Of a stretch of 64,000 nucleotides of DNA, positions 1-64,000 are shown piece after piece. Within the stretch, counting starts at the first letter, position 1; each line of letters starts with the position of its first letter. The notes below the pieces were generated by a model. It was given only the letters and a program-made list of their open reading frames with translations. It made no database searches and was not told the origin of the DNA. Source of the stretch: Apostichopus japonicus (taxonomy: Eukaryota; Echinodermata; Holothuroidea; Aspidochirotida; Stichopodidae). The stretch lies in NCBI RefSeq assembly GCF_037975245.1, contig NC_092571.1, forward strand, positions 16,115,917-16,179,916, written 5' to 3'. The position numbers and the translations under genes are program-made.

Positions 1-482
1 GCGGGATTACTGTACTTCCTGACTCTTTGCTCTGTCCAATCAGAGCCTCTCTCGGAACCCTTGCAGAAATAAAACTGAGAACCCCAGGCTGTTGTACATA
101 CAGTATACATACCAAGTCATTCCATACAGTGTTACCACCATATTACAGTATACCACAGTACAGTATAACCACAATCAGGTATTGTATTGACACGGGTACA
201 AATGCAGTTACAATGCATGCGACGTTGTATAGCACCAAATTACACTGACTACTAGAGTCAGGCCAAAGACTTCACTTCAAACGACTTAGAAACTTCACAC
301 ATTTATCTATATCTCTGAAGTGAAATTTATGAGGAATCTGTCAAGTTTTGCAGGCTCCTATATAGCAATGATCTCAAAACAGGATCAATTTGGGTTTTGC
401 ATCAAAATTATCTCAAGTGGATTTTAAACTTACAGTACTTAGTCCACATCCATTGCTAAATTATACGTGTTTTTATTCTTAA

Positions 483-722
483 AGGTATGCTGTACTGGCT
501 CCACATATGCTAGATATTCAAATACATGGTCAACTTTGGTCAAAATTCTTAAACTGTTTTATTACTGTTCTTCAAGGAAATATTCCTCACTGGGACATTC
601 AGTCATCTTGTGTGTTCCTTAAAAGTATCTGAGAACAATTTGGAGAGTAAAGACCTCCAGGAATTTATTGTTTGAAAACTCCTATATAGCATGCTATAAT
701 TTGGGGCCTATACTGACTACCT
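483..722 (+). mobile_element. TTAA-flanked MITE, copy A
   Basis: A 240-bp segment bounded on both sides by TTAA (479-482 and 723-726), with ends that read AGGTA inwards. A second, slightly 5'-truncated copy in the same orientation lies at about 60715-60949, and the two align over nearly their whole length with scattered substitutions and small indels. The TTAA flanks resemble the target duplication of piggyBac-type elements. No coding capacity is seen, so this would be a non-autonomous copy. The superfamily is inferred from the flanks only. Confidence 0.6.
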
Positions 723-1120
723 TTAAATCAGCTTTATAGTATTTTGCCAGGGGTTGACAGTTTTGGCAGTTTATCATCATTCCTATTTCTCAATCTGATT
801 GATCATAGACACTATATCATCCTAGAGATTCTTATGAAATGCTGGGCACTGCTATATTAGCACAATTGGTCACAAAGAGAAATTGTCAGTGTCGTTGGGG
901 CTCTCCAACTACGAACAGAGTCAACAGAGGGCGCTGTCACATCGTCCTCTAGCTAGTTCTGTGAACATGGACTTGTAAGCTGTTGCAATGAGTTCCGGTA
1001 CCAGACTCATCAGGCGTACTATGGTCGTACCATCAGTTGATCATGAAAAGATCAGTTGGTCCATAATTTTTGAAGAAGAGACATTTGGACACATGATTTA
1101 TGCACCTTAACTCCTGTTTT

Positions 1121-1411
1121 CAGGCGTGTAGCCAAAGGGGGGTGAAGGGGGCAGCCGCCCCCCTCCCCTTGAGCATTTTTTTTTGTATGTTTTCATGATA
1201 TCGCTAGTAATTTCAAAAGAGAAAATGCTAAAATGCAACTTACAAGGCCTGGGAAGTGCCATTTCCAGTGATCTGGGAGGCATTTTCTTGTACGCTTCGC
1301 ACAAACTCATGGTCGCGCTACGCTTAGATAGTTTACAATACTGTATCTACGGCTCTGATAAATGCCTACAGTTTCGCCCCTCCCTTGGCAAATTCCTCGC
1401 TACCCCGCCTG
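1121..1411 (+). mobile_element. hAT-type MITE with 8-bp target duplication
   Basis: The element begins CAGGCGTGTAG and ends CTACCCCGCCTG, imperfect terminal inverted repeats. It is flanked by a perfect 8-bp direct repeat, CCTGTTTT, at 1113-1120 and 1412-1419. An 8-bp duplication with CA-G termini is typical of hAT transposons. The interior has a G-rich/C-rich hairpin near the left end and a module (about 1225-1335) that recurs in reverse orientation in the two nested elements at 48779-50389. Short ORFs crossing it are not coding. Confidence 0.8.
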
Positions 1412-1419
1412 CCTGTTTT

Positions 1420-4400
1420 CTAGCTAGAGCATGTTTTACGTTTGGACGAAATAGCATCCATATGCGTTTACATGCTAAACCCCGCTGAGGCAGTGTGTCC
1501 GAGTTTCGTGAAAGACTGGAGTCATAAGTACGGTAGTAAACAACAACTGTGTCTTTCAGCCATGCTGATCTGTACATTTCTGCTGCAACTAAAAGCAGCA
1601 ATTCTACTGATAAAGATATGAGTGACTAAATAAATAAATCTGGAAAGACTGTCAGACGCATTCTAAACCATTAAAAGGTCACAGTTGACACAGTATCTTA
1701 CAATACACACAATTAAGGTTTAGCATGCTTACATAGTAAATAAAGCAGCCAAACCATTAACCTTTCCTAGTGCAAAAGAAGGAGCTTGGAATGCTACTGT
1801 AAACAAGTACAGTATATATATCAGCTTTTTTTCAGTAAAAACTGATAAATTACACAAATAAAACATTATAAAATTTGTGGCAGTACATGGCATTTAAAAT
1901 GATCTGTTCCCAAGAGCCATGATGTTAGAAGAGGTTTGGTAAACCCAAGGAATCATTGTTCTCCGATCTTAGATATGTGCCTCATTTCAGTTGACTTATA
2001 TTCTTTCTTCTCAATATGTTACAATCATTCTTTTTCCTTGGGAGTGTAGGGGGGGTGGATGGTTTTGTTTATTGATATATTTCATTTTGCATAGGGAGTG
2101 GCACTACTTGTTAAGCCTTGCAAGGTTTTTTAATACCACTTCCTTCCTCGTTGTATTTACATTTATGTTAGTAACTAATTACTGTTAAACCTGTATATTG
2201 AGGAGAAACGAATAAATGAAATGAAATGAAACTATTGCGTGTCGACCAGCCTACCAGCCAAGAAATACTTAATATACTATTTTACTGCCGTTTTATGATT
2301 TGGAACTTTCTTTTGTGTGATGGCGTACCTTTCTATGTTGCAAATGATGAAACACGTTGCTTCTTATGAACCTTTTGGCGGGTGACTTTGGAGCATGCAG
2401 GCCGTGGATGCAGTTTTAAACCTTCATTTCCATGGGTATTTTGTAGAAAGTTTGTCAGTTGTAGGCTAGCCTAGATTCATGAAAGTTGGTTTGGCTTCCC
2501 CTGACATTAAAGGCCACTGTAGTGTAGGCCTAGCAAGTTTGACCTTGTTCCTAGATGCTTAGTTACTGAGCTACAGTTCAGTGGGTAGGATATTCAGGTT
2601 ATCCAACCATCCACTATAGGCTAGTCTCCATCTAATCATAGGCCTACTGTAATGCACTGTGTCCTTGGTCCAATGCCAATTTATAGCTAATTATGATGCT
2701 TGTTGCTTCGTAGTATGGTACGTTAGGAACTGGATAGGCTAGCTAATCTGAAACTGAACTATCAGATAATGATACCAGGAGCTCATTTTCGCCACCTGCA
2801 ACGTCAGTAAAATAGTCTGTACAAATTATAAACACAAATTCGGAGACTTACAATATTTCTTGTTCAGATTTAAACAATAACATTGCATTTGCCACAGTGT
2901 GTACTCACTTTTAGGGCGTATTTATCAATCATGTTGGCGTCTAATTGCACCGTTAGCTGGCCGCGATCTGCTGAAGCTTGCATTTGACCTGATGTAGTAA
3001 ATTCTGATTTGATGGAGAAGTCAGCAATCTATTTGCCTCTTGATTTTACTTTAAAATGTGCGCAATGCGAGTGCACGTAATGGTAAGTGCCTGCTCTTCG
3101 TGTGCTGCTTGTGTTGTATTTGCACATAACGTTTATGTACGTAGGTGCACAACACAACAGAATAGCTTATCCAGATGCGAAAAACCTGCCGTAGAATGAA
3201 GTCGTTCAACCGTGTTCTTAGCTGAATTTTGTTGTCACTTGTTTATTTTCTTCTTTGATTTTACCATGATACGATTTAATTAACAGTAATTAGATTTAAA
3301 AGTTTGAATATTTTGTGTTTTTTTTCTTTGCAGTTAAGATGATTTAGAACAGTGAAAGGAAAGCAAAACTTTCCTGTTGTTCTTTGAATGTATACTCTGT
3401 GAAAATTTATTTCATGTCCAATCACATGATCGATAGTTCACGTGAGATTAATATCACCACTTTCAGTTGCTTCCAATTTTCAATCGATATTTCACAGGTG
3501 AACGTTTGAAGGTATTAGTTCCAATTTCGCGGACAGCGGTTCGTTGAACAAGTTTAACTATTCCTTGTAAGAATTACTTTACTGCTCTCTTTGGGGATAG
3601 GAGTAGAAGGAGAGAGGGTCCCATTAGCCGGGACTTTGTGTTGGACCGGCAGACAAAATAGGGAATTTCCCTGTGTAGCCACCGGTGATTAATTCGAGAA
3701 CGTCCAGGGTTCAACGTGAGACACCCGCGGATGTTTGACCTAGTTGAATCAGGGTGTTGTTATGGAACAAGTCCCTGGTTGAATGAAGTAGAAACAAACA
3801 ACTAACATCCACTTGCAGCTCATCAAGCAAATTGAATAGAAAAAACTGTGTCTCTGTAAGCTAATGAAATATTATTCTCAGTGGTAAGAGACTTGTCAAG
3901 TGGTTCTTAGCTCTTTAAATGAACAAATCTGTCAATACCGTTTCCATATAGCTGTTCATCTCAGCGTGGTTATTAAATGGGATTTGTTTATAGGGTATAT
4001 CGGTCACAGCGTTATTATACGCCGCAGTCGCCTTCCTAATGACTTTATGGAGTTTGTGAATTAAGCCTAAAAATGACGTCAACGGCATCAAAATTTCACC
4101 GTTTTCACTTCTTGCTTATCATGACAGCAAAACACATAGGCTATACAAGACAATATGGGAAGTCCTGTGTGCAATTTCCTTTTCTAACCCCCAACTCCCT
4201 TCAGCCTTGACAACGCTAACCTCTCGGAGGTATAAGCCTACTAGCATTGGGCTCTCATAGCAGAGGAAGCAGGGCGGGGACCCTGGGAGGGGCAACGAAC
4301 ATGAACTGAGCCAATGATATACGTACCGTAATCGTTACTTCAAGATATCGGATTTAAGTGAGTTTGGTGGGACGGGGGGGGGGGGGTTAGTTGGTCGGAA

Positions 4401-5840
4401 TAGCTAATGTATTGGGACCGGAACGTTCTGCGTAGCTCCAAGTCTGGGCACAGAGGTCCGAATTTAGTTGAGATGCCGGGAAATGCGGTATATGGAAATA
4501 CCATGACTACGTGGGAGCGGGAGGGAGGGAGATTTGAAATAGAATGGATGAGCCTTGAAAAAACAAACCACACATATACGCGCGATGTGGGGTCAATACG
4601 TACCTTTGGAAGCGCTGCTTTAAGTTTAAAAAATTATTATGCTATAGAAAAGAAATTATTTTATCTATCATGAAAAGTTGTCCCCATGATTCATCCTTGG
4701 GACCACGTAGAGTTTAACTTCCTGATACGAATATATCATGTTAAATGAAAGTATCTTTCGTTCAAAATCATTCTGGTGATTCGTATCCTGCAACTAGTGA
4801 CGCTTGCAAAAGCAACAGAAATAAAACAAAAATGTTTATATATTTCAAGTGATATAAACATTTATTCGAAAAGTAGTTCCGACCGAGCCATAGATAGAGA
4901 TATGGCTCTGGTTCCAACCAGTGCCGTCTGTTATTGTGGCGGCGCCCTTTCAAAAATACAATTGTGAACTTCTCCATATCGTCAATCCGTCCAGCTATAT
5001 GCGTTATAAGAATCGTCATCTGTGCACAACGGTAAGATTGAAGGGGAAAGAGGGGACGTAAACAACGTAAATTAAAATGCACTGTGTCATGCCACTCAGC
5101 CTTCACGCTATATTGCTGTTGACTTGAGATGTAAGCTACGCTCGTAACGAATGACGACTTTTAGTTGGCTCCCCCAGGCTGTGTCGTTCTGTTATTTCTC
5201 TGGGAAGCCTAACGAGACAATTTAAACAGCCACCCCACCCCCCCCCCCCGTCCCCTTCCCCTTCCCCCTTCACTTGTAATCCATATTTAACACTATTATG
5301 TGGGATAACATTTGAAGTGCATATTATATATTTAACAACATTTCAGTCATCTTCGTTATAATAAAATTCCATAATTATTTTTGTATTTTCTTCATGATAT
5401 TGATATCATTCATGAAAAGAAATTAAAGGGGATTATACACTAACTGTCTGTCAATTGAAGGCAGACCAGCCTAGCATATTGGAGGTGATTGCTACAGTAA
5501 TTAGCAGTATACATTTGTTTTCGAGTGACATGTATATTTCCACCATTTACCGACCGTGCCCTCTATACATTAACTAATAAATATACTAATAGAAACTTAA
5601 TGTTGTGCCAGGTTGTAGATATGAAATGTTCAATTTTGCAATTGTATATAGAAGTCAACTTGGATTTAAACTACATAGCCTATACTATCTAATACAGAGC
5701 AAGCATATAAGAAGAAATACATTGGTCCAAATTCCATCTTGACATCTGTAGTTTTGTTGCTGAGATACCGTATATATAACAGTTTGAAAATTTATGTTTT
5801 TACTCGGATAAATATACATTGCTAACTAACGTGGGATATG
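1420..5840. other. gene-free stretch
   Basis: No ORF here has splice signals, domain motifs or codon character that I would call coding. The stretch holds AT-rich sequence, a possible LINE tail near 2.2 kb, a homopolymer G run near 4.38 kb and a C run near 5.24 kb. A GT-AG pair around 3081-3335 could bound an untranslated intron, but nothing confirms transcription. Confidence 0.5.
2000..2232 (+). repeat. possible LINE 3' tail
   Basis: The segment ends in an AATAAATGAAATGAAATG-like short tandem tail near 2210-2232, a form often seen at the 3' ends of non-LTR retrotransposons. No reverse transcriptase remnant is visible upstream, so this is at most a severely 5'-truncated copy. The call rests on the tail alone. 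Confidence 0.25.
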
Positions 5841-6020
5841 CAAGGGCGCAATTACCATTTTTTGTACGGGAGGGGCCGGGGGCAGGTAAAATGATATGTC
5901 GTCAATGGGGATGGTCTAAGGGTAGGGATGACCCTCCCTTTTGACTAATGTTGGTTAAGTGGAGGTTGCTCAGATGACAAAATGGTGATTTCAGTCGACT
6001 AATGAAGCCCCCCCCCCCCC
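5841..6020 (+). repeat. G-rich dispersed repeat end
   Basis: The sequence starting CAAGGGCGCAATTACCAT matches, in reverse complement, the end of another segment at about 29845-29888 (GGTTGCGCCCCTCCAAG and the adjoining TACAAAAATGG). Both lie next to G/C runs, as do the proven hAT-type elements in this window. I could not find a convincing second end or target duplication for either copy. Confidence 0.3.
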
Positions 6021-9000
6021 ACAAGGAGTTTACCCTGCTGATGGCATTTACACAAGGAACACATCAGACTGTCTTTGCTACTGCTGTTTTAGGATCTCCA
6101 AAACTGAAGTAACTGTTAACTTGATGAGTAACTTGATTTGAACCCTTCTGAATTTATCAATTTTTTTATGCCCAAGACATGAGCTATACAAACAAAACCT
6201 TGATAAAAAAAATAAATGCACACTGTTTAACATTTAATAGCGTCTTGCTTGAGCATTCCTTTCTGATACTTTATACCGATGTTTTCTTTCACCGCTATTT
6301 AGGTAGGCTGCTACCGTACCTTCTACAAGCCCCAACCCACCCACCTCACCGGGCCCACAACGTAGTACCGCCAGGCTTTCGACATATCCTGAATCCGCTT
6401 TAGTTATAATCATTCCATTTTAAAAGAAAGAATCGTTGCCGGTGCATCCCATCTATGACATCCTCGATTATTGCGCAATGTACTCTTCAAAATATAATGA
6501 ATAAAGCCTGTCGTATTTTGTCTTCCAATAACGGAATTAATATAAGCTTGGAATTGGATCAATGCAATTGTAACAACATAAACGACATAACATAAAAGTA
6601 CGTCCCACGATTTTCTACAGGAAGGGGTTGGGTCATTGCAGCAGACTTCCATTAGGTCTGGGCATACTCTCTCAGCAAAAAATAAACTTTTGGACATTAA
6701 TTTGTCCATTAATAGGCATATTTACTATATACCGGTACTTTGATTAGTTCCGTTACTATAGATCCAAACTCAAGGTTGTAGGCATATTTAAAACAAATGT
6801 GTGAGGTCGAAAGGATGGGGGTAAAGACACCCACACCCATGGATAAGCAACTGAACAGACGAATATCAGTAACATCATCTTCGGAATGATAATTTCGCGC
6901 CAAGCGTCAAGCATATAAGCCTAATATCATTCATGCATTATGGCAGCAGCAACATGAAGTAAGCTATAACACCGAAGAGGAACTATTATACATGTATAAT
7001 CCCTTCCACGGGGCTAGATTATGTTGTGGAAATGTTGGGTTCCGCGACACTTATTTTCAAGTTGCTACTAATATTAACAACTGTGAAATAAACTAATTGG
7101 AAATAACTACGGAACTAAAATTATATAGTCTTCCAGGAATCCAGTGGTTTTTTTCTGTTGCTGTGAACAGTAAGGTGTGGAATTGTCAGGTAAGTTAGTC
7201 AGAGACTTAGCCTAACCGTATAATGGTTTCGTACGTACACATGCCATAGTTTGTCAACAAGCCTAACTCGGTAATAATTGTTACTTGTTAGGATAAACAG
7301 ATTATTAACAGATAATTAGAGTAAGCATATTTATCTGAAGGCCCACAAACTTGCAACAGGACACAGACCTGTCAATCTTAGTGTCTTTCACAAAAATATG
7401 GAGATTTGCAATGGTCCATCCCAAAGAAACCAAATTAGGGAACAAATTATAGGAATTAGCTTGAAACATAAGCACAGTTCATTCCTGATCAAAATATAGG
7501 CAAAATAAGAAATTTAAGATTTTGCACGGAGATTAGCACAAAAAATTCGTAGAGTGTGATTTTGCCTTAAAGGCCAGTAGACTTCCGGTTAAACTGGGAG
7601 AGTTGGCAGGTTTTCCAAGAACAATGAACTTTGTACGACTAATTTGATGTCAACTTCAAATGATTGCAATTTACAACATTCCCTTAATTTTGTGGGGCAT
7701 AAATGAGCTATAAATGTGTAGTCAAATGATGTAGTGCAGAGAAAGTTTTTTATTTGTGACCTATAAAAGTTCAAAAGCTATCCTGGAAGACTGGTTGATA
7801 AGAAACAGATTGATCAACATGGTGAGCTGTGAACACTTGTGTTTTGCAAAAAATCTTGAACAGCAAAGAACATGATTATGTGCTGGTTGTGAAAGAGTTG
7901 ATTATTTTATTACAGTATCTTCAACATACTTTGGCAAAAATTCCATCCTTTACACTTGTTAATAAACAGTGAGAAATTTCTTGATATTATATTCTTCAAA
8001 GCACCAGATGTCTAGATCTGGAATAAAACCCAGAACTGTAACTACATCTCAAAATCAATCAGATATATACAAATTTGAGATGCTACTGGTAAAAAAATCT
8101 CTAATTCCTCCTATACACATTGACCAAAAAGGATAAAATATCCATTGCCTTCAAGTGAGCTACAAACATAAAGTTGTTAGAACGATCAGCTAGAAGACTT
8201 AAACAAATGGATCTGAATCACAAACTAAAAGACAGCAGTCTTCCTCTGTTATTTGTAAATTGGTCATTCCGCACGTTTCCTAATTTCTTACTGAAAAGGT
8301 TGAGATTCGACACAAGTTTCTGGGCGTTCTGCTTCTTCAGAGTAAACTGGCATATATAGTCACTTGTCTGTTTTATTGAATGCTTAATAGTATACCAACA
8401 GTTTTCATGAGTTTAAGGGACATTCCATTGGCAGAAATGTATCACCTTCAGTATCTTAAAAAGAATGAAGACACCATTTTAATATCTTGTCCTTTACTCG
8501 AGAAATGTTTCATCAAAAGCAACATAGTTTTTTGGACTGACTAAACCCTCCCTTGCTGAAGGAAGTCGATCAAAATTTAAAGTCTTGCTGTATAGACCCC
8601 AACCAAAGCACGCTATCATGGAAAAGTTTCTTGAGATTTCGTAATCGACTTGCCTTGGTCGTCAAATGACCTCTTTTTACCAATTAGGCTGCAATGCCTG
8701 CCACATATTTTTTCTTGTATGAGGGTCTTTGTGTGAATGCTGTATGATTAAGTAAACTGTTAATATAAACATATTTCCACACAGTGTTTACACAAAGAGC
8801 CTAATAGTGTTAAGAAGCTATGCAGGCTAATTGTAGAGTATGAGATTGAGCTATGAACGTGGCAGGTCCATTACGTAATCACAAAACTTTCCTAGCTATA
8901 GTGTGCTATTATTGGAGCCAATAAAGCAGATCTTTAAGTATTCTGTGATATGTCATCAGGACAGATGTTCTTGAAAGCTTTAAATACTTTTCTACTAAAT

Positions 9001-9360
9001 ATAATTTTCTTGTTGATTTACATTTGAAGTTTGCGATACAGTTGAAATCTTTGCTTAGTTGTCAATATCAATTTTATTCATCATTTCATATGCATGCAAA
9101 AATTTTTGTGGAAATTTTATTTATCTCTTTGGATATATGATTTAACTTTTACAAAGTAATATTATAAAGAATACAAATATTTTTTTCGATCTATTGCCAT
9201 GATGACATCATTCACTCAGCTGTTGCTAGATGCACCCTCAAAATATCACCGCATTTAAAGCTTTTTTTTTTTAATTAATTTCAGAGTCAGTTTTCTATTG
9301 TTCATTCACTTCTGTACAAATTTTTCAAAAATGATCTTTTGTCATACAAAATGATTCAAG
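6021..9360. other. gene-free stretch
   Basis: AT-rich sequence with no supportable gene. Only short ORFs occur, none with a recognisable domain, signal peptide or flanking splice sites that join into a longer frame. Confidence 0.5.
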
Positions 9361-9364
9361 AATA

Positions 9365-10125
9365 CAGTAATGTACCACTTGAAAAGTACTTGGTACTGGA
9401 GTAGTACTCGATTACCTCTCTGCAGGCACTCAGTACTCACACTCGGTGAAAGGTACTCAGATGTTAAAGTACTCTTTTTTGACATTCATTTAGTAATCTG
9501 ACGTTACATCAGAAAGCTGAAAACTGTTAGCAAACTGCTTATCCACTAGAGAGCCTGTGTAGGAGAATGTGTAAAAGTAAGTTGGCCTGACGTTTCGATT
9601 CTAGCAGGATCTTCTTCAAAGGCTAAATTACAAGTAACACTAACATAACAGGATTTTTCGATCCTGTTAGCATTCCATCGAATTTACTCTGTAATATACT
9701 ATTCTAATGCATCTCTACTCTAGCAGTATCACGGCATGATTCGCAATATTACTATTGCATACACATCAGCAAGTTGCTTGATATTACAATCACCAGAAAA
9801 TGACTGATAATATTGAGAGTTGAGACTTTATGTACTGGGCAATCAACAACAAGCAGATCCGAGCATTGTCGTCACGTTCAACTTTTATATCGTTAGATTA
9901 AAATAACCACCAGGGAGCAGATATACAGTATAGCATAACGTTCTTGCACATCAATTAAATCAAAAGCGTTTGAAAGTACTCAAGAAGGACTTGGAGGAAA
10001 ATGTACTCGGACACAGGTACTCGGTAGGCTCAGATGGAAATAATAAGCAGTACTCGGACTACATGGTACTTGTTCATCGGAACCACAAGTACTTGGAAGT
10101 AGTACTTGGTACTGATTCGTTTGCT
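9365..10125. repeat. dispersed repeat with AGTACTCGG clusters and a Penelope-like motif
   Basis: Two clusters of AGTACT(C/T)GG-type words lie at about 9370-9475 and 9970-10120, bracketing about 500 bp. Between them, at about 9585-9625, is GACGTTTCGATTCTAGCAGG followed by ATCTTCTTCAAAGG. On the opposite strand this reads as the 'GAAGAAGATCCTGCTAG...CGAAACGTC' word I associate with Penelope-like and some other retroelement ends. No reverse transcriptase or GIY-YIG coding is visible. The element type is uncertain. Confidence 0.35.
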
Positions 10126-11639
10126 TGTAAGTTTACAGCAAATATGCTCAACTTCAGCTGCGAGAATATCCCTTTAAACCCTTTTTCCTCGTCCCCACTC
10201 AAAATTTGTATCCTTACTATACCCAACCCCTTTCCCGTTGGAATGGTCATGAGATGAGTCAATGGACCTGGATAAAGAATAGTGTATTCTCATTTTCACA
10301 ATACGTTTACAAGGAAAATGAAGGGTGCCTAACCGGGTGACATAATGGGGGGGGGGGCTGATCTGGCTCTCAACCCCGCTGTTGGGGGGTGGGGGGGTAT
10401 AACACTGTTTTAAGAGCTTCCCATAAAAAGACAGACACTCAAGAAGAACAATAAAGCAGTTCCCTCTTTGTCAATTTTCTTTTTTTATTTGTTGTGTTCA
10501 CACGTTTTGTAAAACATTCAGTAAATTTAGTTTTGGGAGGGGGAAGGGGGGGGGGTGCTGGGAGATTTTATGACCACTACATGGCCTCTCTTTCACTCCG
10601 TCTCTGAGAGTTGTACAATACTTCATTGCACCAGGGGGTTTGCCACGAAAAGGTTTGTTAATTCGTTTTGCATGTTTTTCTTTTCGGCAATCGTTTTCAA
10701 GTTGATGTGGTTACTGGAATTATTGTAATTAGGTATTAGTTGTCGAGACAGGGGAAATCCCCCCTCTATAACCCCAATCAGATCTGCTACATATCTAAAA
10801 TGTATAGAACTAGGCTGAACGTTTGTATTAGAAACAGCTTCCAATGCAATGCATTAATGTGAAAAATTGTCAAATATTCGCACCACTTTGCGTCAGTTAC
10901 TTACTGGTAGAAAGATTCCCAAAGGTGACAGGAAACCCCTCCCCTTAGACCCCACCTCACCAAAAATATCCCTCCCCCAAAAATATCCCTCCCCCAAAAA
11001 TATTACTTCCCCCAATGCCTACCCCAACCCCCCCCCCCCCAGATTGCCTTGGCTGGAGCCCCCATTGAACATATGAAAAGGTATTAAAAAGGAGACGACT
11101 TAAAATTTCACTGATTGTTTTCGATCTGTCTGGACTGTCACTCCCTGTAAACCTCCCCGCCCCGTCCTATCCGGCTCCCAATCATTTTCTGCCACTTGAG
11201 TATACATACAAATTTTACAATTGGTCTATACGAGGTGCAAATGGAAGTTCATAGTTTACGTAATGCTTTTCAATGGCATCAGTTAGTCAATGTATGTGTA
11301 AAGCCAAATAATGTACACAAACAAGTTCAGACTTTCCCTCTTTCCGTTGGTAAGTTCAGAACTTCCCTCTCCCCGTTGGTTTTTGCAAATGAAGAGTTTT
11401 CTATGCATCTTTAAAACCATAAATTGTTACAAGTTTTTACTTAGTTTTAAGTTCATCCATGCCATGGTACTAGAATACGGCAATGCTGCATGTCCAGTAT
11501 ATGACACACACACGTACACTTGTACGCCTCGTGTATGCTGCATTGAATTGCTAACATGATCGAGTCAACATAACATTGTGCAGTGTTTTCACGAAGTACG
11601 TACGTACGTGTGTGAGTGAGCGAATTTATTACGTCACTT

Positions 11640-12716
11640 CTGCATATGAATATGTAATTATCACAGCCAATCAGATTGTTGCAGTAGTATTTTGACTGAT
11701 AATTGTGAATTAAACCAGGTAAATTCGGTAATTTCCACCATAATTAGGAAAAAAAGTTAACATTTTAAAAGAACAAACAAAGATAAAAGTCGTAGAGTGC
11801 TAAAATGTTCAAAATTGTCAATTCAAGTCAAATAATCAGGTCAAATAGTCAGTTATCTTGTTGTTCACCACGGTACAAAGTGCTATTCAGCTGAAGTGGA
11901 TCTTTTGTTACCCATATGGTAGTTACTCTGGGTCCTTCACAATACGCACAAATCTTTCGCCTTTTACTAAAGATTTCCGTGTGAAGGATCAAATATGAGA
12001 TAATCTCAATTTTTCTCATCCCCCGTAAGGGGGAAAGCATATCAATGAAAAGAATATCTTAAGTCGTTAATGGTTGTAATTAAGTTGATACCTTTTAACT
12101 CTTTTAGCTTCACTAACGGTACTAGGTAAACCATAAATTTGTTTTTACTGATTATTTTTAGCCTTTTATTGCTTAGATCGGAAACTGTGAATTTTGTGTT
12201 GGAGTATATTTACCTTATCACCTTTCTTTTAATGTGTTCATTAATATGTCATTAACACGGTCAATCAGATTGTTGCAGAAGTTGTAACTTAACTGTAACT
12301 GAACTGCTTCTGGTTAGTCTAAAGAACTGGTTATTTCGATTTTCATAAAGATTAACACTACTGTTAGCCTTACTAGATTAAAGAGCTAAACCATATATTT
12401 GTAATAAATGAATATTTTTAACCTTTTATTGCTTATATTGGAAAACCGTGAATTTTGTGTTGGAGTATATTCCATCGTCACCTAGTTCCCCCTTTCTTTT
12501 AATGTGTTCATGAAAAAGTCACTATCACAGCCAATCAGATTGTTGCAGAAGTTTTTCTGGACTCTTGTAAAACACTGTTAGCGGACTCTGGATTCTTAAC
12601 AATACGCATAAATCTTTCGCCTTTTACAAAAGATTTCCGTGTGAAGGATCAATATGAGATGATCTCAGTTTTTCTCGCCCTCTGAAAGGGGGAAAGCATA
12701 TCACAGTTAAAAGAAT
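11640..12716. repeat. locally duplicated region upstream of the mS38 gene
   Basis: A module at about 11925-12056 recurs at about 12585-12716, 660 bp apart in the same orientation. Each copy has a hairpin with arms AAATCTTT and AAAGATTT and, further on, a second hairpin (CCCCC-GTAA-GGGGG in copy 1, a weaker form in copy 2). A second repeated word, CAATCAGATTGTTGCAG, occurs at about 11668, 12262 and 12532. A third, around CTTTTATTGCTTA to TTGGAGTATAT, occurs at about 12163-12210 and 12423-12470. The second module copy ends about 200 bp before the mS38 start codon. Confidence 0.65.
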
Positions 12717-12921
12717 GTAGGAGATAGAGAACTGTTAAAGTTGTATCCAAGCTTTGGTATAGAGGTCAATATTTTCTCTTCATTTCTTTATTGATGATAA
12801 TTACTTCACCGCGTGCATGGGCACGTCACTATACATGTGTACATACATGGTTATTATTTTGTTTTGTTTTTTGATATTAATTTTGTTTCATCCCTCAGAC
12901 ACCGTTTACCTTACAGGCAGG

Positions 12922-14485
12922 ATGGCCTTCACGCTGGCTGTTCGGCTTGCCCAAAGGAATTTTACGAAGTCTTCGTTGAATGGTAAGACATCTAGATTCT
13001 GCCGAGAATGATTTGAGAATTAAAAGTCTCTTTTGCGACTGCTAAAATGAATAAGTTGCGGCTGTTCTTTAGTGTATCGCCCTCCCCTCTGTTAGTAACC
13101 TCAACATACTGTGACGGACGGCAATTGAAGAGAGGGGGGATCCATTCCTGTAGCCAAGAATTCGGAATTGGGTTTTATTACGCATGGTTTTGTCACAAAT
13201 GGGTGTGGACGCACTAGGCTGCGTAGCGGGAGGAAGGAGGGGGGGGGGGGGTTGGGCAGTTGGAAGGAATGCTCGAAGCATATTAATAAACGTTCGGCGG
13301 GTGGTTACAGGGACCGGCGGAATTCACCTAAACAGACTGCAAAGTTTATAGCAGACTGAGATTATGAAAATTTGTATTACGTGGGCCTAAGTGGTATAGA
13401 GATCTCCTACAGTTAAAATACTGACATTAATCAAGTTCTATGCAGCACTTTCTGAGTGTTTCTGATTGCAATTACTAATTTCTTTCTAGCTCAATACGAC
13501 TGATTACTATACACATGTTTCCATTTACGTAACAGTGAAATACCTTGTATGTAGTATATATACCGGTATACCAGATCAACTGTTTTAATTGTCCCTACGT
13601 CTTCTCTCTTCAGTGCCATTAGCAGCATATGGGACACATGGAGGAATACATAGAGACGCAGTGCACCCTCAGAAGTCACGTGTCAGTCAGTTTGAACCTC
13701 CTTACACCCTAGCAGACATCGGTTGCAAGGATAAAGTCGAGATCAATCCGAAGGAGACAAGGTCCCCCTCCGACCCCCAGGAAAATTCGCTACTAAATGG
13801 AATATTTGCGAACCTATCCTTATCGCCCGTTGAATTGCAGCTTACCAAAGAATATGTGCTGCCCTCTATAGTTCCTTTCTGGCAGTCAGAGAGAGTAATA
13901 TTGGATCCGCTTCCTCAAGCACAGATACGAGAGTGCCCGACCTACATAGAAAGAGAAATTATGGAACGCCCTTTGGGCATAAACGAGAAACGGATTGATA
14001 TACCTAGGTCAGAGCAGCCTATCGTGGAGAAGCAAGCTCGAAAGATCATGAAGATCCGTCGGAAAAAGATGAAGAAACATCAGTACCGAAAGTGGAAGAA
14101 GAGGAATAAATTCAAACTGAGGGCGATGTTCGCGAAACGGAGAAAAAAGAAGCAGAAGTTATGGGAGGAACATCTTGAGCAAAATAAATTCAAAGGTCTG
14201 ACGTCAGAGTATACAGATTGGTACCTGACCAAGAAGAAAGAGGAAGCGGCCATCTTTCTCAAGCATCTCGGCATCCACGTGGAAGAGAAAACACCAGAGA
14301 GCGTCGAGGAGAGAGAGAAACAACGAAAGTTAAAAGACAAGAAGACGACGGTGTATCGTGACCCTAAGGGGTCAATGAGGGTCATCCCCACACCCATCCT
14401 CCCGGACGGATCTAGCTTAAAGAAAGCTTTTGAAGAGGACGAAAGACTGGCAAAGGAAAAACGGATGAATGAAGCGAATGAGTAG
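12922..14485 (+). CDS. AURKAIP1: mitochondrial ribosomal protein mS38 (AURKAIP1 homologue)
   Basis: Two coding exons, 12922-12982 and 13614-14485, joined by a 631-bp GT-AG intron in phase 1, give 310 residues. Exon 1 encodes MAFTLAVRLAQRNFTKSSLN, with three basic and no acidic residues, as expected of a mitochondrial presequence. The diagnostic part is the basic core at residues 164-202 (KIMKIRRKKMKKHQYRKWKK and the adjoining KFKLRAMFAKRRKKK). This is the AURKAIP1/mS38 domain, which in other animals binds small-subunit rRNA; the family name comes from its reported Aurora-A interaction. Human AURKAIP1 is about 199 residues and ends soon after the core, whereas here about 108 residues follow, rich in Lys and Glu and including DPKGSMRVIPTPILPDG. 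The AG at 12897-12898 suggests the start codon lies near the beginning of a second exon after a 5'-UTR intron. Identification is firm; the extension is unexplained. Confidence 0.9.
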
Positions 14486-14705
14486 AGCTCGTAAATTATG
14501 AAAATATTCAAAGACATTCAGAAGCATTTGAAAGAAGACTTGAAGCAAAGTGTCAGATTAAAGGAGCATGCGTCGTCGTGTCATGTGACGTCATAATTGT
14601 TGGTGATGATAGTGGAAGATAAACGGTCTTCCCTACTTTAAGGAGACTATTGTACTCATGGGACACCCGAAGTATATTACTTGCAGTTCCTATTGGAATA
14701 CACAC

Positions 14706-14711
14706 ATTAAA
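14706..14711 (+). terminator. candidate polyadenylation signal ATTAAA for mS38
   Basis: ATTAAA lies 220 bases after the mS38 stop codon and is followed by TG-rich sequence (TCAGTGTTGC). It is the first such hexamer after the stop. A weaker alternative is AATAAA near 15330. Confidence 0.4.
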
Positions 14712-16314
14712 AGTTATCATTCAGTGTTGCATCCAAATTTTCACACGGTTATTTTTTTTTTTTAAATCGAAAATGTTTGAAAAGCCATGTCCCGGAGATT
14801 CTTTCTCTCAAAATTTGTGAGGACTCTTAAATTAGAGGTAAAGAGACCTCATTGATGCGAAATACTTCCAAAGCGACTGTTAATTGATCGTTCAATTTTG
14901 AACATGGGTGACCATTTACTTGACTTTCTAGCATATTTTGGTACAATAATGAAGAATGGTCTTAACATGAAACAACTATTACAGTCTGTGTATACTAAAT
15001 GACGCAATACATCCAGACACTTTAGAAGAATAGGCCAAAGGAAAATTTATATTTGACAACTGAAAGAAGAACACATTCTAAGCATCCAGTTGAAATTTAC
15101 ATTCAATTCCTTTGTAACGTTTCCGTAAATTTGAAGATGACATGTTTCGCAGCCGAAGTGAACTTGAAGCAAACAGGTGTGATGTCATAGATGTAAAGTA
15201 GTAAATATGCATTATGTTTTTTTTTTAAATGTAAGCAAAATTTTCTGCTTCAGAATTGGGATGCCTCTCAGTGTGATTTATTGTTAACTTCACACCCCCT
15301 TGGTTCCTATCCAATCCAATGTCAAAACAATAAATTTACAAAAAGTGAAGTTTTGGTGCAAACTGTGAAAATGTCAATTACCAATATCTTTAGAAATGTA
15401 AGTTTTACCAGGATGCTTTGGAATGTGTTTCTCTTTTCATCAGTCAAACATTAGTCTCCCTCTGGACTATCCATGTTTTAAGCTACATATTGAGTTGGTC
15501 GGGAACTCTGGATCATTCTGACCTATCCATTTCATTTCCACACGTGATTAGATAGCCGAGCAATCTCAAGTCGAACATCTATGAGACCACGCCCAATTGA
15601 GTACTCCCAATTTACGTGCATTTTATGAACTAGTAACTTGGTTGGAAAAAGAACATCCGAAATTTATGCCTCATTTAACCATTCCTGGCTGGAATTTTAG
15701 TGTACTCAAGTTAAAATATATGATACATGTTTCTTTCACGGAACATGTGTGATTAAGGTTAACTGGTCCAATATGTGATACACCTGCATTAGATCTTGGC
15801 ATAACCAACTCAACATGTAAAATTTATCAGCAGGAAACTTCGTCGTTAACAAAACCATATATGTTCTGCAGTGAGAAAACAAGTTACAGTCGTATTTATA
15901 TGGCTTATCACAAACATGGTGAAATTACCTGTGAATTTACAGCGACAAAAATGTCCATTAAATATTTTGTATTCCGTTAAGCCTTCATTCATTTCTATCA
16001 TAACTATCTGATTTGGAGGGGAAACATGATCAAAAGTTATTCTGTCGAGTGGTCTCTTGTTTTTTTTTTTCGTTTTGTTATCTAGTCGTGGCGCTATTTT
16101 CAAATATTGAAAAGAAACGAGAAGGGTCATCTTGGTTATTAAATCTTCCCCATGTCTCCCTCACCTCCGACATCTTCCCCCTTTTTACCCCTCCAACCCC
16201 TTCCTACGTCTTTACCAACATGTGTAAGTCGGACTCCTTTCCATAACAAGCATCACCCTATGAAATCCACCTCCCCACTCTTCCCGTTCCTTGCCACTGA
16301 ACCAAATGTAAGTA
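14712..16314. other. gene-free stretch after mS38
   Basis: Beyond the presumed 3' UTR of mS38 no gene is supportable. The sequence is AT-rich, with pyrimidine-rich stretches near 16.1-16.3 kb that create spurious ORFs. Confidence 0.5.
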
Positions 16315-16385
16315 ATCGCTTCTCGGCCTTTTGGCTAAGATCATGTTTAGTATCTGTTCGCCTTCTAAGGGACACGTGATACGCA
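16315..16385 (+). pseudogene. decayed U2 snRNA copy (5' part)
   Basis: From 16315 the sequence reads ATCGCTTCTCGGCCTTTTGG followed by CTAAGATCAT-TTTAGTATCTGTTC, nearly identical to the first 45 bases of U2 snRNA. The branch-site pairing element GUAGUA is changed to TTAGTA. After CTGTTC similarity falls away, though a TGATACG word recurs at the spacing it has in stem-loop II. No Sm site (AUUUUUGG) and no 3' stem-loops follow. U2 is the branch-point-recognising RNA of the spliceosome; this copy should not work and is probably a retroposed or truncated pseudogene. A U2-headed SINE is the alternative. Confidence 0.75.
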
Positions 16386-16996
16386 CCTGACGATGATCAC
16401 ACGGTCACAGTTACGATGCAAGGGGACTTGTTGGGAGTACAATCAGTAGTTTGGTTTACGTATACCCATGTTCTTTCGTGGGTGACTTTTCTTACAAAAT
16501 TTCTTAGTGAACTTGAAGCAATAGCAGGTATACAATAAAGTTGTCGGATAGATGAAAATGTGAAGATCAGTTAATACGTGCTCGCGGTGCAATTAACTTG
16601 AAGACCATACGAACTGGGTATAAGTTCAAAACAGGCCTGTACACAGGATTTACTAAGGGATGGATGCGTTTACTGAAGATGTGGACCTTTATTATTATCA
16701 TTATTATTATTATTAAGCACTAGTCAATAATATATACGAGAAGGGGTTTATATTTGTGTGATAAAGGGTTTTTTATACAGACACAAATGATGCTGTATTT
16801 TGCAACCTTATCATATTGGTTAGGGACATTTGACGAAATTATTGTAGACGAACAGCAGACAGTGATCACGTTAATATTCATCTTCCGTCCGGATCGTATC
16901 TGGGTGTATACAAGGCCATAGGCATGTAGTGATGACAAATGTTATACCAACATCTTCTTAAAGTTGCGTGAAAATGTTAATGAAACCATTATCTTC
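16386..16996. other. gene-free stretch
   Basis: No gene seen. A (TTA)n tract lies at about 16690-16715. Confidence 0.5.
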
Positions 16997-17306
16997 TGAG
17001 CGTGGTATCCAATTGGCTAAGGCGTCGAACTCGTGATCCAAGGATTGTTGGTTCGATTCATGCCTAGTTCATTACGTTGTGTCCTTGGGCAAGATGCTTT
17101 ATCTCACTTGCCTCTCTCCAACCAGGGGTTAAATGGGTACCTGTGAGGTAACTTGTCATCGGGCGCAGTATATAACTGCTTCCGACTGGAGGGATTGTCT
17201 CTGGGACAGGTTATCATTGGCCAGGGGTAACATAACATCTGCAAAGCGCTCTGAGACCTATCGCTGGTATAAAGCGCTATACAAAAAGCAAATATTATTA
17301 TTATTG
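16997..17306 (+). mobile_element. tRNA-derived SINE, about 310 bp
   Basis: A tRNA-like head carries an A box (TGGTATCCAATTGGCTAAGG) and a B box (GGTTCGATTCA) about 50 bases apart, as in RNA polymerase III promoters. The body contains GTGTCCTTGGGCAAGATGC, a conserved-core-like word found in several deuterostome SINE families. The 3' end has AAAGCGCTATAC and an ATTATTATT tail. The copy looks full length. No target duplication was established. Confidence 0.8.
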
Positions 17307-19500
17307 AAGTGTTTCTGAATAGATGTTTCTTCAGTTGTCAATTAACATGCCGTAAACATGTATTCCTGTACGTATGTCCCTCTGTAGGTGGGGGTGAGAT
17401 CCTAAAACCAGTTCCCCTCAAATGGCAAAGCTAAAATAGTGACGAGGTTGTATACCTTCTATTCCATATCCCTTACCATCGTCAACCCCCCCCCCCCCGC
17501 ACCCCACCCCAACCTGCAACTCCATTGAAACAGCATACCCAGATAATCATAGAACAGACGGAAATGTGTTTGGTCATTTAATTTCTTACTTGAAGGTTAA
17601 AAAAGGGAATATTATAATTAACAAGAACAACAACAAAGAGACCTTTCTTACATTTTAAGGATTACGTAATATTTAATGTAAGTACAATAAACATACTGTG
17701 GCATATTATTTACCGCTATCAATTATTGCTCATGCATGCGTCCATGTGATATGTCGATCTATGCATAATATATATATATGTGCGCAGGTGCCCTAATCAA
17801 ACGAACGAAACACCGGTATAGGCTAGAGGCCTAAGCTGTAAAAGTGCGTTCTAAGTAGTAACAACGCGAACAGGGTTTGATGCTGCACGCGCACTGAAAG
17901 CAACTCGATATATATCGCGCGTTATATAGCGACCCTCAACATTGCGACCCTCAAAATTGCTAGTTAGATATTCTAAAATGACCACAATGGTTCAGTAATG
18001 AACTATATAGTTTTGTTGCAATCAATGTTAGAGAATCATGCGCGTTTCACGCTGTTGTCATAGTGACGCAGGCTGTATAGGCTAGCGACTTACTACTGAA
18101 TTCCATCACCTTTCAAATAAGCTTTCTTTTGCGACACATTGTGGTCTCTTTATACAATCCAAGAGCGCTAGAACGTTTGACCAATCGGTGGTAAGACGAA
18201 GGCTGCATGCAGGGAGATCATGAAAGATGATAAAAACAAATAAAACTGTGGGTGATATAGATATACCGCAGTGGATTTGATATAGTTAATGTGGGCAGCT
18301 CAACAAGAAGCTTTATTTCATGAACAGAAATCTTCATTGACTGGTTGCTTTGCCAACTCGTAATTTAGAGGTCATTGTTCCAGTTTTACGTTATTTTCAC
18401 TGCAAGCACAGTCTCGGTACAATCGTTAATATTGTTGTTATTTATTTATTCGTGGAGAAGAAAAGATGGCCTTACTTGATTTCTAAGATGTAAAAGCTGA
18501 TGATTCGATGAGAATATATATAGCGTCGAATTATAAGAAAAAACATCAAGTATACAATGACACAAAATACTATATGTACTAAGTACTCACTCTATGCTCT
18601 ACCTTTATCGATACTATAAAATAGAGATATATTTTCTGTCACATGCTGACATTGCCTTATTCATACAAGTACATTTAAAAGCCCCCCTCCCCTCTACCCC
18701 TCCCCCTCCCCCTTTCCCCACCCCTCCTCACTCTTTACTTGAAATAAAGAAATCTAAGTTGCGTTGAAGATAAGAAAACAGTCAAACAGTTTCATTGAGA
18801 ACAGACACTGCATGAAAACGAAGACAAAACAGTCATAACTTCAGGACTGTGTGACGTCATCATGACGATATGACGTCATGTACACTAATGTTTCATTTCC
18901 TTTCTTTTCAAATATTAAACTGAGAAGATATACTGTACCAACGTACTCGTTTCCGAAAGGTCACTGACTGAAAAGAAGAAACCCTGTTTATATCTAACCA
19001 TGTGCAGCGCTGGATCCACAGATGTAGCTGAGGTTGGGGTGATAGAGATGGGTAGATGGGGTGGGGGGGGGGGGAGGGATACACGTGCGACCATAAAATG
19101 TCCGTCCCACTGACATGATTCACTCTGCCCCTCCTGGTTCTCTTTTAACAGGTTCTCCGGTGAAAAAAAATCTTTGCAAAAATTCGATCTATTACTCAGA
19201 AAAATGTTAAACCTCACCCTCCTCCCACCCCCCCCCCCCCACATACACAAATAAATCCCTGTTGGAAGGTTCCTGTTTGCGCCACTGCCATGTGCTCAAC
19301 AAAGGAAATTACTATCTTGTGATGATATTTAACTACCATATATGGAATGAAATTATTGAAATCATGGAAAACGACTGTACAAAGGTTAACATGAATAGCA
19401 CAAAAAAAAACGACTGAAATAGTACAAAAATTTAAAAGATTTTTTTGTTTGCATTTTTGCATACTGAAGCCACGCGACCCACGCATGCTTCCAAACTCCG
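17307..19500. other. gene-free stretch between SINE and the ten-cysteine gene
   Basis: No gene recognised. It contains C runs near 17.49 kb, pyrimidine-rich simple sequence near 18.69 kb and oligo-G/oligo-C runs near 19.07 and 19.23 kb. Minus-strand ORFs at 18908-19250 and 19214-19486 are mostly translations of these tracts. The 3' UTR of the downstream minus-strand gene may enter the right edge. Confidence 0.5.
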
Positions 19501-19524
19501 CCCCTCTTCAACATTTGGCGCTAT

Positions 19525-19530
19525 TTTATT
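19525..19530 (-). terminator. AATAAA overlapping the stop codon
   Basis: On the minus strand the final codons read AAC CAA TAA AAT, so a perfect AATAAA overlaps the TAA stop of the ten-cysteine gene. If it is used, the 3' UTR would be only some 10-30 bases. Other signals further downstream cannot be excluded. Confidence 0.4.
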
Positions 19531-22500
19531 GGTTACCGCCGATGACGTCCTCAACTGCGTCTTCAACTGCACCGATCTTGCTGCCAATATCTATGTTAGA
19601 TGTTCCGCGAACACGACAGAAACCTCTCTCTTTGCCGGGAACAACTTCTTCAGATACACACGACAATCCTGATGACAAAAAAATGATCGATAAATACAAA
19701 AATTATCTTCACTGAGGCGACCAATGGCCATGGACTTAACTCCTTTTAAAGGGGATAGGTATACAGTGACGTAATAAGGACCTGGCTACAGGGCAACAGT
19801 GCAGCAACATAAATGGATACCCCAAAATTAGAGTCCACATTCACCCAAGCCCAATTATGGATTGGGGGTTAGGTGAGCAATTTATGATATTTTTGACGTT
19901 ACTTGTCATCGGGACTCCTTGTGGCTCCGGGCGACCGCATCGGTCTCACCGAGCTATTAGTTACGTCGCTGGGATATAGGTAGTCTCGTTGTGTGACGTC
20001 ACATATGTCTATTAATATGTGTTGTCAGAAATCAAATGATTCTATTACGCTGTGAACTATGGAACGCCGACTTGACCTGTCTGTGTTACATATCATTGTT
20101 TTCGTTCAGCAAAACCATAACATAAGCAAAATTTATTTCAGAAAAGGAAGACAGTTAAAAGAATAAAAACACCGACACAGAAAGAGCCTTTTCATGCATT
20201 AAATTTTTAAATCGATAATCTTTACAACAACCGTCTCCAATACACACTATAGTATTCATACTGTATCATTTGTATCGTTTGTTTGTCTAGAATTTGTGTA
20301 TACAACGTCTTTTACATAAATATGAACATTACTTTCGAATATTTTGGTATAGGGGCGGACAAAAGTCCACGAATCAGTTTTAACCAATCAACGTGCGAGT
20401 TGAACTACTAACTATATAGAAGATTTGAATATCCATTACCTGCTCTGCACATACAGTCATCTGCGCATTTCTGTCCTTCATCCTTTCTTGATTTCATGCA
20501 AAATTTGCTTCCTTTCTTTTCAACACAACAACTTCCTGCAAAATCAGCGAGAAAACCAAATGAAAAAGGATGATGGTGATAGGGACAATATATAGGAACA
20601 ATTGTTTATATGTAAATATTTTGTTCTTCCTTAATTAGATATGAATATGCATATAACTGACTTGTGTGATTATTTATATAATTATGTTTTTGCACGAGTG
20701 AAATATAAACAGACTTTGGCAAACAACCTCTTTCGTTTAATGGCAATAGAAAAAAAAATGTTTTTTCAATCTACGTGATAATACATTATTTTCAAAATTA
20801 CGTTAAGTAATCAGGATAGCATGCTTCGAGAATGTTCGTTTAATACGAAAATGCACTATCGCGTACGCAATCAATCAATCAAAAGCCTACATTCATAGCC
20901 TAACACCATCACCTCCTGCTGAGAAAACACTTATGTCGTTCAGATGTTACCATGACGACACAATGGTTCTCCTTTTGTTTAGTCTCGAGCATAATGTCAT
21001 CAGAGATACCTATGGAGTGATTCAGTTCGGATTTCACTTCAACTGATATATTTATGTACATGATGAGCTGTTACATATCCAAGCTAAATTAGAACAGTGA
21101 TCTATTTTAATAAATTATGTAGACCAAACTGGGAGGAATAGATGGGGGTGACAGAAAGATTAAAAAAAGGTTGAAGGCGATTGCATGGTTCGTTAAAGTT
21201 TTAGTTTTTTTCTTCAGAATTTACCTTGTCCGCAATCATTATTACTTTCACACGTTATATGTTCCTTTTGACGCCTGTGTGCCTTGTTTGCCTTCTTTTG
21301 TTTTACTTTTTCCAGTTTTCTTTGATGTCGCCGTTCAGCTTTGTTTGCGATAGCCTGTCCATTCACAGCGTCTCCGGCATTGTTACTGTCTGTTGCTGTT
21401 CCTTCTACTGGGGGCAGAGGGTTGGGAATAGGGGCACCATGCCTCTCCTCGACAATGTCGTCAAAACTGACGATTTCGGTGCCATCATCTGGAGTAAGAA
21501 AAACAACAACAACAACAACAATAATACCCTGATTTTATAGATGAATGAAGACACTTCATTAGTATAAAGTACAATGTAAACGTTAACGCCGACAGTTGGA
21601 CTAACCCAGGGTTGTCCAACCTTTTGCAGAGGAGGGCCACGTGGAATGATTATGATGAAGGAGGGGGCCGCATGAACCCTACGTTCGATTTTTTGCCCAA
21701 AGCCCAAGGCAACAAAATGTGAGCACTGCGCGCGGAGCTCACTGATTTATTATCCTTCCTGATAAAGCAGATGAATAAAGTCCAGCCGCCCCCCCCCCCA
21801 CTCCGCTGAGAGAGTGTCACACAAATTGACCTGTATGCAGTTTTTTGGACCCAGACGGTTCGAATGATTGATTATATAGCTTCAAATTGTTATCAATAAA
21901 TCTGCTCACTAAAATTTCGCACCGTAGAGCATCTCTTGCGGGCCGGACGCAACCCTGCGGCGGGCCGGACTGTGGCCCGCGGGCCGTAGGTTGGACAACC
22001 CTGGACTAACCGCTATAGAAATGACTAATCGAAACTTATATAGTGATGAGTGTACGATAGTATAGTATGTAAATATATAAATATGTTCAAGGTGTAAACA
22101 GGTTATCTCAGATGCTCGCAAACTGGATCAAGGGGTCAACAGGTTATCTCAAATGGTGATGGAAACTTGGCCATATTATCAAAAAGATATTTCACAGTAT
22201 ATAAACAAAGTCGTGTAACTCGGAACAACTGGTTAAAGGGATTTCTGTGCTAGCTCAAGGTTGTTAAAATATGTTTATATTTTACATAGGACGACTATTC
22301 TGTATTCTTTCTGGATAGTGAAACATTTTGGTAAAAATTCTATACTGTAAAATCCTTATGAGTGAATGACATGGTTGATGCCCACAAGGTATTTCTACAA
22401 AGCTTTTCTGGTTGTCACTTAATTCTTGGACAATTTAACTCACTTGCAGTTGCTCTACATTAGTCCGAAAGATACAGTATTTTGAATTCTGAGCGCACTA

Positions 22501-24437
22501 AATGGCAAGCAATCACAGACTAATTGGCTTTCTGTGTTTTCATAGTACAGATTAGGAACCGTAACAGTAATATAAAACAAGAGCTTGGGCACAATTTAGA
22601 TGTTAATTTGGATTTCATGGTAGGGCACTAGTGTCTCTAACAAAGAAACAATGGATCGGGAGAATCGCACCGAAATATACGGTACCAATTTATCTGCAGT
22701 GACAATGTACCGTATCTGTAATGCATAAAACAATATTCCTACTATACGGCTTGTAGAAAGAAGTAAAGTATCTACACCTCTCGGCGCTGTAAAATATCTC
22801 TGCATATAGTATAGTACGATATGCGTACTGCGCGTTGGTTGTATCTCTGCCAAACCATGCGCGGTCGATTCGTGCTTTTCTTTAAATAATTGAGGGCGCC
22901 CCGTGATTTGAGATTCATTAGAGTATATGCTACGTTGAAACAAACCGCCGATTGTTTAAATCATCTTGCGTTAATAGTGATCAATAATATTCTCTATAAA
23001 TGTAGCGGAAATTAAGCATGGCTAGAACATTTCACACTACTTTCCTATCGTACTACATTAAGTACCGTAAGGGTTAAATTTATCACATTTCTCAGTGTAT
23101 GTTAATGAACCATACACCGTACAGCCTTGCCAAATTGGAGGTCATACATTAGAAGTTGCGCATTCGTTTGATGACGGATAAGTTTACTTTTACTGTAAAA
23201 TCCAATCATTGCAGTCATGCAGACCCAAAGGTTCTGACTCTATGTTACACTCTTTTTATTTTAAATCGGAAAACTATACTTGAACAAATTCGAAAAACAC
23301 AGGATACACTGATATACCATACACTCCAATGAACGTTTAGATAACGCACCTTCTTCCCCCTGCCTCCCCCCTCTTTACCCTCCCTAAACCCACCCCCACC
23401 CCCGCCAACGTGGGGGTCATATTTTGACACTCGTCCTTTAGTTATACCTTGTTGTTGTTGGTTGTGCTTGGCGGCCTTACGTTCCGCCTTTTTCGTCGCC
23501 TTCTTTGCTGCTTTCTTCGCCGCCTTGTCCCCGTGTTTATGCATTTTGCGTTCCTCCTTTCGAAGTCTCTTTTTCTCATCTTTCCTCAGAGCCTTGGCTT
23601 CGGCTTTCTTTGCTGCTTTTTTTGCGGCCTTTTTCGCTTCTTTCTTCTGTGTTTTACCAAGTTTACCATTATGAAGCCCGGATGGTACAATATCCGTATC
23701 TATTTCTGTGTTATCGGGCGTCTCTACGCCTTGATTGACAACCGGAATCTCCGTAGGATCAGCGACGGCGGGTTCGGCGACATCTTGTGTAGTAAATCAA
23801 ATGAATATTCATGAGCAAAATGGCCAAAAAAAGAGAGTACATGTTCATTAATTATCAATCAATTTTGATACGACATGATGAAAATGGCAGAATGTATATA
23901 AACATGGAGACCATGAACGATCTCCTTTGATTAAATAGTACAAACCATCAATCGGAATGTAACGAGTTCGTAAGATTTCAAAACGACGGAAAGATGATTT
24001 CACAAGGCTTGGCTAAGTAATTTGCAAACCAGTTGTACGCCATACCAACACTGGAAAGTATTTCAAGTAAGCGGAAACAAATCATCAGTTGTGTTTCATT
24101 TAATAAGTTAACCTGTAGTGCTGTCACAATTCCCTCTCCAGCCTATCACCCCTCCCCCTCCTCGAAACATTATATAGGCAAACAAACATGTCCTCCAGTT
24201 ACCACAAAACGTATCGAGTTTGGGTATTTACGAGCTTACCTGTCCCCACACAACCCTTCCATAAAAATACAGAATGCTCCAACCAAGCACGATCATTGAT
24301 TATTTACCTGTTTGTTGTCGCTTCTTTCCTTTGCCTTTCTTATCCCTCTTCGCATCTTGTGCTGTTTGTGCTCCTTGGCTCAATAGAGCGACTGTTGCTA
24401 AGACTAGCAGGAGCAGAAGTCCTTTGGTAAACTTCAT
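19526..24437 (-). CDS. secreted Lys/Ala-rich protein with ten-cysteine colipase/DKK/prokineticin-like domain
   Basis: Five exons on the minus strand: 24437-24308, 23783-23448, 21488-21225, 20535-20440 and 19668-19526. All four introns are GT-AG and in phase 1; the exons total 969 nt, 322 residues plus stop. Residues 1-23 form a signal peptide (MKFTKGLLLLLVLATVALLS), followed by basic KRDKKGKGKKR. Exon 2 has an acidic stretch, then a Lys/Ala-rich region (KKAAKKAAKKAEAKA and again near its end). Exon 3 ends in a second basic segment. The C-terminal domain has ten cysteines at 235, 241, 246, 247, 256, 267, 271, 273, 279 and 293. The spacing C-x5-C-x4-CC-x8-C-x10-C-x3-C-x1-C-x5-C-x13-C matches the colipase fold shared by Dickkopf C2 domains and prokineticins. 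I infer an extracellular ligand or modulator; the receptor is unknown. I do not recognise an orthologue with this Lys/Ala-rich N-terminal part. Confidence 0.8.
19764..19971. mobile_element. possible hAT-like MITE in the last intron
   Basis: The ends CAGTGACGTAA and TTACGTCGCTG form near-perfect inverted repeats (10 of 11) about 208 bp apart, and CAGTG...CGTAA is a common hAT-type terminus. It lies in intron 4 of the ten-cysteine gene. Immediate 8-bp flanks do not match (TAGGTATA against GGATATAG), so the call rests on the inverted repeats alone. Confidence 0.4.
21607..22003. mobile_element. hAT (Charlie-like) MITE with 8-bp target duplication
   Basis: Termini CAGGGTTGTCCAACCT and AGGTTGGACAACCCTG are perfect 16-bp inverted repeats. 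They are flanked by a perfect 8-bp duplication, GACTAACC, at 21599-21606 and 22004-22011. The CAGGG...CAACCT end followed by a GGCCCGCGGGCC-rich subterminal region resembles Charlie-type hAT elements. The 397-bp body has no transposase coding, so it is non-autonomous. It sits in intron 2 of the ten-cysteine gene and does not touch an exon. Confidence 0.9.
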
Positions 24438-26010
24438 GATGACTTCAGTTTATCTGTTAATGTCAAAGAGCACAAAGGTATGCTTTGGATTAAAGTACCG
24501 TCATATGGGGATATTGGAAGCCACATTGGAAAAACAAACTCATAGGAAAATCAAAATTTACCCTCCATGCATTGCGTGCTGCCTCATTAACATTTTGCAA
24601 AATATACAGTATATACAATATTATCATAACTGAGAGCCGTCCTTACTAACATTGACTATTCTGGAATATAGCCTATATACGATTCGTGCCATCACGTATA
24701 GTGATACTAATACCCGACTTCACGTGTTGTTTGTATGTATTGTGTAAGTAAGTGTGTATGTATGTATGTATGTAATGATAGCGAACCTATAGTCGTCAAT
24801 ACTACAAACGTGCTCATGGCAAAAAAACAAGACGTAAATTTCAGACGAAGTGGTGGAACCGTATAAATGAGAACACGGCAACCAGTACAACTCCGACATA
24901 TATATCCTATATGAATGTGTGTACATATTTACGTCACATTGCGTGACGAACACAGCCACTGTAGAAACAACAAATACTTCAGCTTATTGAAAATCTCAAG
25001 ACCGAAAATCAATAACGTACACGTGCAAACGAAAATGCGCTCTTAGCTTATTTGCATGGTTGGCTCTCCTTACAGTTAATAGAGCGGGAAATGATATCCA
25101 CATCACATATTGTGTGTACATAGCATAAACATATAGGTATATATGCCTCTCTGATCACGTGCTATGAAGTTTGTTGTGTTATTAGCAAAGTAAATAAATA
25201 AGTAAATAACTCCCCCAACCCACCCTACTCAACAACAATAAAGAGTTGTTATGGCCTTCAAAACATGATTATTTCCCCTCCGGAATATCTCTTTAAGCAA
25301 TGTTCACCATTAAAGTGGAAACGACTCAGATTTTATGTTGTGAATTTTTTTAATAAACCATGCAATGAAGCTGTAAGTCACGGCTCATCTCTCACAAACT
25401 ATCCGAAACTTTTCTTTAATTTGGTTTTACTTTTGACGTCCCCACCCCCACTTTTTTCTTGGTTAACGACGCGTTTCTCTGTATCAATATCTTTTTAATA
25501 TCTTTCCAACCGGATGTTAAAGTTAATCAGTTTAGCCTCCAGATATGTTAGAGAATCAATCAATGTTCAATACAATTTCAACTTATAAAAGCATTTTTTG
25601 TGCCAAATTTGCTCTTTTTTCGATTATTATTATTTTGTATTCTCACTTAGAACTGGAATATATATATCATGTTAAATCCATTTCTCTGCCAAGAAGTAAG
25701 TTGGAATGTCGTGACGTGATGTGGAAAAGCTACTCTAAAATATTTTGGCAATTAAGTGTGTAATAATAATAATTGTGTCACAAATGGAATTTATAATTAA
25801 ATTGTGTTTCATAATGTGTTGCAATTTTGTTGTGCTGGGGGTAAAAGGAGGTCACATTGGCAGTTACAGTATAAAAATTAAAATTAAAAAAATAATAATA
25901 ATGTCGTAGCATCCACAGCAACTATTTGGCGAAAGGAAAGTTGCAGATGTTCCAAAAGTTCATAAGAAGATAATATTAGTTGGATTTTGGGATAATATTA
26001 GTTGGATCAA
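24438..26010. other. gene-free stretch upstream of the ten-cysteine gene
   Basis: Presumed promoter side of the minus-strand ten-cysteine gene, but I see no element I would name. A (GTAT)n tract lies at about 24750-24775 and a short duplicated segment (GATAATATTAGTTGGAT twice) at about 25971-26008. Confidence 0.4.
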
Positions 26011-26256
26011 GGAGTGTTAGATCAGTGGATAACGCCGGTGCCTTCCAATCATAATTGGTCCCCAGTTCGAGTCACTCCAAGATTAATGTATGTCGTCTAG
26101 TTACAGAGTTGTTGACAATTGGCAATTTATAATCATGGACGTTAAATATGAATCTAAGAGACTGGCTTCGGTCAGCGTGCGGCTTTGATAAGCCAATGAT
26201 GGCTTCTTCGAGAGTTCCTGCTTGCAGGAGGATCTAAAATACATACATACATACAT
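26011..26256 (+). mobile_element. tRNA-derived SINE, second family, plus copy
   Basis: The head reads GTTAGATCAGTGGATAACGC, a tRNA A-box-like word, with B-box-like AGTTCGAGTCACTCC about 50 bases later. The body continues to GAGTTCCTGCTTGCAGGAGG and ends in an (ACAT)n tail. A reverse-oriented copy with the same head, body and end is at 41535-41785, and the pair defines the unit. Confidence 0.75.
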
Positions 26257-29200
26257 TTTACCTAACACATTTTCAAATAGCAAGGGCATGGATGGTGGGA
26301 CCTTGTGTATATTGTTTATCAACCTTCTTCCACATTTCAACGTCAGTGTATAAAGGAATACAATTTGTCTTTTCTTGACTCTTTAACCTTCCTTCAATCT
26401 TCCTTTCTTACATTCTTGTTTTTCTCAATCGAAGCTAGACTCCGTCTGGGTTTCGTCTCCTGTACATTTATTGACAGCGGTGGGGGTAACTTTCACCAAT
26501 ACCTTTATACTGCAACCGTTTATCTTCTAGTTAAATTTGTGGCGTGATTCAACATATCGGTAAATTTATATAGACAAGATGTAACATTTGAAGGCATAAA
26601 GAGGGGCTTAATAACCACAATCTCAGAGGTATGTCGATTTAGCGTGTGTTAAAACCAGGCGTAGTATCAGTACCACGCGTTCATAGGCTATAGTAAAGTA
26701 CTGAGAAAAAGAACTGGTTATTATTACAATGCGAATATTATGTCACGTATAAATTAGGTTTAAGATAAGCTTTTATCGTCTTAAAGTGAATTAGTTTGTG
26801 TGGCTTAGAATATGTAGACCATTCTTAATATACATGCTAAACTATCTATGATAAGATGATAAGCGTTATGCGAGTGCAGGGTAAACTAAATATATAAATG
26901 GTTGCCAGCAGTGAGGATGCCATTCCCGAAATAATTTTCTACACTTCAAGAACATGTTTCTACTTAAAAGTAGCAGCAAATTGGTTTTGACTACGTCATC
27001 TTCGTTACAGTCATCTTCATCATTATGGTCATTGTGGTCGTTATCGTCATCGTCATCATGATCGTCATTGTAGTCGTCATCGTAGTCGTCATCGTAGTCG
27101 TCATCATCGTCAATTATCATCGTCAGTCGTCATCACCATTATCGTCGTTATGACACTATATTGTAATATATTTTGAGGCACTGTGTGTATAACACCCATA
27201 GAAATTGATGAAGGTCTCCATGGTAACCACGTATACATATCTGAGATATCACCTTCTGAACCATATGTATTATAGGTATTAAACGTGAAATTCAAGGAAT
27301 TACAAAATATGGCTCGCACTGAAGAATATATACTTATTTAATAAGACCTCTCACTCTTGTGTTCTACACCACAAAGACAATTCCTAGAAATGTCACTCTG
27401 TAAAACAGCGTATTCTGACATTTATTATAATCATAGCCCATATGCAGGTCAACACGAGAGAGCAAATCAACAGAGAGTAAGTGCGAATGGAAGCACAGTT
27501 AGTCTTGTGCACCCCCTGGAAATACGCGAGACACATGGAGTGACGCAAACTCGGAAACCAATTACTCCTTATTACACAGATGGAAGCCCTGAAGAGACGT
27601 GGTTGATATCTACATTTACGTGAAACATAACACCGACTTCATTAAATTTCGTCCGGTTATACAGAGAGACGTATCTTGTTAGAGATATTCCAACTAAGAT
27701 ATACCCCCCTTGATAACACGAAGGACTGTTTAATCAAGTCGATGATGCGCGCATGCGTATATAAGCATTGAGCTTTTCTGCCCGCGAAGACGTGCTTTTT
27801 GTCTGTGTGTATATGTGCGTCTCCTTTCCACGGTTGTGTGAAATGCTTCCTGCTGGCGATGAATGGCTTTGCTCTAACTAACAAAAAGGCATTAATGCGG
27901 AAATGGGAAGCTTTTAACATTGTACTCATCATAATTTATCAATATCGTTATTCTTGAAATCAGGGTCTCGCTGTACAGGATTTTGTCGAAGCAATATACA
28001 AGCAAGTGCTTCCAAACCTCGTCTTTTGTGGTCTTTATTCATTACATTGGTAAGAAACATCATGGACTGATTTAAAGAAAAAACAAAATAAATACAGTTA
28101 GGATAACCCATTTCCATTTGACAATAACTGTCTTTTGGTGCATAATTTCGCCTAATTTTCAACATGCTTACCAAACAGATACCTAGCATCGTTGTCAAAT
28201 CATACAATCGCAAATTTGAAGTATCCAACTTTGCTACCTTTTCTTTTATGCCCTTTTTTCATTCTCCACTCAAAGGTCGCTAATAAGCGACTTCACTCGA
28301 CTTTGATTTTTTTTTTATATACACCTTTGTTTTATTGTGTCATCAATAACATGCATACAATAGGCTGCGAACGACTACTGATTCACGTTTTACAGACAGA
28401 CAGACAGACAGACATACAGGTATGTAGGCCGATTTATTAGTAAAGACAAAACATTAGTATACTTGTGAATCTATGGTAAATAGTTTCCACCCACATATCT
28501 ATTTGAAAAGATTTACCCTGTACAAGTTATCGTTTTATTCTTTCACTTTTATATTGTATTCTTTCACGTTTTATTCTTTCACTTCAAACTTATCTTGATC
28601 TTTCATTTTTCAAGACTGACAAAGTAAATTCAGCCATCAACGCATTACAAATAATTTTAATTTCAATGTACAATAAAATAAAATGTATCTTTTGTCACTT
28701 ATCTAAAGCATGATATATAGATATAAGAGCACAGTAGATAGCAAGAGACAGGTAAGTGAGGACAAGTTGTAAAGTATCTTTTAAAAAAGTTACGCATGAG
28801 GATCAGTAAATGTCTATTTTCTTTGTAGAATCATATCTCCTTTTTAATTGATTTCACTGACATCCTTCGACCATCTGTCCCATCAAACCTTTGCCTTCAA
28901 TTCCTCTCGCTTCATTAACATCTAGATCGCTATCCAATGATTTAGAGGTCACGTGATTTAAACCTACCTATTGTCAGTAGCTAACCGACCAATCATGCCT
29001 GTCTTAAGTCAGTTTAAACAAAATCAACGACCGAAAAGGTAATTATGATCACTGCTATCCGTGCGAGTCATCTTCCGTAGATCTAACACTGTTTATATAC
29101 GGTATGGTACACACATACATGCATGTAATATGCACGCAAACTGTATGGCAACGCAATGTAATACTTTAAATTGAATATGGTAATTACTGCAATGGTGGGG

Positions 29201-31070
29201 GGGGGGGTAAGGGGGCTTATAAATAATTATAAAGCTTATTATATAGGATCCTCTGATCGTAAAGGTTGATGCTATGACCTACAATTATTTCAAATATACA
29301 TAGATAAAATATTATACCGTAAATCCTCGTCGGGGTGTACACGCGTGTATCTATAACTATATATAATTATATCCAAACAGCGTAGGAGTTGATACAGATT
29401 TACCTGCTGCATTTTGCTGTCTATATCTTGAATTTGTGCAATGCAATACAATGCAATGCAATTTACACATACGACACAACAAATAATGTACGGTATTCCT
29501 CAAAACCGTATACTGTGTTGTAACCAATATCGTATGCTATCATCAGATTATAACTCGACCACCAGACGGGTTCTGTATCAGGGTTCACTGAGCTTTAGCA
29601 ATTCCTCCCAATAGAATGAGGGAGGATCAGCCCCCCCCCCCACCTCCCATCTCCACTGGCAGACAAAGTATAACAACAAAAAATATGCCCGGTACAATCT
29701 AAACAGTCGAAAGTTCTTTAGGATTTTTTGAAATGTTGCAAAATATAGCACCATTTATGCATCTAAGCACCCTCCATGTCACCAAAACCCTTCAAATGGG
29801 GGAGGGGCCACCCCCTTCCCTTGAAAACATAACATTTAACCCCATTCACCCTTCCCCAGTACAAAAATGGTGGTTGCGCCCCTCCAAGACTTAGAAATAT
29901 AATATAGGCCTAGATGTTTTTTCTTCCTCATATACCTATCCACATTGTGAAAGGTAAAAGAAATCATAAGTTAAACGTTGCACAATTCTAAATCAAACAC
30001 GTCTAAAACGGAGAAGAAATCCTAGTTTCTCAAAATGTGTACACTAAAACGATTTCGTTGACTGTTGTGGCTTTGCTAAAGGCTCACTTGTAACGAAATG
30101 GAAGTCATCATACAGTATTCCTATACACAACAGTATAACCGAAGTGAATCTCTGGTGAGAAGAGGAATATTATTGAAAACAAATCAATCACTTGTGGAAG
30201 GATAGTATATTTGCTCTTCTTTGTTCAAATAATTTGTTTGCTGTAGGGTTGGTTCGTTATTGCCGGGGAATGTATTCCCGAAGTGCAAGGTTGCCATAGG
30301 AAACAAAGCAGTTCTAATAGATTGCTGTAGAATATGATGAAAGTATCACTTCCGCGAATGAGGTGAAATTGGCTATACTTTCTTTTTCTATCATTTTTTT
30401 TGGAAGAACAGTTGCTAAAGCGGAGTGGGCTGGTGGATGTAAGGGTAATGGGGTGGGGAAGGGGGTGAACGCATCCTTTATAAGATAGACAATGCACTGT
30501 TATTCATTCGAAATATATATAATTCGCAGGCTGATTGCCTACATAGCCTACATAATCCTCCTCAATGCTTGAAAAATAAACTGTAATGAAATGCGACCAC
30601 TTTTGAAAACGTTTGACAGTTTTTAAGGATTAGAATTTGGTCACTAGACGTAAAATAATAATTCAGCTGATTTTTTGGAACCAACCCTCCAGTCTCATTC
30701 AGACCTACTTCTAACATTGTTGCTCCAAATCGTGAATAGCTGAACATTAACAAACACTTATGAAAGTGAAAAAAATATCTTTAGGCAATATTTCACACTT
30801 TTCTTTCAAAATATCTAGCCTAGCAAAGGTTTCGGGGAAAGGCGGTTTTAATATATACAAAATATATATCCACATGATACAAGATCAAACATTATATTAA
30901 CAACAAACCTTTCCTTTATGTTTGACAACCCGAATCAATATCTTTTATTATGTGTAGGATTTTCAAAGACTTTTGAGCCAAATTCAAGTACAGTCAACTT
31001 TAGACTATAACCTATGTGCAACATTTATGCGGTTTGCCACGAGAATATACACAATAGGGTATATTTAAAT
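26257..31070. other. gene-free stretch
   Basis: No gene is supportable. It contains a GTC/ATC microsatellite (about 27.0-27.13 kb), a short (GACA)n tract near 28.39 kb and oligo-G/C runs near 29.20 and 29.63 kb. The G/C-flanked repeat that ends near 29.89 kb is related to the one at 5.84 kb. A 27357-27623 ORF has an acceptor-like upstream CAG but no partner exon. Confidence 0.45.
26997..27130. repeat. GTC/ATC microsatellite
   Basis: A degenerate run of GTC, ATC and GTCATC triplets over about 130 bases. Its translation on the minus strand is a string of Asp residues, which is an artefact of the triplet repeat and not a gene. Confidence 0.85.
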
Positions 31071-31405
31071 ATGTCTGACCTGTTACCCCTGTGCTTATGG
31101 TGCTCTCTGATATGCCTGGTTACAGTGAATGGCGGGAGGATAAAAAGGTAAAATGGAATTGTCGTCTGGCAGATAGATTTTTGTCATTACTTGTATTGTG
31201 GTTATATATATTATGTTGTAGGGCGATATTGTATGGAACGCCTTACAGACGCATGCAAAAAGTGCAGGAAAAGGGTAAAGAGATTCCTCGTGCAGGCTCA
31301 CTACGACGTAGAAAGCAGGTTGGGAGAAATTGCTGGAGAGTTCGTATACGGTCGTTTCATAGTATAGGTATAGTTTGGCAAAGGCCGTTCAGGCGAAAAG
31401 TATAA
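31071..31405 (+). CDS. doubtful small secreted-protein gene (signal peptide exon plus candidate second exon)
   Basis: An ATG at 31071 opens 25 codons that look like a signal peptide (MSDLLPLCLWCSLICLVTVN then GGRIK) and run into a donor, AAG|GTAAAA, at 31147/31148. A candidate acceptor (TTATGTTGTAG) at 31221 would give a 74-bp intron. Joined this way the frame continues to a stop at 31405 with an Arg-rich product. Read one base further on, the same stretch instead gives a balanced sequence beginning RYCMERLTDACKKCRKRV and ending at a nearer stop, which looks more protein-like but needs a non-canonical junction or one-base error. I recognise no family. This may be a small secreted or peptide-precursor gene, a pseudogene, or chance. 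Confidence 0.2.
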
Positions 31406-32502
31406 CTCCTCAGGAGACAAAATATACGGTGTTTACCTTGTTCCCTAACCGAGTTTAAGGGAGTAAGCGTAGCCCATGGTGTGGGACATTCAAGGGTGCA
31501 CACTCCCCACCTCTATGATATTTCTACTGTTTCTTGGCTAACCCCATAACAAAACAATGAGTAAGATAGAATATAATTTTAAACTTCTATTTCACTGTTA
31601 ACAAATTAAAGGTGACATTTTTTATGAAAGAGAATAACTTTAAATGTTACTTTCTGTTTGTATTGCGCCTAATGTAAGCAAACAGGAAGGATAAACGATG
31701 TTTAGACAAACAATTTTTATGTAAAGTCTTAACGAATAATATTCTCTGAACTTGAGAAGATTATAATAATAAAATTCCACTCATTCACTAACGAATTATA
31801 GTAGAGACATACTCACATACACAAACAAACAATTACAATTTACTTTCACAATTTTTCCATGGTTCAAGAATGTATATATACCGCAACGTTTGGAGTCCCT
31901 ATAACCATGAGAAGCCGTTCATGCCAATTCCCCGATTAAATGCATCTGTGCATCGTCAGCTGTACATAATTAGGCCATATGCTTTATATCTTATACCGGT
32001 TTACAGCTAGCTTCCTTGTACCTGACGCATCATAATGTAGGGCTTCCTAAAGGCATTACGAATAGATAAACGATATTTTATTCCTCATCAATATACAGTA
32101 ACATGAGACCAGCTTAAAAGGATGGGTATTTCTTTCGACCTAAAACACAATTATTTTGACAGACGAAGTATCTATTCCGTTTGCCTTGTCTTTTTCTCTC
32201 CTAAAGTGGTTCAGTTTTCGCGACAGATCGAGGCTAATTTTCGGGTGTACTTTGAAGCTGATGCTACCGTTATTAACCATCAATTACATTAAGCCTAACA
32301 AAGGGTCAGTTAAAATTGAATCGCAGTTACTTTCAAGAATGCGATCAATTATGAAACAAAACCGTCGAAGATTCAGCCATTAATGGTGGTTTAACGTTCC
32401 GGGCTGTCTGCCGATTGGTGTTGGTGTATATACAAAAGATATCGAAAGAGTTGGGTTTAATTGGATTCAGTGTAGAACAATCGTATTTCTGTTGGGATTA
32501 AA

Positions 32503-32605
<103 letters not shown>

Positions 32606-32918
32606 TTGCTCAAATCGTTGATTCGTCAACTTAACATTGATATATCCCTATAGCCAAATTAGAAAGTGATAATTCTGTTTCTTGTCAATGGATTTTCAGT
32701 ACTTCATGCATCAAAGAACAACCGAGATGATGAGGGTGGTTGTGGTAAAGTCCCGTCGGATGACGTCGAGAGAAGGGAAGTGATGGTAGGGGGGGGGGCA
32801 GACAGATCGGAACCGAAAGCGCGAGCCATCCATTCCAACCAATCACGAACAGTTTCTGTTTATCTCATATATTAGCATATACGAGATGGCAAACTTGTGA
32901 GTTCACTACTATTGGCCT

Positions 32919-32957
32919 CAATATATGGTAATATTTGTACCAAATTACCATATATTG
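32919..32957. repeat. perfect short inverted repeat
   Basis: Two 14-base arms, CAATATATGGTAAT and ATTACCATATATTG, are perfect reverse complements separated by 11 bases. No gene adjoins it, so the role, if any, is unknown. Confidence 0.7.
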
Positions 32958-34353
32958 TCGTAGATTTTTCCCACAACGTCGGCCTACTTTTCACAAGAAT
33001 TTGAATATTCGATAATCGGAATAACTTGTCGAATGTTTCGTCTTGTGTGTGTGTGTGTGTGCGTTTGTTTTTCTATCCGACCGAGGACTTAAACAAAAGA
33101 ATTCCAGGTCCTCGGTTGTGATTTCTAAAGAATCACCACGTCCTCGGAAGAATTCTATTGTATGGGGTATTGTTAAGGTTAGGGTACGTGGATTTGAACA
33201 ATGGAAAATACAATGGGGTCCTCGGTCTGAAAGTTAACAAAAATCTAGGTTACATATATACAGGAGGAATACGTATACTACAAAACGAAAATCTCACAGA
33301 AACGAACTTACACAGATACTGTAGTTTTAATTTATATATCCATATACACCACATATATGTCACTTAAACGCATCCGTATTGGAAGCTTCAATATTATCTT
33401 ACGTAGATAGTCTAACCTAACATATGGTTGCCCGAATTTCAACTTGAAATCATCGTCAGGTATACACAAAGAAGAGCAGGTATATATTTCATATGAAATA
33501 TTTAATTCTGTGGTGATTCAATAAAAAGTCACAGATGAAAAAGTTTCGCTTCGACGCGTCAATTTGTATTGCAGGTTTTTCATTTTATTTTATTTAATCA
33601 ACGCATGGATGAATATATATTTTGATTAAGTACACTGACCTCGAATTATATCTTCAATAATTCAATCATTTAGCTTAAACAAAAGGTGTTTGACCATATC
33701 ACGGGAGGGAATCTTGCAGCTACTGCCAGTATGTCGAAATGAAACTTATATTGAATCTCTCTCTGTATTAAAGTTATTAACCCGTTAATATAAGAAGCTC
33801 ACCCCCCCCCCCCCCACATTGCCAAGTGGACTGTCCTGAAGGGATAATCGTTGGCAATAAGGTGCTAAAAATAGCCACAGCCTTGTATTTCTGATTTTAC
33901 CTTTAGGAAAATACTCCACATCCATGGTGGTATTATAATGGTTCTTTTCGGGTCGATAATGAACTTGAGTTCGTATACTCATATTATGTTTAACACTAAC
34001 ACAGCTTAATGTTCCTGTTCCTATCAGTGGTCAAAAACACAATGTGATGATCAGTGGTAAATTTTGGACGAGTACATTTATTCATAAACGTTACCTTCTT
34101 GGTTAGGTTTAGGTAGATTGAAGTGCATTTGTTGATTGAAGACAGGTAATAGAGGTATAAAGTATAAAGTATAACTGAAATGTATAATGGTTATTCTTCT
34201 ATAATGCTATATACTCGGCGCATGACGCGCTTCATACACACATTGCCCCCGAGACGCATATTTCTCTGCATATACTAAGTACAACAACTTAATGTCACAT
34301 ACGCTCGTAGGCATTTCTACCTCTCACATCGAAACCAATGGCACGTCAATGCA

Positions 34354-34483
34354 TATAATTATATATATATATATATATACGGTATATATATATATATACC
34401 ATATATATATATATATATATGGTATATATATATATATATATACCATATATATATATATATATATATACGGTATATATATATAC

Positions 34484-34532
<49 letters not shown>

Positions 34533-34545
34533 ATATATATATATG
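34354..34545. repeat. palindromic (TA)n tract with spaced CGG/CCA interruptions
   Basis: A TA dinucleotide run is broken at near-regular intervals by ACGG, ACCA and ATGG words, so adjacent segments are reverse complements of each other. The translated ORFs with alternating Ile-Tyr are artefacts. Confidence 0.9.
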
Positions 34546-35340
34546 ACATGTGGTTTGAAGTTTCAGTCGGTATGGTTCGGAAAATCTGAAATGGTCTTCC
34601 AAATTTGTACAAATGATTCCGAAACGAAATGTAGATACTGTTAAGTGCATGGATTGCAACTCGTTTTAAAGTGCTACCCGTACAAATCATCTCGGATTTC
34701 CTTCAATTGCTGCAGGTTAGCATGATAAGTACCCTTCTTCCAGGCAAAAAATAATCATACGGAATACTTTTTCTACTATTACTATTGAAGGATAATGATA
34801 AATGGAGATAACAGGACGAATTTCGTGGAAATGTTCATAAATAAAGTATAGCTATAGTAGGCCTATATATACTATGCCCAAAGTGTATATATCATAAAAG
34901 TATCAACAAAATATTTCATATTTTAGTGAATTGGTTTTTCATTTCAATATGACAAATGTATAACAAATGAAATTTTCCAGTATCGAAGTTAACCATGCAC
35001 ATTAATAATTGTGAGACTATTCTTTATTAAAAATGATTATAATGATTATTTTGTATTTAGTTTGCTAACAGCAAGTACTATCTGCTCTATAATATGATAA
35101 ACCCCATTTTCCCCCTTTCACTTGTTAATAAAGAATGCGCAATTTCATTGGGTATATTCCAGTAAGATGTCTCCAGGCGTCACAACTCATTCACTTCTGT
35201 AAAAACAGTCAGTGATATGTCCTTGAATTTTATATTAGGAATGCTTTTCACGATGGAGACTTTTTCTATACGGTGAAGTGACATAAATATGGTGCTTCCT
35301 AGTTATAACTCAAAGTAAGATTGATATTGATTATACTAAA

Positions 35341-35588
35341 CAAGCACGGATCCGGGGGGGGGGGAGGAGGGGCGTCGGGGGTACATATCCCCATTTTCAA
35401 CCCCACCCCCAAAAAAATCAAAGTAGTTGCTAGGACAACCTTGCCTAATAATAGAGCTAATTTATAGGCTAAATTTGACTTTTTTCTTTATGTGAGAGGA
35501 CCCCCACACCCCGCACTCTACACGGGAGCCGGCTTCAAGGACCCCAGGGCCACACCCACTTGTTTTAAAACTCCCGGAGCAGCCCTTG
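35341..35588. mobile_element. possible hAT-like MITE
   Basis: The left end CAAGCACGGATCCGGG and the reverse complement of the right end CAAGGGCTGCTCCGGG match at 12 of 16 positions. The left end leads into an oligo-G run, as in the proven hAT-type copies here. Flanks ACTAAA and ACTAAG are similar but offset by one base, so the duplication is not certain. Confidence 0.4.
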
Positions 35589-35949
35589 CACTAAGACACT
35601 CTCCTATAGAAGTTTAGAAACAAAGTATAATGATTATAAAGGGGTTTCAATATTTCATCGGTCAGACACTTTTTTTTCTAACTAGTACTGTATCAATTCA
35701 TTACTATAACATTAATAAATTATAAATATTAAATTATAAACATTCACATGTGCCGATATTGTATATGAGCATTCAATATCATAAGGTGTACCATTCAGAA
35801 GGCATTTTAAATGCAATACAGGTGATTAACCGTTTCATTAAAGAGATGTGTGAAATATATTGATTTTAACGTTTTGTTTTACTCTCGACTTTTTGTTTAG
35901 GCCTTTATCTTATATTAAAAGAAAACCGTATATTGCATGTGAACCAATA

Positions 35950-36185
35950 CATACTGCGACAAGCCTTTGGTATCAACAACAACGCGGTTTCTTCCACCTA
36001 ACCAGTGGAGTTGGTATCAACAACAACAACACCCCCCCCCCCCCCCTCCAAACCGTGTGATGGAGTTGGTATATCAACAACAACACACTTTCCTTCCCCA
36101 GTGGAGTAGGTATCAACAATAGCGAATAAATTTCTCCCTTCTAGACAGTGAAGTTTGGTATCAACAGCAACACACTTTCTATAGC
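35950..36185. repeat. degenerate minisatellite, unit about 55-60 bp
   Basis: At least four imperfect repeats of the theme GTGGAGTTGGTATCAACAAC, each followed by an ACAC-containing and pyrimidine-rich spacer. One unit contains a C run near 36.03 kb. The repeats differ by substitutions and indels, so the array is old. Confidence 0.75.
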
Positions 36186-36913
36186 CTAGAGAGTAGCCTA
36201 AATCTACAGGACTTGAAAAGACTGGAAAATTAAAAAGACATTTTTCTTGAACTGAACCAGACGAGTTGCATGAACAATGAACTAGACTCTGTCTGCAGTG
36301 GATTCATGGAAAACAATATTAAATATATTCTTGATTCTGTAATCAGTGAACAACAATAACGTATAGTTCTTGATCATAAACTGCAGTGACGTGCGCGGAA
36401 TTTCGAAGGAGGGGGGGGGGGTTAAATTTTAAAACCCTGCGACTGATTTATGAACGAGACAGCAACCTTTGTTGAAAGTACAGATGCAGTTTAAGAGTTT
36501 GATAAAGTATAGGCTGTGTGGCACTTGCGTCATTGAAGGCGATTCCCATTTAGTTGGGTCTGGGGTCAATATCCCACCAGGAAATAAAAAAAAGTCAAGT
36601 TTATACGTCAAATGGTGCAGTCAGGCGGTTTTAAGGCAATCAATAAGCAAGGAAATGTTTCCACCGTAAAGGCCTTTTAAAATGATAAATACTCCTTTAC
36701 AAACAAAAAGCAGGATGAAAAACAGCGAGGAAAATAGGAAGTGGATTCTAATTAATTTGAGAAACAAATTCCATTCGTATCATCTGTTTTGAGAACAAAA
36801 AAATGCATACACAGACATGAAGATGAAGTCACGTCATTATTTATGCGACAGTTGATTGATGTGATCGAAACAGGATCACGTGATCACAAAATTGATGGGA
36901 CGATGCATGGCGC

Positions 36914-36954
<41 letters not shown>

Positions 36955-36955
36955 G
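36914..36955. repeat. (TA)n microsatellite
   Basis: About 40 bases of TA dinucleotides with a single GTA interruption. Confidence 0.9.
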
Positions 36956-37027
36956 GAGCCTACCTTAGGTCGACAGTTACATTGACTTACACACTAAATT
37001 TAATCTAACCCTAACCCTTTTTTCTAG

Positions 37028-39803
<2,776 letters not shown>

Positions 39804-40066
39804 CGGAGACGGATCCAGGAGTTTAAAAAGGCGTTATGTGACTGTGGGACCGTTGAGCGGACACCCATGTATAGGGGAGGGGGTCTCCCCAGAAAAGAAA
39901 TGCGAAAAGGGTGCATTCTGGGTCGATAAATTAGGGTCTGTAATAAGGTGCACAATGTCACGTGGTTGTGCTAATAACTTTACTTATAACTTTAGTTGTA
40001 TGGGCTTGAGGAAGGTGGCTGCATACCACCCCCCCCCCTCCTCCCCAATCCCTGGATCCACGTCTG
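39804..40066. mobile_element. inverted-repeat element, possible MITE
   Basis: The ends CGGAGACGGATCCAGG and CCTGGATCCACGTCTG share the inverted core GGATCCAGG and both end in C/G. The interior carries a G-rich tract near the left and a C run near the right. CTTA lies directly outside both ends (39800-39803 and 40067-40070), but the 8-bp flanks do not match, so the superfamily is open. Confidence 0.45.
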
Positions 40067-41534
40067 CTTAGATGGCAATCTCAGTACACGATAATATTCT
40101 GTTGACTTTTAAGCAAATTTCAGATTCTAGAATTATTTCACTAATTCCTAGTGTACCACTTTAAGTGGAGATGCTTTTTGCGTCTACCTGTCCAAAACGT
40201 GCACTTGCTCGAATAGTCACGTTTTCGCTGTTCAAGTCGATTCGATTATAGTTTTAATATGATTTATGGCATTTAAAGCGATCACGGTACTGGGTTTGAA
40301 TTATTTATCTCTTTCTTTGTGTGTTTTAAACAGTATACATGTTGAAGTATCTGAGATAGAGAAATGTATAAGAAACGTGCTTTTCTTTTCTTTTTCCTTT
40401 TTTTGTTTTGTTTTTTTGTTTTGGTATTTTTTCTTCTTTTTATTATTTGAAAAGGAACTATTTGTTGAAAAAACGGAAAGAAACTTTCAGTAAGAAAGTG
40501 TCCTTTCTTTGAATAGAAAAATCAATCAAATAGTAATTAAAAATCGCTATTTTGTGGATCAAAAAAAAAAACATTCGTGCACATACAGGAGTTTGTGAGA
40601 CAGTATACATAGATCGTCCATTATGTTTGTCGGGACGGTTTTGAGGTGATTTGCCGGTTTGCTTCTCAAGTCATAGTCAAATATCCCACTGCGCTTCGAA
40701 ATTTGTCCTCCCCACCCCCACCCCCCCCCCCAACCCCACCCCACCCCTCCCTATATTGAACCCTTTGGCACTGCATATTGCATACTACTCATTATGCATC
40801 GTTATTATCGAGTGTTGTATGGTAGCAATGGAATTACATAGATCACATAGAATGTATTTCATATCGTTCGTACTAGGTATACAATAAAACGCAACATAAT
40901 TTTACGAATCTTTGAGCCTTAACAAAACTGTGTGCGTTTTGGGCTCGAATTTTACAGCAATTTTACCAAACTTACCGAGAATCATTCAAATTAAGAAGCT
41001 ATAAGATTCGCTCAATGTAAAGATACTTATCACCAGTTGGAAGTTAGCGAGTCTAGTAAAAAATCGATTTCATTCGATATATAGGCTGAGATCGTCTTTA
41101 TGTAGCTATAAACCTATTTTTTTGTTAATTAAAATTAAAAAAAAAAACAATAAGACTGCTGCCAGTTCCGAAAGTCATAAAAACAAGACAGCACTAGCCA
41201 AAAGTCAAATAATAGTCACTCATTTTGAAAATTGTATAAACATATCATAGGTTATAGTGTAATCTTAGGCCTTCCCTTATGTTAGGAAGCCTTATTCGAT
41301 GTTCAGGTTCGAACATGCAAATTTTGCCTTTTTGTAATTTTCTGGTTTGCAATCTACTACATCAAAATAGATTATTTAAACAAAATATATAAGTTTACTG
41401 CATAACCCAACGCCGGAAATTCTGAAAATTAACTATTCTGGAGGGATTATGCATTGAAAATGCTTTAGAACAACTTCTGCCAAAGGGACCATGAAAATCA
41501 TTTTTATTCGTTTTGATACCCAAGACTGTAATTG
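40067..41534. other. gene-free stretch
   Basis: No gene seen. It contains T-rich sequence near 40.4 kb and C/G-rich runs near 40.72 kb that generate Gly- and Pro-rich spurious ORFs. Confidence 0.45.
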
Positions 41535-41785
41535 CATATGTATGTAAATTAGATCCTCCGGCAAGCAGGAACTCGCGAAGAAGCCACCGGCTTATCAAAG
41601 CCGTAAGCTGACCGAAGTCAGTCTCTTAAATTCATATTTTACGTCCACGATTATGAATTGTCAACAACTCTGTTACTGGGCGACATATATTAATCTTGGA
41701 GTGATTCGAACTCGGGACCTTATGATTGAAAGGCACCGGCGTTAGCCACTGAGCTAAAACTCCTGAGCTCCTGGGCTAACACTCC
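41535..41785 (-). mobile_element. tRNA-derived SINE, second family, minus copy
   Basis: Reverse-complement counterpart of 26011-26256. On the minus strand the head reads TTTTAGCTCAGTGGCTAACG with B-box-like GAGTTCGAATCACTCC. The shared body runs to GAGTTCCTGCTTGCCGGAGG, and the (ACAT)n tail is shorter. This copy keeps the better A box, so it is closer to the source tRNA head. Confidence 0.8.
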
Positions 41786-43430
41786 TATATCATATCTGAA
41801 CGACATTTTAGGCCCTACTTTTCCATTATAATAGCCTTATTCCTCCCTCCCCCAAACCTCCCCACATACATGCACGCTCAGTGTTGATAGGTACAAACAG
41901 GGGGAGGGGGATCACTGATTCACGACCGTGCTCGTTATCCGTAATAATAAACCGGTTTTTCGTATACACATACAATTACTTTTGTAACTTCAGTTGTGCC
42001 TACATAGAGTATAAGCAACCAGACAATATCTTTCTCAAGAAACAAAAATATCAAATGTTATTGGCCCAAGTTTGGCATATTTTACTAAGAAATTTGTTTC
42101 TCTTTCTCCCCATGGTTATACTTAGTATGCACACATGATCTTTGTAGAAATATTCACTCAACTGCAGTCTCTGTAGCCCTAGTCTGCAGCAACAACATTG
42201 CTAAATAGCAGAACCCAACATGGTCCTACATTATCGCCGCTTTCACCCTTTGACGGTTACACGGTAATATCATAATATATTTTTTTCTCTCTGTAATAAA
42301 CAGTTTATGCAGTTACAATTGCGATAGCAACAACGTCACAAATAAAACAACACAGAATCAACAGAATATTAAAGATATACCCTTTTTATATTTAAGGCCA
42401 ACCATAGATATATAAATAGATATAGATGTACGAAAAGATATGTGTATGTAACATGAAACATTATTTATAATTTTTAAATATTATTTAGTATTTTTTTACA
42501 TATGTATTTTTTATTTCCCGATATATAGGCTATGTGTACGTATAAGATTATAACTAGGGCTTCTGTGGCGGTGTGCAAACATTTGGACCAAAGATATACT
42601 GACTATAAACAATGCAATTATACTGAGTTCTCCTAGCAGTTATATGAACTCACATGCTGAGCTGACCTATACAATTTTCATTTCGGTATAGAGCGGATAA
42701 AAGAAGCGAAAAACTACTCACAATCTCAGTTTATGATCGCAATTTATGATCGCAAAACACTTACCTTGTACCAGTTAGATCAAGCGCACGTCTCCGGTTC
42801 CTAATGTGGCCAAAGATATACTGTATACCACGTAGCTGGACTGGAGAAATTACAACTAACCATCGGTTTATGGTCTCCAATATAGCCAGGTAAGTCCTAC
42901 ACAAATTATCAACCACTGGGTTATTAACATATTATACAACCAGGATGGAGTAGCCGACAGTGAATAAGGGTGGCGCTACAGTCGTTTTTAGAAAATCTCG
43001 GTTTTTAAAACGGTGTATGTATAGTTATACGGAACTGTACGTAAACAAATCCTTTATGCTGCACAAACGCAACTATGTTGAAGAGTCACTGGACTCCACA
43101 TGTTTTTAATACCCCCATCCGCTCCCCTTCCCCCTCCTCCAAACGCAAAACATTTCTACTATTCCGATGATGTATATATTCTGATGATGCTTTTTGGCGA
43201 TGGGGTGGAAGGAGGGGAGGGGGAGGTGGCGCGTAGGGGATACGGGGAACCTCTACTTACTAATATCAAGTGAGCAAATTCTTCTATTAATAGGTAGAGT
43301 ATACAAAAGCAAACAGGGGATTGATTGGGAAGGAGACGGGTTTATGAGGGTGGGGTGGGAGGGGGTTGCAAAAGGACTAAGTAAAGAAGAGACTGAAGTA
43401 AAACCGTGATATTTTTTTTTAACTGTTCCA
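41786..43430. other. gene-free stretch downstream of the LU gene
   Basis: No gene recognised. A G-rich stretch near 43.2-43.37 kb creates a Gly/Trp-rich ORF. The far end of the LU gene's 3' UTR probably stops within the last few hundred bases to the right. Confidence 0.45.
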
Positions 43431-43475
43431 TTTATTTTTCAGTAGGTTACGTTTGTAATTTCTAATGAGATTTGG

Positions 43476-43481
43476 TTTATT
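43476..43481 (-). terminator. candidate polyadenylation signal for the LU gene
   Basis: AATAAA on the minus strand, about 105 bases after the LU stop codon. A second AATAAA lies at 43431-43436, about 150 bases after the stop. Either could be used. Confidence 0.45.
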
Positions 43482-43585
43482 TCACGTTAGTCAGTAATTT
43501 TGTCCTTTCTATTTGTAAATAATGTTATAAAAGAATCTTTTATGGGTAATTTTGGACAGTTTCTTTGACATTCTATTGCGGTATC

Positions 43586-46500
43586 TCACAATACTATGCT
43601 AAGTGCGACGTAAATTATTGAGAGCAGAAGTGTTGGTGATGCTACAGCTGTGGTCACTGCGGCGTTATCTTCATCATCTTCATCTTCTTTCATGGTTAAA
43701 TCCCAGTTCATCTTAGGGTCCCACAAATTTTCCTCTGGTAATGGAATCCTGTGAATGTGTCCCACACCGTTACATCCGTCCATGTCTGATGGGTCAAGAC
43801 AACAAAAGAAACACCAAGCCTCCGCGTCCACGGTATGGTTTAATCCAGTATACATAGGGCCCATACATTGAGCGTTGAGTGGGTCGAGAATGCTGTCCCA
43901 CATATTATCATAGCACTCATCCTGCAAAAGAAGAAGAAGAAGAATAAATGAATTACAAAGGGCATTTACTGAATCGATTAAGATCTTACCATATTTATAC
44001 CTGAACATTGCTGCTACGAACGGGATCCACTGTATATACCATGTCCTCCCACATTATAACCTACGACAACTATTCTGTATAGGTAGCTATCAAACTATTG
44101 AATGGACCATTAATTGTCAAACAGTACAGCAGCAATTCTACATAGGCAACTATAAAGCTATTGTATTGACTACGTTGCCCCACAGTACAGCAGCAATTCT
44201 GTATTAGGCAGCCATAAAAATATTGAATGGACTATACGCTGTCAAACAGCACAGCAGCGATGTTGAACAGGTCACGAGAATCTGCTTCCTGGGGCACGTT
44301 TCTTTAACTGGGGGGGGAGGGGGGCTTATATAGGTTTTGGGATGTACACTCCAAACCGATACACCAGGACTTTAACCCTTCCAAACATATTACTCCATTC
44401 AAAACTATATAGAATGATCTGTAATAAATATAAAATACTTAGTTTTAGTAGAAACGACTTTTCCTTCAAAAGGATGAAATTGTATAAGGTACTCTGTGTA
44501 TAGATCTAACATAATGACATAGAAGTTCGGGTAAAGATTATGAGGGAAGCGAGATTTTCACTATCGAAACTCACCGCGTCGATGCAGCTTTTTCTTATCA
44601 AGTATCCATCCCCGGTCGGGTTCATTTTAAACTCGGACTTGCACTGTGGGAATGGCATTTCACAAACCTGCATTGTTCCGTTTTCACCGAGCTGTATCGA
44701 AACAAAAGGGAAAGCAATAGTCGTCGCGTGAAACAATTGATTTGTGACAATTAATTAATTAACTTGGTAATATATATTGCTGATATTATGTGATACTAAA
44801 TAAAACATCCCCTAATGCATGAATGTTATACACGGAACCACTCTTACCATTAACGAAATTATTCGTGGCAATGAAAATTCCACCGCCCCCCCCCCTCCCC
44901 GAACCTCTCATCTTTTTTAAGTTGGTTAATTGCCTAGCCATGTCAGTAAGACATTTCACGTATCATACGTGCATATATGGTATGAATATTTCAGTCTATA
45001 TTTGCGTTATAAAATGTGTTTAGTCGTGGGGCGAATATATGAGAGAAATCTTCATTCCCTGTTAAAGCCACCCCACCCCCACCCATCCCCCATCCCTATA
45101 CAGAGAAACACACATGCAAGGAAACAATTAATGTCTACGCCAAATAAGTAGGGGAAAAACTCACTCTCTCTCCAATGCAATCTTCGTTGCTTACAGCGTC
45201 CGTACAGGTGTAGCATCGGATTACCTTTGGGTCCGAGGGTCCAATGTCTGAATAAAGGCAGTGAACATATATTTTATTTGATTTCTCAGGTTTAGTAAAG
45301 AATAGCTTAGAAATATAAAATGGCTAGTGTATAATATATACTCAAATGAACCATTCTGCCAATTACCGGTGGTTGAGCAACATTCTCATGTCACTGTTGC
45401 ACGGTTCTATACAATAGATGTATATATCTCCATATATATATATACACAGACACACATTATCATCAACAAAAATACTCAAAATTGGTCCAAAATGGCATCT
45501 TCTGGTTATTATTCCCGTTTAAAAATCCTGGGACATATTTCTTTGAATTTGGAAACAATATCACATCACATATCACGTCAAGGCGCCTTCGTTTTCTTTT
45601 CAAGCTAAAAAGAGTTGTATACACTTTGAGAAATCATACAATGAACTGCGTCTGGATGGTATTGTACTTTTCATTGTGATCTGTCATGTGTTATCAAAGG
45701 GGAAAAACAAAGGGACAATGATAAAATTGAAATATATGCCTATCCGTCGTCAGATGAGAATCCATCGAATTGTCAGTTAGAGGGCTATATTTTCATAAAA
45801 CGATCGTGCCACCCCCTCCCCTATTCCTCGGCAAATTCTTCGTAAAAACAAACCAACAAACTACAACAACTCCAGGGGCTCTTTTGTGCAATACTCATTT
45901 TGTACACCTACGGTGGTTAATCTTTGAGTACCTAACCCTTTGTGCTTCTTTATACAAATGTCTTGTGGCTATAAATTGTGGGCTTCTACATAACGTACGT
46001 AAAGAGGAGAGTCATTATAGACCTCGGATTTCTATACCTCTTACCATAGGCCTCAATGTAATAATGTTAAAATGCAAATAACACATTGGTGAGTACCTTA
46101 TTACTATTATTATGTTTTTGTGTCTTCGTTTCGAATATACCAACTTCAAAGGAAACGCCAAGTTACGTTACCTTTCAAATAAAATACAAGGCGCAACCTC
46201 AGACAAAGACAATTATTAGAGTTAATTCAGTGCCAACGAAAAAGGGAAATTAAACTGTATTTCAATATCTTAACGCCGATTGTACAATTTATTAAGAAAA
46301 CGAGATTACAGCTTCTACTTACCGATTGCGTCGGTCGAAGGAGCACCTGTATTCACATCAGCTTAAGAATAAATAAGAAAACAATAAAATGTAAAACGAA
46401 ACCTCATGCATTATTCAGCAAAGATGAGAAATATCGGACAACAACAAGAAAAACACCATCTTAAATAAATCATTCAAAATAATTTGCTGATTTCCTTGGC

Positions 46501-49500
46501 TTAAAGATGCTATTATAAGAAAAACCTTATTACGAAAATACAGCCAAAATGAAGTATTGAACATCGCATATTTGGAAAAGCATTTTCGCGAGTGAGGTGT
46601 GGGCAAAAGAGAATGTAGAGTATTATAGAGGTGAGTGAAGTGAAGTGAAGGGGTGGGGTGGGGTGGGGTGGCGTGATGTGGGACGTGATGGAAATGAGGA
46701 AAATATGTGGGAAAGAGAAGAGAAAGGAGGAGGAGGAAGATAATGATATAGGGGAAACAATAGGGTAGAAGAATATACTTCAGATTAGTATTCCCTCATT
46801 TTTTTCTGATTAATGAATTATCTTACTTCCTCCTTTTGAAGGTTGACAAGGTCAAAGTATATAAGAATAATACGAATACTACTTTAGCCCGTTTGTAGTA
46901 GCTGCATATGGGAGAGCAGGGGTGCTGTGGCGGGGTGGGGTGGGGAGTGGGTTACCGAGGATAAGATGCGGGGAAAAGAATTATTATATTTCGATCTATA
47001 TTGATTTAGGAATGATCTTATTTTTTAACATGGAGATGTATGTTTACTAAATAAAATGCAAACTAGACATAGAAACTAATGATCAAGTATAATACTTAAT
47101 TGAAGAAGAAGTAAGAATGTTTTTTCTTTAATACAATTTTAGACTAATTGGAGCTATGCAAGGTTAAAGTAAGACAAAGGCATGTAAAATATGTTATCTC
47201 CCACTTACCTGTTGCGTTGGATCCAGGGTTTTCGGTATTCAAAGCATCTTAAAAATGAATATGTGAAACAACGAGAGAATAAATACAGAGTAATAAGACA
47301 TATGTTGTCATAACTTCATTTAACATGGAGGTGTATTTTTAATAAATTAAATAAAAACTATACATAGAAACTACTGATCAAGTAAAATACTTAATTGGAG
47401 AAGTAAGAAGGTTTTTTAATATACAATTTTAGACTAATTGGAGCTATGCAAGGCTAAAGTAAGACAAAGGCATGTAAAATATGTTATCTCCCACTTACCT
47501 GTTGCGTTGGATCCAGGGTTTTCGGTATTCAAAGCATCTTAAAAATGAATATGTGAAACAACGAGAGAATAAATACAGAGTAATAAGACATATGTTGTCA
47601 TAACGTCATTTAACATGGAGATGTATTTTTAATAAATTAAATAAAAACTAGACATATAAACTACTGATCAAGTCAAATAATTAATTGAAGAAATAAGAAT
47701 GATTTTGTTTAACAGTTTTAGACTAATTGGAGCTAGATGCAGGGTTAAAATAAAGACAAAGGCAAGTACAATATGTTATCTCCCACTTACCTGTTGCGTT
47801 GGATCCAGGGTTTTCGGTAGTCACAGCATCTTTAAAATGAATATGTGAAATAATGATAGCACATATGCTACAAAATAGTTAGACTTATATGTTGTCATAA
47901 CGTCATTTAACATGTTATGTATTTTTAATAAATAAATGAAAACTAGACAGAAACTAATGATCGAGTCAAATAATTATTGAAGAAGATGTAAGAATGATTT
48001 GTTTTTAAACTTCAGACTGATTGGAGCTAAATGCAGGGTTAAAATAAAGGCAAAGGCAAGTAAAATATGTTATCTCCCACTTACCTGTTGCGTCGGATCC
48101 AGGGTTTTCGGTAGTCACAGCATCTTTAAAATGAATATTTGAAACAATGAGAGAATAGCTACAAAATAATTAGACTTATATGTTGTCATAACGTCATTTA
48201 ACATGGAGATGTATTTTTTAATATATAAAATTTAAACTAGACATATAAACTACTGATCAAGTAAAATAATTAATTGAAGAAGATGTAAGAATGGTTTGTT
48301 TAACAATTTTAGACTGATTGGAGCTAGATGCAGGGTTAAAATAAAGACAAAGGCAAGTAAAATATGTTATCTCCCACTTACCTGATGCGTCGGTCACAGG
48401 GTTTTCGGTAGTCACAGCATCTTAATAAATGAATATGTGAAATAATGAGAGCACATATGCTACAAAATAGTTAGACTTATATGTTGTCATAACGTCATTT
48501 AACTTGGAGATGTATTTTTAATAAATAATATAAAAACTAGAGATAGAAACTTATGATCAAATAAAATAGTTAATTCAAGAGGAAGAAGTAAAAATGATTT
48601 GTTTAACAATTTTAGACTAATTTGAGCTATATGGAAAGTTAAAGTAAGACAAAGGCAAGAAAATATGCTATTTCCCACTTACCTGATGTTGAGTCGGTAA
48701 CAGGGTTTTCGGTAGTCACAGCAGCTTAATAAATGGATATGTGAGAGAATAACCACAAAGAAATTAGACTTATATGATCATAGGCGTACGGGACCATTTC
48801 AGTTTAGGGGGGCAGAACTTTTTGTGCCCGAAAGTTCCCGTGACACTATCTAAGCGGAGCGCCACCATCGGTTGGCGCGTAGCGTACAAGAAAATTTTGG
48901 GCACACAATGCCTCTCAGATTGCCGGAAACGGCCCTTCTGAGGCAAGTTGCATCTAAACATTCTTTATTTTATAATCTCACGTTTTAGAAATTTAAAAAA
49001 TTTGGTAAATTAGAAGAAGAAAAAATGGTAACATCACTTTGAAGGGGAAAAATTGGACAGTATATTTTTTATGCTCTTATTTAGTTACCTTATTTATTAT
49101 TTGAACACAGTACCCAGCTACCTCCAGGAAAACATACATTGTTCAACGACACGTAGGCGGGATAATGTCGCTGTGTCGGGTGAGACTGTATGATTTGTCT
49201 CACAAGAAAAGTATGAAATATAACAAAGAATATGATAAACCTGTACTTCTAGGCTTGAAGGCACCCCCCCCCACCATCCATGGAAAAGAAAATGTTTCTT
49301 ATATACACTCATGTTGGGGATGTCCAGGTCAAGGGCGGCGGAAGCACTTTTAATCTGGGGGGCACCGACATCAAAGGGCACTTTGCAGAAATTCGATTGG
49401 ACTGATGCAGCCTTATACTTAGTACCCTTTATAACTCTTATTGTATTATCTTATTTGTGTATACACAACATCCCATCAACGCCCCCCCCCCCCCCCAAAG

Positions 49501-52500
49501 GAAAATATGCATACTAGCACTGCAATATCCAATGTGCAAATTGGGAAACAAGGAACAAGTTTTCTTTTGAGACAAAATGAGGTGAAATCATGCTAGTTGC
49601 TAATGTAGGAATCTTCCGAATTAGAGTTTTTTTCTTGTTAAAATCTTAACACATTGTTTCCATTCGAAATAGCTTTGAATTTGACCCACAGAAATTCATT
49701 AAAAGTCACGGGCTTAGCCAGGATTTGCAAAGTTGTATGCACGACTATCTGAGCGGAGCGCCACCATCGGTTGGCGCGGAGCGTACTAGAAAATTTTTGG
49801 TTTTACAAACCCCTCAGATGGCCGGAAACGGCCCTTCCCGAGTGTTCATTCTGGTTCCCTGGCCTCTTGCTAACTTGAGGCACCTCAATTTTTATGTAGA
49901 AAAAAGGCACATTTTTAACCTGAGGAAAAGTGGGGGGGGGGGGGGGGGAACACGCGCCCCCTGTGCTCCCCCGGTTCCGCCGCCCTTGGTCCAGGTATAC
50001 AATTGACTAGTTAGAAAAATAATGATCGTGCAAAAAGCGTGGTAGCCCAGAAGAACTGCGCTTACGGTGGTGTTACACGGAAATATTCGGGCATCATGAT
50101 GCTAAATAAAGAAAATCATGGAACTGTCGGGCAAAAATTTGAAAAAGATTCGGGCAAGCTACTGCATATTTATATATATATATATTTCCAGATGACAAGA
50201 AATTCGGGCAAAAGTCCTGAAAAATTCGGGCAGCCTAAAATATATATATATATTATATATTTTTTTTCCTCCTCTTAGGCTGCCCGAATTTTTCAGGACT
50301 TTTGCCCGAATTTCTTGTCCTCTGGAAATTTGGGGGGGGGGGGGGGCAGTCTTCCCCCCTGCCCCCCCCCCCCGCCTCGTACGCCTATGTATATGATGTC
50401 ATATAACGTCATTTAACATGGAGATGTATTTTTAATAAATAAAATAAAAACTAGAGATAGAAACTTATGATCGAGTAAGATAATTAATTGAAGAAGAACT
50501 AAGAATGTATCTTTTACAACCTTAGACTAATTATAGAGTTATATGGAAAGTTAAAGTAAGACATAGGCAAGAAAATATGCTATCTCCCACTTACCTGATG
50601 TTGAGTCGGTAACAGGGTTTTCGGTAGTAGCAGCAGCTTAATAAATGAATATGTTAAACAATGAGAGAAAAACTACAAAGTAATTAGACTTATATGATGT
50701 CATATAACGTCATTTCACATGGAGATGTATTTTTAATAAATAAAATAAAAACTAGACATAGAAACTTATGTTCAACTAAAATAGTTAATTGAAGAAGAAG
50801 AAGTAAAAATGATTTTGTTGAACAATTTTAGACTAATTGGAAAGTTAAAGTATATATGGAAAGTTAAAATAAAACAAAGGCAAGAAAATATGTTATTTCC
50901 CACTTACCTGATGTTGAGTCGGTAACAGGGTTTTCGGTAGTAGCTTAATAAATGAATATGTGAAACAATGAGAGAATAACTACAAAGTAATTATATCTAT
51001 ATGATGTTATAACTTAAATGTATTTTTAATAAATGAAACAAAACTAGACAGAGGAACTAGTTATCGATTAATATAATCAATTGAAGAAGAAGTAAGAATG
51101 AAAGTTTTACAAATAGGTCTAGTTTTACAAGTAACATGTGAAAGTAACTTGAGAGAATAATAACCGTACAAAGTAAGATAATATGACGTCATAACTTCAT
51201 TTTACACAGGGAGATGAATTGTTTTGTTTTTAAGATGTACGTATTTATAACTACGTTTTTATAAAGTATCACACCGAACAACAACTAGACAAGGATTAAA
51301 ACTGACGGTACATAACAGATACGATGGATGGGTGGATGGATGAAGGGAGCGGAAGGGGGGGGGGGCATCTCTCTGTCTGCAACGAATCGATAGAGATGAT
51401 TTAATTTTACAATTGGCTTTATACAAGGTTAACGCATCATAAAGACAAAAAAATATATAAACTTCAAGAACAGTTGGAGGTTTAAATGACCCAAGTAATA
51501 TATACCTAAAAATCACAGACCATTTTCACTACTGAGAAAGACGTGTAACGTTGTATTACTGAAGTATGTTATCGACTACTAGATGCAGAGAAAAAAACTC
51601 ATGGCGCTATATCACAAGACAAAAAAATAACAAGACCAAACAGTAAAATACACCCCGCCCACCCCAAACTAATTAAACAAAAACAAAGAACGAGACACCC
51701 CACCCCAACACACACAAAAATAACAACAAAGAACAATACACCCCTCCCCCCCCCCCCACCCCAACACACACGCACGAAAAAGGACGAACAGTCCATAGTA
51801 CAGGTGTGTGTTTGTAAAGATCGAGAATGAAACTATACTCAAAGCAACGAAAAATGTCCCTATCTTCGCGCGTACAATGAAGTTTATTGTATAATTCCTC
51901 TAAATTGGTGGAATAATCTACGAGAGTGTCTCTAAATTATAAAAACAAATTGATGTTTGCTTGTTTGACTGTTGCAATTAAAATTGATGTTTCCTTGTTT
52001 TCACTGTGGTAATTTTGGCTGTTTTTGTATAGATTAAACTTGCGATTGAAAGAGTGGTCACAAGTTTGATTTGCTAACACCGCAACTATACAGTGTCTAT
52101 CAGTGCAGCTATACATTATGTATAACACAGTACGCGAATTTCTTGTCATAGTAATGCTTCTCAAAAAAAAAAAAAAAAAAAAACAGTTCTGTTGAAACCA
52201 CGGACCACCCACTGGCGTTAGCTTACATTGTTTTCTATTCGATAATTAGGTTATTTATAGCTACCAATGATTGTCATCTTAAATTTGGGTCAAGATGTTG
52301 AGACAGATTTTCCCCTTTTGATTTTTGTTACAGTTTCCGTCTTCCACTGTGGTAATTGTCACATCGATTGTCTTTAACTAGACATATAGGCCTAACAATA
52401 GTGTAAAATTTGGGCAAAAGTACAACCCATTTCCACTTTGTCTGTCTGTATAGGCTAGATGAAATCAATTACGGAAGCTTTTGTAACTGAAACCATAAAC

Positions 52501-52997
52501 TTTAGTCCAATTAACGGACTGAGAATAACATAGGCTAATAATAATATACTTACCGGCAAGGGTGGTGCTGACTGTAGTTGCGGCAGCATCAGTCGTCGTG
52601 ACTTTAGTACAGAAGAAATGAATAAACATTAAAAAACATAAATCATGTACAGTCCACCAAAAAGGCATAAATATTAATTTATTCCAGAATTCGATATTTA
52701 CCTAACCAGATTCGGATATTGATGAGATGTACGATATATATGACCTTTAGGCTAAGCATAATCCTGCACCGAAAAATAAAATATATACAGGCGTATAATA
52801 GGCCTAACCTTTCATGACACTAGACTGTATAGCCTATAGGCCTAGGTATGTAGGCCTAAGCCTATATCATTATGCAATATTTTCCTGGGTTCATCTCTTT
52901 AAATGAAGTAATGATGATGAAATAAGACAATTATGAACTTACTCGTTGCAATCAGAATCACTAACAGCGGCAAGACCGGCCACCGAGCTTTCATCAT
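43586..52997 (-). CDS. GPI-anchored Ly6/uPAR (LU) domain protein with mini-exon-encoded Thr-rich stalk
   Basis: Fourteen exons on the minus strand: 52997-52943, 52601-52554, 50943-50908, 50636-50595, 48724-48683, 48420-48382, 48123-48085, 47829-47791, 47537-47499, 47247-47209, 46361-46323, 45247-45165, 44691-44575, 43921-43586. They total 993 nt, 330 residues. Exon 1 is a signal peptide (MMKARWPVLPLLVILIAT). Exons 2-11 (48, 36, 42, 42, then six of 39 nt), all phase 1/1, give a stalk of repeats like DAVTTENPVTDAS; three copies carry NAT glycosylation sites. Exons 12-14 encode the LU three-finger domain, opening CYTC and closing WCFFCC...GCN (residues 164-269, twelve cysteines). An acidic KEDEDDED stretch and a hydrophobic tail (LLLSIIYVALSIVL) follow, as in GPI-anchor signals. 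I infer a surface protein held away from the membrane by an O-glycosylated stalk. The ligand is unknown, and more mini-exons may exist in the 1.6 kb intron 2. Confidence 0.85.
44075..44265. repeat. minisatellite in the last LU intron
   Basis: Three imperfect tandem units of about 60-65 bp built around ACAGTACAGCAGCAATTCT, then a GGCAACTATAAA-like stretch and TATTGAATGGAC. It lies in intron 13 of the LU gene and affects no exon. Confidence 0.75.
49330..49988. mobile_element. nested hAT-type MITE
   Basis: Perfect 14-bp inverted ends CAAGGGCGGCGGAA and TTCCGCCGCCCTTG are flanked by the perfect 8-bp duplication GTCCAGGT (49322-49329 and 49989-49996). It lies wholly inside the element at 48779-50389 and so is the younger insertion. 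Its module at about 49741-49850 (GAGCGGAGCGCCACCATCGG onwards) is shared with the host element and, reversed, with the copy at 1121-1411. Confidence 0.92.
50185..50328. repeat. 53-bp inverted repeat (foldback hairpin)
   Basis: Arms 50185-50237 and 50276-50328 are reverse complements with a single mismatch, separated by a 38-bp AT-rich loop. Each arm contains the word ATTCGGGCA twice. The same word is scattered in the preceding 120 bases. The hairpin lies between the nested element and the right end of the outer element. Confidence 0.9.
51231..52553. other. LU intron 2, remainder
   Basis: No further mini-exon with the conserved CTTAC donor and TTAAG acceptor is visible here. The stretch contains G and C runs near 51.36 and 51.74 kb and an A run near 52.17 kb. 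Confidence 0.5.
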
Positions 52998-55900
52998 TTC
53001 AAATTGATTTGTCCTTTTCTCAATGCTGTTTTGATATTTCTTAAGGTAACTCTGTCCACATGCCGAGGTTGCAAACGGACCGATTGATTCTTTTAAACGG
53101 TAGAATGCACAGTAAAAGCACAAATTTTGAATAAAACGCACGTCGTTGGTTGCGCAGATATGTATTATATCACGCGCGCACGGTCGTATCGGTTCTACGG
53201 TACGGGGATAGAGCGCGGAGATGAATTTGTAGGTGGGTGCGTCATGCGAAATGCGCCTAAAATAACGCGCGACATTGATGTACAATATGTTACATGATGT
53301 AAAATAGTCAGTAGTATTTTACGTAATGATGTGTGGTCGTTACTATGCAAACAAGCCTCATTTCGTTAACATATACCCAACTAGAGGCATGTGTACCACC
53401 CGAAAATATTTCAAATGGTGTTGATGTCATGAGCTCATATAGAGGAAATTTTGTGAATAAGAACAATAAAAAAAAAACGCTCACAGTTCCACTAAGTCTT
53501 GTGCAAAATTCTAATGGATTCTAATGGATTCCAAGAGAGCGTTATTCAGCGTTATTCAGGTTTTGACGCTTGTAGAAGATATAATCGAACTGCAAATATT
53601 GCTGTATTGTAAAATATTTTGTTATTTTTATGCACTATATACATAAACAATTGAAATTTAGTTAATCGGACTATTCAGTCATTCATCCCTATACTAACCA
53701 TACTGTTGTTATAGGGAACCACTAGCATAATGCTCTCTAACTCAGTCGCTCGATTTGATTCTATATAGTTCTCATCAGAATGTATGATATCATGTGTGAA
53801 TATCGTTATTTCGTCGATAGGATGTATAGGCCTTTATGATCACCTATATTTGTGCTACAAGAACAACATTGGATCATGTTTGTTTAGACATAGTGTATTG
53901 GCCACAGGAATACATCGCGTTTCTGTGGTACTGGTCTATAAACGCAGATGTAATATCCAAAGATAGCATATACCGCTATAACTTGTACAGAGGCTGTGCT
54001 AACATGCAAATAGGTTATGTGAACCATTCGCGTGCGGAAGCGCGCGTTTATATTAGTTGACTTGATTGCTGTGAAAGAAACACTATAGGAGTGTGGGGCA
54101 TCTAGCTCCCTTTGTGTTTTCACATGCAAGTATCATTTGTAAAATATTTTCCCTTATGATGTCATATAACGTATTATGAGAGCATTTAGAGTGATTGATG
54201 TATGATACTACTGTATCATAATTCCGGTGAAGAGTAGGCAATGGAATCCTCTTCGCCACTGAAGGGGATTAATGACGATGGTGGTTATTATGGGAGACCT
54301 TCGCCACGCTTGTTTTCATCACATATACGCATATATTTTCAAACGGGAAGTGCCATAACATGAATAAGTTGTCCCATGCACCCACTTTCCTCATCCCACA
54401 TATTTCCATTGTCGATCCCATCGACCTGTTTCCGCCTCGCGTGTATAGTTTCTCCCCATATTGTACTCTGATTTCAATGTACAATGATTTCATCATCATT
54501 GTCATCGTCATCTTTAGTGTTTTATCATCTCGTCATCTTCCATCATCATTGGTTGTAAAATTTCAAAAGATTTAGTAAAGTGGAGTTTGTTTTCAGCTGA
54601 CAAAACAGCTAATGGACCAATTTTCAACATGAAAATATAAACTGAAAAACCGTGGAGAGAAGTTCTAAAATAAGTCACTATAGAACATGACAAATTTTAC
54701 AAAATTGCTAAGTACTGGCATAACTTCTATCATATGCGATTTTGGTATTTCTGCCAATGGACGAATATCAATTCCTGCCTTTCCAGCAAGCTGTCGCAAA
54801 ACACAAGGACTTCTCTTCATAACATGAAGGTATAACTTTGCGTACGTTTGCTTCTCGAAAAGAAAAAACATTTTACCAAAATAGATAGCACGCCCCCACT
54901 TCCATCATCTCGTATGAAAGTTGAAACGTAATATTTACGGTCATCGCGATATAATTATTAGCTTCTAACTTCTCTTTTATAACATTCATCAATACGTTGT
55001 GGACGAAAAAGAACGGCATCGTTGCTTCTCGTTTAATTCATATTATATTATAAAGGGTAAGGAGATGGAGAAGGAAGAATGAGGGGCAAAGGGGAGGGAG
55101 AGGGGCAGACGAGGTAGCGTTAGACGGCCGCCTATCAACTTTTGCTACATAGGATCATGGACAGGGGCGGACTACAAATGGTGATTTTTTTTATCATGTA
55201 GGCCGGGTGTAGAGACGATGGAAGATGTCAGAACCATTGCATTTCCTCATTATACCGGAAGGAGAAAGCACCAAACTGCGCACTCGCTACGCCGGTACTT
55301 TCATTACGCGGTGACATTTGTAAAATGTTACACAGTTATATGAGATATAGTGTACTGTAAATGACGTCATATCTTCTCCTAGTAACCCCATCTCTCTGAT
55401 TTGACACTGTTCTCTGTTTTGCCTTAAAAGATTTTCATTTCAAAATTGCATAATGTGCATATGTCATTACAATGCAGTAAATGTTACCTACTGGTATTTG
55501 AGTGATTCTAGTAATAAGATTCTTATTTATACATTGAACCGTTACTACGTACTATTCGACGTTTTAATAGGAAAGAGAGAATGTTTATAGATTCAGTACG
55601 AAAACTAAATAAATTGAAAGGTATAATGATAAAGACATAGTAACACACGAGGCTAATAGAAGATTTCATGAATTGTTTCTTCTATTTTTTTGTTGTAAAC
55701 TGTTTCATGTGGAAGTGTGCACTCGTCGCGTCATAATTTCCCCTACTACCGGAAATATTGTCAATTCACAATCGTAACTCTAGCAAACATACTGTAGACT
55801 ACATACGATTCGTCGTGTATTTTGCGTACGTTTTCCAGTTGATGAATGTGCAACTTATATTGCGATCACTGTTGACAGGAGCTGTTGAATGTAATTCCCC

Positions 55901-57345
55901 TTCGCCCTCCCCCATCATAATTTAGACGTAGGCTATACTGCAGTATATCATGCGTAGGCCTATTTATGTCGTTCCGCTTCCGTTTCGTCCAGCTAGGCCA
56001 TGATGGTATAAACATCATAAAATGAGCCAATACCGTAAGTAGGCTTATCAACAGAAAGTTCACAGAAGTTTCAGCGCGCGTGATTTTCACTTCGAATATC
56101 TTAAATTTTGTTAGTTAATTGACATCATCATAAGCTGTAACCCTAGGCCGAAAGGGTGACGATTTTATGCAAACTTGACTACTGAATATCAATTTCATAT
56201 TCAATGCAGGGCTGCATCGAAAATTGCTGAAGTAGCATGTTTCAAGTGAGGTGAATTTCCAAAGGTATTATTATATCCCTTTCTTTTAACTCGTGCTAAA
56301 GCGACAATATCACCACAAGATTGGACGCTCTGATGCATTAGATAACGACTATGTAGCCACTTTGGCGTTCCATAAACATCAAGACAGTTAGCATACTACA
56401 GTATACTTTGTACATAACTACGGTGCGAAAAGTTTTTAACACAAATTACTTTTGTAATCGAATTGGATTAAAGTTAGCATAACAAGAAATGTTAACAACA
56501 ATTTAGTATAAGTTTTAGACATTAAGAATACTTTGGATTGAATAAAACGGAATAACGACTCTCAGTCACCGAAGCTGTTCGGTAAGTAATTTCTAAAGTT
56601 TGTGAATATGTCACGTCAAGCCAAGTTTTACAGAGTAACTTCTTGAACGTGAAGTGTCTGTCCAGAGTAAGCCTATGGACGAAACACGTTGCTGAGTTAT
56701 TGCTAGGCCAGAATACGATAACCTTTAGTTAGATCCCATGCTTAGGGCCGAGACTTCGACAAAGTTTTGATAGCCGGTTCAGTGTATTTTAGAGAACCTC
56801 GTCGTTGACTGCCCCGTTTAAAGCATTTTGATAGAGATAAAAAGCAGGGCTCTCTTTATAAATGAAAGAAATGGCGTCTCTCTTTTAAATAATTATTTCC
56901 GTCGATCCTCGAAATTTGTTGACCTGACCGTTTTCGTAAACATTAGCCTGGTATTTAGAAACGTTAGGTACAAAGCTAAGCTATTCAACACATGTAATGC
57001 GGAGATAATATTTTTATTTCAGTATTTGAGACTAGTCCTGATAAGTAGTAATATCGATGGATGCCTTTCTTATTTGGTTGTACTGTAGGCCAATATTTGC
57101 CAAGAGTCGTTAACACATGTCTTGTTACTAACATCAACACAAATAACCAGGCTAGAGGCAGCTTTAGGCCTAGCTATCATGAGTACTGTAGCTTAGTTCT
57201 ATCTGCAAAACTAGTTAGGCCTAATGTAATAATTGTGACAAAATCTATTTGCTGAAACTTCATCAGTTCAGAAAATGTTCATTTTAATGTTTTTGTTGTA
57301 GTGTGCTTTTTTTTCAATGAAAATTCAAACACATGATTTCCTTAA
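52998..57345. other. gene-free stretch upstream of the LU gene
   Basis: The first 300 bases include CG-rich words (for example ATCACGCGCGCACGG near 53.17 kb) and are the likely promoter side of the LU gene, but no defined element can be named. Beyond that I see no gene. A minus-strand ORF at 54665-54871 has a plausible-looking protein sequence but no homologue I recognise and no partner exons. Confidence 0.4.
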
Positions 57346-57672
57346 AGGTATTGAAGACTCGCCCCAAGCCGCGTGCGGCCATCTGAAAAGTTGCTTGCAA
57401 GTGACGTTTGTTCGTGTCGCTACAAAATGCAGACAGTAATGAAACGTGATACCTTGTTATCTTTATCTAGACCTGAGATGTCCATCGCTGCTATATACAC
57501 TGTGTTGTGGGTATTGACTGCAGCTGCATGTATTGACTGTACAGAGGGTAGCAAGCTGTGTGTGTATTTTCTGGGATCGATGGTGGTGTCTAACACTTCT
57601 GTTACACCTCATTCGAAACTAGGTCAGATTACCAGCGTGAGACGTTTCTTTGTGCGCGAGTCTTCAATGCCT
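57346..57672 (+). mobile_element. TTAA-flanked MITE, plus copy
   Basis: Flanked by TTAA at 57342-57345 and 57673-57676. The ends AGGTATTGAAGACTCGC and GCGAGTCTTCAATGCCT are near-perfect inverted repeats. An opposite-oriented relative is at 62294-62657, sharing the internal sequence around the TGTATTGACTGTAC word. The TTAA flanks suggest piggyBac-type integration. The 104-codon ORF inside it (57373-57687) is not supported as a gene. Confidence 0.8.
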
Positions 57673-60600
57673 TTAAAATGGATGTAACAAACATGTAATA
57701 ATTAAAGTGAAGTACTATAGATCTATACTGGATCCTGGGCTTTAAACATTTGTAAGCCTTATATGTAGCATATATGACAGAGCCTCCATCACATTCAGTA
57801 TATATGACTTGGTTAGAAATTATTTTACAAGCCTGAATTTGATAGAAATTTTTCAGTCATTAAGAAGAAGATTGATTTTTTTCTATGATGATTTAATAGT
57901 GTTCCTTACAACAACCACCATTGGCTTAAAGGGAGTGATGACTCGCTGACTCAGTATCTGCATTTTATGAATGCAACCAAATGGTTTTAAACTGCTTTAA
58001 ACCGTGAACAATACCAACAGTTTGGGTGTTACTCAAGCAGTCTAAGCAATCATTTCCTTTCGTGGGCCCTAACTACAAAGGGGAACTTTTCATATCTCAT
58101 ATGCTTGGCCCTCCTTGACAAACACACATTTAGAGAGCTGGTCAAACACACATTTAGAGAGCTGGTCAGTGAGTTTTGGCTTTTAAATATATGGAAATCT
58201 GTCTGAAGAATACTGAAGATTGGGTTTGTTTTTTAATTTTCAAGTGACACCACAATAGAAAAGAAAATAAATAAATGAAAGAGAAAGTTTGGGAATATTT
58301 TTCGGGGCATATTGTGTTGAAATGTGATCCTTACACTACTCCAAACATGTGCAAAACATATTTTGAGCAAAAAACGTCTTGAATCTTACAAAATGTTAGC
58401 AAAAGAGAGGAACAGATTGGAAAGGAAAATGACTTATTATCCAAGGATAAGCCACGCCTGTACAGTATGCGTTCTTACTATTACATATATGCATCTCATG
58501 CAGAGAGGTCATGTCGGGTCGCCTCAGCAAATTCTTGGATTTCACCGTCCCATATGCAGTGAAGGTATCCGAACATACAAAATATACAGGAAGGTGTGCA
58601 AGTACCCGAACGTTATACCATTGAGCTTGCAAATTGCGTTGAAAATCTGACTATATTTAGCAATGTCACTTACCAGTTTTCCAATTAGAAATTAAACCCT
58701 TTTAAATGTAAAAGTGAAACTTAACTGTACAAAATTTGCAATAGAAACGAAAAAATCACGAAAAAAACCCATCACAGTTTACGGAAAAACCAAGCTCATT
58801 ATCAACGGTTGTCAATCACGAATCACATCTACTGTATTTCGGATGTAACTGAGAGTAGTCTCAGAATTCCCAGAATTCTGGACACTAATCAACTGGTCAA
58901 TTCGAACAACATGTTAACATTACTGTAGGTTAACCTAGTCTCTTTCATCAATTGCAAGTTGCTGATATGTAAGAGACAACATTGGAGAGCTATAAGTTCC
59001 AGATAAAAGCGCAGTATGGGTCTTTCAATACTCACGCTGCGTCCGACATCAAATGGTTTGTTTCCACCATCTTGGAAAGTCTGACGCACTCCGTGTAACT
59101 GTAATGCTAAGACATGTGGATTTTCATACTGTATCTAGTGTGCTGGAGTTGAAGAAAATTAAATGGGTGGAGTGTGGGGTGGGGGAATGGGGGTGGGGGG
59201 AGATGCTCATTATAGTCCTGTGATACCATTTTGGACTACAGGTGTTAAGGTCATGTTTCACTCAAAAGTACTCTTTTTTCCCCCAGAAAATCAAGAAGGA
59301 AGACCTATATATGATATTAGACTAATAATATTGGAAGATTTTAAACAATTCAGTGCAGGTTTTCAGAATTTTGATTAGTTTTTGTTTCTCTTTATTCATT
59401 TTGAGAGCTTTCCTCTTTGTGCCCATTTACAGTACCGAATGATTTGTTTCGCTGAAGTGTTTTCTGTCAGTCGCGACTTTTCGACGGCAAAAAAAAAATT
59501 TGTCTACATGTACAGTATATATGCGATATGTTCCGTATAATATCAAAGGTACTGTACTAAACTAAAATCGAACCTTATTAACTCGTCTGACTATAGTCGC
59601 CAAAGTTGTCGAGCAGCATAAAGTATAATCACATTAGCACAATGAGGTACTTCCCATCCAGATTTTTCCCTTTTGTACAACGAATAATTTAAATTCAAAA
59701 CAAAGGCCTGCAGAGATATTGCGAAGCCATTACTACTCAATAGCATTGCATAGTTAAATTGTAAATTATTGTATTGAATTAGTTAACCACAGTACTGTCG
59801 GAAGATGTTAATTTGATCTATTAGCTGTGTTTTTTTTTGTTTTGTGTTTTTAAGCATAATATTAATTGAGTATCCTTTAGGGAATAGGCTAGTGGTTATT
59901 CAAATTCATTGCCAATGCTGGCAATGTGCTAGCTACTGTATTGTTCAACGGAACTTGATAATATCAGGCTTAGAATATTTGGGCAGACTGTATCTATTAG
60001 TGGATACTTGCCAGTAGATTTTGTCATTTAGTTGATAATGAAATGCACTTGCAGTTTTAATAGCGGCATAAGACATTAAGAACATTAATTAACACATGAT
60101 AAGTCGGTGCGCATTGGTCAGTCACAGCACCGGCATGAATTCCAGGTTTTAATTTACTGCTTATTATCAGCAAATATGAATACTAATAACTGGGCTACTC
60201 TCCTTAACCTGTATGTGTGTACAGTGGTGTAATTTTTTTAATTTTCAGTAAGCTCTTGATTTTAGCCACTAGATTTTGGAATCTTTTTTTTTGAGGGGGG
60301 GGGTAATTTTTTCTTTTAGCCAGTGGCTAAAATTGTGAAATTCTTGGCTTGGATATGAATATTCAAATATTTAAGACTTGACGTCTCTGAACATTGTTAA
60401 CTGGCTTTAGGATTTGGATACAATTTGAACCGGCCACTCAAGGCTATGTAGAGAATAAACAGCCCAAGCAATGACTGAAACTTAAAGATGGAGACTATAA
60501 TCTCTAGTGCCGATTAGGATTTTTGGGCTCAAGAATGTTATAAGTCTTCTGTGTCTTGCTATATCACGATGCACAATCCTCTACTTAATGTAAGGCAGAC

Positions 60601-60714
60601 AATATGTACAAATGCATTACCGTAAAGACCTTATTAAGTTGGTTTATACAGTATTCCAGATGAATGCAGTGAGAGCCTGAGCATCCTCGTAGACAGTTAT
60701 GTTGGAACTTTTTA
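57673..60714. other. gene-free stretch
   Basis: No gene recognised. It contains an isolated end of the TTAA family near 57.93 kb (TTAAAGGGAGTGATGACTCG), a 24-bp tandem duplication at 58119-58166 and G-rich runs near 59.17 and 60.30 kb. Confidence 0.45.
58119..58166. repeat. 24-bp tandem duplication
   Basis: CAAACACACATTTAGAGAGC plus the next four bases occurs twice head to tail without mismatch. The identity suggests a recent slippage event. Confidence 0.8.
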
Positions 60715-60949
60715 GCTGTATTGGCCCCAAATATGCTAGATATTAAAATATGGTCACCTTGGGTCAAAATACAATAAACTGTTTTTATTACAACCTTCAA
60801 GGAAATTTTCCTCACTGAAACATTCAGTCATCTCGTGTGTTCCTTCAAAAATATCTGAGAACAATTTGGAGAGTAAAGACCTCCAACTACTTTTTGAAAA
60901 CTTTTAGCAATTATAGCGTGCTATAATTTGGGGCCCATACTGACTACCT
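60715..60949 (+). mobile_element. TTAA-flanked MITE, copy B (5'-truncated)
   Basis: Aligns with 489-722 in the same orientation, including the shared words GAACAATTTGGAGAGTAAAG and ATACTGACTACCTTTAA. The right TTAA (60950-60953) is kept; the left end has lost the AGGTAT terminus. It is a dispersed relative of copy A about 60 kb away. Confidence 0.7.
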
Positions 60950-61192
60950 TTAAGGTGACATCACCAAGAGAGTAAGTTGCTATTAGTTCATTAGTCTAGT
61001 TAATTTAAGTGTCAAGATTTATAGTTCAGTATTAATGTGATTTAAGAAAGACACACAAGAAAAGGGAATATGGTCAGTAGACAGATCTGAATGAAGTTGA
61101 CCACTTTCACTGGAAGGCTTGTCTACATTATGTGCTATTTGTTAATTCATTTAAATGGTTTCTGTCATTCTAGAAAGATGCAAGATCAATAT

Positions 61193-61434
61193 CAGGGTTT
61201 TCCCTGGTATTCATTTTGCGAGGTGGCCGCCTCTCTGTGGTTTTGTGATATATTTAACATAGCTTTTTGATCTAATTCAATGATAGGATGATTGACATTA
61301 GGATGTTTTAGCGACATTTTCCGGGCGACCATGCCTCCAGACCCTACACTCCCCTCCCCCCAGGTATGATCATGCCCTCCAATGTCGCAAACCTACTACT
61401 GCCTCTCAAACAAGAAATCCCAGGGAAAACCTTG
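61193..61434. mobile_element. inverted-repeat MITE, hAT-like ends
   Basis: The ends CAGGGTTTTCCCTGG and CCAGGGAAAACCTTG are inverted repeats with one mismatch, 242 bp apart. CAGGG-type termini suggest hAT, but the 8-bp flanks (ATCAATAT and AATATTTA) do not match. A C-rich stretch lies inside. A SINE-like fragment abuts the right end. Confidence 0.55.
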
Positions 61435-61440
61435 AATATT

Positions 61441-61545
61441 TAATAATAATAATAATAATAATGTGGATTTATACAGCGCACAAATCCACCTTAAGTAACA
61501 AGGCGCTCAAGGCGTAATTTGGAGTGTTTATGCCAGAAGAGTCAT
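61441..61545 (-). mobile_element. SINE 3'-end fragment
   Basis: A (TAA)n tract followed by TGTGGATTTATACAGCGCAC and AAGGCGCTCAAGGCG. Read on the minus strand this is a typical SINE 3' end with a GCGCTG-type word before an (ATT)n tail. No tRNA-like head is present, so the copy is 5'-truncated. The family differs from the SINE at 16997-17306. Confidence 0.5.
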
Positions 61546-61739
61546 GGATCATACTGTCATTCACTTGTTGAATGATAACGTATTAATTACTGTTTGTAAT
61601 CAGTGAAAGAGCTATACCATGGTTAAAGGAAAAATATATTCCACCAGTTGCAATTAATATGTGACAGGTGCTTTTGAAAAGTTCTTTTAACTGCAGAAGT
61701 GCCATCTCTGTGATCATCCAGCGTCGATGCCCCATTTTG

Positions 61740-62080
61740 AGTACAAGAACCTCATTGTTTTTGGTAGAGGTCAAAGGTTGTTTGGGGTCACCGGAGTTCA
61801 AAACTGAAAACCTTGTAAACATGATGTATCAAGCAGGGAAACGTGACTGGATCTTATATCTGGCATCATGTACAGTAATGTCCAAAATTGAATGCAAGAA
61901 GAAGCTGATTTATGACCATGTTAACATGACATCGATCCCTTGATACGTATAACATTAAATTATTAATAAAGACCTGTGGTGTGACTTAAGTGTACATAAC
62001 CCTTTTAAAAATGGTGAAAATGAAGATCAGAGGTCAACTGTGAAAGCCTTGTAAACATGATATCTAAGAGGAAAGACTTT
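61740..62080. repeat. short imperfect duplication
   Basis: The theme AGAGGTCAA...AACCTTGTAAACATGAT occurs at about 61765-61830 and again at about 62028-62062, each followed by a loosely similar stretch. No gene is implied. Confidence 0.4.
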
Positions 62081-62293
62081 CATGACTCATACTATGATTC
62101 ATGGTTCACAAAAATGTTAGTCAGTGCCCATGGATCTTAAACAGTATATGAACACAGTAACTTCACGATGAAAACCATGTCAATTTGAAACCACGGTACT
62201 TAAAAAACATTTCCTATGGGCAAGGAATCAATAAGCCTTTTGGCTTTACTGGTATTTGCATACATTGCTTTCTTTCCATGATTTTAGGTTTAA

Positions 62294-62657
62294 AGGGAGT
62301 GAAGACTGGCGCTCAAAGAAACGTCTCATGCCGGTAATCTGACCTAGTTTCAAATGAGGTGTAACAGAAGTGTTAGACACCACCATCGACATCGATCCAA
62401 GAAAATACACACACAGCTTGCTACCGGCGGAAATTAGACACTAGTGTACAGTCAATACATGCATCTAAACGGTCAATACCCACAACACAGTGTATATAGC
62501 AGCGATGGACATCTCAGGTCTAGATAAAATATAACAAGGTATCACGTTTCATTACTGTCTGCATTTTGTAGTGACAAGAAGGAACTTCACTTGCAAGCAA
62601 TGGAAAGTTAACTTTTTCAGAGCGAGGCAAGCGGCTTTGTGCGAGTCTTCAATGCCT
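62294..62657 (-). mobile_element. TTAA-flanked MITE, minus copy
   Basis: Inverted relative of the element at 57346-57672, with ends AGGGAGTGAAGACTGGC and GCGAGTCTTCAATGCCT. The left TTAA (62290-62293) is intact and the right reads ATAA. About 364 bp long, slightly longer than the plus copy. No coding capacity. Confidence 0.75.
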
Positions 62658-62661
62658 ATAA

Positions 62662-64000
62662 GTCATTTTAGCATATATATGTATATAGATACTTGTACAG
62701 TAGGAGTTCTTGCTGCTCTGTTGTAAAAGTGAAAGATGAAACGGTTGTGCATGTCAAAAGGAAGTATCATAAAAGATGGTATTAGGTTAAACTATAGTTG
62801 AAAATTCCTTTCTATTTTATTATGTACTTTCAATACTCGTATAATTTCGTACCAATCTTTCTTGCCTCATTGGATTTGATGGGGTTTCCATTGTTGACTG
62901 ATAGTAGTTTCCTCCATACGTTCGTGCTGACGATGTTGATGTCATACTTTTGTGATTGCGTGATGCTCGAATTTGGCAGACATTTCACAATTTAACTGTG
63001 GAAATAACGACTTACAGATTAATCGGTAAAGACAAAGTCCACTCTATTTCTTGAAATCCAAACTGCTCTCTGCTGTTATGGGTAGTGCAAAAAAAACAAC
63101 TCTGATCTGATCTACTTGGTGTACATGTGCTCTATGAGCATTACACATTGTATGAATTCACATATATATGGGCCCTAATTAATATGTTGATAAGACAGTT
63201 AAAAGAGGGGAAAAATTTGTAGTTTGGGTTGTTTGGTTAATGCAAAAGAATCTTAAGGTTTCTTTTTAAACAATAAACAAGGAATAAAGGAAGGAAGTTT
63301 CTTAGACCTGTTATTGTGATCTATTGTAGTTTAAGTTTCCACATGAAGGGGGAGAATGAGGAAGATTTAGAAGAGGAAGGGGAGGATGTGAAGATGGAGA
63401 AGAGGAAGGGAAGGATGAGGAAGGGGAGGGATGAGGAAGGAGAGGAAGGGGAAGATGAGGAAAGAGAGGGGTGAATTCTCATCCTGCAAGAATGAGGATG
63501 AATAAGTGGAGGATGAGGAAGGATGAGGAAGGGGAAGATCAAGGAAAGAGAGGGATGAATTCTCATCTTGCATGAATGCTGACCCATTTTTTACAGTATA
63601 AATTTACAAGCCTGCTCCCCTATGACAAAGACGCCCCACAAGTGCTACCCAGTCCCCTGGTAAACCTTGTGACCTCTCTGCTATCAAATCTAGAACAGTT
63701 TTTATTGTCACTATGACCTGGGTTCAAGACCTTGCCCAGAGGATGCTGAAGGATGACATGCTTTGTACCATAGAACAATGCTAGAATTACTTGTGATTGT
63801 AAAATGCAAGGAGATATAACAAGACAGTTATACAAGCTTAGATGATTACTTAGAAATGACTTGCATTCAGCTACATGTAATGTGCTGTGATGCACTGTAT
63901 ACAGTACAGTACTGTAGGAGGCCCAAGTTATGCATTCTGCTGATAACTGACAAACACCTCTGTTGAGCTTTGAATAGGGGATACCTGAGCATTGTTGACT
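62662..64000. other. gene-free right end of the window
   Basis: No gene seen. The stretch includes the purine-rich repeat at about 63345-63565; a gene extending beyond the window cannot be excluded. Confidence 0.4.
63345..63565. repeat. purine-rich repeat (GAGGAAG type)
   Basis: A GGATGAGGAAGGGGAGG-type purine tract with a larger tandem duplication: GATGAGGAAAGAGAGGGGTG followed by AATTCTCATCCTGCA recurs about 80 bases later as the GATCAAGGAAAGAGAGGGAT version. The Ser/Pro-rich minus-strand ORFs are its translation and not genes. Confidence 0.8.

Follow-up and report, generated by a model that had tools for sequence, protein, structure and literature searches.

The minus strand of contig NC_092571.1 (assembly GCF_037975245.1) of Apostichopus japonicus carries a series of repeated units upstream of an LU-type domain. 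This locus raised the question of whether the units are exons of a surface protein, by which route such a series could have arisen and what it might contribute to the protein. The window, i.e., the whole stretch of DNA that was analysed, comprised 64,000 nucleotides, and all positions are counted from its first letter.

The gene model extended on the minus strand from 52997 to 43586 and began with a signal-peptide exon, continued with ten small exons and ended with three LU exons. Joined in this order, the 14 exons yielded a single frame of 330 codons, which was re-derived from the sequence. The full coding sequence to position 43586 comprised 993 nt including the stop codon. The first exon, E1 (52943..52997; MMKARWPVLPLLVILIAT), held a signal peptide as judged by eye and ended in phase 1 with a GTAAGT donor. 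The second, E2 (52554..52601), was 48 nt long. It was followed by eight tandem mini-exons: M1 (50908..50943, 36 nt; ATTENPVTDSTS), M2 (50595..50636, 42 nt; AAATTENPVTDSTS), M3 (48683..48724, 42 nt; AAVTTENPVTDSTS), M4 (48382..48420, 39 nt; DAVTTENPVTDAS), M5 (48085..48123, 39 nt; DAVTTENPGSDAT), M6 (47791..47829, 39 nt; DAVTTENPGSNAT), M7 (47499..47537, 39 nt; DALNTENPGSNAT) and M8 (47209..47247, 39 nt; again DALNTENPGSNAT). The last small exon was E11 (46323..46361, 39 nt). The ten small exons measured 48, 36, 42 and 42 nt and then six times 39 nt. All were multiples of three and had phase 1 at both ends. The original prediction had reported this phase and the multiples of three, and lengths and phases were re-derived identically. 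The LU region was encoded by E12 (45165..45247), which begins with CYTC and passes from phase 1 to phase 0, by E13 (44575..44691), with phase 0 at both ends, and by E14 (43586..43921). The latter contained the end of the LU domain (CFFCC...CN), an acidic linker, a hydrophobic C-terminus of the GPI type, assigned by eye, and the stop codon.

Measured from start to start, the eight tandem copies M1–M8 succeeded each other at distances of 307, 1912, 304, 297, 294, 292 and 290 bp. Tandem Repeats Finder detected a period of 290 with 5.8 copies and a score of 2332 at 47024–48744, the part of the array downstream of an insertion. The array is beyond chance. M7 and M8 were the most alike neighbours, with 95% identity over the ungapped 290-nt unit. 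Introns I1–I7 showed pairwise differences of 0.080–0.179 and distinct indels. The proposal that exon and intron were amplified together was borne out at the level of the sequence. A size of about 290–313 bp had been given for the units; with one exception, the tandem copies follow at 290–307 bp, and 313 bp is the end-to-end distance between M1 and M2. Near-regular spacing had also been described, with no mention of the 1912-bp step between M2 and M3. This step contains a transposon-like insertion of 1611 bp in the M2–M3 intron (48779..50389), with an 8-bp target duplication (ATCATATA) and 12-bp inverted ends (CATAGGCGTACG). Without the insertion and one copy of the target, the step is 293 bp. 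Hallmarks of hAT-type elements are a target duplication of 8 bp, short inverted repeats at the termini and, in full copies, a transposase, and in the first two of these the insertion resembles a hAT element. As a separate observation, TAGGCCTA occurred 11 times, with 0.75 occurrences expected by base composition, an abundance that may be reminiscent of echinoderm introns.

The reading of the units as exons was based on splice sites, lengths and frame. Three acceptor and eight donor columns were identical in all eight copies, with pairwise differences of 0/84 and 0/224, respectively. The intron flanks of the same copies differed at 0.140 per site upstream and 0.154 downstream, i.e., at about 15%. 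In introns I1–I7, 61% of the 245 columns outside the splice sites were invariant, and random intron stretches of 8 and 3 columns were both invariant in approximately 0.8% of cases. The exon lengths of the eight copies differed by 6 and 3 nt only. The introns contained 23 distinct gap intervals, which do not count as independent events; 3 of them were multiples of three. Splice-site identity, the length differences, the common phase and the continuity with the LU frame support, but do not prove, that the units are exons.

Constraint on the encoded residues was less evident. In the eight exons, 25 of the 33 ungapped columns were invariant and the longest invariant run covered 14 columns. This run is uninformative by itself because the seven introns contain an invariant run of 13 columns, and the 14-column core was dropped as proof of selection. 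Exon substitutions amounted to 0.129 per site, close to the intron rate, and pN (0.156) exceeded pS (0.087). Because of these two findings, constraint appears to be limited to splicing and frame, with no sign of conservation for most residues of the encoded tail. Individual pairs of copies varied in this respect. M1, M2 and M3 were much closer to one another in the exon than in the intron, M1 and M3 showing 0/36 differences in the exon and 0.109 in the intron. Other pairs showed the reverse, such as M2 and M7 with 0.256 in the exon and 0.156 in the intron.

The splice sites of the small exons differed in type from those of the LU exons. Every one of the ten small exons was flanked by an AAG acceptor and a GTAAGT donor. 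All three LU exons had a CAG acceptor, and the first two a GTGAGT donor. AAG is a less favoured acceptor, and partial skipping of the small exons is therefore plausible. A TAG was located 35–39 nt upstream in five of the eight copies (M1, M2, M4, M5 and M6). It was absent in M3, M7 and M8, and an alternative acceptor at this position was rejected as a conserved feature. Given the AAG acceptors and the upstream TAGs, faithful inclusion of the mini-exons in the predicted transcript is not assured.

Traces of the history of the array were found in a partial ninth unit, in the introns and in the outlying small exons. The partial unit (51133..51223, minus strand), located upstream of M1, has no exon and matches the 3′ part of the unit intron. 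Its alignment scores were 58 with the M2 unit and 55 with the M5 unit, compared with maxima of 30 and 31 in 200 shuffles each. About 31 nt beyond it, the homology to the upstream intron of M1 starts at 51101, with no exon or donor in between. The unit may have lost its exon, in which case the gene kept its frame, or it may stem from a partial duplication in which an exon was never present. Along the introns, the nearest neighbours shift. Over the first two thirds of its length, intron I3 was closest to I1 (0.08 and 0.07), and over the last third to I5 (0.06, with 0.11 to I1). I4 and I6 differed by 0.03 in the first third and by 0.10 in the last. The corresponding values for I6 and I7 were 0.12 and 0.02. 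Together with the partial unit, these mosaic-looking introns point to exchange between misaligned units. E11 resembled M4 at 25 of 39 positions, a value reached by 10 of 5000 codon shuffles, and it is possibly a diverged relative of the mini-exons. The flank test that favoured E11 is weak: the flank of the unrelated E14, in which a TTC run occurs, likewise outscored its 200 shuffles when aligned with one of two unit copies. E2 was rejected as a member of the array. Its similarity was reached by 1640 of 5000 codon shuffles, its flanks scored at shuffle level and its homology to the tandem units was undetectable.

The predicted tail between signal peptide and LU domain comprised 134 residues, to which each array copy contributed 12–14. 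It contained 34 Thr, 23 Ala, 14 Asn, 13 Ser, 13 Asp, 9 Pro and 8 Glu, amounting to 21 acidic residues, and neither Lys nor Arg. An N-glycosylation sequon, NAT, was present in each of M6, M7 and M8, giving three in the tail, and absent from M1–M5. Two further sequons were located in the LU region. From its composition, as judged by eye, the tail is probably disordered, and it is probably also glycosylated. The LU region comprised 12 Cys, starting with CYTC and ending with CC-x8-CN. In Pfam it matched PF16975 (Lypd6) with an E-value of 5.5e-4 and PF00087 with 0.0054, both below the curated cut-offs. Three sequence matches were obtained in the PDB, none of them significant: LYPD6 (E 1.3), LYPD6 (E 2.2) and LYPD1 (E 2.4). 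In the first of these alignments, with an E-value of only 1.3, all seven Cys of the gene product inside the aligned part pair with Cys of LYPD6, and the other five are outside it. The domain is best termed LYPD6-like, below the Pfam cut-off. The hydrophobic run that follows an acidic stretch at the C-terminus has the appearance of a GPI signal by eye, and the protein is probably GPI-anchored. The assignment to LU-type surface proteins agrees with these features. The term stalk, under which the repeats had been introduced, was not retained: the LU domain is C-terminal, with the repeats before it and the GPI-like end after it, and would be membrane-proximal, and the repeats form a free N-terminal tail. 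A scan of the window for the Cys pattern, which is blind to LU genes with a different ending or with a split at the motif, gave three matches. One was this gene and the others, at 29415–29447 (plus strand) and 42312–42332 (minus strand), had no LU context by eye. No relatives were found in a scan of viral contigs.

The best explanation, and a likely one, is a coding array together with its genetic mechanism. The locus would be a protein-coding animal gene for a single-LU, LYPD6-like and probably GPI-anchored protein. A mini-exon with phase 1 at both ends would have been duplicated in tandem with its intron of about 255 nt, between signal peptide and LU domain. The result would be eight copies that bear an exon and one partial unit that lacks it. 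Exchange between intron copies, either by unequal crossing-over or by gene conversion, would add or remove whole modules in frame, and the symmetric phases would also permit module skipping in splicing. Gain or loss of units without loss of frame, as originally proposed, is possible given these phases. The array, together with the mosaic introns and the partial unit, makes modular gain and loss a reasonable inference, and the number of units may vary at present. Each copy would lengthen a free N-terminal tail that is rich in Thr and Ser, acidic and probably disordered and glycosylated. This tail might act as a charged bristle carrying glycans, its length adjusting the way in which the LU domain, held at the membrane, encounters its partner. 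The tuning role is a conjecture modelled on the acidic tail of GPIHBP1 and is tentative, leaning to the doubtful side. A functioning length rheostat, in which unit numbers vary among individuals or close species, skipping depends on the tissue and the tail is tuned in steps of 13 residues, is unlikely. Through the number of 3′-type units (M6–M8), such a rheostat would determine the number of N-glycans as well.

One challenge to the tuning role accepts the same gene model. The array may be real and spliced, with the tail as a passive spacer or mucin-like filler whose copy number drifts neutrally. The replacement-rich divergence and the low-complexity composition are what such a filler would show, whereas frame and splice sites have been kept in all eight copies. 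This possibility is a serious one, a little short of an even chance. Another objection concerns the exons themselves. The repeats could be a non-coding 290-bp satellite inside an intron, with exon-like stretches present by chance and a real mRNA that joins E1 or E2 to E11 or E12. All four of these exons meet at phase 1, so a transcript free of the array would also be in frame. Substitution rates near equal in exon and intron, pN above pS and an intron run that matches the longest invariant exon run agree with a satellite. However, it would leave several features to chance: splice sites identical in eight of eight copies, lengths that differ only in multiples of three, an open frame in the phase of the neighbours in every copy and the resemblance of E11, which is located outside the array, to a mini-exon. 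A satellite is considered improbable, though worth keeping in mind.

Two further readings carry very little weight. Tandem arrays are difficult to assemble from short reads, and a single unit could have been multiplied in the assembly. The pairwise differences among I1–I7, their distinct indels and the intron split by an insertion argue against such an artefact, less strongly for the pair M7 and M8 when taken alone, and it is very unlikely. Near-identical modules of 13 residues behind a signal peptide could also suggest a precursor of small repeated peptides, excised as in neuropeptide precursors. The absence of Lys and Arg from the 134-residue region leaves no dibasic or furin-type sites, and a peptide precursor was rejected as scarcely conceivable.

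If spliced as modelled, the coding array would be a clear natural case of how a receptor-like domain acquires a disordered extension. A cassette of exon plus intron would have been copied as a whole, phase-matched to the site where signal peptide and LU domain join. Gain, loss and exchange would then have left their traces in the partial unit and in the mosaic-looking introns. The role that N-terminal tails play in LU proteins is a question so far tied to GPIHBP1 and SP-10, as treated in parts of a review (PMC6600238). The array would offer a length series for probing it.

In comparison with known systems, amplified or very short exons and pre-LU extensions have to be considered separately. 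In the micro-exon genes (MEGs) of Schistosoma, micro-exons make up most of the coding sequence; the small exons of the present gene contribute 402 of the 993 coding nt, which places it outside this group. Tandemly repeated 81-base exons were reportedly the subject of a paper from 1988. The MEGs of Schistosoma are similar in that they contain numerous very short exons, whose lengths are mostly multiples of three, and encode secreted proteins (PMC10526429), and some members have O-glycosylated repeats rich in Thr and Pro (PMC3723592). Unlike the present gene, they are without an LU domain and have shorter exons, most of 15 bp (PMC10526429), and a single exon-plus-intron array is not described in the excerpts of either source (PMC10526429, PMC3723592). 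In Piccolo b of teleosts, one exon was amplified 8 to 16 times, likely via unequal crossovers, but it codes for a zinc-finger region of a synaptic protein and not for a 13-residue module (PMC3484663).

LU genes typically comprise three exons, namely a signal-peptide exon and a two-exon LU set that is generally flanked by phase-1 introns (PMC6600238). Three exons are typical, yet human members reach nine (PMC4839075). In the present gene, the LU region is distributed over three exons with internal phase-0 introns, and the phase before the LU domain is 1, as in typical LU genes. LU domains have ten plesiotypic Cys with disulfides 1–5, 2–3, 4–6, 7–8 and 9–10, and LYPD6 has an extra disulfide in loop 3 (PMC6600238), which would fit the 12 Cys found here. 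LYPD6 was also the nearest LU domain in both the Pfam and the PDB sequence search, each time with a weak match. For one starfish, 48 LU proteins are reported, among which Asterias LyAr4 is close to Lypd6, with 67% similarity to the human protein (PMC11595613). LU proteins serve as surface markers in starfish (PMC13409769). An N-terminal tail built from repeats is unmentioned in the descriptions of LYPD6 and LyAr4 in excerpts of these sources (PMC6600238, PMC11595613), and the word exon is absent from the main text of the latter.

The statement that no described LU protein has this architecture was too broad, as GPIHBP1 and SP-10 have disordered extensions in front of the LU domain. As for the tandem pre-LU exon array itself, searches of openly licensed literature, judged by titles and abstract openings, yielded no LU/Ly6 protein with repeated mini-exons. 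A disordered pre-LU extension and tandem exon amplification are each known, and their combination was not met in those searches. According to the review of 2019, an additional exon for a disordered N-terminal segment is found in just two human LU proteins, GPIHBP1 and SP-10 (PMC6600238). In SP-10 (ACRV1), the length of this segment is varied by alternative splicing in exon 2; unlike the present protein, SP-10 is secreted, and it has a single extra exon with internal splice choices instead of an exon-plus-intron array (PMC6600238). Mammalian GPIHBP1 is GPI-anchored with a single LU domain, an extra pre-LU exon and an acidic, disordered N-terminus that varies in length between species (PMC6600238). 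It differs in having one extra exon compared with ten here, and the excerpts of the review mention no repeated Thr/Ser-rich modules (PMC6600238). Acidic charge is far denser in human GPIHBP1, with 21 acidic residues within 26 (PMC6600238). Its N-terminal segment raises the association rate with the partner more than 250-fold (PMC6600238). The present gene shows the corresponding arrangement, with ten phase-1/1 exons between signal peptide and LU exons and an acidic N-terminus. The likeness to GPIHBP1 would be one of how the tail works, and common descent is not claimed.

Among the eight tandem phase-1/1 mini-exons compared (M1 to M8), which would encode part of the N-terminal tail of the LU-type protein, a TAG was located 35-39 nt 5' of the acceptor of M1, M2, M4, M5 and M6 and was absent at this distance before M3, M7 and M8. 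This TAG could act as a competing acceptor. The intron between M2 and M3 harboured a transposon-like insertion of 1611 bp (48779-50389), which had inverted ends of 12 bp and was flanked by a target duplication of 8 bp. Within it lay a 57-bp repeat in two copies and one inverted pair of 55 bp, and positions 1215-1332 of the window matched part of it at 70%.

Elsewhere in the window, an open frame of 298 codons (13589-14482, plus strand) matched COX24_C below the cut-off (E 0.0013). Cysteine-rich frames at 20411-21534 (minus strand) bore a weak resemblance to the N-terminal domain of Dickkopf; the match (E 0.012) fell below the cut-off and was obtained with two pieces joined by eye. They may belong to one gene with a frame rich in Lys/Ala at 23248-23796 (minus strand).

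The intron between the second LU exon (44575-44691) and the last exon (43586-43921) held a 63-bp tandem repeat in three copies (44072-44258). Two phase-0 introns interrupted the LU domain (43586-45247, minus strand), whereas typical LU genes, according to PMC6600238, have a two-exon LU set.
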